Shown here piece after piece: positions 1-35,000 of a stretch of DNA of 35,000 nucleotides. A program made the position numbers and the translations under genes. Location of the stretch: positions 1 to 35,000 of the forward strand of contig JAFWKY010000016.1 of the NCBI GenBank assembly GCA_017514105.1, in the 5' to 3' direction. The notes beneath the pieces were generated by a model. It was given only the letters and a program-made list of their open reading frames with translations. It did not search any database and was not told the origin of the DNA. Every line of letters begins with the position of its first letter. Position 1 is the stretch's first letter. The stretch comes from Candidatus Saccharimonadota bacterium (GTDB lineage: Bacteria; Patescibacteriota; Saccharimonadia; Saccharimonadales; Saccharimonadaceae).

Positions 1-2
1 CC

Positions 3-137
3 AAATTTGGCGTTAATATATCTATCATTGGTAACACCAAATACATTAGTCCATATTACAGGCTATCTCTGGCGGTAGAAACGCTCAATGAGCATACTGC
101 CGAGGCCTTCAAATGGCTTATCGGAAGATTATTCTAG
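3..137 (+). CDS. 3' end of an unidentified gene (partial)
   Basis: An open frame enters from the left edge and stops at TAG 135-137, giving 44 residues ending in WLIGRLF. A strong terminator follows directly, so this is probably the end of a real gene. The segment IIGNTKYISPYYR faintly recalls a stretch of cis-prenyltransferases such as UppS, but the residues that should follow are absent. I do not assign a function. Confidence 0.5.
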   Translation, partial: KFGVNISIIGNTKYISPYYRLSLAVETLNEHTAEAFKWLIGRLF

Positions 138-147
138 TCACCCCCTT

Positions 148-172
148 GCCCGCCATTGGCGGGCTCTTTTTT
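148..172 (+). terminator. Rho-independent terminator
   Basis: A perfect 7-bp stem (GCCCGCC / GGCGGGC) with a 3-nt loop is followed by a T-rich tail. It ends the upstream partial gene and separates it from the Mur ligase promoter. Confidence 0.9.
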
Positions 173-192
173 ACTGGGGTGGCGAAGCGGTT

Positions 193-223
193 TTGTTCAT
201 TTTTACGCTGCCTGTGTTATAAT
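193..223 (+). promoter_or_regulatory. Leaderless promoter of the Mur ligase operon
   Basis: The -10 box TATAAT (218-223) is preceded by TGTGT. A weak -35 (TTGTTC, 193-198) lies 19 nt upstream. The ATG at 230 begins 6 nt after the -10 box, so transcription should start at or next to the start codon. This spacing decides the start over the longer open frame beginning at 113. Confidence 0.8.
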
Positions 224-229
224 AACTGT

Positions 230-1501
230 ATGACAGTAGCTCAGTTTAAGAAGCGTTTTTACTTTGTTGCGGCGAAATACTTCCGTTTTTTTGCGAATAT
301 TGTTTTTCAGAGGTGGCACCCTAGAGTAATTGCAGTGACTGGTTCGGCCGGTAAAACTACTATGCTGAACTTGTTGGAGCACGAGATAGGGAAGAAAGCC
401 CACTATTCGCATGATGCCAATTCGGCTTTTGGGATTTCTTTTGATATTCTAGGACTTAAAGGGATTCGCGGTTCTAAGTTACGCTGGGCGTGGCTTTTCT
501 TTGCGGCACCTTGGTGCGTGCTTTTTCGCTGGCGCAGACAGCCATTCTATGTGGTAGAAATTGACGGCGAACGCCCGCACGAAACAGAATTTCTCGCTAC
601 TTGGCTAAAACCAGAGGTGACGATTTGGGTGTCTATCGGGCTTTCCCATGCGGTGCAGTTTGAAAACGAGGTCAAGGAAGGTAAATTCAAAGACCTCAGT
701 ACGGCGATAACGGCGGAATTTGCGACTTTGCCGGCAAATACCACCAAGCGCGTTTACATTGATGCCAGTTCAAAACTAATGAATGAGGCCACCGCCAATA
801 TCAAAGCGAAGGTAATCCCGATCAAGAAATCTTTGATGCGAAAATATGTCGTTTATCCAGATTCAACAGATTTTACTTATGGTGATACGACTTTTCATTT
901 TGATCACCCAGAGCCAAAAGATGTCGCTTTTAATTTGTTTGTTTTGCAAGATTTGATGAAATATCTGAAACTCAAGTTCAATCCAGATTTCTCGGACCTC
1001 AAGATTGCGCCAGGTAGGAGTTCGCATTTTAAGGGCAAGAAGGGAATAGATATTATTGACAGCAGTTATAACGCGCACATGATCTCCGTCGCGTCAATAC
1101 TAGATATGGCCGAGCGAATGCACGCGGACCATAAGTGGCTGATAATTGGCGACATTGTGGACCAGGGATCAATTGAGCATCATGAGCACGAAAAACTAGC
1201 AGAGTTAATCGCAAAGGTTAGACCAGAAAAAGTAGTACTGGTCGGGAGACGCACCAAGAAATATACCGCGCCAAAATTAAAAGAACTCGGGGTTTCTGCT
1301 GTGGCAACGACTGACCCGAAAAAGGCCTTGGCCTATCTTGAAAAGAGAATCACCGGCAAAGAAACTTTGATTTTTAAGGGAAGTCAGTATCTGGAGTGGG
1401 TTATTGAAAAATTGCTTGCCGATCCAAAGGACGCCAAGAAGTTGTGCCGACGCGAGCGGGCTGCGGTAGCGCGCCGTAAAAGTTGGGGGTTGGATTCGTG
1501 A
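230..1501 (+). CDS. MurF-like Mur ligase family protein
   Basis: 423 residues. Seen: the ATP-binding loop TGSAGKTT at residues 37-44, the acidic stretch VVEIDGERP, and DSSYNAHMISV, which matches the MurF signature DxYNANPxS. Mur ligases couple ATP hydrolysis to amide bond formation on peptidoglycan precursors, and MurF adds D-Ala-D-Ala. The P-loop sits near residue 40 rather than near 110, so the usual N-terminal uridine-binding domain is missing or replaced by a short basic/hydrophobic helix. The exact substrate is therefore uncertain. The ATG at 230 is chosen because it lies 6 nt after a TATAAT box. This is the first gene of a five-gene operon, and its TGA overlaps the next start. Family assignment is solid; MurF activity itself is inferred. 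Confidence 0.85.
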   Translation: MTVAQFKKRFYFVAAKYFRFFANIVFQRWHPRVIAVTGSAGKTTMLNLLEHEIGKKAHYSHDANSAFGISFDILGLKGIRGSKLRWAWLFFAAPWCVLFRWRRQPFYVVEIDGERPHETEFLATWLKPEVTIWVSIGLSHAVQFENEVKEGKFKDLSTAITAEFATLPANTTKRVYIDASSKLMNEATANIKAKVIPIKKSLMRKYVVYPDSTDFTYGDTTFHFDHPEPKDVAFNLFVLQDLMKYLKLKFNPDFSDLKIAPGRSSHFKGKKGIDIIDSSYNAHMISVASILDMAERMHADHKWLIIGDIVDQGSIEHHEHEKLAELIAKVRPEKVVLVGRRTKKYTAPKLKELGVSAVATTDPKKALAYLEKRITGKETLIFKGSQYLEWVIEKLLADPKDAKKLCRRERAAVARRKSWGLDS

Positions 1502-2190
1502 AAAAGGGTGAGGCAGATCTATATATCATTCACGGCTGGACCTACACAGTAGAACCATGGCGTGAGACGCTTGAACTACTCGCCAAGGAAGGTTTGCGGG
1601 TAAAGATGCTGCGCGTGCCTGGACTAACAGAGCCGAGCAAGAAAGAATTCACAATTGACGATTATGTGAAATGGGCCGATCGCAATATCCCAGATGGAGC
1701 AATTGCGCTAGGACATTCAAACGGCGGGCGAATTCTACTTAACCTGTGTGCGAAAAAGCCAGACAAACTCAAGTATCTGATTCTGCTAGATTCAGCAGGA
1801 ATCTACGAGCCGTCGCTCCGCAAGAAAATCGTAGAAAAATTAGCAAAGATTGGTAAGCCATTGAAGAAAATACCAGTAGTAGATAAGGTTTTCCATCGTA
1901 TTACTGGCTCTACGGATTATTCACGTGCGCCGGAAAACATGAAAAAGACTTTGGCGAATATGCTAGAGTCAGACAAAGCACTAGATATCACCAAAGTAAC
2001 AACAAAGACATTTATTCTCTGGGGGAAGAAAGACACCACTACGCCACCACGTCAGGCCACAAAGATTTACGAAGCTTTGCCAAACGCAGAACTGAAGTTC
2101 TATGCGAATTGGACTCACGCGCCATACATTTCTTCGCCAAAAGAACTGGCACGCGCATTATATACCTTGGTGACGAGGATGCAAAAATGA
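1498..2190 (+). CDS. Alpha/beta hydrolase
   Basis: 230 residues from a GTG that overlaps the Mur ligase stop (GTGA). A TTG at 1483 would add five residues. A G-rich stretch (GGGGGTTGG) precedes the GTG. The nucleophile elbow GHSNGG near residue 75, the acid region WGKKDTTTP near residue 180 and the His in NWTHAPY near residue 205 form the expected Ser-Asp-His triad. N-terminal HGWT supplies the oxyanion-hole motif. No signal peptide is seen, so it is probably cytoplasmic. The substrate is unknown. Its place between a Mur ligase and FemAB-like genes suggests a role in envelope precursor metabolism, but that rests on context only. Confidence 0.85.
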   Translation: MKKGEADLYIIHGWTYTVEPWRETLELLAKEGLRVKMLRVPGLTEPSKKEFTIDDYVKWADRNIPDGAIALGHSNGGRILLNLCAKKPDKLKYLILLDSAGIYEPSLRKKIVEKLAKIGKPLKKIPVVDKVFHRITGSTDYSRAPENMKKTLANMLESDKALDITKVTTKTFILWGKKDTTTPPRQATKIYEALPNAELKFYANWTHAPYISSPKELARALYTLVTRMQK

Positions 2191-3365
2191 AACACTACTT
2201 TTTAGGTGCAGCAGCAAATTGCAAACATGTGTGGCGACACCTTTTTGCGCACGGTAGCGAAAAAGATGCTGCGAATCTCGCTTCGTACTTGAGCGAAAAA
2301 TATCACGGTGAGACGATTTTGACCAAAAACGGGCGCTCCGCACTCAGTTTGGCGCTGAGAATGTATTTTGAGCCGGGTGACAAGGTAATGGTGAACGGTT
2401 TTACTTGCTACGCAGTGGTAGAAGCATTAGAAGCGGCTGGGATTGTCCCGGTATATACTGATATCTCCGCAAAAGATTTGAATTACGATGTTACGACCTT
2501 GAAGAAAGCCTACGATAGGTCAGTAAATGCCGGCAGCGAAATACAGAAGGCTGCGGAAGGCGCGGGCGACGATTCTGGCATATATCCAAAAGGCATAATC
2601 ATCCAAAATAGTCTCGGAAATCCGGTAGATATTGTCGCAATTGAGAAGTTTGTTACAGAACGAAAGATGCTGATAATTGAGGATTTGGCGCACTCAGTGG
2701 GAGTTAAATACCCAGACGGGCGCGAAGCGGGAACGGTAGGTGCGGCTGCAGTCTTTTCTTTTGGCAAGGAGAAATCCATAGACACGATTTCGGGCGGTGC
2801 AGTAGTGCTGCGAGATGCAGTTTACAAGGTGAAGGGAGCGCGTACAATTCTTCCGCAGAATAAGGCCCGCACCTCTGATAATTTGCGTGCAAGGTTCTAT
2901 CCGCTGTTTGGCAAAATTTACCGTGGACTATCGTATGTACGTTTGAATGGTGTTTTTATGCGTATTTTGCTTGCGCTGCATTGGGTAGAGAAATCTGCCG
3001 ATAACCGGCTAGACCTAACACGTAAAATTGGTAATTTTGAAGCAAAATTAGCCCTAAAGCAGTTTCGTGAACTAGACAAGAAGGATAACGGGCCGCTCAG
3101 GACTTTTTATTTGTTAGATAATCGCGCAGACGTACTCTCTTTACTCAAGAAATCTGGATATTTCTTTGATGGTTTTTGGTATGAACGACCGGTTTCGCCA
3201 GAGAGATACTACAAAAAAGTGCGTTTTCCGGAAGCAGAATGCCCAGTGGCCGTGGCGATATCGCAAAAAATCATTAATTTTCCGAATTATTACAGCAAAT
3301 CTGATCTCGCCAAAGCGGAGCGGATAGTACGCGAACAGGGTAAAGTGTGGGAAGGAGCAAAATGA
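2187..3365 (+). CDS. DegT/DnrJ/EryC1-type PLP-dependent aminotransferase
   Basis: 392 residues. The start ATG at 2187 overlaps the previous stop as ATGA. Fold-type I features are visible: TKNGRSALSLALRMY near the N terminus (cofactor phosphate region), VNGFTCYAVVEALEAAG, IIEDLAHSVG (the Asp that contacts the pyridine nitrogen) and SFGKEKSIDTISGG, whose Lys is the likely Schiff-base residue. Members of this family usually aminate nucleotide-linked sugars or act as related PLP enzymes. Here the neighbours make peptidoglycan-type precursors, so an amino-sugar or amino-acid donor role is plausible but not shown. The C-terminal part, including WYERPVSPERYY, is less conserved. Confidence 0.85.
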   Translation: MKHYFLGAAANCKHVWRHLFAHGSEKDAANLASYLSEKYHGETILTKNGRSALSLALRMYFEPGDKVMVNGFTCYAVVEALEAAGIVPVYTDISAKDLNYDVTTLKKAYDRSVNAGSEIQKAAEGAGDDSGIYPKGIIIQNSLGNPVDIVAIEKFVTERKMLIIEDLAHSVGVKYPDGREAGTVGAAAVFSFGKEKSIDTISGGAVVLRDAVYKVKGARTILPQNKARTSDNLRARFYPLFGKIYRGLSYVRLNGVFMRILLALHWVEKSADNRLDLTRKIGNFEAKLALKQFRELDKKDNGPLRTFYLLDNRADVLSLLKKSGYFFDGFWYERPVSPERYYKKVRFPEAECPVAVAISQKIINFPNYYSKSDLAKAERIVREQGKVWEGAK

Positions 3366-4345
3366 ATTGGAAGGATGTACTCAAACAGTATCCAGAGGCA
3401 AATTTCTTGCAGTCGCCAGAATATGGCGAGATGAATACAATTCTAGGCGAGAAAGTGATCGTCAAAGAATTCGCGAATAAGGGCAGGTCTGGCTACGCTC
3501 AAATGATTGTACGAGATGCCAAACGCGGACGCTACCTAGAAATTCCGTGCGGCCCGCTTCTGGAGTGGAGCGATTCGGGCGCAGTGAAGGCGGCTTTTGA
3601 TGAGATTTGTAAGATAGCAAAACGCGAAAAATGCGTTTTCGTGCGAGTGCGTCCACAACTTTTTGCGACAAGGCAGAATTTGGACTTACTAGCCGGCTTG
3701 GGACTGAGGAAATCTCCGATGCATCTAGCGGCGGAACACACAGTAATCATCAACTTGGCAAAATCCGAAGATGAACTGTTGGCCGAAATGCGAAGGCAAA
3801 CCCGTTACGAAGTACGCCGCGCGGCAAAACAAGGAATCGTTGTAGAAAAAGACAACTCAGAAGAGATTTTTAGGGAGTTTCATGCGGTACAGGCAGAAAC
3901 GGCGCGAAGGCAGAAATTCGTGCCACCTTCTCTGAAGGTCTTGTTAGCGGAGAGAGAGGCTTTTAATGAAAATATCACTATCTATGTCGCAAAAACCGAC
4001 GAAGGCGAACCAATTGCTTATGGGTTGATTATCAAAAACGGACGTGAGGCAGATTACTATGAAGCGGCCTCGCGGCCACTAAATCGTAAATTACCTGGCG
4101 CCTACGCTCTACTCTGGCAGGCGATTCGCGACCTGAAAAAAGAAGGGTACGAAAGATTTAACCTCTGGGGAATTGCGCCAGCCGGACAGCCACATCACCG
4201 TTATGCTGGCGTGACGACATTCAAAACTGGCTTTGGCGGAGATATCGTAGAATATGTTCCTGCTCACGACATGGTGATTTCGCAATTTGGCTATTTGAAG
4301 AATTTGACCGTAGAGACTATCCGGCGTAAAAGGAGGCATTTATGA
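3362..4345 (+). CDS. FemAB/FemX-like aminoacyltransferase (copy 1)
   Basis: 327 residues, start ATG overlapping the previous stop, with GGAG a few bases upstream. The opening EANFLQSPEYGEM, the middle AEMRRQTRYEVRRAAKQGI and the late LWGIAP...HHRYAGVTTFKTGFGG followed by YVPAHDMV are typical of FemAB/lipid II aminoacyltransferases with a double GNAT fold. These enzymes transfer amino acids from aminoacyl-tRNA onto the stem peptide of lipid II to build the cross-bridge, at the inner face of the membrane. The next gene is a paralogue, so a two-residue bridge or two acceptor sites are possible. This reading of specificity is inferred. Confidence 0.9.
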   Translation: MNWKDVLKQYPEANFLQSPEYGEMNTILGEKVIVKEFANKGRSGYAQMIVRDAKRGRYLEIPCGPLLEWSDSGAVKAAFDEICKIAKREKCVFVRVRPQLFATRQNLDLLAGLGLRKSPMHLAAEHTVIINLAKSEDELLAEMRRQTRYEVRRAAKQGIVVEKDNSEEIFREFHAVQAETARRQKFVPPSLKVLLAEREAFNENITIYVAKTDEGEPIAYGLIIKNGREADYYEAASRPLNRKLPGAYALLWQAIRDLKKEGYERFNLWGIAPAGQPHHRYAGVTTFKTGFGGDIVEYVPAHDMVISQFGYLKNLTVETIRRKRRHL

Positions 4346-5367
4346 GTAAGATATCCGTTGTTCCGGCGGAGTCACGCGACAAATGGGATAATTTCGTTAC
4401 GTCACACAAGGAAGCAAATTTTTTACAGTCGTGGGACTTTTATGAATTTCATAAGTCACGCGGGAAGAAAGTTGTGCGACGATTATTTTTGCGCGACGAG
4501 AAAATTGAAGGCGCATACGCTGGAGTCGTAGAGACCGCCAAACGTGGTACCTATATGGCGATTGCCGGCGGGCCGATTATTAACTGGAAAGACAAACCGA
4601 TGGTTAATGTGGTTTTTGACGACATTCGTGAGCAGGGCAAGGCACTGAAATGCGATTTTGTACGAGTGCGTCCGCAACTGGAATTATCTGATAATTCATT
4701 GCGAATAATGCAGGAACATGGTCTCATATTGGCGCCTATGTATCTGTCCGTAGAATACGCTGGTATATTGGATCTCAATAAAAGCGAAGAAGAAATTCTG
4801 GCCGGCGCATCACAGGGTTTTCGTAGGAAATTGCGTAAAGCAATGAAAAACGACATTGAAGTAACTGCAGACGCAGACGACAAGTCCATAAAAGAGTTCT
4901 GCAAACTAGAGGCAAAACATGCAGAACGACAAAAATACGTTGCCTTTTCTTCATCGTTTTTGACTAAACAATATGAGGCATTCCGTAAGGGCGGCGAAGT
5001 ATTAATCTATACCGCACGCAAGGATGGAGAGATATTGGCGCAGAACTTTATGATTTTCTATGGCAATGAGGCAAGTTATCACTATGGCGTGTCGTCAGAA
5101 CTCGGAACAAAATACTCCGCGGCGCCGCTATTACACATAGAGGCCATGCGTGAAGCACGAAGGCGCGGAATTAAGCGGTATAATCTATGGGGGATCGTGG
5201 GCCTGGAAGAAAAAACCCACCGTTTTTATGGAGTGTCGGAATTCAAACGTTCTTTTGGTTGCGAAGAATTAAAATACACACCAGCGCACGATATGGTATT
5301 AAACCACGGAAAGTATTTAATTACAAAAATGGTTGAAACAGTGCGAAAAAAGATTCGTCACGTTTAG
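4342..5367 (+). CDS. FemAB/FemX-like aminoacyltransferase (copy 2)
   Basis: 341 residues, ATG overlapping the preceding TGA, with a strong AGGAGG upstream. It is a tandem paralogue of the gene before it: both share EANFLQS near the N terminus, RVRPQL in the middle, YNLWGI or FNLWGI late, and a terminal PAHDMV followed by KKIRHV or KRRHL. The divergence is clear but the architecture is the same, so the pair arose by an old duplication. It is the last gene of the operon. No clear terminator follows; the HdeD-like gene has its own promoter 20 nt downstream. Confidence 0.9.
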   Translation: MSKISVVPAESRDKWDNFVTSHKEANFLQSWDFYEFHKSRGKKVVRRLFLRDEKIEGAYAGVVETAKRGTYMAIAGGPIINWKDKPMVNVVFDDIREQGKALKCDFVRVRPQLELSDNSLRIMQEHGLILAPMYLSVEYAGILDLNKSEEEILAGASQGFRRKLRKAMKNDIEVTADADDKSIKEFCKLEAKHAERQKYVAFSSSFLTKQYEAFRKGGEVLIYTARKDGEILAQNFMIFYGNEASYHYGVSSELGTKYSAAPLLHIEAMREARRRGIKRYNLWGIVGLEEKTHRFYGVSEFKRSFGCEELKYTPAHDMVLNHGKYLITKMVETVRKKIRHV

Positions 5368-5387
5368 CCTGTTTTGCATTAATGTGG

Positions 5388-5393
5388 TATAAT
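5388..5393 (+). promoter_or_regulatory. -10 box of the HdeD-like gene
   Basis: TATAAT preceded by TGTGG (extended -10). The ATG is 24 nt downstream and has its own AAGGA site, so this transcript carries a short leader. Confidence 0.7.
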
Positions 5394-5417
5394 AAGCATA
5401 AGTAAATAAGGATTATT

Positions 5418-6035
5418 ATGGCTCACATAAATAGAAGATTTATTGACAAACATTGGATGGTATATATAATACGTGGCGTGCTGGCATCCGCATTCGGCTT
5501 GATTGCGATGTTCGGCATGATGGGCGATTTGCAGATGATGGTGACGCTTATCGGTGTGTTTTTGTTATTTATGGGCATCGTAGATTCGTTTAGCGCGCTC
5601 AATGCCGCATCAAAAAGACGCGGCTGGGTTAATTCTGTGATCGATGCAGTAATTGATGTGGCGGTAGCCATGATTTTGCTGCTTTTCGCGAGCGGGGATA
5701 TTATTATGAGCCTGATTACTATCGCCGCATACACTATTATTTCTGGCGTAATTGACATTTTCCATGGATTCTTATCCACTGTTGATCCAACAGATCGTTT
5801 CATCAGAGTGCTTGCTGGCATACTCGGATGTGTGATGGGCGCAGTCATCATTAATGCTGGCGACTTTGATATTCTGACCTTTATCCGGTTCTTCGGTGCG
5901 TATATGCTAGTGGTAGGTGTGACGAGTATGATTTACGGCGTGCATAATCGCGCACAAAACATTGAAGACAAAGTCGCGCGCAAGGAAGCACGTCAGAAGA
6001 CAGTTCGCAAAAAGAGCAAAAAATCCAGAAAGTAA
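5418..6035 (+). CDS. HdeD/DUF308-like membrane protein
   Basis: 205 residues with about six hydrophobic segments in three hairpin pairs (roughly 14-56, 72-116 and 129-173), the pattern of the HdeD/DUF308 family. The C-terminal 30 residues are highly basic (KARQKTVRKKSKKSRK-type) and should lie in the cytoplasm. HdeD is linked to acid resistance in enterobacteria, but the function of the family elsewhere is unknown. An AAGGATTATT ribosome site precedes the ATG. It stands alone between the FemAB operon and galU. Confidence 0.8.
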   Translation: MAHINRRFIDKHWMVYIIRGVLASAFGLIAMFGMMGDLQMMVTLIGVFLLFMGIVDSFSALNAASKRRGWVNSVIDAVIDVAVAMILLLFASGDIIMSLITIAAYTIISGVIDIFHGFLSTVDPTDRFIRVLAGILGCVMGAVIINAGDFDILTFIRFFGAYMLVVGVTSMIYGVHNRAQNIEDKVARKEARQKTVRKKSKKSRK

Positions 6036-6055
6036 GCAGAAAAAATAGTTTAGGT

Positions 6056-6081
6056 GGGCCGGTTTTATTAAAAACTGGCCC
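6056..6081 (+). terminator. Hairpin between the HdeD-like gene and galU
   Basis: An 11-bp stem (GGGCCGGTTTT / AAAACTGGCCC, one G-T pair) with a 4-nt loop. No T-tract follows on the + strand, because the galU extended -10 begins at once. It may be a weak terminator. Confidence 0.5.
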
Positions 6082-6088
6082 AATGTGT

Positions 6089-6094
6089 TATAAT
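6089..6094 (+). promoter_or_regulatory. -10 box of galU
   Basis: TGTGTTATAAT, an extended -10 located 23 nt before the ATG, with AAGGAG in between. Confidence 0.7.
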
Positions 6095-6117
6095 AAGGTT
6101 TCAAGGAGATATATAGA

Positions 6118-6993
6118 ATGACAAACGTGAAAAAGGCTATTATTACCGACGCTGGTTTTGCTAGCCGATATTTACCTATTACCAAGACTATCCCGAAGGC
6201 CATGATTCCGGTTGGCGCAAAGCCTGTAATGCAACTCTGCGTAGAAGAATGTGCGAATGCTGGAATTGAAGAAATTATCATAGTAGCCACTCCAAACACC
6301 AAGGCGCGCGAGATTTACGACGATTATTTTCACAACCCGGCCAACAACGTAAAGGAACTTCTGGACAAACAAGGGAAGTCTGAGCGTTTTGAGCCAGTGG
6401 CGGAAGTTTTGAATTTTCCAAAAATTACTGTGATAGAACAAGACCCTGCTTTGCCTTATGGCAATGGCTCGCCAATTGTTTCAGCCAAACAGTTCGTACA
6501 GGACGAAGAAGCCTTCGTAGTGCTTTATAGCGACGATTTAATTCTCGGTAAAGGTGACGTAAAAGTATTGATTGACACCTATAACGCAAATCCTGGTGCG
6601 AAGGCCGTGATTGCCGCTCAAGAAATGCCCGAAGAAGTTTGGAGCAAATATGGCATGATTGCACTAAAAGAAAACGGCACTCTCAGCCATATCGTGGAAA
6701 AACCAAAGACCCCAGATTTGTCACCAAGCAACCTGACGAGTTACGGACGTTATCTGCTCACACCGGAAGTTTTTGACTATCTAGTGCCGTCAAACACTGG
6801 ACTAGATGGTGAACTCTGGACAGTGGATGCCATTACGAAATTGGCCGAGGCTGGTGATGTCCTAATTGCAAAAAGCGAGGGGAAATGGATTACAACTGGC
6901 GACCCGAAAAACTATTTCTTTGCACTGCTTGAATATACTTTGAGGAACACAGATTTTGCCGATGAAGTAAAGAAATTTGTTGCAGAATATTAA
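6118..6993 (+). CDS. galU: UTP-glucose-1-phosphate uridylyltransferase
   Basis: 291 residues, the normal length for bacterial GalU. It makes UDP-glucose from UTP and glucose-1-phosphate, a donor for surface glycans. The N-terminal loop reads TDAGFASRYLPITKTIPKAMIPV, a divergent form of [22 protein letters not shown] that keeps Arg, Pro and the two Lys. Further family blocks are EQDPALPYGNGSPIV, VLYSDDLI (metal/sugar-binding DD), KYGMIAL and IVEKP, then GRYLLTPEVFDYL and GKWITTGDPKNY. A clear AAGGAG lies upstream. It may supply glycosyltransferases such as the GT4 enzyme at 16724-17965, which is an inference from function. Confidence 0.92.
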   Translation: MTNVKKAIITDAGFASRYLPITKTIPKAMIPVGAKPVMQLCVEECANAGIEEIIIVATPNTKAREIYDDYFHNPANNVKELLDKQGKSERFEPVAEVLNFPKITVIEQDPALPYGNGSPIVSAKQFVQDEEAFVVLYSDDLILGKGDVKVLIDTYNANPGAKAVIAAQEMPEEVWSKYGMIALKENGTLSHIVEKPKTPDLSPSNLTSYGRYLLTPEVFDYLVPSNTGLDGELWTVDAITKLAEAGDVLIAKSEGKWITTGDPKNYFFALLEYTLRNTDFADEVKKFVAEY

Positions 6994-6998
6994 TGTGC

Positions 6999-7004
6999 TA
7001 TAAT
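6999..7004 (+). promoter_or_regulatory. -10 box of the small envelope gene pair
   Basis: TGTGCTATAAT starts within 10 nt after the galU stop; AAGGAG and the ATG at 7024 follow. Confidence 0.7.
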
Positions 7005-7023
7005 AAGGGTAAGGAGAAATAAT

Positions 7024-7314
7024 ATGGATGTAGCAGAATGGATTATCGTAGCAATTCTGAGTATGACTTTGCTTGTATTCTTGATTGTTGGGATAGTACT
7101 AATGGTAAAGTTGCTCAGTGTGGCAGATGAGGCCAGGCGAGTAGCAATTAGGAGTCAAGACCTTGCAGACAACGCAAATGACGTTGTATCCAATGTTAAA
7201 GGGTTGACATCAGTGGGTGGAGTAGTGCAAACATTCGTAGATAAGTACACCGAACAGAAAGCCAAAGCAAAAGAAGGGAGTTCAAAAAATGGCAGAAGAA
7301 GTACAAAAGAATAA
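7024..7314 (+). CDS. Small single-pass membrane protein of unknown function
   Basis: 96 residues. Residues 6-30 form one strong membrane helix, followed by an amphipathic helical region (VADEARRVAIRSQDLADNANDVVSNVKG) and a basic tail rich in Lys and Ser. This resembles DUF948-type small envelope proteins in layout, but I do not recognise a specific family. AAGGAG precedes the ATG. It overlaps the next gene by 26 nt, so the two are probably translated together. Confidence 0.75.
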   Translation: MDVAEWIIVAILSMTLLVFLIVGIVLMVKLLSVADEARRVAIRSQDLADNANDVVSNVKGLTSVGGVVQTFVDKYTEQKAKAKEGSSKNGRRSTKE

Positions 7315-7648
7315 ATCAGGTAAAGGCAAGTTTTTCTTGGGCGCAATGCTCGGCGCGATTGCGGGAGCGGTGGCAGGTCATTTTATTTCAAAAAAGACAA
7401 AGGAATGCGAAGAAGAGTGCGACTGTGACGACGAAGAAAATTGTGTCTGTCATAAAGACAAATTAGAGACAGAAGTCAAAAAGGTCGCCAAAAAGACAGA
7501 AAAACCTGTCAAAGAAGCAGCGAAGACCGTAGAAAAAACCGCCGAAAAAGTTAGCAAAGAGGTAAAGGATACCGCCGAAAAGGCCGAAAAAGAAACCAAG
7601 AAAGTCGCTGAAAAAATTGAGAAAAAGAGCGACACCAAAAAGGCATAA
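7289..7648 (+). CDS. YtxH-like protein with glycine-zipper helix and Lys/Glu-rich coiled tail
   Basis: 119 residues. Residues 14-34 (FFLGAMLGAIAGAVAGHFI) form a glycine-rich membrane helix typical of YtxH/gas-vesicle-like domains. Next is an acidic Cys-rich stretch (CEEECDCDDEENCVC, five Cys), unusual for the family and possibly metal-binding. The last 65 residues are a repetitive Lys/Glu/Ala helix of the LEA/apolipoprotein type (EKTAEKVSKEVKDTAEKAEK). GGGAG stands upstream of the ATG. The function is unknown; an envelope stress or scaffolding role is only a guess. Confidence 0.75.
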   Translation: MAEEVQKNKSGKGKFFLGAMLGAIAGAVAGHFISKKTKECEEECDCDDEENCVCHKDKLETEVKKVAKKTEKPVKEAAKTVEKTAEKVSKEVKDTAEKAEKETKKVAEKIEKKSDTKKA

Positions 7649-7657
7649 ATAAAGAAA

Positions 7658-7685
7658 ATACGGCTCCGTTGGGGCCGTATTTTTG
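7658..7685 (+). terminator. Rho-independent terminator
   Basis: A 10-bp stem (ATACGGCTCC / GGGGCCGTAT, one G-T pair) with a GTT loop and a T-tract. The tail runs directly into the TGTGCTATAAT promoter of dnaE. Confidence 0.9.
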
Positions 7686-7688
7686 TGC

Positions 7689-7694
7689 TATAAT
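7689..7694 (+). promoter_or_regulatory. Leaderless -10 box of dnaE
   Basis: TGTGCTATAAT ends 6 nt before the ATG at 7701. No Shine-Dalgarno site can fit. Confidence 0.8.
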
Positions 7695-7700
7695 CTTACT

Positions 7701-10700
7701 ATGGAACCAAAACTGAAACCGAGTGATTTCGTGCATTTGCATAATCATACGCACTATTCTTTGTTGGATGGACTGACGAAGATTCCAGAACTTGTTAATT
7801 TTGTAAAAGAAGAAGGCATGGAAGCAGTGGCGGTAACGGACCATGGCACGATGAGTGGCTTGGTGGAACTCTACAAAGAATGCAATGACAAGGGAATAAA
7901 ACCCCTGCTTGGGCTTGAGGCTTATGTCGCAGCACGCAAACGCACGGATAAAGACCCGATGCACGACAAACAGCGCTTTCATATCACTTTGATAGCGATG
8001 AACAATAAGGGTTACGAAAATCTCTGTCGCATTATGAGTGACGCGGAAATTGAAGGGAAATACTATAAACCACGTACGGACCACGATGATTTGGAAAAAT
8101 ACAACGAAGGAATCATTTGTCTGTCTGGTTGTATGGGTTCGGAGATTAGCGAAGCGATTAGAGCAGATGATGACGCTCGTGCGCTGGAGTTGATTGACTG
8201 GTATCGCAATGTCTTCAAAGACCGGTTTTATTTGGAAATGCAGGACCACGGTCATCCATTATCTACTACGCATTCAGCGGAGCAAAAGAAAATCAATGAC
8301 TGGCACATGGCGCATGCCAAAGAATTAGGGTTGCCGTTGGTGGTGACTTGTGATGCTCACTACCTCAAGAAGGAAGACCAGGATGCGCACGAGGTACTGC
8401 TGTGTATTGGTACGGCAGGGAATTTGTCTGACAAGAATCGTTTTTCGCTCAAAGATTATGACTTGCACGTAATTCCGGCAGAGGAAATAATTAGCCACTG
8501 GCAGGACACTTGCCCGGAGGCGGTGCTCAATACCAAACGAATCGCTGAACGGTGCAATGTGGACCTGCAACTAGGGCGAATCTTAATTCCAAAGTTCCCG
8601 ATCCCGACCGAAGAAGACGAAAAGACATATTTGGATCGTTTGGTTTTTCAGGGTTTAGTTTATCGTTATGGCGGCAAAACCTTGGAAGAGGCGAGCAAAA
8701 TACCGGTACCGGAATGTCGTAAGATTCTAGAAGAAGCAGACAAAGAACGTGACGAAATTCACAAAGTCTTGCCACGTATTGATTACGAACTATCTGTAGT
8801 AGACAAAATGGGTTATAACGGCTATTTCTTGATCGTACAAGATTTCATTAACTGGGGAAAGTCTCAACGTATTGTTTACGGTCCAGGACGTGGCTCAGCG
8901 GCTGGTTCAATTCTCGCTTATGCGCTGCGTATTACAGAGTTGGACCCACTGAAGTACGACCTACTTTTTGAGCGGTTCCTTAACCCTGACCGTATCTCAA
9001 TGCCAGATATTGATACAGATATTCAAGATACTAGGCGTGACGAAGTAATTGAATATTGTTCGCGAAAATACGGTTATGGCAGGGTGTCTAATATTGCGAC
9101 TTTTGGTAAAATGATGGCAAAAAACGCGGTGCGTGACGTGGCGCGTGTGCTAGAGGTGCCGTATGCTGATGCAGACAGGCTGGCAAAAATGGTGCCAGAC
9201 CCGGTGATGGGACATCACGTAAGGTTATCTGATGCAATTAAAGATGTACCAGACCTGAAACACGAGTATGAAACTAATCCAACTTCAAAAGAAGTGATAG
9301 ACTTTGCATCACGTCTGGAAGGAACGATTCGCAACCACGGCGTGCATGCTTGTGGCGTGATTATTGCGCCAGATGATTTAGTAAAATTCCTGCCGCTAGA
9401 AGTTTCGGCCAAAGGACCAATCGCGGCACAATTCCCGATGGGTCAGGTGGAGGAAATCGGGCTGCTCAAAATGGACTTTCTCGGGCTTTCTAACTTGTCA
9501 GTGATTAATAATGCGCTGAGAATGATTCGCAAGGTATATCACAATGATATAGATATGTATTCATTGCCTCTGGACGATAAAAAAACTTATGAATTATTAC
9601 AACGCGCAGAGACCACTGGCGTGTTCCAGTTGGAATCTGCTGGCATGAAGCGCTATTTGCGAGATCTCAAGGCTTCTTCATTTGAGGATATTATCGCTAT
9701 GGTGGCGCTCTATCGTCCTGGGCCGATGCAGTTTATTGATTCATTCATTAAGCGCAAACATGGCGAAGAGCCTATCACCTATCTTCATCCTGGGCTAGAA
9801 AACTCACTCAAAAATACCTACGGTATTATGATTTACCAAGAGCAGTTCATGCAGATTTCTAAGGAATGGTGTGGCTTTACTGGCGGACAGGCAGATACCT
9901 TGCGCAAGGCAGTAGGCAAAAAGAAAATTGATATGATGAAGAAGGTAAAACCGCAGTTCATTGAGGGCGCAGTGAAGATCGGCGGTGCTACCGAAGAAAT
10001 CGCCGAGACATTTTGGTCACAACTTCTAGATTTCGCAAACTACTGCTTTAACAAGTCGCACGCCGCGTGCTATGCTCTGGTGGCGTATTGGACGGCTTAT
10101 CTCAAGGCGCACTATCCAGACGCTTTTATGGCCGCCCTAATGACGGCAGACATGCGTTGGACTGACCGTCTAGCAATTGAAATTGCCGAATGCAAGCGCA
10201 TGGGTATCAAGGTGCTCGGACCAGATATTAACCAGTCTTACGGTGATTTTGGTATCGTTGGTGGTGAAAACACAATTCGTTTCGGTTTATCCGGTATCAA
10301 GGGAATGGGAAAAGCGCTAATTGAAGAATATGTAATCCCAGAGCGCGACAAAAATGGGCCGTTTAAGTCAATCTGTGATTTTGCCAAGCGAGTAGACTCA
10401 ACTAAATTCAACAAAAAGGCTTGGGAAAGTGCGATAAAGACTGGTGCGTTTGACAGTTTTGGCTATTCGCGGTCTGATTTGTTATATAATCTAGAGGCAA
10501 TTCAGGCGTATGGCGCAAAATGCCAGAAGGATGTGGGGACGGGCCAGACAGATTTGTTCGGCATGATGGGCGAAGCCGGCGCGGTGCCAGAAGTAGAAAT
10601 AAAGCCAGCGCCAACCCAATTCCCAGAAAAAGAGCAACTCCTATGGGAGAGAGATTTGATGGGTCTTTATCTCTCGGCGCATCCACTGGACAAATACGAC

Positions 10701-11444
10701 GTTTATTTCAATGAGCAAACTCACCCATACGAACTAATCACGCCAGAAAATAACGGCAAAGTTGTGACGATCGGCGGGATAATCACTGCAGTACGTACGA
10801 TTTTGACCAAAAAAGGCGACAAGATGGCCTTCATCAAGATGGAGAACAAGTCTTCTGAGACTGAGTTCATCGTATTCCCGTCAGTTTTCGCTGAACATGG
10901 TGCAAAACTTGAAGTAGACAATGTGGTAAGAGTGCAGGGGAAAATCAATGCCTCGGATAAAGACGGCAATCTGACATCCGAAGCAAAAGTCCTGGCCGAA
11001 GTGGTTGAGTTGGTGTCTGACGAATTGCTGGAATCGTATCAGCCAACGGGGACAAAACTCGCGATGCCAGCCAAAGCGCCAGAGAAGTCATACCGTCGCT
11101 CTTCCAGAACGTCTGCAGAGCGAGTCTACAGGGGTAGCGGTGCGAAGGGAGCGCCTAGCAAAGTTCCGCAAACTATTGACACGCCGCGCGTATTGGCAGA
11201 GCCACCGAAAGACCCACGCAAAGAAAGGTTGTATCTCCTAATCAATAATCCAGATGACACAGAAACGCTTGCAGCGATTAGACGCCTCGCGGATATCAAT
11301 CTGGGTTTTCAGGAAGTCGTAATGGTGCTGAAGGATGGCGAAACGAAGCGCCCGCTCCGGATGCCATTTAAGGTAGAAGTGACAGACGAACTGATAAAGA
11401 ATCTAAAAGAGTTGCTCGGCGAAGAGTGTGTAAAGGTGAATTAA
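7701..11444 (+). CDS. dnaE: DNA polymerase III subunit alpha
   Basis: 1247 residues, somewhat longer than E. coli DnaE. An N-terminal PHP domain carries intact metal-site motifs (HLHNHTHYS, VTDHGTMSG), so it may have proofreading activity. The polymerase core shows GPGRGSAAGS near 400, PDIDTDIQD (two catalytic Asp), HGVHACGVII and KMDFLGL (third Asp). The helix-hairpin-helix region lies near 780-870. An OB-fold domain (TIGGIITAVRTILTKKG, then MAFIKMEN) is near 1020-1100. A Ser/Arg/Pro-rich linker and a small C-terminal domain follow. The start is the ATG 6 nt after a TATAAT box; the open frame upstream only translates the promoter. This is the main replicative polymerase. Confidence 0.97.
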   Translation: MEPKLKPSDFVHLHNHTHYSLLDGLTKIPELVNFVKEEGMEAVAVTDHGTMSGLVELYKECNDKGIKPLLGLEAYVAARKRTDKDPMHDKQRFHITLIAMNNKGYENLCRIMSDAEIEGKYYKPRTDHDDLEKYNEGIICLSGCMGSEISEAIRADDDARALELIDWYRNVFKDRFYLEMQDHGHPLSTTHSAEQKKINDWHMAHAKELGLPLVVTCDAHYLKKEDQDAHEVLLCIGTAGNLSDKNRFSLKDYDLHVIPAEEIISHWQDTCPEAVLNTKRIAERCNVDLQLGRILIPKFPIPTEEDEKTYLDRLVFQGLVYRYGGKTLEEASKIPVPECRKILEEADKERDEIHKVLPRIDYELSVVDKMGYNGYFLIVQDFINWGKSQRIVYGPGRGSAAGSILAYALRITELDPLKYDLLFERFLNPDRISMPDIDTDIQDTRRDEVIEYCSRKYGYGRVSNIATFGKMMAKNAVRDVARVLEVPYADADRLAKMVPDPVMGHHVRLSDAIKDVPDLKHEYETNPTSKEVIDFASRLEGTIRNHGVHACGVIIAPDDLVKFLPLEVSAKGPIAAQFPMGQVEEIGLLKMDFLGLSNLSVINNALRMIRKVYHNDIDMYSLPLDDKKTYELLQRAETTGVFQLESAGMKRYLRDLKASSFEDIIAMVALYRPGPMQFIDSFIKRKHGEEPITYLHPGLENSLKNTYGIMIYQEQFMQISKEWCGFTGGQADTLRKAVGKKKIDMMKKVKPQFIEGAVKIGGATEEIAETFWSQLLDFANYCFNKSHAACYALVAYWTAYLKAHYPDAFMAALMTADMRWTDRLAIEIAECKRMGIKVLGPDINQSYGDFGIVGGENTIRFGLSGIKGMGKALIEEYVIPERDKNGPFKSICDFAKRVDSTKFNKKAWESAIKTGAFDSFGYSRSDLLYNLEAIQAYGAKCQKDVGTGQTDLFGMMGEAGAVPEVEIKPAPTQFPEKEQLLWERDLMGLYLSAHPLDKYDVYFNEQTHPYELITPENNGKVVTIGGIITAVRTILTKKGDKMAFIKMENKSSETEFIVFPSVFAEHGAKLEVDNVVRVQGKINASDKDGNLTSEAKVLAEVVELVSDELLESYQPTGTKLAMPAKAPEKSYRRSSRTSAERVYRGSGAKGAPSKVPQTIDTPRVLAEPPKDPRKERLYLLINNPDDTETLAAIRRLADINLGFQEVVMVLKDGETKRPLRMPFKVEVTDELIKNLKELLGEECVKVN

Positions 11445-11473
11445 GGCACTAGGCATATAATTCACCGATCTAA

Positions 11474-11560
11474 TCACGCCACGCAGCGGAGGGACCAGCC
11501 GCCGACGCGGTTGCTGCGGTATGCCGGCCATACGCCACGGGCGTGAAACACGATACGCTT
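11474..11560 (-). pseudogene. FISUMP C-terminal fragment without a start (cassette E)
   Basis: On the minus strand a 28-codon open stretch lies between an upstream TAA (11561-11563) and TGA 11474-11476. It encodes GVWPAYRSNRVGGWSLRCVA, the extreme C terminus of a FISUMP domain. It matches the ends of cassettes D and F almost base for base in the frame codons, but differs at interspersed codons. No ATG, promoter or upstream domain is attached, so it is a tail only. It is convergent with dnaE and sits just left of a 52-bp promoter repeat, the same arrangement as cassette C. Confidence 0.75.
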
Positions 11561-11596
11561 TTACCGCAAGCATAATGTCTCTTTGTAAAAAGTTGG

Positions 11597-11648
11597 GGTA
11601 GGGGGTTGATTTTTATTTTACGCTATGCCTATAATGTGTGCGGGTTGG
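11597..11648 (+). repeat. 52-bp promoter-bearing repeat, copy 1
   Basis: Identical to 34557-34608 apart from two bases. It contains a consensus-like sigma-70 promoter: TTGATT (11606-11611), an 18-nt spacer and TATAAT (11630-11635). Both copies have a start-less FISUMP cassette on their left in the opposite orientation, and a tiny ORF with hairpins on their right. Conservation stops soon after the -10 box, so the promoter itself is the conserved part. Confidence 0.85.
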
Positions 11649-11754
11649 CTTTGGAGTTTAGTGGTTCTGCAGCACAAATAGTAATGTTTGCGCGGTGTGA
11701 GGTAACCATTAAACGGTTGTTCTAGGTGACTAGGTTGCCAGAAAGGATGATTAA

Positions 11755-11826
11755 ATGACCTTACAGATTGGTCTCGTAAGTATCATAATTTCTAGGCGGA
11801 AATCCGCACCAAAGAAAAAAGATTAG
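11755..11826 (+). CDS. Possible 23-residue basic peptide
   Basis: The ATG at 11755 has AAAGGA 7 nt upstream and follows the promoter repeat by about 120 nt. The peptide is MTLQIGLVSIII followed by a basic end (SRRKSAPKKKD). The other copy of the repeat also precedes a short Lys-rich ORF (34767-34853), but the two peptides are not alike in sequence. The ATG overlaps the stop of an upstream three-codon ORF (ATGATTAAATGA), suggesting a leader-peptide arrangement. It could equally be chance; coding is unproven. Confidence 0.35.
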   Translation: MTLQIGLVSIIISRRKSAPKKKD

Positions 11827-11894
11827 GCTGAACGCCTAATCTCCCAACCTATAGAAAAGTGCTTCCTAGAGGCGCTTTTCTTATGTTTATATTA
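11815..11894 (-). ncRNA. Possible small RNA on the minus strand
   Basis: On the minus strand a TGTGCTATAAT box (at 11889-11894) is followed by a hairpin with 9-bp arms (11854-11880), then an 8-bp hairpin (GATTAGGC / GCCTAATC, 11821-11841) with six T residues. This is a complete promoter-to-terminator unit of about 70 nt with no ORF. On the + strand the first hairpin also looks like a terminator (tail TTATGTTTA), so the region may work in both directions. A similar minus-strand hairpin plus T-tract exists at 34815-34890. Confidence 0.45.
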
Positions 11895-11997
11895 TAGCAC
11901 ATTTTACTATTTACTATAATTTAATATATTATAAAGGGCTTATAGTCAGCTGCAAAGACTTCAATACGAAAAACTGTTGTGTTATAAGAAAACGTGA

Positions 11998-12003
11998 TAT
12001 AAT
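11998..12003 (+). promoter_or_regulatory. Extended -10 box for the structured RNA / FISUMP gene
   Basis: TGATATAAT. The expected transcription start (about 12010) coincides with the base of the long hairpin that follows. Confidence 0.65.
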
Positions 12004-12010
12004 GGTAATT

Positions 12011-12161
12011 GCGATAATTAGACAAATTTACAAATAAGGCATATTTTTAGGATATAGCTGCATTGAACGTAAAAATGGCATCATGAGGGATGTCAACGCG
12101 TTCAATGAGGCTATGCCTTTGTGAATTCGTCTGATTATCGCACCCTCGTGGTGCCGTTTTT
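12011..12161 (+). ncRNA. Long hairpin RNA with terminator (6S-like RNA or structured leader)
   Basis: A closing stem pairs 12011-12023 with 12129-12141 (13 bp, one G-T). It continues through short AATT and ACA helices to an 8-bp helix (12036-12043 with 12112-12119). An asymmetric bubble (17 nt left, 4 nt right) follows, then a 9-bp stem (12061-12069 with 12099-12107) and a 6-bp tip (12077-12082 with 12089-12094). Directly after it is a small GC hairpin (12140-12154) with TTTTT (12157-12161), an intrinsic terminator whose left arm shares two bases with the closing stem. The promoter at 11998 would start the RNA exactly at the stem base. The shape (closing stem, asymmetric bubble, terminal stem, about 150 nt) is that of 6S RNA. 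It could also be a riboswitch-like leader of the FISUMP gene 47 nt downstream. No known sequence motif was recognised. Confidence 0.6.
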
Positions 12162-12207
12162 ATTATTGCGACACCTCAGGAATGGAATTATTAAAGTGAG
12201 GTAAGTC

Positions 12208-13965
12208 ATGCAGGTCATACAAAAAACTAATAAACTAAATCATAAAAAACGCTCTTTCTTTGCGTCTAGGTTTTTCTTCCACCTGCTCGCCATTGCATTA
12301 CGCTTACCAAATGGCAATGGCGAACAGGAGACACAAAGACGTTTCTTTGGACGGGTCCTGCCGGCTGCTATTGTTGGTTTTGTTGTTGTTGTTCCTGCAG
12401 TTATGCTTAGTTCTAATGTTCCCGTTTCTGCTGCTGAAAGTAAACTAGATTTAACCATGTCTTCTGATATTATTTCCGTAGACATTGGCTCTGCTAATGC
12501 CAATGGTACGTTCAAGAAGTCTGCTAATAATACCATTTCTGTTACCACTGATCATTATACAGGATACACACTAAGCATTAAATCTACAGACACTTCTGCA
12601 TCTACTACTTCTCCAGCATTAAAGAACGGTAGTGATACCATGCCATCCATTACATCTTCACTCACCGAAGAACAATTCTCATCCATTAGTGCTACTAACT
12701 ATAATAACAAGTATGGCTATCTTCCAAGTAAGATTTGTACTACTGCGAATAGTTGTACTTCTAACACCTCATTCCTCCCAGCACCAACACTGACTGGTGA
12801 TATATTAGACCAGACAAGCGCAGCTAATCCATCTACTGCCAATACTTATACTATGGCCATTGGTGCTAGGATAGACCAAACTATTCCATTTGGGTCTTAT
12901 TCTAATACGTTTGAAGTACTATTAGTAGCAAATGCTATACCATACACTATAATCTACAATGATAGCGTAATTGGTAATATGCCGGTAGATGTAGATACTA
13001 CTTCTATGACTAGTAGTGTTACCATCTCTAGTAATACTCCAGTGAGGGATGGTTATACCTTTGGTGGTTGGTGTACTGTCCAAGTAGCAGATAACGAATC
13101 TTGTACTGGCACTACTTATGCAGCAGGTTCTACTTACGCATTAGACCAGACTGGCACGAATAATCTACAGCTTTATGCGATGTGGAGTGGCAGTGGTGGC
13201 GGAGGAATAGGCTTTATACAAAACTGGTCTGCTTGCGATGAAATGGAGGTAGATGATATCATTACGCTGGTGGATTCTAGAGACAACGAACGATATCGTA
13301 TAGGAAAACTTGCTGATGAAAAATGCTGGATGCTAGACAATCTACGCTTGGATCTAGCCAATGTTAGTTTGACCAAACTTCAGGGTAATACTAATGCTTC
13401 TGACCAAACTTTAGACTACCTTATCAATGGCGGTGGGACCGCGAGCGATCAATATGCCATGAGCGGCATAGAGAACTTAACACTAGGAAATAGCTACTCA
13501 AATCCACGCATCAATGCAAGCTATGTAAATGTTAAATATTCGCCTACTGGTGCAGGTTCGGGCAAGACGGGCGTCTATTATAACTATTGCGCTGCAAGTG
13601 CAGGCTCATACTGCTATGGCAATGGTACTAGTGCCGGTACTTCTTCCGGCGACACCACTGAAGATATCTGTCCGTCTGGCTGGAGAATGCCTACCGCATC
13701 TGGGGATGGTGGAGGAGAATACAATTCTCTATATATTGCGTATTCTAGCAATGCAGCTAATTTCAGGACAGCTCTCTCGTTTCCTCTCTCTGGCTTCTTC
13801 TATAATGGTTCGACGGGATATCAGAACAACAACGGCTTTTTCTGGTCCTCTTCAAGGTGCAGCAACGAAACAATGTACCTCCTTAACGGCAATTCGTCCG
13901 GTGTACAGACTCAGAATTATTTTGGTCGCTACAATGGTTATTCAGTGCGTTGTTTACTCCAGTAA
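12208..13965 (+). CDS. FISUMP-domain surface protein with InlB-type repeat
   Basis: 585 residues; GAGG upstream supports the ATG. A long basic N-terminal stretch precedes a membrane/signal segment near 49-72 ending in PVSAAE, a likely cleavage site. Residues about 75-245 form a Thr/Ser-rich beta domain that also occurs in the surface protein at 25955-26890 (both have a signal followed by repeated VTT/LSI-type strands). Residues about 248-330 match a Listeria-Bacteroides (InlB B) repeat (DGYTFGGWC...LQLYAMW). Residues about 340-585 are a FISUMP/DUF1566-like domain: LADEKCWMLDNLRLDL, ICPSGWRMPTASGDGGGEYNSL, FFWSSS and the final GYSVRCL. FISUMP folds resemble C-type-lectin-like ligand binders. 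No sorting signal is visible. The C-terminal codons are the homologous counterpart of the dispersed cassettes, but the base composition is more AT-rich. Confidence 0.85.
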   Translation: MQVIQKTNKLNHKKRSFFASRFFFHLLAIALRLPNGNGEQETQRRFFGRVLPAAIVGFVVVVPAVMLSSNVPVSAAESKLDLTMSSDIISVDIGSANANGTFKKSANNTISVTTDHYTGYTLSIKSTDTSASTTSPALKNGSDTMPSITSSLTEEQFSSISATNYNNKYGYLPSKICTTANSCTSNTSFLPAPTLTGDILDQTSAANPSTANTYTMAIGARIDQTIPFGSYSNTFEVLLVANAIPYTIIYNDSVIGNMPVDVDTTSMTSSVTISSNTPVRDGYTFGGWCTVQVADNESCTGTTYAAGSTYALDQTGTNNLQLYAMWSGSGGGGIGFIQNWSACDEMEVDDIITLVDSRDNERYRIGKLADEKCWMLDNLRLDLANVSLTKLQGNTNASDQTLDYLINGGGTASDQYAMSGIENLTLGNSYSNPRINASYVNVKYSPTGAGSGKTGVYYNYCAASAGSYCYGNGTSAGTSSGDTTEDICPSGWRMPTASGDGGGEYNSLYIAYSSNAANFRTALSFPLSGFFYNGSTGYQNNNGFFWSSSRCSNETMYLLNGNSSGVQTQNYFGRYNGYSVRCLLQ

Positions 13966-13991
13966 CGGCAAAAACTTTCTCGCTGATGTGC

Positions 13992-13997
13992 TATAAT
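13992..13997 (+). promoter_or_regulatory. Leaderless -10 box of smpB
   Basis: TGTGCTATAAT ends 6 nt before the ATG at 14004. Confidence 0.8.
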
Positions 13998-14003
13998 TAT
14001 CCT

Positions 14004-14420
14004 ATGAAAAAGAAAAAAGTTCCAGATTCTGTGACGGTGAATCGCCGGGCGAGATATGATTACCATCTCGGGGATGAACTTTCTTGTGGGATGGAACTTT
14101 CTGGGCCGGAGGTGCGTTCTATTCGTGACCATCACGTGCAACTCAAAGGCTCTTTCGTCACTATCCGCAATGGAGAATTATGGCTAAACAACCTGACACT
14201 AGGTGCAGAAACAGCGCGCAACATCCGTTTGCTCGCAACGCGCAAACAAATTGCCGCGTTAGAGAAAGAAAAGGTCGCTGGCTCTACAATCGTGCCGGTG
14301 AAATTATTAGCCGGTGGACGATATATCAAACTAGTGATTGCTCTCGGCAAAGGCAAAAAGAAATACGACAAGCGCGAGACTATCAAAAAACGTGACTTTG
14401 AGCGAGGGCGTTATGCTTAG
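14004..14420 (+). CDS. smpB: SsrA-binding protein
   Basis: 138 residues, slightly shorter than typical SmpB (about 150-160). It binds tmRNA and delivers it to stalled ribosomes. Family blocks seen: NRRARYDYHLGDELSCGMELSGPEVRSIRDHHVQLKGSFV, LWLNNL, and the basic C-terminal part GRYIKLVIALGKGKKKYDKRETIKKRDFERG, which contains the GKKxYDKR motif. The tail after this motif is short. The ATG is set by the leaderless promoter. It overlaps exonuclease III by 8 nt. No tmRNA gene was found in this window. Confidence 0.95.
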   Translation: MKKKKVPDSVTVNRRARYDYHLGDELSCGMELSGPEVRSIRDHHVQLKGSFVTIRNGELWLNNLTLGAETARNIRLLATRKQIAALEKEKVAGSTIVPVKLLAGGRYIKLVIALGKGKKKYDKRETIKKRDFERGRYA

Positions 14421-15213
14421 GATATTTTCTTGGAACGTAAATGGTCTGCGCGCGGTACTAGGAAAAGGCACCTTTCAAGATTTCCTTAATACAGAAAAAC
14501 CAGACATCTTGTGTTTGCAAGAAACCAAGGCACACAAGGCGCAAGTAGAATTTGACTCGCCAGATTATATAGAGTACTGGAATTCGGCAGAGCGTAAGGG
14601 CTACGCGGGCACAGCGATTTTTGTTAAAAACGATATTGAAGTGTTGGGTAGTTATGATAATTTTGAGAAGTTCCCAGATCTCAGTGTGCCGGGCGACCAG
14701 TTTGGCGAACCATTGAACGAAGGGAGAATCTTGACCTTGGAACTCGCAAATTTATACGTAGTCACAGTGTATGTCCCAAATAGTAAAAATGCTTTGGAGC
14801 GTTTGAGCCTCCGCGAAAAAGCGTGGGACCCTACGCTGACTGAATATCTAAAACGTTTGGCGATGACAAAACCGGTGGCCGTCTGCGGAGATTTTAATGC
14901 GGCGCACGAAGAAATAGATATTGCGAGACCAAAAACCAACCATCATTCAGCAGGTTTTACCGACGAGGAGCGTCGGGGGATTACTAATTTGATTGGCGCT
15001 GGTTTCGTGGACACTTTTCGCACTTTGCATCCGGACGAAGTGCGCTATACTTGGTGGAGTCACTGGGGACATGCGCGCGAGAATAATGTGGGCTGGCGAA
15101 TTGATTATTTCTTTGTATCTGAGGACTTGCGAAACAAATTAGCCGATGCAAAAATTTACGAGAATGTGATGGGGTCCGATCACTGCCCAATAAGTATTGA
15201 TTTGGATCTGTAA
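14413..15213 (+). CDS. xth: Exodeoxyribonuclease III (AP endonuclease)
   Basis: 266 residues, normal for the ExoIII/APE1 family. Motifs: IFSWNVNGLRAVL (Asn), ILCLQETK (metal-binding Glu), GDFNAAHEEID (Asp/Asn), WRIDYFFVS and GSDHCPI (catalytic Asp-His). It cuts at abasic sites in base excision repair. The ATG at 14413 overlaps the smpB stop by 8 nt and has GAGGG upstream. It forms an operon with smpB and the following gene. Confidence 0.95.
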   Translation: MLRIFSWNVNGLRAVLGKGTFQDFLNTEKPDILCLQETKAHKAQVEFDSPDYIEYWNSAERKGYAGTAIFVKNDIEVLGSYDNFEKFPDLSVPGDQFGEPLNEGRILTLELANLYVVTVYVPNSKNALERLSLREKAWDPTLTEYLKRLAMTKPVAVCGDFNAAHEEIDIARPKTNHHSAGFTDEERRGITNLIGAGFVDTFRTLHPDEVRYTWWSHWGHARENNVGWRIDYFFVSEDLRNKLADAKIYENVMGSDHCPISIDLDL

Positions 15214-15224
15214 CGGAGACCGAG

Positions 15225-16007
15225 ATGGATTACATGAAAAAATATGACAAAAATCCGTCCGAGGATTTGTACTGGAACATCCCAGAGACCAACCAGGGAA
15301 CAGTTGGCGTGGTGGGCGGAAATTCGCAGATGTTTAGAAGTTCTATTAAAATCGCCGAATATCTAACAGCAAAATATCCGCTGAAGGAGGCGCGTTTGAT
15401 TCTTCCGAACGCATTGGAAGGGAAGTTGCCACCACTAGATAATTTGACATTCCTTCGTTCTACAGAATCTGGGTCGTTCGCAGACGGAGAAGAAATAGTA
15501 GCCGCGATGGATACGAATGATTTTAATCTGTTAATAGGTGATTTTTCGCGCAATAATATCACTGCGAAGGCTGTAGCAGGCGCGTCGCAATCTTCCGCAA
15601 AACCGACGCTTCTAACGCGCGATGCAGCCGACTTAATTGCGGCTCCTGGTGCCGAAAAAACCTTGCTAAACGAAAATCTAATCATCATGGCTTCGGTAGC
15701 ACAACTGCAAAAATTATTCCGCGCCGTCTATTATCCCAAAGTTCTGCTTCTCACGCAACCGCTTCTGCAGGTAGCAGACGCGATTCATAAGTTCACGCTG
15801 AGTTATCCGGTGTCCATTATCACCTTGCATGATGGACAGATTTTGATAGCAAAAAATGGCGAAGTGGCAGTGGTGCCGCTCAGCAAATCTGGCTATTCGC
15901 CTCTGACAATTTGGAATGGCGAACTTGCAGCAAAAATTGCCACATTAAATCTCTATAATCCAAACAATTTCGTAGCGGCGAGCATTGCGGCTGTTTTTGC
16001 CAAGTAG
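15225..16007 (+). CDS. YjeF C-domain-like (NAD(P)HX dehydratase-like) protein, possibly inactive
   Basis: 260 residues. GTVGVVGGNSQMFRSSIKIAEY resembles the opening of the ADP/ATP-dependent NAD(P)H-hydrate dehydratase domain (GxVLVIGGSxxYxGA). LLIGDFSRNN, KPTLLTRDAADLI and SIITLHDGQILIA fit its ribokinase-like fold. The catalytic GTGD block expected near the C terminus is replaced by IWNGELAAKI. It is therefore probably a degenerate or repurposed member. The usual N-terminal epimerase domain is absent. The ATG at 15225 has GGAG upstream, and it is cotranscribed with xth. Confidence 0.6.
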   Translation: MDYMKKYDKNPSEDLYWNIPETNQGTVGVVGGNSQMFRSSIKIAEYLTAKYPLKEARLILPNALEGKLPPLDNLTFLRSTESGSFADGEEIVAAMDTNDFNLLIGDFSRNNITAKAVAGASQSSAKPTLLTRDAADLIAAPGAEKTLLNENLIIMASVAQLQKLFRAVYYPKVLLLTQPLLQVADAIHKFTLSYPVSIITLHDGQILIAKNGEVAVVPLSKSGYSPLTIWNGELAAKIATLNLYNPNNFVAASIAAVFAK

Positions 16008-16023
16008 GCCACGACTATGCCTG

Positions 16024-16671
16024 TTAGCGTTGTTTGGAATTTTTGCGGCTGAGTTTTTGTTCGATATCCACAGCATCGCGAGAAATATTATGGCGACGTT
16101 GAGAGAGGAAGAACCAAAAGCCTGCCGAGATAATTACGCCGACAATCGTAATGATGATTTTGGTTGTAAGCGACCATTCCGAAGCATACAGCGTCATGAC
16201 CGAATACACGAACATCAAAGTAATGTAAAACGCGCGGCGGGTGAGGATGATTTTTTTGGCGAGGGGGAAGTTCTTTATGGTGAGAGAATTCGGCCGGGCG
16301 TCGTCTGGGTGACCGTAAAATTTACCGTAGACAATAAGATCTATAATACCGGCGAGAACCGGATAGCCAACAAAAGTAATGATGCCGGCCCAGAAGTTCA
16401 CTCTGACAGTGAAAAACAGCATAAAAGCAAATGCAAGTAGAGAATCTGCTAAAATGTCATATTTGGCTGCGTATTTGCGATACTTAGGAACTTTACCCTT
16501 GGGGAAGGGATATTTTACGGACAGGGTACCGTCAAAGGCGTCAGTTATTTCGCCGATCAGAAATATAATCAGACAGGAATGAATTGGCGCACCGGCAAAT
16601 GTCATGATTATGAGCGCGATAGATAAAGCCAAGCGACTAAAAGTAAGGATATCTGCTAAATACTTTTTCAT
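16024..16671 (-). CDS. CDP-alcohol phosphatidyltransferase family membrane protein
   Basis: 215 residues with about six hydrophobic segments. These enzymes join CDP-diacylglycerol to an alcohol to make phospholipid head groups. The active-site signature is partly kept: DAFDG early, then KYDILADS, giving the DxxD and DxxxD metal ligands. The canonical AR after DG is changed, the Gly before DxxxD is Ala, and about 15 residues (YPFPKGKVPKYRKYA) lie between the halves. The substrate alcohol is not predictable. The start is the ATG 6 nt after a TATAAT box on the minus strand. The tail is basic and cytoplasmic. Confidence 0.75.
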   Translation of the reverse strand: MKKYLADILTFSRLALSIALIIMTFAGAPIHSCLIIFLIGEITDAFDGTLSVKYPFPKGKVPKYRKYAAKYDILADSLLAFAFMLFFTVRVNFWAGIITFVGYPVLAGIIDLIVYGKFYGHPDDARPNSLTIKNFPLAKKIILTRRAFYITLMFVYSVMTLYASEWSLTTKIIITIVGVIISAGFWFFLSQRRHNISRDAVDIEQKLSRKNSKQR

Positions 16672-16677
16672 AAGAAT

Positions 16678-16683
16678 ATTATA
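16678..16683 (-). promoter_or_regulatory. Leaderless -10 box of the CDP-alcohol transferase
   Basis: On the minus strand TGTGTTATAAT ends 6 nt before the ATG. Confidence 0.8.
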
Positions 16684-16723
16684 ACACAATGCTGGCGCGC
16701 GAAGTGACGGCGGGTCGCGAGTG

Positions 16724-17965
16724 CTAGCGATTTTTGCTGATTAATTCTCTAAAAATTTCTTCCAGGCGGTCTACGGTATGCGAAACGCGAACTTCGTCAC
16801 GGTGATCCAACATGACTTTGCTCATCTCATGAATCATCTCTGGGCGGTTGATGATTTGTTGGATAGATTTCGCCATATCGTCTGGGCTAGGGCTGTTTGC
16901 GAGGATGTATCCGCCATGCGGAACGATTTCTTTCATGTCTGGGTCTACGAACATGACTGGTACGCCGGCAGATTCTGCCTCAATTAGAGTGGTACCAAAA
17001 GTATCAAAATTGTAAGATACTAGCACGTCTAGATGACTTTCTAGAATACGGTGATAGACCGCCTCGTAATCAGTATTGCCGTGGAAAATTACATTCATAT
17101 CGTGGAATCTAGCGTAGCGTCTGGCGCGATAATAGTCGCCACCACCGCCGTAAATATCTAAACGATAGCCATCTGGAATACGACTGAGTGCCCGAAGGAA
17201 CGGCATCATACGTTTTTCCGCAGATATACGACTATGCCAAACGATGTGCAAATCTTCGCGGTTTGGTACGAAAGTCTTGGGCTTGAGATTTTTGACAAAA
17301 AGACGGTCCAGAACACCGTTCGGCACCACCTCCACGCGACGCTTGACGCCGTAGTGGATGAGTTTTTGACGAAAATGTGCGGACGGCGTGATGACGAGAT
17401 CGGCGCAGTTGGCATGATTTACCATCAGTCGCCACATATTGACAGATGCGGTATTATTGGCCAGATAATGGTCGCGGTGAATTTTGGTGCGGTGTGGCAA
17501 ATATAGTTCGTGAAAAAGATTTAACGAAATAGCAACAAGAGAACGAAAACCCCGCGGAATGATGTTTTGTTCACCCATATCTTCGCGACCATGCATGACC
17601 TGCACAGAAGGGATGTTGAATTGATAAGCCAGACGGAGACCCGCAATAGAGCAGCCTGCTTCGTAATGAATGTAGAAAATGTCAAAATCTTTGATTTCTG
17701 GATGCTGTTCGTAAATCCATTTTTCTATGATAGCGGGGCGGCGCGCAATTGGCGTGAGGCCGCGAAAGAGGAATTTGCAACTTGGCACTGGGAAAATGTT
17801 GTGTTTCGCGAGTTCGGTTTTTTCTTCGGCAGAACGCGGGTAAGAACTGGAGAACACGTAGACGGTGTGGCCACGATTTTCTAACTCGGTTTTTTGAGCG
17901 TTAATCGTAGTCGTGATGCCTCCCGTCAAATCTAGATAGCAATCCGTGAAAAACGCTATTTTCAT
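16724..17965 (-). CDS. GT4-family glycosyltransferase
   Basis: 413 residues, GT-B fold. The N terminus MKIAFFTDCYLDLTGGITTT has the glycine-rich loop of the acceptor domain. PNGVLDRLF and HIVWHSRISAEKRM mark the donor domain entry, and the donor site DTFGTTLIEAESAGVPVM carries the E-x7-E motif. Such enzymes transfer sugars from nucleotide or lipid donors; diacylglycerol and phosphatidylinositol mannosyl/glucosyltransferases look alike. Next to a phosphatidyltransferase, a glycolipid role is plausible. The start is the ATG 6 nt after TATAAT. It is divergent from metK. Confidence 0.9.
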   Translation of the reverse strand: MKIAFFTDCYLDLTGGITTTINAQKTELENRGHTVYVFSSSYPRSAEEKTELAKHNIFPVPSCKFLFRGLTPIARRPAIIEKWIYEQHPEIKDFDIFYIHYEAGCSIAGLRLAYQFNIPSVQVMHGREDMGEQNIIPRGFRSLVAISLNLFHELYLPHRTKIHRDHYLANNTASVNMWRLMVNHANCADLVITPSAHFRQKLIHYGVKRRVEVVPNGVLDRLFVKNLKPKTFVPNREDLHIVWHSRISAEKRMMPFLRALSRIPDGYRLDIYGGGGDYYRARRYARFHDMNVIFHGNTDYEAVYHRILESHLDVLVSYNFDTFGTTLIEAESAGVPVMFVDPDMKEIVPHGGYILANSPSPDDMAKSIQQIINRPEMIHEMSKVMLDHRDEVRVSHTVDRLEEIFRELISKNR

Positions 17966-17971
17966 ACTTAT

Positions 17972-17986
17972 ATTATATGATATAAT
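17972..17986. promoter_or_regulatory. Abutting divergent -10 boxes (glycosyltransferase and metK)
   Basis: A minus-strand TATAAT (17972-17977) drives the glycosyltransferase without a leader. A plus-strand TGATATAAT (-10 at 17981-17986) drives metK through a riboswitch leader. The two -10 boxes are only 3 nt apart, so the polymerases must compete. Confidence 0.75.
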
Positions 17987-18004
17987 CGTATTATTAACAA
18001 ATTA

Positions 18005-18094
18005 ATATCAAGAAATGGGATAGGGAACGGCCCAATGACCCCATACCAACCTACTTTATGCAAGGTGGTAATTCCGACCAGAAAGGAAAGATAT
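18005..18094 (+). promoter_or_regulatory. SAM-I-like (S-box) riboswitch of metK
   Basis: The leader carries S-box landmarks in order: ATCAAGA, a GGGA..GGCCCAATGA block (P2b stem GGG/CCC with a GG loop for the pseudoknot), ACCAACC, a P3 hairpin (ACCT / AGGT) and GGTGGTAATTCC, very close to the consensus GGTGCTAATTCC. P1 pairs ATATC (18005-18009) with GATAT (18090-18094). That 3' strand contains the first bases of the metK ATG (18093) and follows the AAAGGA site. SAM binding should hide the start region and stop translation directly, with no separate expression platform. Placement upstream of metK fits known biology. Confidence 0.85.
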
Positions 18095-19058
18095 GTTCTA
18101 CAGAACAGCGGAGAGCGTTTCTCCAAAACACCCAGATAAACTTTGCGATCAGATTAGCGATGCTATTCTTGATGCTTACCTCGCGAAAGACCCACAAGCT
18201 CGCGTGGCGGCTGAGACTTGTGGCGGACACGGCGTAGTATTTGTGACTGGCGAGATCACATCTACGGCAGATGACGTAGATATTCCCGCGATAGTTCACC
18301 GAATTGCCGGAGACAATATTGAAGTGCATACGAAAGTAGTAAAGCAGTCACCAGAAATCGCAGCCGGTGTAGATACTGGTGGTGCTGGCGATCAGGGGAT
18401 TATGATTGGTTACGCTTGCGATGAGACGCCAGAGTTGCTGCCACGCGAGGTAGTTTTGTCACGCCGTTTGAACCAATATATTTACGAGAAATATCCTTAC
18501 GACGGCAAGACACAAATCACAATTGCTCCAGACGGAACAATTGATTCCATCGTGGCGAGTTTCCAGAATGTGCCACATGATGAGTTGGAGAAGCTGGTGC
18601 GCGAGTTTATCGATGCAAATGGTTTGACAGGGAAACTGGAACTACATATCAACCCGGCTGGTGACTGGAATCAGGGTGGTTTTGATGCCGACACCGGGCT
18701 CACTGGACGCAAATTGATCGTAGATAACTATGGTCCACGCGTTGCGATTGGTGGTGGTTGTTATTCGGGTAAGGACGCGACCAAGGTTGACCGTTCGGCT
18801 GCCTACATGGCGCGCCGAATCGCGGTAGATTATTTGCGAAAACGTCACGCACATGAAGTATTGGTGCGACTGGCTTATGCGATTGGTTATGCTGAGCCTC
18901 TGGAAAAGACTGTGATTATTGACGGCAAGCCAGAGGAAATTGAAGGTTATGATTTGACACCAGCTGGGATTATCAAGTACCTGGACTTACGTTGTCCGTT
19001 TTACGAGCAGACTGCTCGCTATGGTCATTATGGCGAAGGGTTTGGGTGGGATAAGTAG
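18093..19058 (+). CDS. metK: S-adenosylmethionine synthetase
   Basis: 321 residues, about 60 shorter than E. coli MetK. It makes SAM from methionine and ATP. Motifs: ESVSPKHPDKLCDQISDAILD (ATP/Met site; SEGHPDK becomes SPKHPDK), GAGDQGIMIGYACDET, GGGCYSGKDATKVDRSAAYMAR (P-loop-like block) and late RYGHYGEGFGW. The length deficit is spread over internal loops and the N terminus rather than a broken end. The start is supported by AAAGGA and the riboswitch. DUF2726 follows 17 nt later, probably in the same transcript. Confidence 0.95.
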   Translation: MFYRTAESVSPKHPDKLCDQISDAILDAYLAKDPQARVAAETCGGHGVVFVTGEITSTADDVDIPAIVHRIAGDNIEVHTKVVKQSPEIAAGVDTGGAGDQGIMIGYACDETPELLPREVVLSRRLNQYIYEKYPYDGKTQITIAPDGTIDSIVASFQNVPHDELEKLVREFIDANGLTGKLELHINPAGDWNQGGFDADTGLTGRKLIVDNYGPRVAIGGGCYSGKDATKVDRSAAYMARRIAVDYLRKRHAHEVLVRLAYAIGYAEPLEKTVIIDGKPEEIEGYDLTPAGIIKYLDLRCPFYEQTARYGHYGEGFGWDK

Positions 19059-19075
19059 AGATACCTGAGGAAAAA

Positions 19076-19591
19076 ATGCCTACATATATATGGATAATAA
19101 TAATGGTTGTGGTCTTCGCGGGAGCATTTGCTCTAGAGAAGGCGATTGACAAGAAAATCGACAGTCAGAATGAGATTAAAAAGTCGCACTACCGTTATTA
19201 TGCCAAACCATACTTAATGACTGCACGCGAGAACGAATTCTTCAAACTGCTGAATGATATATTCGGTGCTAAATGGTTCGTTATTCCGCAAGTTCATTTG
19301 TCTTCACTTCTTAATCATAAAGTTAAAGGGCAGAACTGGAATGGCGCTTTTCGGCATATTAACGGAAAATCCGTTGATTATGTGCTGGTCGGAAAGGAGA
19401 GTTATAAGATTATTTGCGCAATCGAGTTAGACGACTCTACGCACAGTAGAGCCGACCGGATCGAGCGCGACAATGAAATAAATCGTATTTTTAATGAAGC
19501 CAGAATACCTTTGGCGAGAATCGGCAAATTTGAGAACATGTCGAGACAAGAAATTGTCGGCGTGATAACTGAGGCCATAAAGACAAAATAA
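19076..19591 (+). CDS. Membrane-anchored DUF2726 protein
   Basis: 171 residues. Residues 4-22 form one membrane helix. The rest matches DUF2726: LMTARENEFFKLL, VIPQVHLSSLL, INGKSVDYVLV, then CAIELDDSTHSRADRIERDNEINRIF and IPLARI. The spaced acidic residues and K.VDYVL...AIELDD suggest the restriction-endonuclease-like fold proposed for this family. The substrate is unknown. GAGG precedes the ATG. It is in the metK operon and so is likely under the same leader, although the riboswitch acts on metK translation. Confidence 0.8.
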   Translation: MPTYIWIIIMVVVFAGAFALEKAIDKKIDSQNEIKKSHYRYYAKPYLMTARENEFFKLLNDIFGAKWFVIPQVHLSSLLNHKVKGQNWNGAFRHINGKSVDYVLVGKESYKIICAIELDDSTHSRADRIERDNEINRIFNEARIPLARIGKFENMSRQEIVGVITEAIKTK

Positions 19592-19595
19592 AAAT

Positions 19596-19620
19596 AAAGA
19601 GCCTTCGGCTCTTTGTTTTT
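19596..19620 (+). terminator. Rho-independent terminator
   Basis: An 8-bp stem (AAAGAGCC / GGCTCTTT) with a TTC loop and a T-rich tail. It ends the metK transcript. Confidence 0.9.
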
Positions 19621-19699
19621 ATTTCTGGTGGGGGTTACTAAGCCAGGTTTTAACGGCAAATAAAGAAGACAACAGGATGGAGCTGGAATATTTTTAGAG

Positions 19700-20245
19700 T
19701 TACAATCTATACTCACGCACTTCGGCATTTCCATATTTTACACTCCACCAATCAGTGTCATCAGTGTATCCAACAAGATTATGATGGAGTCCACGCGATA
19801 CCTGACCGTGCGCTACGACTAGAATAACATCATCATCGCCATACTTCGATCTTAAATCATCAAGAAAGGCCTTAGTGCGAGCCAATACACTCTTAACTGG
19901 CTCAATGTTGCCAATATCAGTATTGAGTCTCAAATCACCAATATCATAACCAGTAGCTTGTATCCAGTTATTAATTTCTTTACCCTCAAAGTCGCCAAAA
20001 GAACGCTCCATCAGTCGGTTATCATATAATATGCTGTATTTGTCATCGGTGGCAATTTGGGCGGTTTCCGCAGCACGCTTTAAAGGCGAGGCATAAACAG
20101 CAGTAAATTGAATATCTTTGATATTGTCATGTAGGGTTTTAGCCTGAGCACGACCGGTTTCATTGAGCGGAACGTCAGTTCGCCCCTGCGCTCTGTGTTG
20201 AATATTCCAATCAGTTTGGCCATGACGAGCAATGTAAACTTTCAT
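19700..20245 (-). CDS. Histidine phosphatase family protein (phosphoglycerate mutase-like)
   Basis: 181 residues. The catalytic RHG motif is in YIARHGQTDWN (phosphorylated His at 8). Then come LNETGRAQA, YASPLKRAAETA (second Arg), ERSFGDFEGKE (Glu) and VVAHGQVSRGL (second His). The size fits a small cytoplasmic phosphatase of the CobC/GpmB type; the substrate cannot be told. A ribosome site AGGAAAGGAAA precedes the ATG. A minus-strand TATAAT at 20370-20375 would give a leader of about 120 nt. Confidence 0.9.
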   Translation of the reverse strand: MKVYIARHGQTDWNIQHRAQGRTDVPLNETGRAQAKTLHDNIKDIQFTAVYASPLKRAAETAQIATDDKYSILYDNRLMERSFGDFEGKEINNWIQATGYDIGDLRLNTDIGNIEPVKSVLARTKAFLDDLRSKYGDDDVILVVAHGQVSRGLHHNLVGYTDDTDWWSVKYGNAEVREYRL

Positions 20246-20552
20246 ATATTTCCTTTCCTATAACTGCCACCCCACTAGATTCTAAATCGCAAATGTTCAT
20301 TTGAATTTTCACTAGTAATTCGAAAAAGCGAAAAATGAGGGTAGCGAGCAGGAATCCCCAGTCTCTTATATTATAACATAAAGGGCGAAGACCATGTTGC
20401 TGGGGATCTAACAGAAAAATTATAGAGGCAAATTATGTTTTTCGGCAGGTTTTCGTCGCAAAAATGACATAAAAATAACCCTTTTCTTTAACAAGGGGTT
20501 TAACGGGCACTTACAGATTACGAAATAGTTAAAAATCATTCCATAAACCGTT
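20246..20552 (-). other. Intergenic region with inverted repeat, promoter and weak terminator
   Basis: No ORF seen. An inverted repeat (20354-20361 with 20400-20407, TCCCCAG / CTGGGGA, and inner AACAT / ATGTT) brackets the minus-strand -10 box TATAAT (20370-20375) of the phosphatase gene. This could be an operator or an RNA hairpin. A second minus-strand TATAAT lies near 20430. At 20477-20500 an imperfect hairpin with a T-tract on the minus strand probably ends the tRNA-Leu transcript. I looked for a tmRNA here and found none. Confidence 0.45.
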
Positions 20553-20639
20553 TGGTGGGCGAGAAGGGACTTGAACCCTTACTCCATTGCTGGAACCAGA
20601 TTTTGAGTCTAGCGCGTCTACCAGTTCCGCCACTCGCCC
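20553..20639 (-). tRNA. tRNA-Leu (anticodon CAA)
   Basis: Acceptor GGGCGAG / CTCGCCC, D-arm with ACTGGTAGACG, anticodon loop CTCAAAA (CAA, reads UUG), a long variable arm as in class II tRNAs, T-loop GGTTCAAGTCC and an encoded CCA. 87 nt including CCA. Confidence 0.95.
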
Positions 20640-20675
20640 ATTGGTACTATTTTACCATATTTTAGGATTTTATGC

Positions 20676-20681
20676 TATAAT
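20676..20681 (+). promoter_or_regulatory. Leaderless -10 box of the sortase gene
   Basis: TATGCTATAAT (extended -10) ends 6 nt before the ATG at 20688. Confidence 0.8.
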
Positions 20682-20687
20682 TATTTT

Positions 20688-21914
20688 ATGGATTCAAACA
20701 CCGGTGGGCAATCTTCATCCGACCTGCAACGTCAGGCCGCAGCACAGATCGCCAGACGCAAAGTCTTGGAGGCGTATAATAAGCCTGCCGCAAAAAAAGA
20801 GGCGGGCAAGACTGCATCCGCCAGTGATACGTCACATCTAAAAAATACTCCGGTGGAGACAAAAATAAACTCGGAATCTTGGAAACAATATCACTCCGCA
20901 TGGCAAAATTATTATCAAAAATACTACAGTGAATACTATTCCAATGCCGCGCGTGATTACATTGCGAAAGAAAAATTGAAGGCCGAACGTGCCAGGTTGG
21001 AAGAAGAGGAGATATCGTCGGCGCTAGCGAGTGCCGGCAAGGCCACCGACGACAAAACCGGCCTAAAACTCGCTCAAGGGAGCGCGCAGAAATCTTCCGC
21101 AACAGGGAAGGAAGACATGAGCGAAGTGCGAGCGTTTCTTCGCAAACGCATCCGTGCCAAGGCGACCGACAATGCCAAGATTGGTAGGAAATTCCGCAAG
21201 TTTATTCCGTTACTTGCCGGACTTGCGGTTGTACTCGTGATACTGTTCCTGCAGTATAATCGTTTGATTTTTGCGCCATTGATGGCGTATGTATCGCCTG
21301 GCAATGCGCCGGCGTCAGAAATTGAGGCTATTGACCCGACCATCACGAAGCCGGTATCAGCCGAGCCGCGTCTAATTATTCCGAAATTAAACATTGACGT
21401 ACCGATTCGTTTTGACATTAATGTTACTGATATCATGGAAGCCATGAACAATGGCGTGGCGCATTATCGTATCCAGGGCGCTAGTGCATATCCTGGGGAA
21501 ATTGGCAATTTTATTATTACCGGGCACTCGGCAGGCGATGTTTATAGTTCTAATCCGTATAAATATATTTTCTCCGGACTGGAACGTTTGGAAGATGGTG
21601 ATTTGATTTATGTTAATTACAATTCTGTGCGCTACACCTATAAAGTAATCAAAAAAGAAGTCGTTGAGCCATCCGACGTTGCGGCGTTGGTGGTTCAAAC
21701 CGACAAGCCGTTAATCACATTGGTCACTTGTACGCCGCTTGGGACGTCGCGCTATCGTTTGCTTGTGACTAGCGAACAAATCTCTCCAAGTTACGAAAAT
21801 GCTCCGCAACCTTCCATTGACGAAGAAACGCCGGTAATTGACAGCGGAATGGAATTGCCTTCCAATGAACCGTCATTCTTTGAGAAAATCTGGAACTTCT
21901 TGACCGGGCAATAG
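20688..21914 (+). CDS. Sortase with long Tyr/Lys-rich cytoplasmic N terminus
   Basis: 408 residues. Residues 1-170 are cytoplasmic: Ala/Lys-rich, with a Tyr cluster (YHSAWQNYYQKYYSEYY) and a helical Glu/Arg stretch. A membrane helix spans about 173-195. The extracellular part holds a class D/E-like sortase domain: IPKLNIDVPI, GNFIITGHSAG (His), LVTCTPLGTSRYRLLVT (Cys and Arg). Sortases cut sorting signals of surface proteins and join them to the wall or to pilins. A candidate substrate is the protein at 25955-26890. The long N-terminal extension is unusual and could bind cytoplasmic partners; that is a guess. Confidence 0.92.
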   Translation: MDSNTGGQSSSDLQRQAAAQIARRKVLEAYNKPAAKKEAGKTASASDTSHLKNTPVETKINSESWKQYHSAWQNYYQKYYSEYYSNAARDYIAKEKLKAERARLEEEEISSALASAGKATDDKTGLKLAQGSAQKSSATGKEDMSEVRAFLRKRIRAKATDNAKIGRKFRKFIPLLAGLAVVLVILFLQYNRLIFAPLMAYVSPGNAPASEIEAIDPTITKPVSAEPRLIIPKLNIDVPIRFDINVTDIMEAMNNGVAHYRIQGASAYPGEIGNFIITGHSAGDVYSSNPYKYIFSGLERLEDGDLIYVNYNSVRYTYKVIKKEVVEPSDVAALVVQTDKPLITLVTCTPLGTSRYRLLVTSEQISPSYENAPQPSIDEETPVIDSGMELPSNEPSFFEKIWNFLTGQ

Positions 21915-21959
21915 GTCAGGTGAGTTGGAACGAGTGGTTGTCTAGCAATGGTTTATGAG

Positions 21960-23402
21960 TTATTTCGTGATGATTTCACGAATTAGGCTGCCGTCCGAGA
22001 AATAATATAGCCATTTGTCGCCCGTAATCGTGACTGGAAATTGAGAAGAGACGTTGTTTGAGAGTTGGCGTTGATTCTGGCCGTCAAAATCATACACCGT
22101 AAGTACACCGTCGGCAACCGAATAAATCATATTGTCGTCTAGCCAGCCAAAAGATGGGTTCGTAGTCTGCCATTCGCGAGTTGCCATCGCTTCCATATCA
22201 AGAGTCGCGATACGTCCCCCATCATTCATGATGACGAAATTACCGTCACGCCCGACTTTCATTTTTGCTGGCGAAAATGATAAATCTGCAGATAAGACTT
22301 CTTTGAAATCGTCTTTGCGATAGAGTTTTAGGTTGGTATCGGTAAGAGTGGTAATATATTTGTCGTCATAGAACTTGCTGATAGTGACTTTGGCCGGTGA
22401 GGTGAGTTCTGAAAGTGTGGTGATGTCCGAATCACCCAGTCGTACCAAACCCAAATAGTATGGCGCGGTCTCTGTGGAGTCAGACGAATCATCCTTATTG
22501 GAAGAAGAATTGGATGACGGAATGTAGTCTGCAGCAAATACAATTTCGGACTCGTAATGGTCAAAACTATGAATTTTTTCAACCAAGATAGCAGAAATCT
22601 GACGGCTGCTCAAGTCAATTTTGTGCAGATTACCATCCCGTACGGCGAGCAGAGTGCTGGCGGAGTTGTCGTAGATTTTGATTTGATCGAAGTTCGCAGC
22701 GAATGTGCGCGTAATGTTGACGCTGTTTTTGGGATCTCTAACATCTAGGATAATCCATTCGTAATTGTCGCCATATTTTACCTTGAAAAGAATATGTTCG
22801 CTGTTGCCGTCCCAATCCGCAGAGATGATTTCGCCGGTGAACAATTTGTTGTCTTCGTTGTCGCTGGCACTAGGGAAGACCTTGGAAATATCTATACTCT
22901 TGAATTCGGGATTATTGTTGTCTAGGTTGACGAGTTTCCAGTCGGTGGTGGCATTGGCGATGAGCATGCGGTTGCGGTTAGGCGAGACGCTGGCAAAAGT
23001 AGTAGCTGTAACGTCAGAGACCTTTTCTTTTGTGCGTTCCTTTAGAAAAAGTCGCGGATAATGGATGCCGTAGAGCAAACCTTCTTTGATTTTGATGGTT
23101 TTTGACCAGGAGTCGTATTCGTCTTTCGTGAGAACGACTGTGTGTTCGCCGGCTGGAAGGACTTTGCTAGTATTGGTGCGTTGTAGCCAAGAAGATTCCC
23201 CGTCTATGGCCACGTCGGCGCCAGTAGGAATAGAGGAAACCTGTAGCAACCCCTGCCGTTCAACCTTAAAGTCTGAATTTAGCCAGTAGCCGGAAACCAA
23301 AAAAGCCAACACGCAGACCGTGGCGATTACCGCAAGAAGCATAATTATTTCAGAAATGATGACGCGACGACTCTGACGGCGCGCACGCTCTTCTTGATTC
23401 AT
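21960..23402 (-). CDS. PEGA-domain membrane protein with beta-propeller-like region
   Basis: 480 residues. A basic N terminus is followed by a membrane helix at about 18-41, and the rest should be outside the cell. Residues about 50-118 are a PEGA domain (GLLQVSSIPTGADVAIDGE...LPAGEHTVVLTKDEYDSW...), often found in surface-layer and glycan-associated proteins. From about 125 to the end, repeated beta motifs with DW/GW turns look like propeller blades. A Ser/Asn/Asp-rich linker (SSNSSSNKDDSSDS) interrupts them. The start is the ATG 6 nt after TATAAT. It is convergent with the sortase gene. Confidence 0.8.
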   Translation of the reverse strand: MNQEERARRQSRRVIISEIIMLLAVIATVCVLAFLVSGYWLNSDFKVERQGLLQVSSIPTGADVAIDGESSWLQRTNTSKVLPAGEHTVVLTKDEYDSWSKTIKIKEGLLYGIHYPRLFLKERTKEKVSDVTATTFASVSPNRNRMLIANATTDWKLVNLDNNNPEFKSIDISKVFPSASDNEDNKLFTGEIISADWDGNSEHILFKVKYGDNYEWIILDVRDPKNSVNITRTFAANFDQIKIYDNSASTLLAVRDGNLHKIDLSSRQISAILVEKIHSFDHYESEIVFAADYIPSSNSSSNKDDSSDSTETAPYYLGLVRLGDSDITTLSELTSPAKVTISKFYDDKYITTLTDTNLKLYRKDDFKEVLSADLSFSPAKMKVGRDGNFVIMNDGGRIATLDMEAMATREWQTTNPSFGWLDDNMIYSVADGVLTVYDFDGQNQRQLSNNVSSQFPVTITGDKWLYYFSDGSLIREIITK

Positions 23403-23408
23403 ATATAT

Positions 23409-23414
23409 ATTATA
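23409..23414 (-). promoter_or_regulatory. Leaderless -10 box of the PEGA protein gene
   Basis: TATAAT on the minus strand ends 6 nt before the ATG at 23402. Confidence 0.8.
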
Positions 23415-23494
23415 ACATATTTTTTGTGTGATTTTGCTCTTGCTTTTTTCAAAATACTTGTGTATTATAGTATTAACAAGAAAGTGAGGAGTTA

Positions 23495-24280
23495 ATGCAA
23501 AAAACCCAGAGTGAACAGAGTAGTCTTACAGCGCATCGCAAGATAGCATCTACTCCGCATAAGAGTCGCAAGAACATGAAGCGCCCTACTCTCGGTGAAG
23601 CACGCAAAGATTTGACGCCTGTCGCAGCAGAGCAAATTCCTTCGGTGGATATGAGTGGTATACACGAAAAAATGCGTCAACGTACAGTTGCGGCACCTGT
23701 TCAGCAGAACAAGCAGACCGCCCAGCAGATTAAGCAACACGAGATTCAAAAAGCATTAAAGACCGCATCCGCCACACCAAAGCAGAAGAAATCCAAGAAG
23801 CCTGATGTTAAGTTTCATTTTGGCTTTGGGAGAATAATGTTGGCGTTGGCGTGTGCTGCTGCTGCCGTATTTGCGATTGTTTATTTCGTAAATCTAAACT
23901 CACCAGATATTTCACTCAAGGTCGCTGCGATGCAGACTGGTATAGAAGCGTCTTATCCTTCGTATATTCCGCGTGATTTTAGTTTGTCAGACATTACTTC
24001 AGAAAATGGGAAGGTCACTCTGAACTTTTCCAATTCGTCTACTGGTGACGCGTACACGATTATTGAAGAGAAGTCTTCCTGGGATTCAAATGCACTCCTT
24101 TCCAACTTCGTAAAGAAGACTTACGGCGAAGATTTTACTACTATCCGCGAAAATGGTCTTACCATCTACATTCACAATAGCGATGCGACTTGGGTGAACG
24201 GCGGTGTTGTCTATAAGTTGCAGTGCAAGGCTGGTAGTCTTACCAAGAAACAACTCCGTGCGATTGCGGTATCGCTCTAA
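23495..24280 (+). CDS. Single-pass membrane protein with DUF4367-like extracellular domain
   Basis: 261 residues. Residues 1-105 are cytoplasmic, basic and Gln/Lys-rich. A membrane helix lies at about 112-131. The outer domain contains SYPSYIPRDFSL, VTLNFSNSSTGDAYTIIEEKSSWDSNALL, and GLTIYIHNSDATWVNGGVVYKL, which resembles DUF4367, a domain found in anti-sigma and sporulation-type membrane proteins. The function is unknown. GTGAGGAG precedes the ATG, and a TGTGTATTATAGT box lies further upstream. It is divergent from the PEGA gene. Confidence 0.7.
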   Translation: MQKTQSEQSSLTAHRKIASTPHKSRKNMKRPTLGEARKDLTPVAAEQIPSVDMSGIHEKMRQRTVAAPVQQNKQTAQQIKQHEIQKALKTASATPKQKKSKKPDVKFHFGFGRIMLALACAAAAVFAIVYFVNLNSPDISLKVAAMQTGIEASYPSYIPRDFSLSDITSENGKVTLNFSNSSTGDAYTIIEEKSSWDSNALLSNFVKKTYGEDFTTIRENGLTIYIHNSDATWVNGGVVYKLQCKAGSLTKKQLRAIAVSL

Positions 24281-24380
24281 TCTTTGCTGAGTTTGCCGAC
24301 TGTTTTGCCTTAATTTGACTTTTTTAGTGAAGTATGATATAACTATAGTATAGGCTGTTTATTTTTCTCTTGTAAAGTGG

Positions 24381-24386
24381 TATAAT
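24381..24386 (+). promoter_or_regulatory. Leaderless -10 box of gltX
   Basis: GTGGTATAAT ends 7 nt before the ATG at 24394. Confidence 0.75.
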
Positions 24387-24393
24387 ATTTGGT

Positions 24394-25836
24394 ATGAAAA
24401 ATGCTATTACTCGCTTTGCGCCGAGCCCAACGGGTTATATTCATATTGGGAACGTGCGTTCTGCTATTTATCCATATTTAATTGCGCGCCAAACTGGTGG
24501 TAAGATGATTTTGCGTATAGAAGACACCGACCGCGAACGCTATGTAGAAGGTGCGACGGAACTTATTGAAGATACCCTGAAATGGTTGGGCCTGGAATGG
24601 GATGAAGGCCCGATAATAGGTGGGCCAAATGGGCCATATTTCCAGAGTGAACGTCTGGATATTTATCACGCGTGGGTAAAGAAGTTGCTGGACAGCGGCC
24701 GTGCGTATGCTGATCCTACTCCAGCAGAGAAGATTGACGAGTATCGGCGTGAATGTAGCGAAAAGAAGATTCCGTTTCTCTATCGCAACTATCGTCCAGA
24801 AAATCCGCCAGAGTGGGAGCCTGGTATGCCGATTCGCTTTAAGGCAGACCCTAAGGAACGCGAGTGGGTGGATGCCGTAATGGGCGAGATGAAGGCTGGG
24901 CCAGAAGTCCAGGATGATATAATTTTGATCAAAAAAGATGGTTATCCTACATATAATTTTGCACACATTGTAGATGACGCAGAGATGGGCGTAACACACG
25001 TAATGCGCGGGGTAGAATATCTTTCTAGTACACCAAATTACCTCGCCATTTACGAGGCGCTAGGGCTAGAAAGACCGGTCTTGGTGTCGCTGCCACATAT
25101 TTTGGCGCCTCAAGGCAACAAAAAACTAGGCAAGCGTGACGGCGCTAAGTCTGTTACAGAATATCGCGATGACGGCGTGCTCGCTGAGGCAATGCTAAAT
25201 TATCTCGCGTGTCTGGGCTGGAATGATGGCACCGAACAAGAAATGTACACAAAACAAGAACTGATTGAGAGATTTTCTCTGGATCGTATCCAGACTTCTG
25301 GTGCTAGATATGACGAAACCAAGTTGCTCTGGATGAATGGACAATGGATTCGCAGAATCTTTGACGAACAGGGTGCGCATGCGCTGTATGATAGAACTGC
25401 CGGTTTTTGGCCGGAGGAGGCAGAGACTTATCCAGAGGAATATCGCATCAAAGTGCTATCTATCATCTATGACCGCCTAAAAACACTCTCAGACCTGCGC
25501 GAGATGACACGTTATTTCTTCGTGGATCCGGAAATCAATACGGATACGATAAAGACAAACAAATTCCTAAAGAAACTGTCTGAGGCAGAATTGGAAGATT
25601 TATTAAAAAAATCCATCAGCAAACTGTCTGCAATTGAAGATTGGAACGAAGACAACTTGCAAAATGCGCTAAATGAACTGCTTGCTGAAAGCGGCAAAAA
25701 GCCAGCGGAGTTGTTTAGTTTGATAAGGATAGCGGTGTCTTTTGCGCCATTTAGTCCAGCGCTCAACCTGACGCTAAATGTTCTCGGCAGAGAGACCAGT
25801 CTAGCAAGACTCAACGCGGTCGCCGCGGCAATTTAG
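24394..25836 (+). CDS. gltX: Glutamyl-tRNA synthetase
   Basis: 480 residues, normal for bacterial GluRS. It charges tRNA-Glu; in bacteria without GlnRS it also charges tRNA-Gln. Class I motifs: the HIGH box in PSPTGYIHIGNVRSA, the editing/acceptor region with DRERYVEG and WDEGP, and the KMSKS-equivalent KKLGKRDGAKS, where Ser is replaced by Gly compared with the usual KLSKR. The C-terminal helical anticodon-binding domain starts near 330. A tRNA-Glu gene lies 2.4 kb downstream. Confidence 0.96.
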   Translation: MKNAITRFAPSPTGYIHIGNVRSAIYPYLIARQTGGKMILRIEDTDRERYVEGATELIEDTLKWLGLEWDEGPIIGGPNGPYFQSERLDIYHAWVKKLLDSGRAYADPTPAEKIDEYRRECSEKKIPFLYRNYRPENPPEWEPGMPIRFKADPKEREWVDAVMGEMKAGPEVQDDIILIKKDGYPTYNFAHIVDDAEMGVTHVMRGVEYLSSTPNYLAIYEALGLERPVLVSLPHILAPQGNKKLGKRDGAKSVTEYRDDGVLAEAMLNYLACLGWNDGTEQEMYTKQELIERFSLDRIQTSGARYDETKLLWMNGQWIRRIFDEQGAHALYDRTAGFWPEEAETYPEEYRIKVLSIIYDRLKTLSDLREMTRYFFVDPEINTDTIKTNKFLKKLSEAELEDLLKKSISKLSAIEDWNEDNLQNALNELLAESGKKPAELFSLIRIAVSFAPFSPALNLTLNVLGRETSLARLNAVAAAI

Positions 25837-25845
25837 GAATAGTTA

Positions 25846-25871
25846 AAACAGGCCTTACTGGGTCTGTTTTT
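25846..25871 (+). terminator. Rho-independent terminator of gltX
   Basis: A 9-bp stem (AAACAGGCC with a matching GGTCTGTTT arm, one G-T pair) followed by TTTTTG. Confidence 0.8.
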
Positions 25872-25913
25872 GTGAGCGTTAGTTCGCAGATAATTCATGG
25901 AGGGAAATGCAAC

Positions 25914-25944
25914 ACAAAAAATAGACGGATTAACCCGTCTATTT
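25914..25944 (-). terminator. Rho-independent terminator of the surface protein gene
   Basis: A perfect 10-bp stem (AAATAGACGG / CCGTCTATTT) with a 6-nt loop; on the minus strand it runs into a T-tract. Confidence 0.9.
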
Positions 25945-25954
25945 GCTAGTCAGA

Positions 25955-26890
25955 TTAGATGTCCTCTTGTTCTTCTTCGTCGTCGTCATCTTTCTTGCGC
26001 TTAGCAAGGATGAAGAAGAAGATACCGGTGCCAGCGGCTGCAGCGGAAGCCACAGCTAGACCAGTAGCGAGTGGGCTGCTGGACACATTGTTGACGCCAT
26101 GTGGAGCAGTGTAACTATCTGTGGTGTCGCCGTCGGTAATCGTGGTAGTAGTGGTGGTGGTACTGGTGTTAACAGGAGCGGTCTGAGCGCCAGTGGCGAC
26201 TTCTGTATAGATAGTGCGATTGTTGTCTTCGTCATAGGTAGGAGTATCTGGTGTAATAGGACCGACTGGGGTAGGATCATCAGGAACAACTGGGTCGTCT
26301 GGGTCTACATAGCCAGAAACAACGCTAAATATCACTGTGTTCGCATAGGTACCGGAGTCTATCGTGGCATCAGCCTTGGCGCCAAAGAAAATATCCTCGT
26401 TAATCGTGGTAGGGACCGAAGGATTTGCGATGGTGATTAGCGAAGTTTGCATGGCAGAGTATTTGGCAGTAGAACTACCGGCGTCAACATCATCCAAAGA
26501 ATAACCCCAGCGGTTGACTGGAAATGCACTGGCTGTAGAGTCGGAAGCTAAAGTAGGGATAATGGCTGTGCTCTTGGCAGTATTGACAAGATTCGTGTTC
26601 TCTTTGCTGGCCATGAAGGCCGAAAAACCCGCACCGTTATTAGAAGTAATACTAAGGCCAATTTTGTTGCGTAGTAGAGGACTGCTACTAGAGAATGAAA
26701 CGTCGCCACTCGCCCAGGTGTCTGGTGTCGTAAGAGAAACAGAGAGCATCTCGTTGATGTCTACTCGAAATGTAACGTCACCGCTGCTGGCAGCAGATGC
26801 AAAATAAAGAGGAAAACGCAAAACTAGCACCGAGGCTAGGATTACTATAAGGACAGTCAATATGTTTGTTTTTAGTGTTTTCCTGACCAT
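25955..26890 (-). CDS. Membrane-anchored surface protein with sorting-signal-like tail
   Basis: 311 residues from the ATG that lies 6 nt after TATAAT. Upstream in-frame ATGs lie within or against the -10 box. A signal segment (about 8-30) ends in FASAASSG. The beta-rich domain (about 35-210) resembles the first domain of the FISUMP protein at 12208. A Pro/Asp stalk (DPDDPVVPDDPTPVGPITPDTP) and a Thr run (NTSTTTTTTT) follow. The C terminus has SSPLATG, a hydrophobic stretch and KRKK plus an acidic tail (DDDDEEEQEDI). This order matches a sortase sorting signal, but the motif is not a standard LPxTG. It may be a pilin-like or wall-linked protein. Confidence 0.75.
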   Translation of the reverse strand: MVRKTLKTNILTVLIVILASVLVLRFPLYFASAASSGDVTFRVDINEMLSVSLTTPDTWASGDVSFSSSSPLLRNKIGLSITSNNGAGFSAFMASKENTNLVNTAKSTAIIPTLASDSTASAFPVNRWGYSLDDVDAGSSTAKYSAMQTSLITIANPSVPTTINEDIFFGAKADATIDSGTYANTVIFSVVSGYVDPDDPVVPDDPTPVGPITPDTPTYDEDNNRTIYTEVATGAQTAPVNTSTTTTTTTITDGDTTDSYTAPHGVNNVSSSPLATGLAVASAAAAGTGIFFFILAKRKKDDDDEEEQEDI

Positions 26891-26896
26891 AACCAT

Positions 26897-26902
26897 ATTA
26901 TA
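26897..26902 (-). promoter_or_regulatory. Leaderless -10 box of the surface protein gene
   Basis: TGTGCTATAAT on the minus strand ends 6 nt before the chosen ATG (26890). Confidence 0.8.
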
Positions 26903-26960
26903 GCACAACCATAATTATTTTGTGTTAAAATTAGTATAAGTAATTTAAGGAAAATCATAA

Positions 26961-28172
26961 ATGCCTGTGGAAAACTCAACAAAACAACCAACAAAACCGC
27001 AAAAGAAACCTAGCGAAAAAAGTTGGATAGTATTTTTGGTTTTAGGTATTTTTGGTATTTTGGGTGGTGCAGGATGTGCCGCTTTTGGTTTTTTGGCGCC
27101 AAAGGAAAAAGCGCCGGACCTAGTATTTCCGCAAGCTCCATCGGCAAAGGCAGCAGACAATAATATATATAGTAATTTGACCGGCGAAGTAGTAGCAAGT
27201 GAAGACGAAAAGAACGCTCCGGCATTTTGTATCCAGACACCGAACGGTACTGACGGTGCCAGACCACAAGTCGGGCTAAATCAGGCTGGCGTGATTTTTG
27301 AGGCAATTGCCGAAGCGGGAATTACGAGGTTTGCGGCGATTTATCAAAATCCTTCATCCGCAGTAATTGGACCGATTCGTTCTTTGCGCATGTATTACTT
27401 GATGTGGGATACGCCTTTTGACTGTACAATTGTACACGCGGGTGGTGCAGATGACGCTTTGGAGGCGGTGCGAAATGGCGGATACAGAGATTTGACTGAA
27501 AATTACGCATACATGTACAGAAGTGGTTCTGGCTCGCGGCGGTGGAATAATCTGTTTACTACGGCGGCCTATCTGAAGCAGATGAATGACGACCGCGAAT
27601 ATGGCGGCTCTGCCATCAACGGTTTTGCTAGGATGACGCCGGGCGAGTCCAAAAAGAATTTGATAGATCGTGGCGTGGAAGAAAAACTGGTGATTACCAA
27701 GGCAACAGACAAGGACACCTCGGCGGTTAATCCTTCCGTGACGGACATCGCGTTCAATTTTGGCGGCTGGGCGTCTTTTAATGTGCGGTATCACTACGAC
27801 AAGGAATCCAACTCTTATGCTAGGAGTTATGAATCTGGCGATGCAGCAGATGTGTATGTCTGTCCAAACGAAAATATGGGCGAACCAAATCCGGATACGA
27901 CTTGCGAACTATCAGTAATGTCACCAAAAGTCGTGATTGCGATGATGGTGGAGGAGCGCAAAGCCGCCGATAATTATCACGAGGATATTGATGCGATTGG
28001 TTCTGGCGATGCATATATTTTCCAAAATGGTTACGCAGTGAAAGGGCACTGGAACAAAGGCTCGGCTGGAGAACAAATAAAATTTACAGATGAAAATGGC
28101 GCAGAAATCAAACTGGCACCAGGTCAAACTTTCGTTTCGGCCGTGCCAACCTACGGCAATGTTGAATATTAA
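26961..28172 (+). CDS. DUF3048 (YerB-like) extracellular protein
   Basis: 403 residues. A Lys/Pro-rich cytoplasmic start is followed by a membrane segment at about 21-47 (WIVFLVLGIFGILGGAGCAAFGFL). The outer part is DUF3048: RPQVGLNQAGVIFEAIAEAGITRFAAIY, VIGPIRSLRMYYLMW, IVHAGGADDALEAV and a C-terminal block with VVIAMMVEERKA, GSGDAYIFQNGYAVKGHWNK and LAPGQTFVSAVP. B. subtilis YerB is the named member; the activity of the family is unknown. AAGGA lies before the ATG, and a TGTGTTAAAAT box (26926-26931) upstream. Confidence 0.88.
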   Translation: MPVENSTKQPTKPQKKPSEKSWIVFLVLGIFGILGGAGCAAFGFLAPKEKAPDLVFPQAPSAKAADNNIYSNLTGEVVASEDEKNAPAFCIQTPNGTDGARPQVGLNQAGVIFEAIAEAGITRFAAIYQNPSSAVIGPIRSLRMYYLMWDTPFDCTIVHAGGADDALEAVRNGGYRDLTENYAYMYRSGSGSRRWNNLFTTAAYLKQMNDDREYGGSAINGFARMTPGESKKNLIDRGVEEKLVITKATDKDTSAVNPSVTDIAFNFGGWASFNVRYHYDKESNSYARSYESGDAADVYVCPNENMGEPNPDTTCELSVMSPKVVIAMMVEERKAADNYHEDIDAIGSGDAYIFQNGYAVKGHWNKGSAGEQIKFTDENGAEIKLAPGQTFVSAVPTYGNVEY

Positions 28173-28184
28173 ATGATTTTGTGG

Positions 28185-28190
28185 TAAAAT
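28185..28190 (+). promoter_or_regulatory. -10 box for tRNA-Glu
   Basis: TGTGGTAAAAT, an extended -10 about 70 nt before the tRNA. The transcript would begin with the switchable hairpins at 28207-28236. Confidence 0.55.
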
Positions 28191-28206
28191 ATAAGGAGTG
28201 CTCGTA

Positions 28207-28236
28207 AAGAAATTGCTTCGCAATTTCTTGCGAAGC
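28207..28236 (+). repeat. Two mutually exclusive perfect hairpins
   Basis: AAGAAATTGC (28207-28216) pairs with GCAATTTCTT (28220-28229). Alternatively GCTTCGCAA (28215-28223) pairs with TTGCGAAGC (28228-28236). The two share bases, so only one can form at a time. Neither has a T-tract. Confidence 0.7.
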
Positions 28237-28257
28237 CTCGTTTGTCAAAATATCTAC

Positions 28258-28334
28258 GGCTCCTTCGTCTAGTGGTCTAGGACGTCTGGTTCTCATCCAG
28301 AAAATCGCGGGTTCGACTCCCGCAGGAGTCACCA
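28258..28334 (+). tRNA. tRNA-Glu (anticodon CTC)
   Basis: Acceptor GGCTCCT / AGGAGTC (one G-T pair), TTCGTCTAGTGG D-arm start typical of tRNA-Glu, anticodon loop TTCTCAT (CTC, reads GAG), T-loop GGTTCGACTCC and encoded CCA. 77 nt. Confidence 0.95.
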
Positions 28335-28344
28335 GAATAAAAAA

Positions 28345-28371
28345 TAAGTCCCGGAGGGACTTAATTTTTTT
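28345..28371 (+). terminator. Rho-independent terminator of tRNA-Glu
   Basis: An 8-bp stem (TAAGTCCC / GGGACTTA) with a GGA loop and seven T residues. Confidence 0.9.
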
Positions 28372-28395
28372 CTGGTAAGTTCCGCCAGGAATTGA

Positions 28396-28528
28396 ACCCG
28401 CGAAGCGGGTTCGCACCGAGCGAAGCGAGGTAAATCCTCCCGCAGGGAAGTTGGCGAGCGAAGCGAAGTAGATTCTCCCGCAGGGAAGTTGGCGAGCGAA
28501 GCGAGGTAACTACTCCCGCAGTCCTCTG
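28396..28528. repeat. GC-rich hairpin and 38-bp tandem repeat
   Basis: It opens with a perfect hairpin, GAACCCGC-GAA-GCGGGTTC. From 28418 a 38-bp unit starting GAGCGAAGCGA repeats exactly in phase at 28456 and 28494 (about 2.7 copies). Each full unit holds the GCGAAGC mini-hairpin and a TCCC-GCA-GGGA hairpin. The part CTCCCGCAGG also occurs in the 3' arm of the adjacent tRNA-Glu. GC content is far above the neighbours. There are no spacers, so it is not CRISPR. Confidence 0.8.
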
Positions 28529-28557
28529 TACCGCTTGCGTTTTTAACAAAAGTGTGA

Positions 28558-28563
28558 TATAAT
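28558..28563 (+). promoter_or_regulatory. Leaderless -10 box of der
   Basis: GTGTGATATAAT ends 8 nt before the ATG at 28572. Confidence 0.7.
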
Positions 28564-28571
28564 TAAAAGAT

Positions 28572-30020
28572 ATGAAACGCCTTCCGATCGTAGCATTAAT
28601 TGGTCAGACTAACGCAGGTAAGTCTAGTATTTTGAATCGGATGGCGAGAAAAAATATTGCTATCGTAGCGCGCGAAGAGGGCACTACGCGTGACAACGTA
28701 GTCACGACAATTGACAATTCCTTCATCTTGGTTGATACGGCCGGTCTGAAGGACCCGTCGGACGATTTTGAGGCCTCTATCCAAGACCAGATCCAGGACG
28801 CGATAGAGTCGGCGGATGTGATTTTGGTGACGCTTGATTCTACCAAATATTTTGATCACCGCGATGCAAAAATCGCCAAAGATGCGCTACGCTCCAAAAA
28901 ACCAGTTTTGCTGGTTCTTAACAAATGTGATCTAGGTGAATCTTTGCCAATTGAAGAGTTTCGTGCACTAGGCATTGCGCCGGAAAAGATTTTTTATACT
29001 TCGGCGACAACCGGGCGAGGGATTAGGGAACTGAAGAGTACATTAGCCAAAATGCTCTTTTCTCGGGCTGCGTTCGCTCGGCCCGTCGCCACGGGCGAGC
29101 GCCGCTTAGCCTCGCCTTGCCAGGCTCCGGAGGCCCGTCGAAAAGACATTTTGGCTAATGACACGCTCAAGATCGCCCTGATTGGGCGACCGAACGTGGG
29201 TAAATCTTCTCTATTCAATACACTAGGGAAGAAACAACAAGCAATAGTGTCGTCTCGCCAGGGAACAACACGCGACATTAATCGTGTACAAGTTAAATAT
29301 AAGGGACGCGAAATTGAGATTTTGGATACTGCTGGTTTGCGTAAGCCAGGCAAGCGCGAAGTGGGAATTGAGAAGTTTTCTGCCATCCGTACGCTTGCGG
29401 CGATTGAGGAAGCGGATATCTGTGCATTACTAGTGGATTCTACCGAACCTCACTCAAAACTAGACCAATCTCTGGCCGGTCAAATTGTAGAGGCGGGCAA
29501 AGGAATTGTAATAATCGTGACAAAAGCAGATTTGCTAGAGGAGGCCGAGCCTACTAACTATTACGGTGAGGAAAATATCAAAAATCGTACCGCGGCAGAC
29601 TTTTTGCTGGATGCTCTAGAGAAAGATTTTGACTTTTTGCCGTACGCACCAGTGCTCATCACGAGTTCGGAGACCGGCAAAAATGTAACGCAACTATTCG
29701 AGTTGGCTTTAGAAATTGACATAGCGCGTCACACAGAGATAAAAACTTCTGAACTAAATAAAATTCTTGCAAATGCCATCGTGGAACATGCGCCAGCGGG
29801 TCTAAAAAATACTCGTCCAAAACCAAAATATATCGTTCAGACTGACGTTTGCCCGCCGTGGTTTGTGGTGCACGGGCACGATTTGGGTTTGCTTCACTGG
29901 TCTTGGAAACGCTATTTGGAGCGCAAGATTCGCGAAAAATACCCTTTCGTTGGTACGCCGATTATGTTTTCGTATCGTAGTGATAGCAACGACAAGTCAG
30001 ACGAACAACAAGACGCTTAG
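28572..30020 (+). CDS. der: Ribosome-assembly GTPase Der (EngA)
   Basis: 482 residues with two tandem G domains and a KH-like C terminus. G domain 1: GQTNAGKSS (P-loop), DTAGLKD, NKCD. G domain 2: GRPNVGKSS, DTAGLRKPG, TKAD. The C-terminal domain begins near 390 and includes PPWFVVHGHDLGLLHWSWKRYLERKIRE. Der acts in 50S subunit maturation. Between the G domains the linker (residues about 157-197) is encoded by a 120-bp palindromic, GC-rich block that keeps the frame; see 29041-29160. In the P-loop of domain 1, GRPNVGKS is changed to GQTNAGKS. The start is the ATG 8 nt after a TATAAT box. Confidence 0.95.
   Translation: MKRLPIVALIGQTNAGKSSILNRMARKNIAIVAREEGTTRDNVVTTIDNSFILVDTAGLKDPSDDFEASIQDQIQDAIESADVILVTLDSTKYFDHRDAKIAKDALRSKKPVLLVLNKCDLGESLPIEEFRALGIAPEKIFYTSATTGRGIRELKSTLAKMLFSRAAFARPVATGERRLASPCQAPEARRKDILANDTLKIALIGRPNVGKSSLFNTLGKKQQAIVSSRQGTTRDINRVQVKYKGREIEILDTAGLRKPGKREVGIEKFSAIRTLAAIEEADICALLVDSTEPHSKLDQSLAGQIVEAGKGIVIIVTKADLLEEAEPTNYYGEENIKNRTAADFLLDALEKDFDFLPYAPVLITSSETGKNVTQLFELALEIDIARHTEIKTSELNKILANAIVEHAPAGLKNTRPKPKYIVQTDVCPPWFVVHGHDLGLLHWSWKRYLERKIREKYPFVGTPIMFSYRSDSNDKSDEQQDA
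29041..29160. repeat. 120-bp palindromic element inside der
   Basis: Perfect 14-bp ends (CATTAGCCAAAATG at 29041 and its complement ending at 29160) continue inward as TCTTTTC / GAAAAGA and CGGGC / GCCCG, giving arms of about 28 bp. The interior has further hairpins (GCTCGGCCCGT with ACGGGCGAGC; AGCCT with AGGCT). The length is a multiple of three and the block stays open in the der frame, encoding an Arg/Ala/Pro-rich linker. This is the behaviour of protein-embedded palindromic elements such as those known in Rickettsia. Confidence 0.75.
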
Positions 30021-30045
30021 GCTAGACATAAGCCGAAAAATAACG

Positions 30046-30051
30046 TATAAT
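30046..30051 (+). promoter_or_regulatory. -10 box of the PIN-PhoH gene
   Basis: TATAAT 85 nt before the ATG; the leader contains the attenuator-like structures at 30063-30110. Confidence 0.6.
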
Positions 30052-30062
30052 AATCGCAAGTG

Positions 30063-30110
30063 GGAGCATCTTTGAGGTATGAGATACTCCTATTTTTATA
30101 TACTTCAAAG
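30063..30110 (+). promoter_or_regulatory. Attenuator-like alternative hairpins in the PIN-PhoH leader
   Basis: Hairpin 1 pairs GGAGCATCT (30063-30071) with AGATACTCC (30082-30090, one mismatch) and is followed by TATTTTTAT, like a terminator. Hairpin 2 pairs CTTTGAGGTAT (30070-30080) with ATACTTCAAAG (30100-30110), 11 bp with one G-T. They exclude each other. The ribosome site AGGAGG lies 15 nt further on. Confidence 0.5.
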
Positions 30111-30136
30111 ACCGCACATTAAAAAGGAGGGTGAAA

Positions 30137-31804
30137 ATGTCAGAGAAGAAAATGGTTTCATACGTGATAGACACAAACGTCATCATTGACTATGTGGATA
30201 TCCTGCCGAAACTCGGCGACGATGAAGTGGCGGAACCAGTGTATCCGTCAATTGATTTTACTGATACGCGGTTAATAATTCCTTCAACCGTCATTCGTGA
30301 ATTATCCAAGTTCAAGAAAGAGCACAGCGAACGTGGTTATGCTTCGCGAGAAGCACTGAAACGGATTCGGAAACTCTTTAATGTCAAATGCAGGACAATG
30401 AAAGAGATTTACAATCTGAAGGAGACCGCCAATGTGAAGGCGCAGGAACGCGTGTACGCGCTTTTGCCAATTCACAAGAACTTCAAGAAACAGTCGCCGT
30501 TCGCGCCAGCGGACAACGACATGGATGGTCAGATTATTCTGGCAGCACTGGTAGTGAAGTGCGCAAATGCATCGCTGCCGGTTGACGGCACCGCTAATCC
30601 GGATGAAGTCATGGAATTAGAGGACGAAAATGTCGTCCTGATTACCAACGACAACGGACTAGCCGAACGGGCCTGGGAGCGCGGCATACTGACCGCGGAA
30701 TATCGGCACCAGTATCCGGACGACTACACCGGCATCCGTACAGTGACTGTTCCGTACGAATTGTATAAAGATTTTATCAATTTGCACAGAATAGAACTGT
30801 CTGAATGGGAAGAGGCAATGCCAGATGAGCGTAAATTAGTCGCGAATGAATTTGTCGTGATGAAGTTGGATACCAAAAACAACGTTTATCCACCACATTA
30901 CGACCCTCTGGACGACCCGTATTTTACCTATATCGGGCGATATGACGTGGACGAAGAGGCAATAGTAGGACTGAAATATGTTTCATCTTTTCCGGTAAGA
31001 CCCAAAAGTATCGGGCAGGCGGTCTATGCCGAGGCTCTCGCGGGAGATTTTGATGTAGTGATTTGTACTGGGCCAGCCGGCTCGGGCAAAACCTATATGT
31101 CATCCATTTATGCTTATATGGCCTGCAGATATGGTCCATACATGGGCGTGACGGTCGTGCCATGCGAAGTCAACAAGAGTTATGGTGCGTTGCCGGGAAA
31201 TTTGAGCGAAAAACTAGACCCAGATGTTCAGCCTATCAAGAACGCACTCCGCAACTATCTGTTGGACGAAGACCCAAAACTGGCTAGAGAACTAGAAAAA
31301 ATGCAGAATAATGGGTTTTCGGCAGAGAACGGGACCAAAAAGGGCAAGAAGGGCAAAGACCGCCAAGAAAGCGAAGATGATGATGCGTCAGAAAAGCGTC
31401 CTCTGAAACTACGGGTCAATGACCGCGTAGATATGATCTTCGATAATTGGTTCTCGGTGGTGCCGGTAGATAATGCGCGCGGACGTGATTTTGCGTACGA
31501 ATTCGTGGAATATGACGAATTTCAGGACCAGAGTATCGCTCGGGCCGATATGTTAATAAAACGTATCGGCAAAAAAGGTAAAATCGTGATTACTGGAGAC
31601 ATCCAGCAAATTCACGCGCCGTATGTAGACGTCTGGAACAACGGTATTGTCTACGTGAGCAGTTTGCTTTACGACTACAAACGGGTAGTACGGGTATCTC
31701 TGTCCAAAGAGGACGTCTGGCGTCACGAAGTGGTCAAGGAAATTGCTCGCCGCCAAGAAGGTAAGCGAATTCCCGTCCAAAAAGAGACTACCAGCGAAGA
31801 ATAG
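30137..31804 (+). CDS. PIN domain-PhoH-like ATPase fusion (PhoH2 type)
   Basis: 555 residues. N-terminal PIN nuclease domain (about 5-200): catalytic acids in VIDTNVIID, the Glu of RELSKF, DNDMDGQII and ITNDNGLAERA. C-terminal PhoH ATPase (about 280-540): GPAGSGKTY Walker A, VEYDEFQDQ in the Walker B position (usual form DEAQN) and VITGDIQQIHAP. PhoH2 proteins of actinobacteria are RNA helicase/RNases; an RNA-processing role is likely. A charged Lys/Asp/Glu-rich insert (about 395-425) sits within the ATPase domain. The start is ATG 30137 after a strong AGGAGG; a GTG at 30131 lies against that site. Confidence 0.92.
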   Translation: MSEKKMVSYVIDTNVIIDYVDILPKLGDDEVAEPVYPSIDFTDTRLIIPSTVIRELSKFKKEHSERGYASREALKRIRKLFNVKCRTMKEIYNLKETANVKAQERVYALLPIHKNFKKQSPFAPADNDMDGQIILAALVVKCANASLPVDGTANPDEVMELEDENVVLITNDNGLAERAWERGILTAEYRHQYPDDYTGIRTVTVPYELYKDFINLHRIELSEWEEAMPDERKLVANEFVVMKLDTKNNVYPPHYDPLDDPYFTYIGRYDVDEEAIVGLKYVSSFPVRPKSIGQAVYAEALAGDFDVVICTGPAGSGKTYMSSIYAYMACRYGPYMGVTVVPCEVNKSYGALPGNLSEKLDPDVQPIKNALRNYLLDEDPKLARELEKMQNNGFSAENGTKKGKKGKDRQESEDDDASEKRPLKLRVNDRVDMIFDNWFSVVPVDNARGRDFAYEFVEYDEFQDQSIARADMLIKRIGKKGKIVITGDIQQIHAPYVDVWNNGIVYVSSLLYDYKRVVRVSLSKEDVWRHEVVKEIARRQEGKRIPVQKETTSEE

Positions 31805-31822
31805 TCGCCTTCCTCTCAGTTT

Positions 31823-31848
31823 GGCCTTGCTACGGCAAGGCCTTTTTT
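31823..31848 (+). terminator. Rho-independent terminator
   Basis: An 8-bp stem (GGCCTTGC / GCAAGGCC) with a 4-nt loop and six T residues. Confidence 0.92.
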
Positions 31849-31892
31849 ATATCTGGTAGTACTTGCTGCAGTGAGGCATTTTTCATCTGTGG

Positions 31893-31898
31893 TATAAT
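31893..31898 (+). promoter_or_regulatory. Leaderless -10 box of pth
   Basis: TGTGGTATAAT ends 6 nt before the ATG at 31905. Confidence 0.8.
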
Positions 31899-31904
31899 TA
31901 AGAT

Positions 31905-32429
31905 ATGAAATTAGTAGTCGGACTGGGGAATCCAGGGAATAAGTACATTTTTACGAGGCACAATTCTGGCTTTCTCGCACTAGATTTTTATTTTGCGCTA
32001 CATAACATTAGTTGGGAGTCAAAACCGCGTCTAGGTGCTATAAATGGCCGTATGGACGATATTTTGTTTATAAAACCGCAAGATTTCTATAATGACAGCG
32101 GTCGTGCGGTGGCAGAATACGCCAGATATTATAAGGTACCTACCTCTGATATTTTGGTAATTTGTGATAATTTTGATCTGGAGTTCGGCAAAGTCAGATA
32201 TCGTGCAACAGGAGTGGCCGGTGGCAATAATGGGTTAAAATCTGTTGATTCCTATCTAAAAACGTCAGATTATCCGAGAATAAGAATAGGGACAGGAAAT
32301 AATGCTCTGCGGTCTAAGTTGGGGGATGTGGAATTTGTGCTATCAAAGTTCACGCCAGAGGAAAAGGAACGTCTGCCAGAGGTATTAAACCAGGTTTGCG
32401 AAAAAATTGACGATTTTGTGAAGAAGTAG
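31905..32429 (+). CDS. pth: Peptidyl-tRNA hydrolase
   Basis: 174 residues, slightly short for bacterial Pth. It frees tRNA from dropped-off peptidyl-tRNA. Motifs: VGLGNPGNKYIFTRHNSGF (catalytic His in TRHN), FIKPQDFYNDSG, VICDNFDLEFGKVRYR (Asp) and GGNNGLKSVDSYL. The usual second Met/Asn positions are present. The gene is convergent with cassette A, whose open frame runs on into the antisense of pth. No terminator is visible after the stop. Confidence 0.95.
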   Translation: MKLVVGLGNPGNKYIFTRHNSGFLALDFYFALHNISWESKPRLGAINGRMDDILFIKPQDFYNDSGRAVAEYARYYKVPTSDILVICDNFDLEFGKVRYRATGVAGGNNGLKSVDSYLKTSDYPRIRIGTGNNALRSKLGDVEFVLSKFTPEEKERLPEVLNQVCEKIDDFVKK

Positions 32430-32503
32430 TTATAACTGGTGGGTGTTGGTATGGGCAGTAGTTTTGGATGTAGCGCTTTCGTCCTTGCCAATGACGCATA
32501 CCG

Positions 32504-32794
32504 GGCCACGCACCGGACGCTAAAGCCGTACCCGCGATAGTCCCTGTGAGCCGGATACAATACGCCGGAGTACGCGCCCAGGTCGTAAGCGCCGGAACTA
32601 CTATACGACGTAGCGGACCAGTAGTCCAGCTCAGTAGCAGTGCTGTTGTAATCTGCCGACCACAGGTAGCCCGCGCGAGTAAAGTAGAGTGGATGAGTAC
32701 TAAGTTTATACCAACCATTAGTTTGATAGCCAACATTAATTGGGTCACTAGAGCCAGAGTCTGTGCCATTGGCGACACCGGCGGTATTTTTAAT
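32504..32794 (-). pseudogene. FISUMP C-terminal cassette A (no start codon)
   Basis: On the minus strand an open stretch begins directly after TAA (32795-32797) and encodes NTAGVANGTDSGSSDPINV, then GWYKLSTHPLYFTRAGY, then a variable tail ending GYGFSVRCVA. The first half is nearly identical in DNA to cassettes B and C. The second half (about 32504-32680) differs at many codons. There is no ATG, signal peptide or N-terminal domain, and the frame has no stop after RCVA until deep inside pth. It is either a silent donor or a decayed gene end. Confidence 0.7.
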
Positions 32795-32842
32795 TTATAA
32801 CCAACGCTATAGAAACTAGCAATTGCTGTATTACATTAAACC

Positions 32843-33487
32843 TCAATACTTTATCTGTGCACATATCACCACGCAGCGGAGGGATCTTCCGGCGTAGCGG
32901 TAGCTGCGACCCGCCGGCCATACGTCACCGGAACCGAAGTACAGGCTGTAAGTCTGCATTGAGTCAACAGCAGTACTAGACCAGTAGAGGGCGACCCCGG
33001 TAAAGTAGTAAAACGTGGAGCCACCCACGTCGCCGGAAAGTACAAAGTAGTAAGGATTAGTATTAATGAGCGTATAGCCATTAAGAGTGTAGGTAGTATC
33101 GGTAGAGCCGCTAGTGTCTGTGCCGGTGGTGAGGATGAAGAAATCACCTGCTAACCATAAAGTCTGTAAATGGTATATTGGTACACAACCCACCACGCAG
33201 CGGACGCTAAAGCCGTACGCACGATTGCTCCTGTCCGCCGGGTACAACCCACCGGAGTTCGCGCTCAGGTAGTAAGCGCCCGCGCCATCATACGACGTAG
33301 CGGACCAGTAGTACAGGTGAGTAGTAGTGTTGTAGTAATCTGCTGTCCCCAGGCCGCCCGCGCGAGTAAAGTAGAGTGGATGAGTACTAAGTTTATACCA
33401 ACCATTAGTTTGATAACCAACATTAGTTGGGTCACTAGAGCCAATGTCTGTGTCGTTGGCGACGCCGGCGGTATCTTTATTAACCAT
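32843..33487 (-). CDS. Double FISUMP-tail ORF (cassettes B and D fused in frame)
   Basis: 214 residues from ATG 33487 (MVNKDTAGVAND); the open frame can extend to a TTG at 33532 inside the preceding gene. Cassette B (to about 33190) ends in AYGFSVRCVV. It is followed in frame by cassette D (about 33165-32860), which ends in RSYRYAGRSLRCVV and then a short tail and stop. Both are C-terminal FISUMP halves with the typical YYWSATSY or LYWSSTA core. No signal peptide is present, so export is doubtful. AGGC near the ATG is a weak ribosome site. Translation could be coupled to the helical-protein gene, which ends 20 nt before the ATG. It could be a working cytoplasmic protein or a silent store of tails. 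Confidence 0.55.
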   Translation of the reverse strand: MVNKDTAGVANDTDIGSSDPTNVGYQTNGWYKLSTHPLYFTRAGGLGTADYYNTTTHLYYWSATSYDGAGAYYLSANSGGLYPADRSNRAYGFSVRCVVGCVPIYHLQTLWLAGDFFILTTGTDTSGSTDTTYTLNGYTLINTNPYYFVLSGDVGGSTFYYFTGVALYWSSTAVDSMQTYSLYFGSGDVWPAGRSYRYAGRSLRCVVICAQIKY

Positions 33488-33506
33488 TATGCCTAAAACG
33501 CCAATA

Positions 33507-33857
33507 TCACCGCCTAGGTTGAAGTTGCTCAATCATCGTAAATCCGTCATAATACTTTTGCATTTTGGCGGGGTCAGTGTGCCAAGAATTGTTATTGAAA
33601 AAATAATCGCAAAACTCTTCACGAGCGATTAAAACTTCACGCAGGCGCGGAAAATTGTCACGATTCGCCTCTATCGTATAGTCAAAAAGTTCCAGTGCGC
33701 GATCAATTGCGGCGTCAGCACGAGCAGTTTTGCCCTTCGCGGACCATTTAAGAGAGCGGGAAACTTCGCTACCGATATTGCCCATTTGGTAAGTTATCGG
33801 GTGGTCAGCCCAAGTTTTGCGAACGGATTCATCGTGGATATATTTCAAATCAGCCAT
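33507..33857 (-). CDS. Conserved helical protein of unknown function
   Basis: 116 residues, predicted almost wholly alpha-helical: WADHPITYQMGNIGSEVSRSL, then ARADAAIDRALELFDYTIEA, then LREVLIAREEFCDYFF. The GNIGSEVSR and RALELFDYTI blocks look like a conserved family of small proteins of unknown role. The start overlaps the end of the DUF5674 gene by 13 nt, so the two form an operon. Its size and four-helix look recall accessory proteins of diversity-generating retroelements (Avd) only in general shape; I see no sequence match. Confidence 0.75.
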   Translation of the reverse strand: MADLKYIHDESVRKTWADHPITYQMGNIGSEVSRSLKWSAKGKTARADAAIDRALELFDYTIEANRDNFPRLREVLIAREEFCDYFFNNNSWHTDPAKMQKYYDGFTMIEQLQPRR

Positions 33858-34189
33858 TTTCTGACAACTTGTTTAATTTTTTCGCGGATGGCCGGGTCTT
33901 CTACTGAACGACTACGGTTGTTTTGAGAAGGACGAATATTAATCATGGAATCAAACTCAACCATATCGTCTAGGTCGTCTTCGTCAAGATATAAGTTGAT
34001 ACCCCATAGATCTGCCTGGTTGGAGCCGTTTTCGATCAATAGTTGTTCGCAGTCGTAGTGCATCGGCGAATCCACGGCGAGAAGTTCGCGTTTGATATCC
34101 ACAACACCTTTAATAGTGTTTTCGTCAATAAAATTCGTTGAAGATTTAATTAAATCAGGTTTCGTGGTGGGATTATCTAGAATTCTCAT
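33845..34189 (-). CDS. DUF5674 family protein
   Basis: 114 residues. The block CEQLLIENGSNQADLWGINLYLDE...MVEFDSMINIRPSQNNRSRSVEDPAIREKIKQVVRKWL matches what I know of DUF5674, a family common in CPR bacteria. The function is unknown. The start ATG is 7 nt after a minus-strand TATAAT (34197-34202). The upstream open frame of cassette C happens to be in the same frame and runs through this promoter, but the promoter and family length support the shorter start. Confidence 0.85.
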   Translation of the reverse strand: MRILDNPTTKPDLIKSSTNFIDENTIKGVVDIKRELLAVDSPMHYDCEQLLIENGSNQADLWGINLYLDEDDLDDMVEFDSMINIRPSQNNRSRSVEDPAIREKIKQVVRKWLI

Positions 34190-34196
34190 ACTGTAT

Positions 34197-34202
34197 ATTA
34201 TA
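34197..34202 (-). promoter_or_regulatory. Leaderless -10 box of the DUF5674 gene
   Basis: TATAAT on the minus strand ends 7 nt before the ATG at 34189. It lies inside the open frame that continues from cassette C. Confidence 0.75.
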
Positions 34203-34234
34203 ATACAGAATAATAGTTTTTGGTACGGAACAGG

Positions 34235-34516
34235 TGCCACGCACCGGACGCTAAAGCCGACCGCGCGATCGCTGTTGCTCGCCGGGTACAATACACCGGA
34301 GTCCGCGTACAGGCGGTAAGCGTTCCAGCTACTATACGACGTAGCGGACCAGTAGTACAGGGCGGTAGCAGTGCCCCCGTACTCACCTGACCACAGGTAG
34401 CCCGCGCGAGTAAAGTAGAGTGGATGAGTACTAAGTTTATTCCAACCATTAGTTTGATAACCAACATTAATTGCGCCACCAGAGCCAGAGTCTGTGCCGT
34501 TGGCGACGCCGAGGAA
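34235..34516 (-). pseudogene. FISUMP C-terminal cassette C (no start codon)
   Basis: It begins right after an in-frame TAA (34517-34519): GVANGTDSGSGGAINV, then GWNKLSTHPLYFTRAGY, then the variable tail ending AVGFSVRCVA. The upstream half is almost identical to A and B. The tail (about 34235-34410) differs from both at many codons. There is no start codon. To its right lies the second copy of the 52-bp promoter repeat, as with cassette E. The open frame continues through the DUF5674 promoter into that gene. Confidence 0.7.
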
Positions 34517-34556
34517 TTATTTACCAGAAGCACGATACTTTTTCGCCACAAGTATA

Positions 34557-34608
34557 GGTAGGGGGTTGATTTTTATTCTACACTATGCCTATAATGTGTG
34601 CGGGTTGG
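34557..34608 (+). repeat. 52-bp promoter-bearing repeat, copy 2
   Basis: It differs from 11597-11648 at two positions, both in the spacer. TTGATT (34566-34571), 18 nt and TATAAT (34590-34595) are unchanged. Downstream (34632-34695) a strong nested hairpin forms: an 11-bp inner stem at 34651-34661 / 34666-34676, and an outer stem of CT-rich with AG-rich arms. Confidence 0.85.
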
Positions 34609-34721
34609 TGCGAAACTTTTTATTTTCGGTCAATAGATCCTCCTCGTCGTGAGGGTGAGCCTTATGGTTCGCCCTCATTGAGGGGGGATTTATTCCGTGA
34701 TCATTCTAGGTAGGTCTAGGC

Positions 34722-34727
34722 TATAAT
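34722..34727 (+). promoter_or_regulatory. Possible -10 box of the small ORF
   Basis: TATAAT 39 nt before the ATG at 34767; no clear -35 is seen. Confidence 0.4.
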
Positions 34728-34766
34728 CTCCCCAATGTGGAAACAAACACAAAAAGGAGGTTCGCT

Positions 34767-34853
34767 ATGGAGATAGAATGTTTTTTCTACTTCAAATTGA
34801 AGCGTAAGCCTAAAAATAAAAAAGTTACTGTCGTCGTAGAGGACGAACAGTAA
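34767..34853 (+). CDS. Possible 28-residue peptide
   Basis: The ATG has a very good ribosome site (AAAAAGGAGG) at the right distance. The peptide starts MEIECFFYFKLKRKPKNKK and ends VTVVVEDEQ: aromatic, then basic, then beta/acidic. It stands at the same place after the promoter repeat as the 23-residue ORF at 11755. The end of the ORF forms a hairpin (GTTACTGT / ACAGTAAC) that, read on the minus strand, has a T6 tail. The sequence may therefore serve both as coding region and as terminator for the gene entering from the right. Confidence 0.5.
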   Translation: MEIECFFYFKLKRKPKNKKVTVVVEDEQ

Positions 34854-34890
34854 CGCATACAACCCGGATGCTTCCTAGAAGCATCCGGTT
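34815..34890 (-). terminator. Two hairpins, terminator-like on the minus strand
   Basis: A 13-bp stem (34861-34890, arms GGATGCTTC / GAAGCATCC, one bulge) is followed on the minus strand by a GTTACTGT / ACAGTAAC hairpin and TTTTTTATTTTT. This likely ends transcription of the FISUMP frame at 34917-35000. Confidence 0.6.
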
Positions 34891-34916
34891 AAGAATTGCT
34901 TCTAGTAGTTCCTAAC

Positions 34917-35000
34917 TTAATGATATACCATAAAAGATTTGTAGTCAACTGTTGCCACGCAGCGGAGGGACCTTCCGCTGCCGCGGTTGTAGCGGTCCGC
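34917..35000 (-). CDS. 3' end of a FISUMP protein or cassette F (partial)
   Basis: The frame enters from the right edge and encodes ADRYNRGSGRSLRCVAT, then 10 more residues to TAA 34917-34919. It matches the ends of cassettes D and E, with differences at interspersed codons. Whether a full gene lies beyond the window cannot be seen. Confidence 0.65.
   Translation of the reverse strand, partial: ADRYNRGSGRSLRCVATVDYKSFMVYH

Follow-up and report, generated by a model that had tools for sequence, protein, structure and literature searches.

The window analysed here (35,000 nt) is the entire contig C11 of a gut Saccharibacterium (G000), whose assembly comprises 498 kb in 17 contigs and is 75.6% complete. 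Its final 2.5 kb carries, on the minus strand, four cassettes (A, B, B' and C) and the truncated end of a fifth. Cassettes A (34238-34515), B (33194-33470) and C (32507-32783) are the three units with hypervariable tails that a first-pass annotation of this DNA had described, and all three are indeed present. They form one family (type 1) of about 277 nt each, corresponding to a FISUMP C-terminal half that ends in GFSVRCV. B' (32870-33144) belongs to a second family (type 2) of about 275 nt that ends in GRSLRCV. The first-pass annotation overlooked B', which lies between B and C, as well as a type-2-like cassette of which the contig end leaves only the 3' end (D, 34956-35000, minus strand) and a 3'-end remnant of a type-2 cassette (11479-11541, minus strand; 79% identity over 63 nt) that has a DNA polymerase III alpha gene on one side and a FISUMP gene on the other. 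Over 287 nt the cassette copies share about 83-86% identity, far above chance. Type-1 and type-2 cassettes are separated by a spacer of 49-50 nt (33145-33193, minus strand) that can be recognised in arrays on C2, C8, C11 and C14 alike. A and C lack a start codon and have in-frame stops 4 nt and 14 nt upstream, respectively, and the in-frame ATG 17 nt upstream of B comes without a Shine-Dalgarno-like site.

Two ordinary small genes occupy the gap between A and B, a DUF5674 gene (33845-34189) and a 116-aa gene without known family (33507-33857), both on the minus strand. Beyond C, the opposite strand carries a peptidyl-tRNA hydrolase gene and a PhoH-type gene. A full-length FISUMP gene of a third family lies at 12208-13965 (plus strand), and its tail has hypervariable-looking NNC-type codons in a conserved frame. 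FISUMP gene tails on C2, C4, C6 and C13 also appear to have such codons in a conserved frame; a template was not found for any of these genes.

All contigs of G000 were read, and further copies were located by blastn and nhmmer. About 15 type-1 and about 14 type-2 copies are found on C2, C3, C5, C8, C9, C11 and C14, nearly all of them no more than about 2.5 kb from a contig end. They occur in both orientations, scattered among unrelated genes, in small arrays where types 1 and 2 alternate with recognisable spacers of about 50 nt, and we estimate that they take up about 1.5-2% of this half-megabase genome. The genome also holds a template, a variable repeat (VR) beside the template, a type-2 gene on C15 that is full-length, and further full-length genes that are more distant; a full-length type-1 gene and a type-1 template are both absent from the 75%-complete assembly. 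Where cassettes stand tail to tail, their spacer (cctataaatta.gagaatt...) is conserved in two G000 arrays (L030 409-507 and L031 140-256).

The tails of A, B and C had been described as varying at bases 1 and 2 of a codon while the third base stays C or T, and this is seen in 20 of their codons. In 18 further variable codons the third base changes as well, so that the three copies taken by themselves are suggestive only. The pattern becomes very clear across the 13 full type-1 copies of the genome, where the entropy of about 13 NNC codons is close to its maximum at bases 1 and 2, while base 3 has hardly any. These saturated codons adjoin codons that are frozen at all three bases, synonymous sites included. 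This is the pattern that a template with AAC codons would leave.

The first-pass annotation had proposed that the cassettes are variable repeats of a diversity-generating retroelement (DGR), or copies of them, and that a DGR-type reverse transcriptase (RT) and a template with A at the variable positions should be sought. Both were found in the same genome, the template for type 2 only. The RT (413 aa; C16:28983-30224) carries YVDD and IGNLTSQ motifs. Its best PDB match is 8ub7 (E=2.4e-26), which we take to be the RT of the Bordetella phage BPP-1 DGR, and it matches the PHROG 1423 reverse transcriptase with E=1.2e-76. The (I/V/L)GxxxSQ motif is a mark of DGR RTs (PMC3521204). Pfam RVT_1 does not match this RT, and an RVT_1 search of the genome was empty; the miss is misleading, because the RT is too divergent for that model. 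The template repeat (C16:30290-30479) lies on the strand opposite to the RT, 66 nt past the RT stop, and nearly every codon in it that varies among the copies reads AAC or AAT. An ORF of 268-309 aa, a candidate accessory protein, precedes the RT at a conserved position in G000 and in two relatives (G134 and G207); the G000 ORF (up to 309 aa) has no Pfam, NCBIfam, PADLOC or PHROG family match, and Rfam has no match at the DGR locus. In G000 the 3' flank of the VR forms a 14-bp stem (dG -18.8) that is absent after the template (dG -7.8), an asymmetry not seen overall in 41 relatives (P=0.30). Directly upstream of the accessory ORF and RT is a nucleotidyltransferase (Polbeta)/HepT-like pair (L058 7353-7971, plus strand), a typical toxin-antitoxin arrangement.

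Comparison with the template reveals strong adenine specificity. The VR adjoining the RT has changed at 16 of 26 A and 0 of 96 other sites, and the VR of the C15 gene at 14 of 39 A and 1 of 144 other sites; judged by these counts, both are almost perfect A-only derivatives of the template. B' has changed at 19/39 A and 18/146 other sites. Pooled type-2 copies, these two VRs included, have changed at 233/558 A (42%) and 131/2086 other sites (6.3%), with P down to 1e-13 for individual copies. Non-A substitutions as frequent as the others, which the first-pass annotation held would refute its proposal, were thus not found, A sites being changed about 6.6 times more often. The cassettes differ from the template at about 5-8% of non-A sites and so fit the expectation that a VR differs only at A in part (pooled 42% versus 6%). 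A DGR origin of the cassettes is almost certain on these patterns. For A, B and C themselves the proposal is supported by the codon pattern and by the two-DGR relative G207 described below. The cassettes appear to be silent copies of variable repeats and not expressed ones, so that of the original wording it is the half 'or copies of them' that fits.

Silence is indicated by the upstream sequence. Among 94 copies from three species, 48 contain no ATG, GTG or TTG in the stretch from the upstream in-frame stop to the cassette; a start with a Shine-Dalgarno-like sequence is seen in only 5, including the real C15 gene. At the 5' border, identity between copies leaps from about 0.4-0.5 to 0.9-1.0, and it drops equally sharply after the RC(V/L) codons; in some places one unit runs straight into the next, and apart from that the flanks show no relation to one another. 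The 5' arm of the cassettes (30 to about 100 nt) derives from target-gene sequence upstream of the template homology, so the cassettes cannot be plain cDNA copies made from the template. Each cassette is thus homologous to the expressed gene on either side of its variable part, through the 5' arm and through the 3' end RC(V/L)A. The cassettes end right after the RC codons, mostly without the 3' flank common to the template and expressed VR, and their flanks are less structured.

As to maintenance and INDEPENDENCE, pairwise agreement at A sites is 0.404 against 0.404 expected in G134 and 0.346 against 0.340 in G000 type 2, so that A-site states are pairwise independent between copies, while constant sites are 87-92% identical between cassette pairs of these two sets. 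Assuming a 60% transition share, the distinct non-A changes in 96 copies include 1 stop against 17.2 expected (Poisson P ~6e-7), and singletons divide into 102 synonymous, 103 nonsynonymous and 1 stop against 70.7, 125.5 and 9.8 expected (synonymous excess P=4e-5); these P values are uncorrected for several tests, and the copies share ancestry and are hence non-independent. Hardly any indels occur except multiples of three. Some of the changes may predate capture, and the figures therefore point to constraint somewhere in the history of the sequences without proving it on the silent copy. We consider it probable from these features that the cassettes are silent and maintained.

Relatives were selected by RT similarity, after a first contig scan with a single RT as query in which no relative matched. 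Template/VR pairs with A-biased mismatches are found at 62 of 80 related RT loci in public Saccharibacteria genomes, and in 59 of the 62 the template lies directly downstream of the RT and convergent with it, as in G000; the G000 DGR itself is therefore standard for the lineage. The silent-cassette anatomy is clear in three species, each represented by one genome, all or nearly all metagenome-derived, with arrays at many contig ends and, in G207 and G134, also inside contigs. G134, a sheep jejunum MAG, has its template on C2 and the RT and accessory ORF separately on C8. Its roughly 32 VR-like copies have changed at 701/1712 A and 367/4707 other sites, and one of them (C5:480-723) at 23/55 A and 0/189 other sites. 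About 14 cassettes lie within G134 C7:16000-28500 (L095), where short inverted copies of another target-gene segment (gene positions 797-843) beside cassette 5' borders suggest inversions that took place repeatedly or head-to-head insertions.

G207 has two complete DGRs, each with RT, accessory ORF and template, and two cassette families of about 26 and about 19 copies that are interleaved as in G000. Their changes fall on 498/1341 A versus 253/3457 other sites (including a few copies of a diverged third family) and on 352/974 versus 139/2163. This layout is the best argument that G000 type 1 had a template of its own. The third family, with the arm GCCACCGGAGATAAGGGTTTTACTGCTAGGCCCC, is 67-76% identical to template a and interleaved with the other two (L276-L282). 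About six such cassette copies are present in G216. Further RT-bearing genomes, among them G089, G182 and G201, contain only normal genes and a template/VR pair, and the three genomes of the genus that lack the RT (G001, G104 and G150) have no short tails. Short FISUMP pieces in G221 were rejected as cassettes, being genes cut at contig ends, and G158 was not counted as a further case, its tails failing to pair with its template by A-bias. G158 (59% complete; L192-L200) has more than 12 tail-only FISUMP cassettes, about 71-90% alike, that match no known template.

Some cassettes appear to be mosaics. Two G207 cassettes have 46 polymorphic sites in common over template positions 93-178 and differ at upstream variable codons, and another G207 pair has 29 in common at positions 9-72; the maxima under a shuffled null are about 17 and about 16.6, respectively. 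The 46-site pair has its 3' part in common, an outcome not expected of retrohoming that begins at the 3' end. Similarly, the 5' arm of cassette C14:2258 is identical to that of the expressed C15 gene (0/81), whereas every other cassette has at least 3 differences, and its VR differs from the C15 VR at 28/178 positions, a pattern that separate movement of arm and VR would produce. The genome encodes RecA. These few mosaics suggest recombination, and they could also come from partial retrohoming with repeated capture. No cassette-diagnostic tract was seen in the expressed VRs examined, mosaics being found only between cassettes, and the expressed VRs look like direct template products.

The C15 gene encodes an N terminus that is signal-peptide-like by eye and a C-terminal FISUMP domain. 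A structural model of this domain from 42 homologues reached pLDDT 77 and pTM 0.78; a first model, from 15 sequences, was useless (pLDDT 39). The model aligned best, at modest scores, with the C-terminal domain of Bd2740 (Z 5.4, rmsd 2.9, 76 aligned) and that of Legionella Lcl (Z 5.1, rmsd 2.1, 76 aligned), and with the LOX-1 lectin at Z 3.4. Foldseek gave no significant match for it in the PDB or among viral models. The predicted structure is compatible with a C-type-lectin-like fold, the usual DGR target, though short of proof.

Taken together, we favour, with a probability of roughly 0.55, the reading that the cassettes are an archive of retroelement-made variants that feeds expressed FISUMP genes by recombination, much as vls and tprK donors do. 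The saccharibacterial DGR would make variants in the variable C-terminal tail of an expressed FISUMP surface gene; diversified variants would be copied into silent cassettes (capture after diversification) and kept there; and the cassettes would serve as donors, RecA-type recombination through the conserved 5' arm and 3' end returning them to the expressed gene, which would both store and reshuffle retroelement-made diversity. A donor repertoire is suggested because it accounts at once for the silence, the preserved frame, the conserved arms, the mosaics and the independence of VR states. The cassette-to-gene step is one that we infer, and we give the donor role itself slightly less than an even chance. 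A two-stage system, in which the retroelement writes random variants into an expressed surface gene, the cell banks them silent and recombination reads back and shuffles them, is a tentative and somewhat doubtful proposition. The expressed VRs show no cassette-derived tract, and we therefore do not class this as a vls/pilS/tprK-type system.

The main rival holds that the cassettes are functionless by-products in decay, the 3' ends of DGR target genes that duplication has scattered. Usable starts are missing in most copies, non-A divergence has reached 6-8%, both orientations occur between unrelated genes and transfer into expressed genes was not observed, all of which speaks for this explanation. 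Against it stand the single stop where 17.2 were expected, the scarcity of indels that are not multiples of three, the synonymous singleton excess (P=4e-5), the sharp, reproducible borders with directly abutting units, the recurrence in several species and the high price of about 1.5-2% of a reduced half-megabase genome. The missing stops and uniform borders are hard to square with such a graveyard of duplicated gene ends, which we regard as unlikely.

Independence of A-site states between copies would also follow if every cassette, expressed or not, were a current target of mutagenic retrohoming, in a DGR with dozens of targets, and multi-VR DGRs are known (PMC6642488). Retrohoming, however, resets non-A sites to the template, as in the expressed VRs (0/96, 1/144 and 0/189), whereas the cassettes differ at 5-8% of them, end after the RC codons mostly without the template/VR 3' flank and have less structured flanks, which makes this improbable. 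Both orientations, a conserved 5' border and 3'-terminal segments without starts recall a shufflon, with a recombinase switching cassettes onto an expressed 5' gene part by inversion. Yet the 75%-complete G000 assembly has one tyrosine recombinase, which also occurs in relatives, and no serine recombinase was found in it; no short inverted crossover site was noticed and the full-length genes are not adjacent to the arrays, so that inversion of this kind is very improbable. The numerous and variable FISUMP genes of the lineage might, finally, be ordinary paralogues under diversifying selection without a retroelement. The adenine bias measured against a real template (P down to 1e-13 for single copies), the adjoining RT and synonymous sites frozen beside saturated NNC codons leave this next to no probability, and ordinary paralogue drift is rejected by the A-specificity.

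The favoured reading combines features of known systems. As in the BPP-1 DGR and Patescibacteria 'DGR clade 2' (Roux et al., 2021, PMC8144416), there is an RT with YxDD and IGxxxSQ motifs, a template repeat, A-specific substitution, a VR at a surface-protein C terminus and, in G000, a hairpin after the VR and not after the template. Unlike those DGRs (PMC8144416), the template here is convergent with the RT, and about 30 silent, 5'-truncated, in-frame VR copies in two interleaved families lie elsewhere in the genome; the survey by its own statement was unable to detect remote targets (PMC8144416). Like multi-VR DGRs (Yan et al., 2019, PMC6642488), the system has one template and many VR copies; in the sections of that paper concerned with them, many-copy examples lie inside target-protein ORFs or in several target genes, and the silent bounded cassettes with conserved arms present here are not among the examples described there. 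Borrelia vls (PMC11499132) likewise has arrayed promoterless in-frame cassettes with variable cores amid constant stretches and a frame that is generally kept; there, gene conversion proceeds from cassettes and is retroelement-free, whereas here the variation is almost certainly DGR-made and cassette-to-gene conversion is putative. Treponema tprK (PMC10063172) and Neisseria pilS (PMC3899283) resemble it in their silent partial copies, from which an expressed surface-protein gene receives its variable regions. Their donor role is established, whereas the one proposed here is conjectural. To our knowledge, no retroelement is involved in tprK or pilS, and DGRs and silent-cassette diversification have so far been described only separately; a search of an open-access library found no publication on DGR-made silent cassettes.

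If the favoured reading is true, DGRs and silent-cassette gene conversion, two separate answers to surface-protein diversity, would be joined here, and DGR output could be kept from one round to the next instead of being overwritten. The assembly breaks at such loci in these Saccharibacteria would also be explained, as would the failure of surveys confined to the RT neighbourhood to find the cassettes. With the two-stage system, an episymbiotic bacterium would in effect carry a heritable stock of receptor variants made in advance. Since Saccharibacteria spend their lives attached to other bacteria, banked surface binding domains could bear on host choice.

Other repeats were noted in G000. The ends of C3, C4, C13 and C16 have 106-141 identical bases in common (L031 15429-15534, L032 1-141, L041 1-141 and L044 1-130), which on C4 and C13 are the beginning of large FISUMP genes (MKVIQYIKINHLFNRVAFASG...); several surface genes thus seem to have identical 5' ends. 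A separate sequence of 71-76 nt occurs at seven sites with 97-100% identity (C2:3795, C4:5694, C10:23261, C10:29970, C10:109151, C17:8914 and C17:22358).
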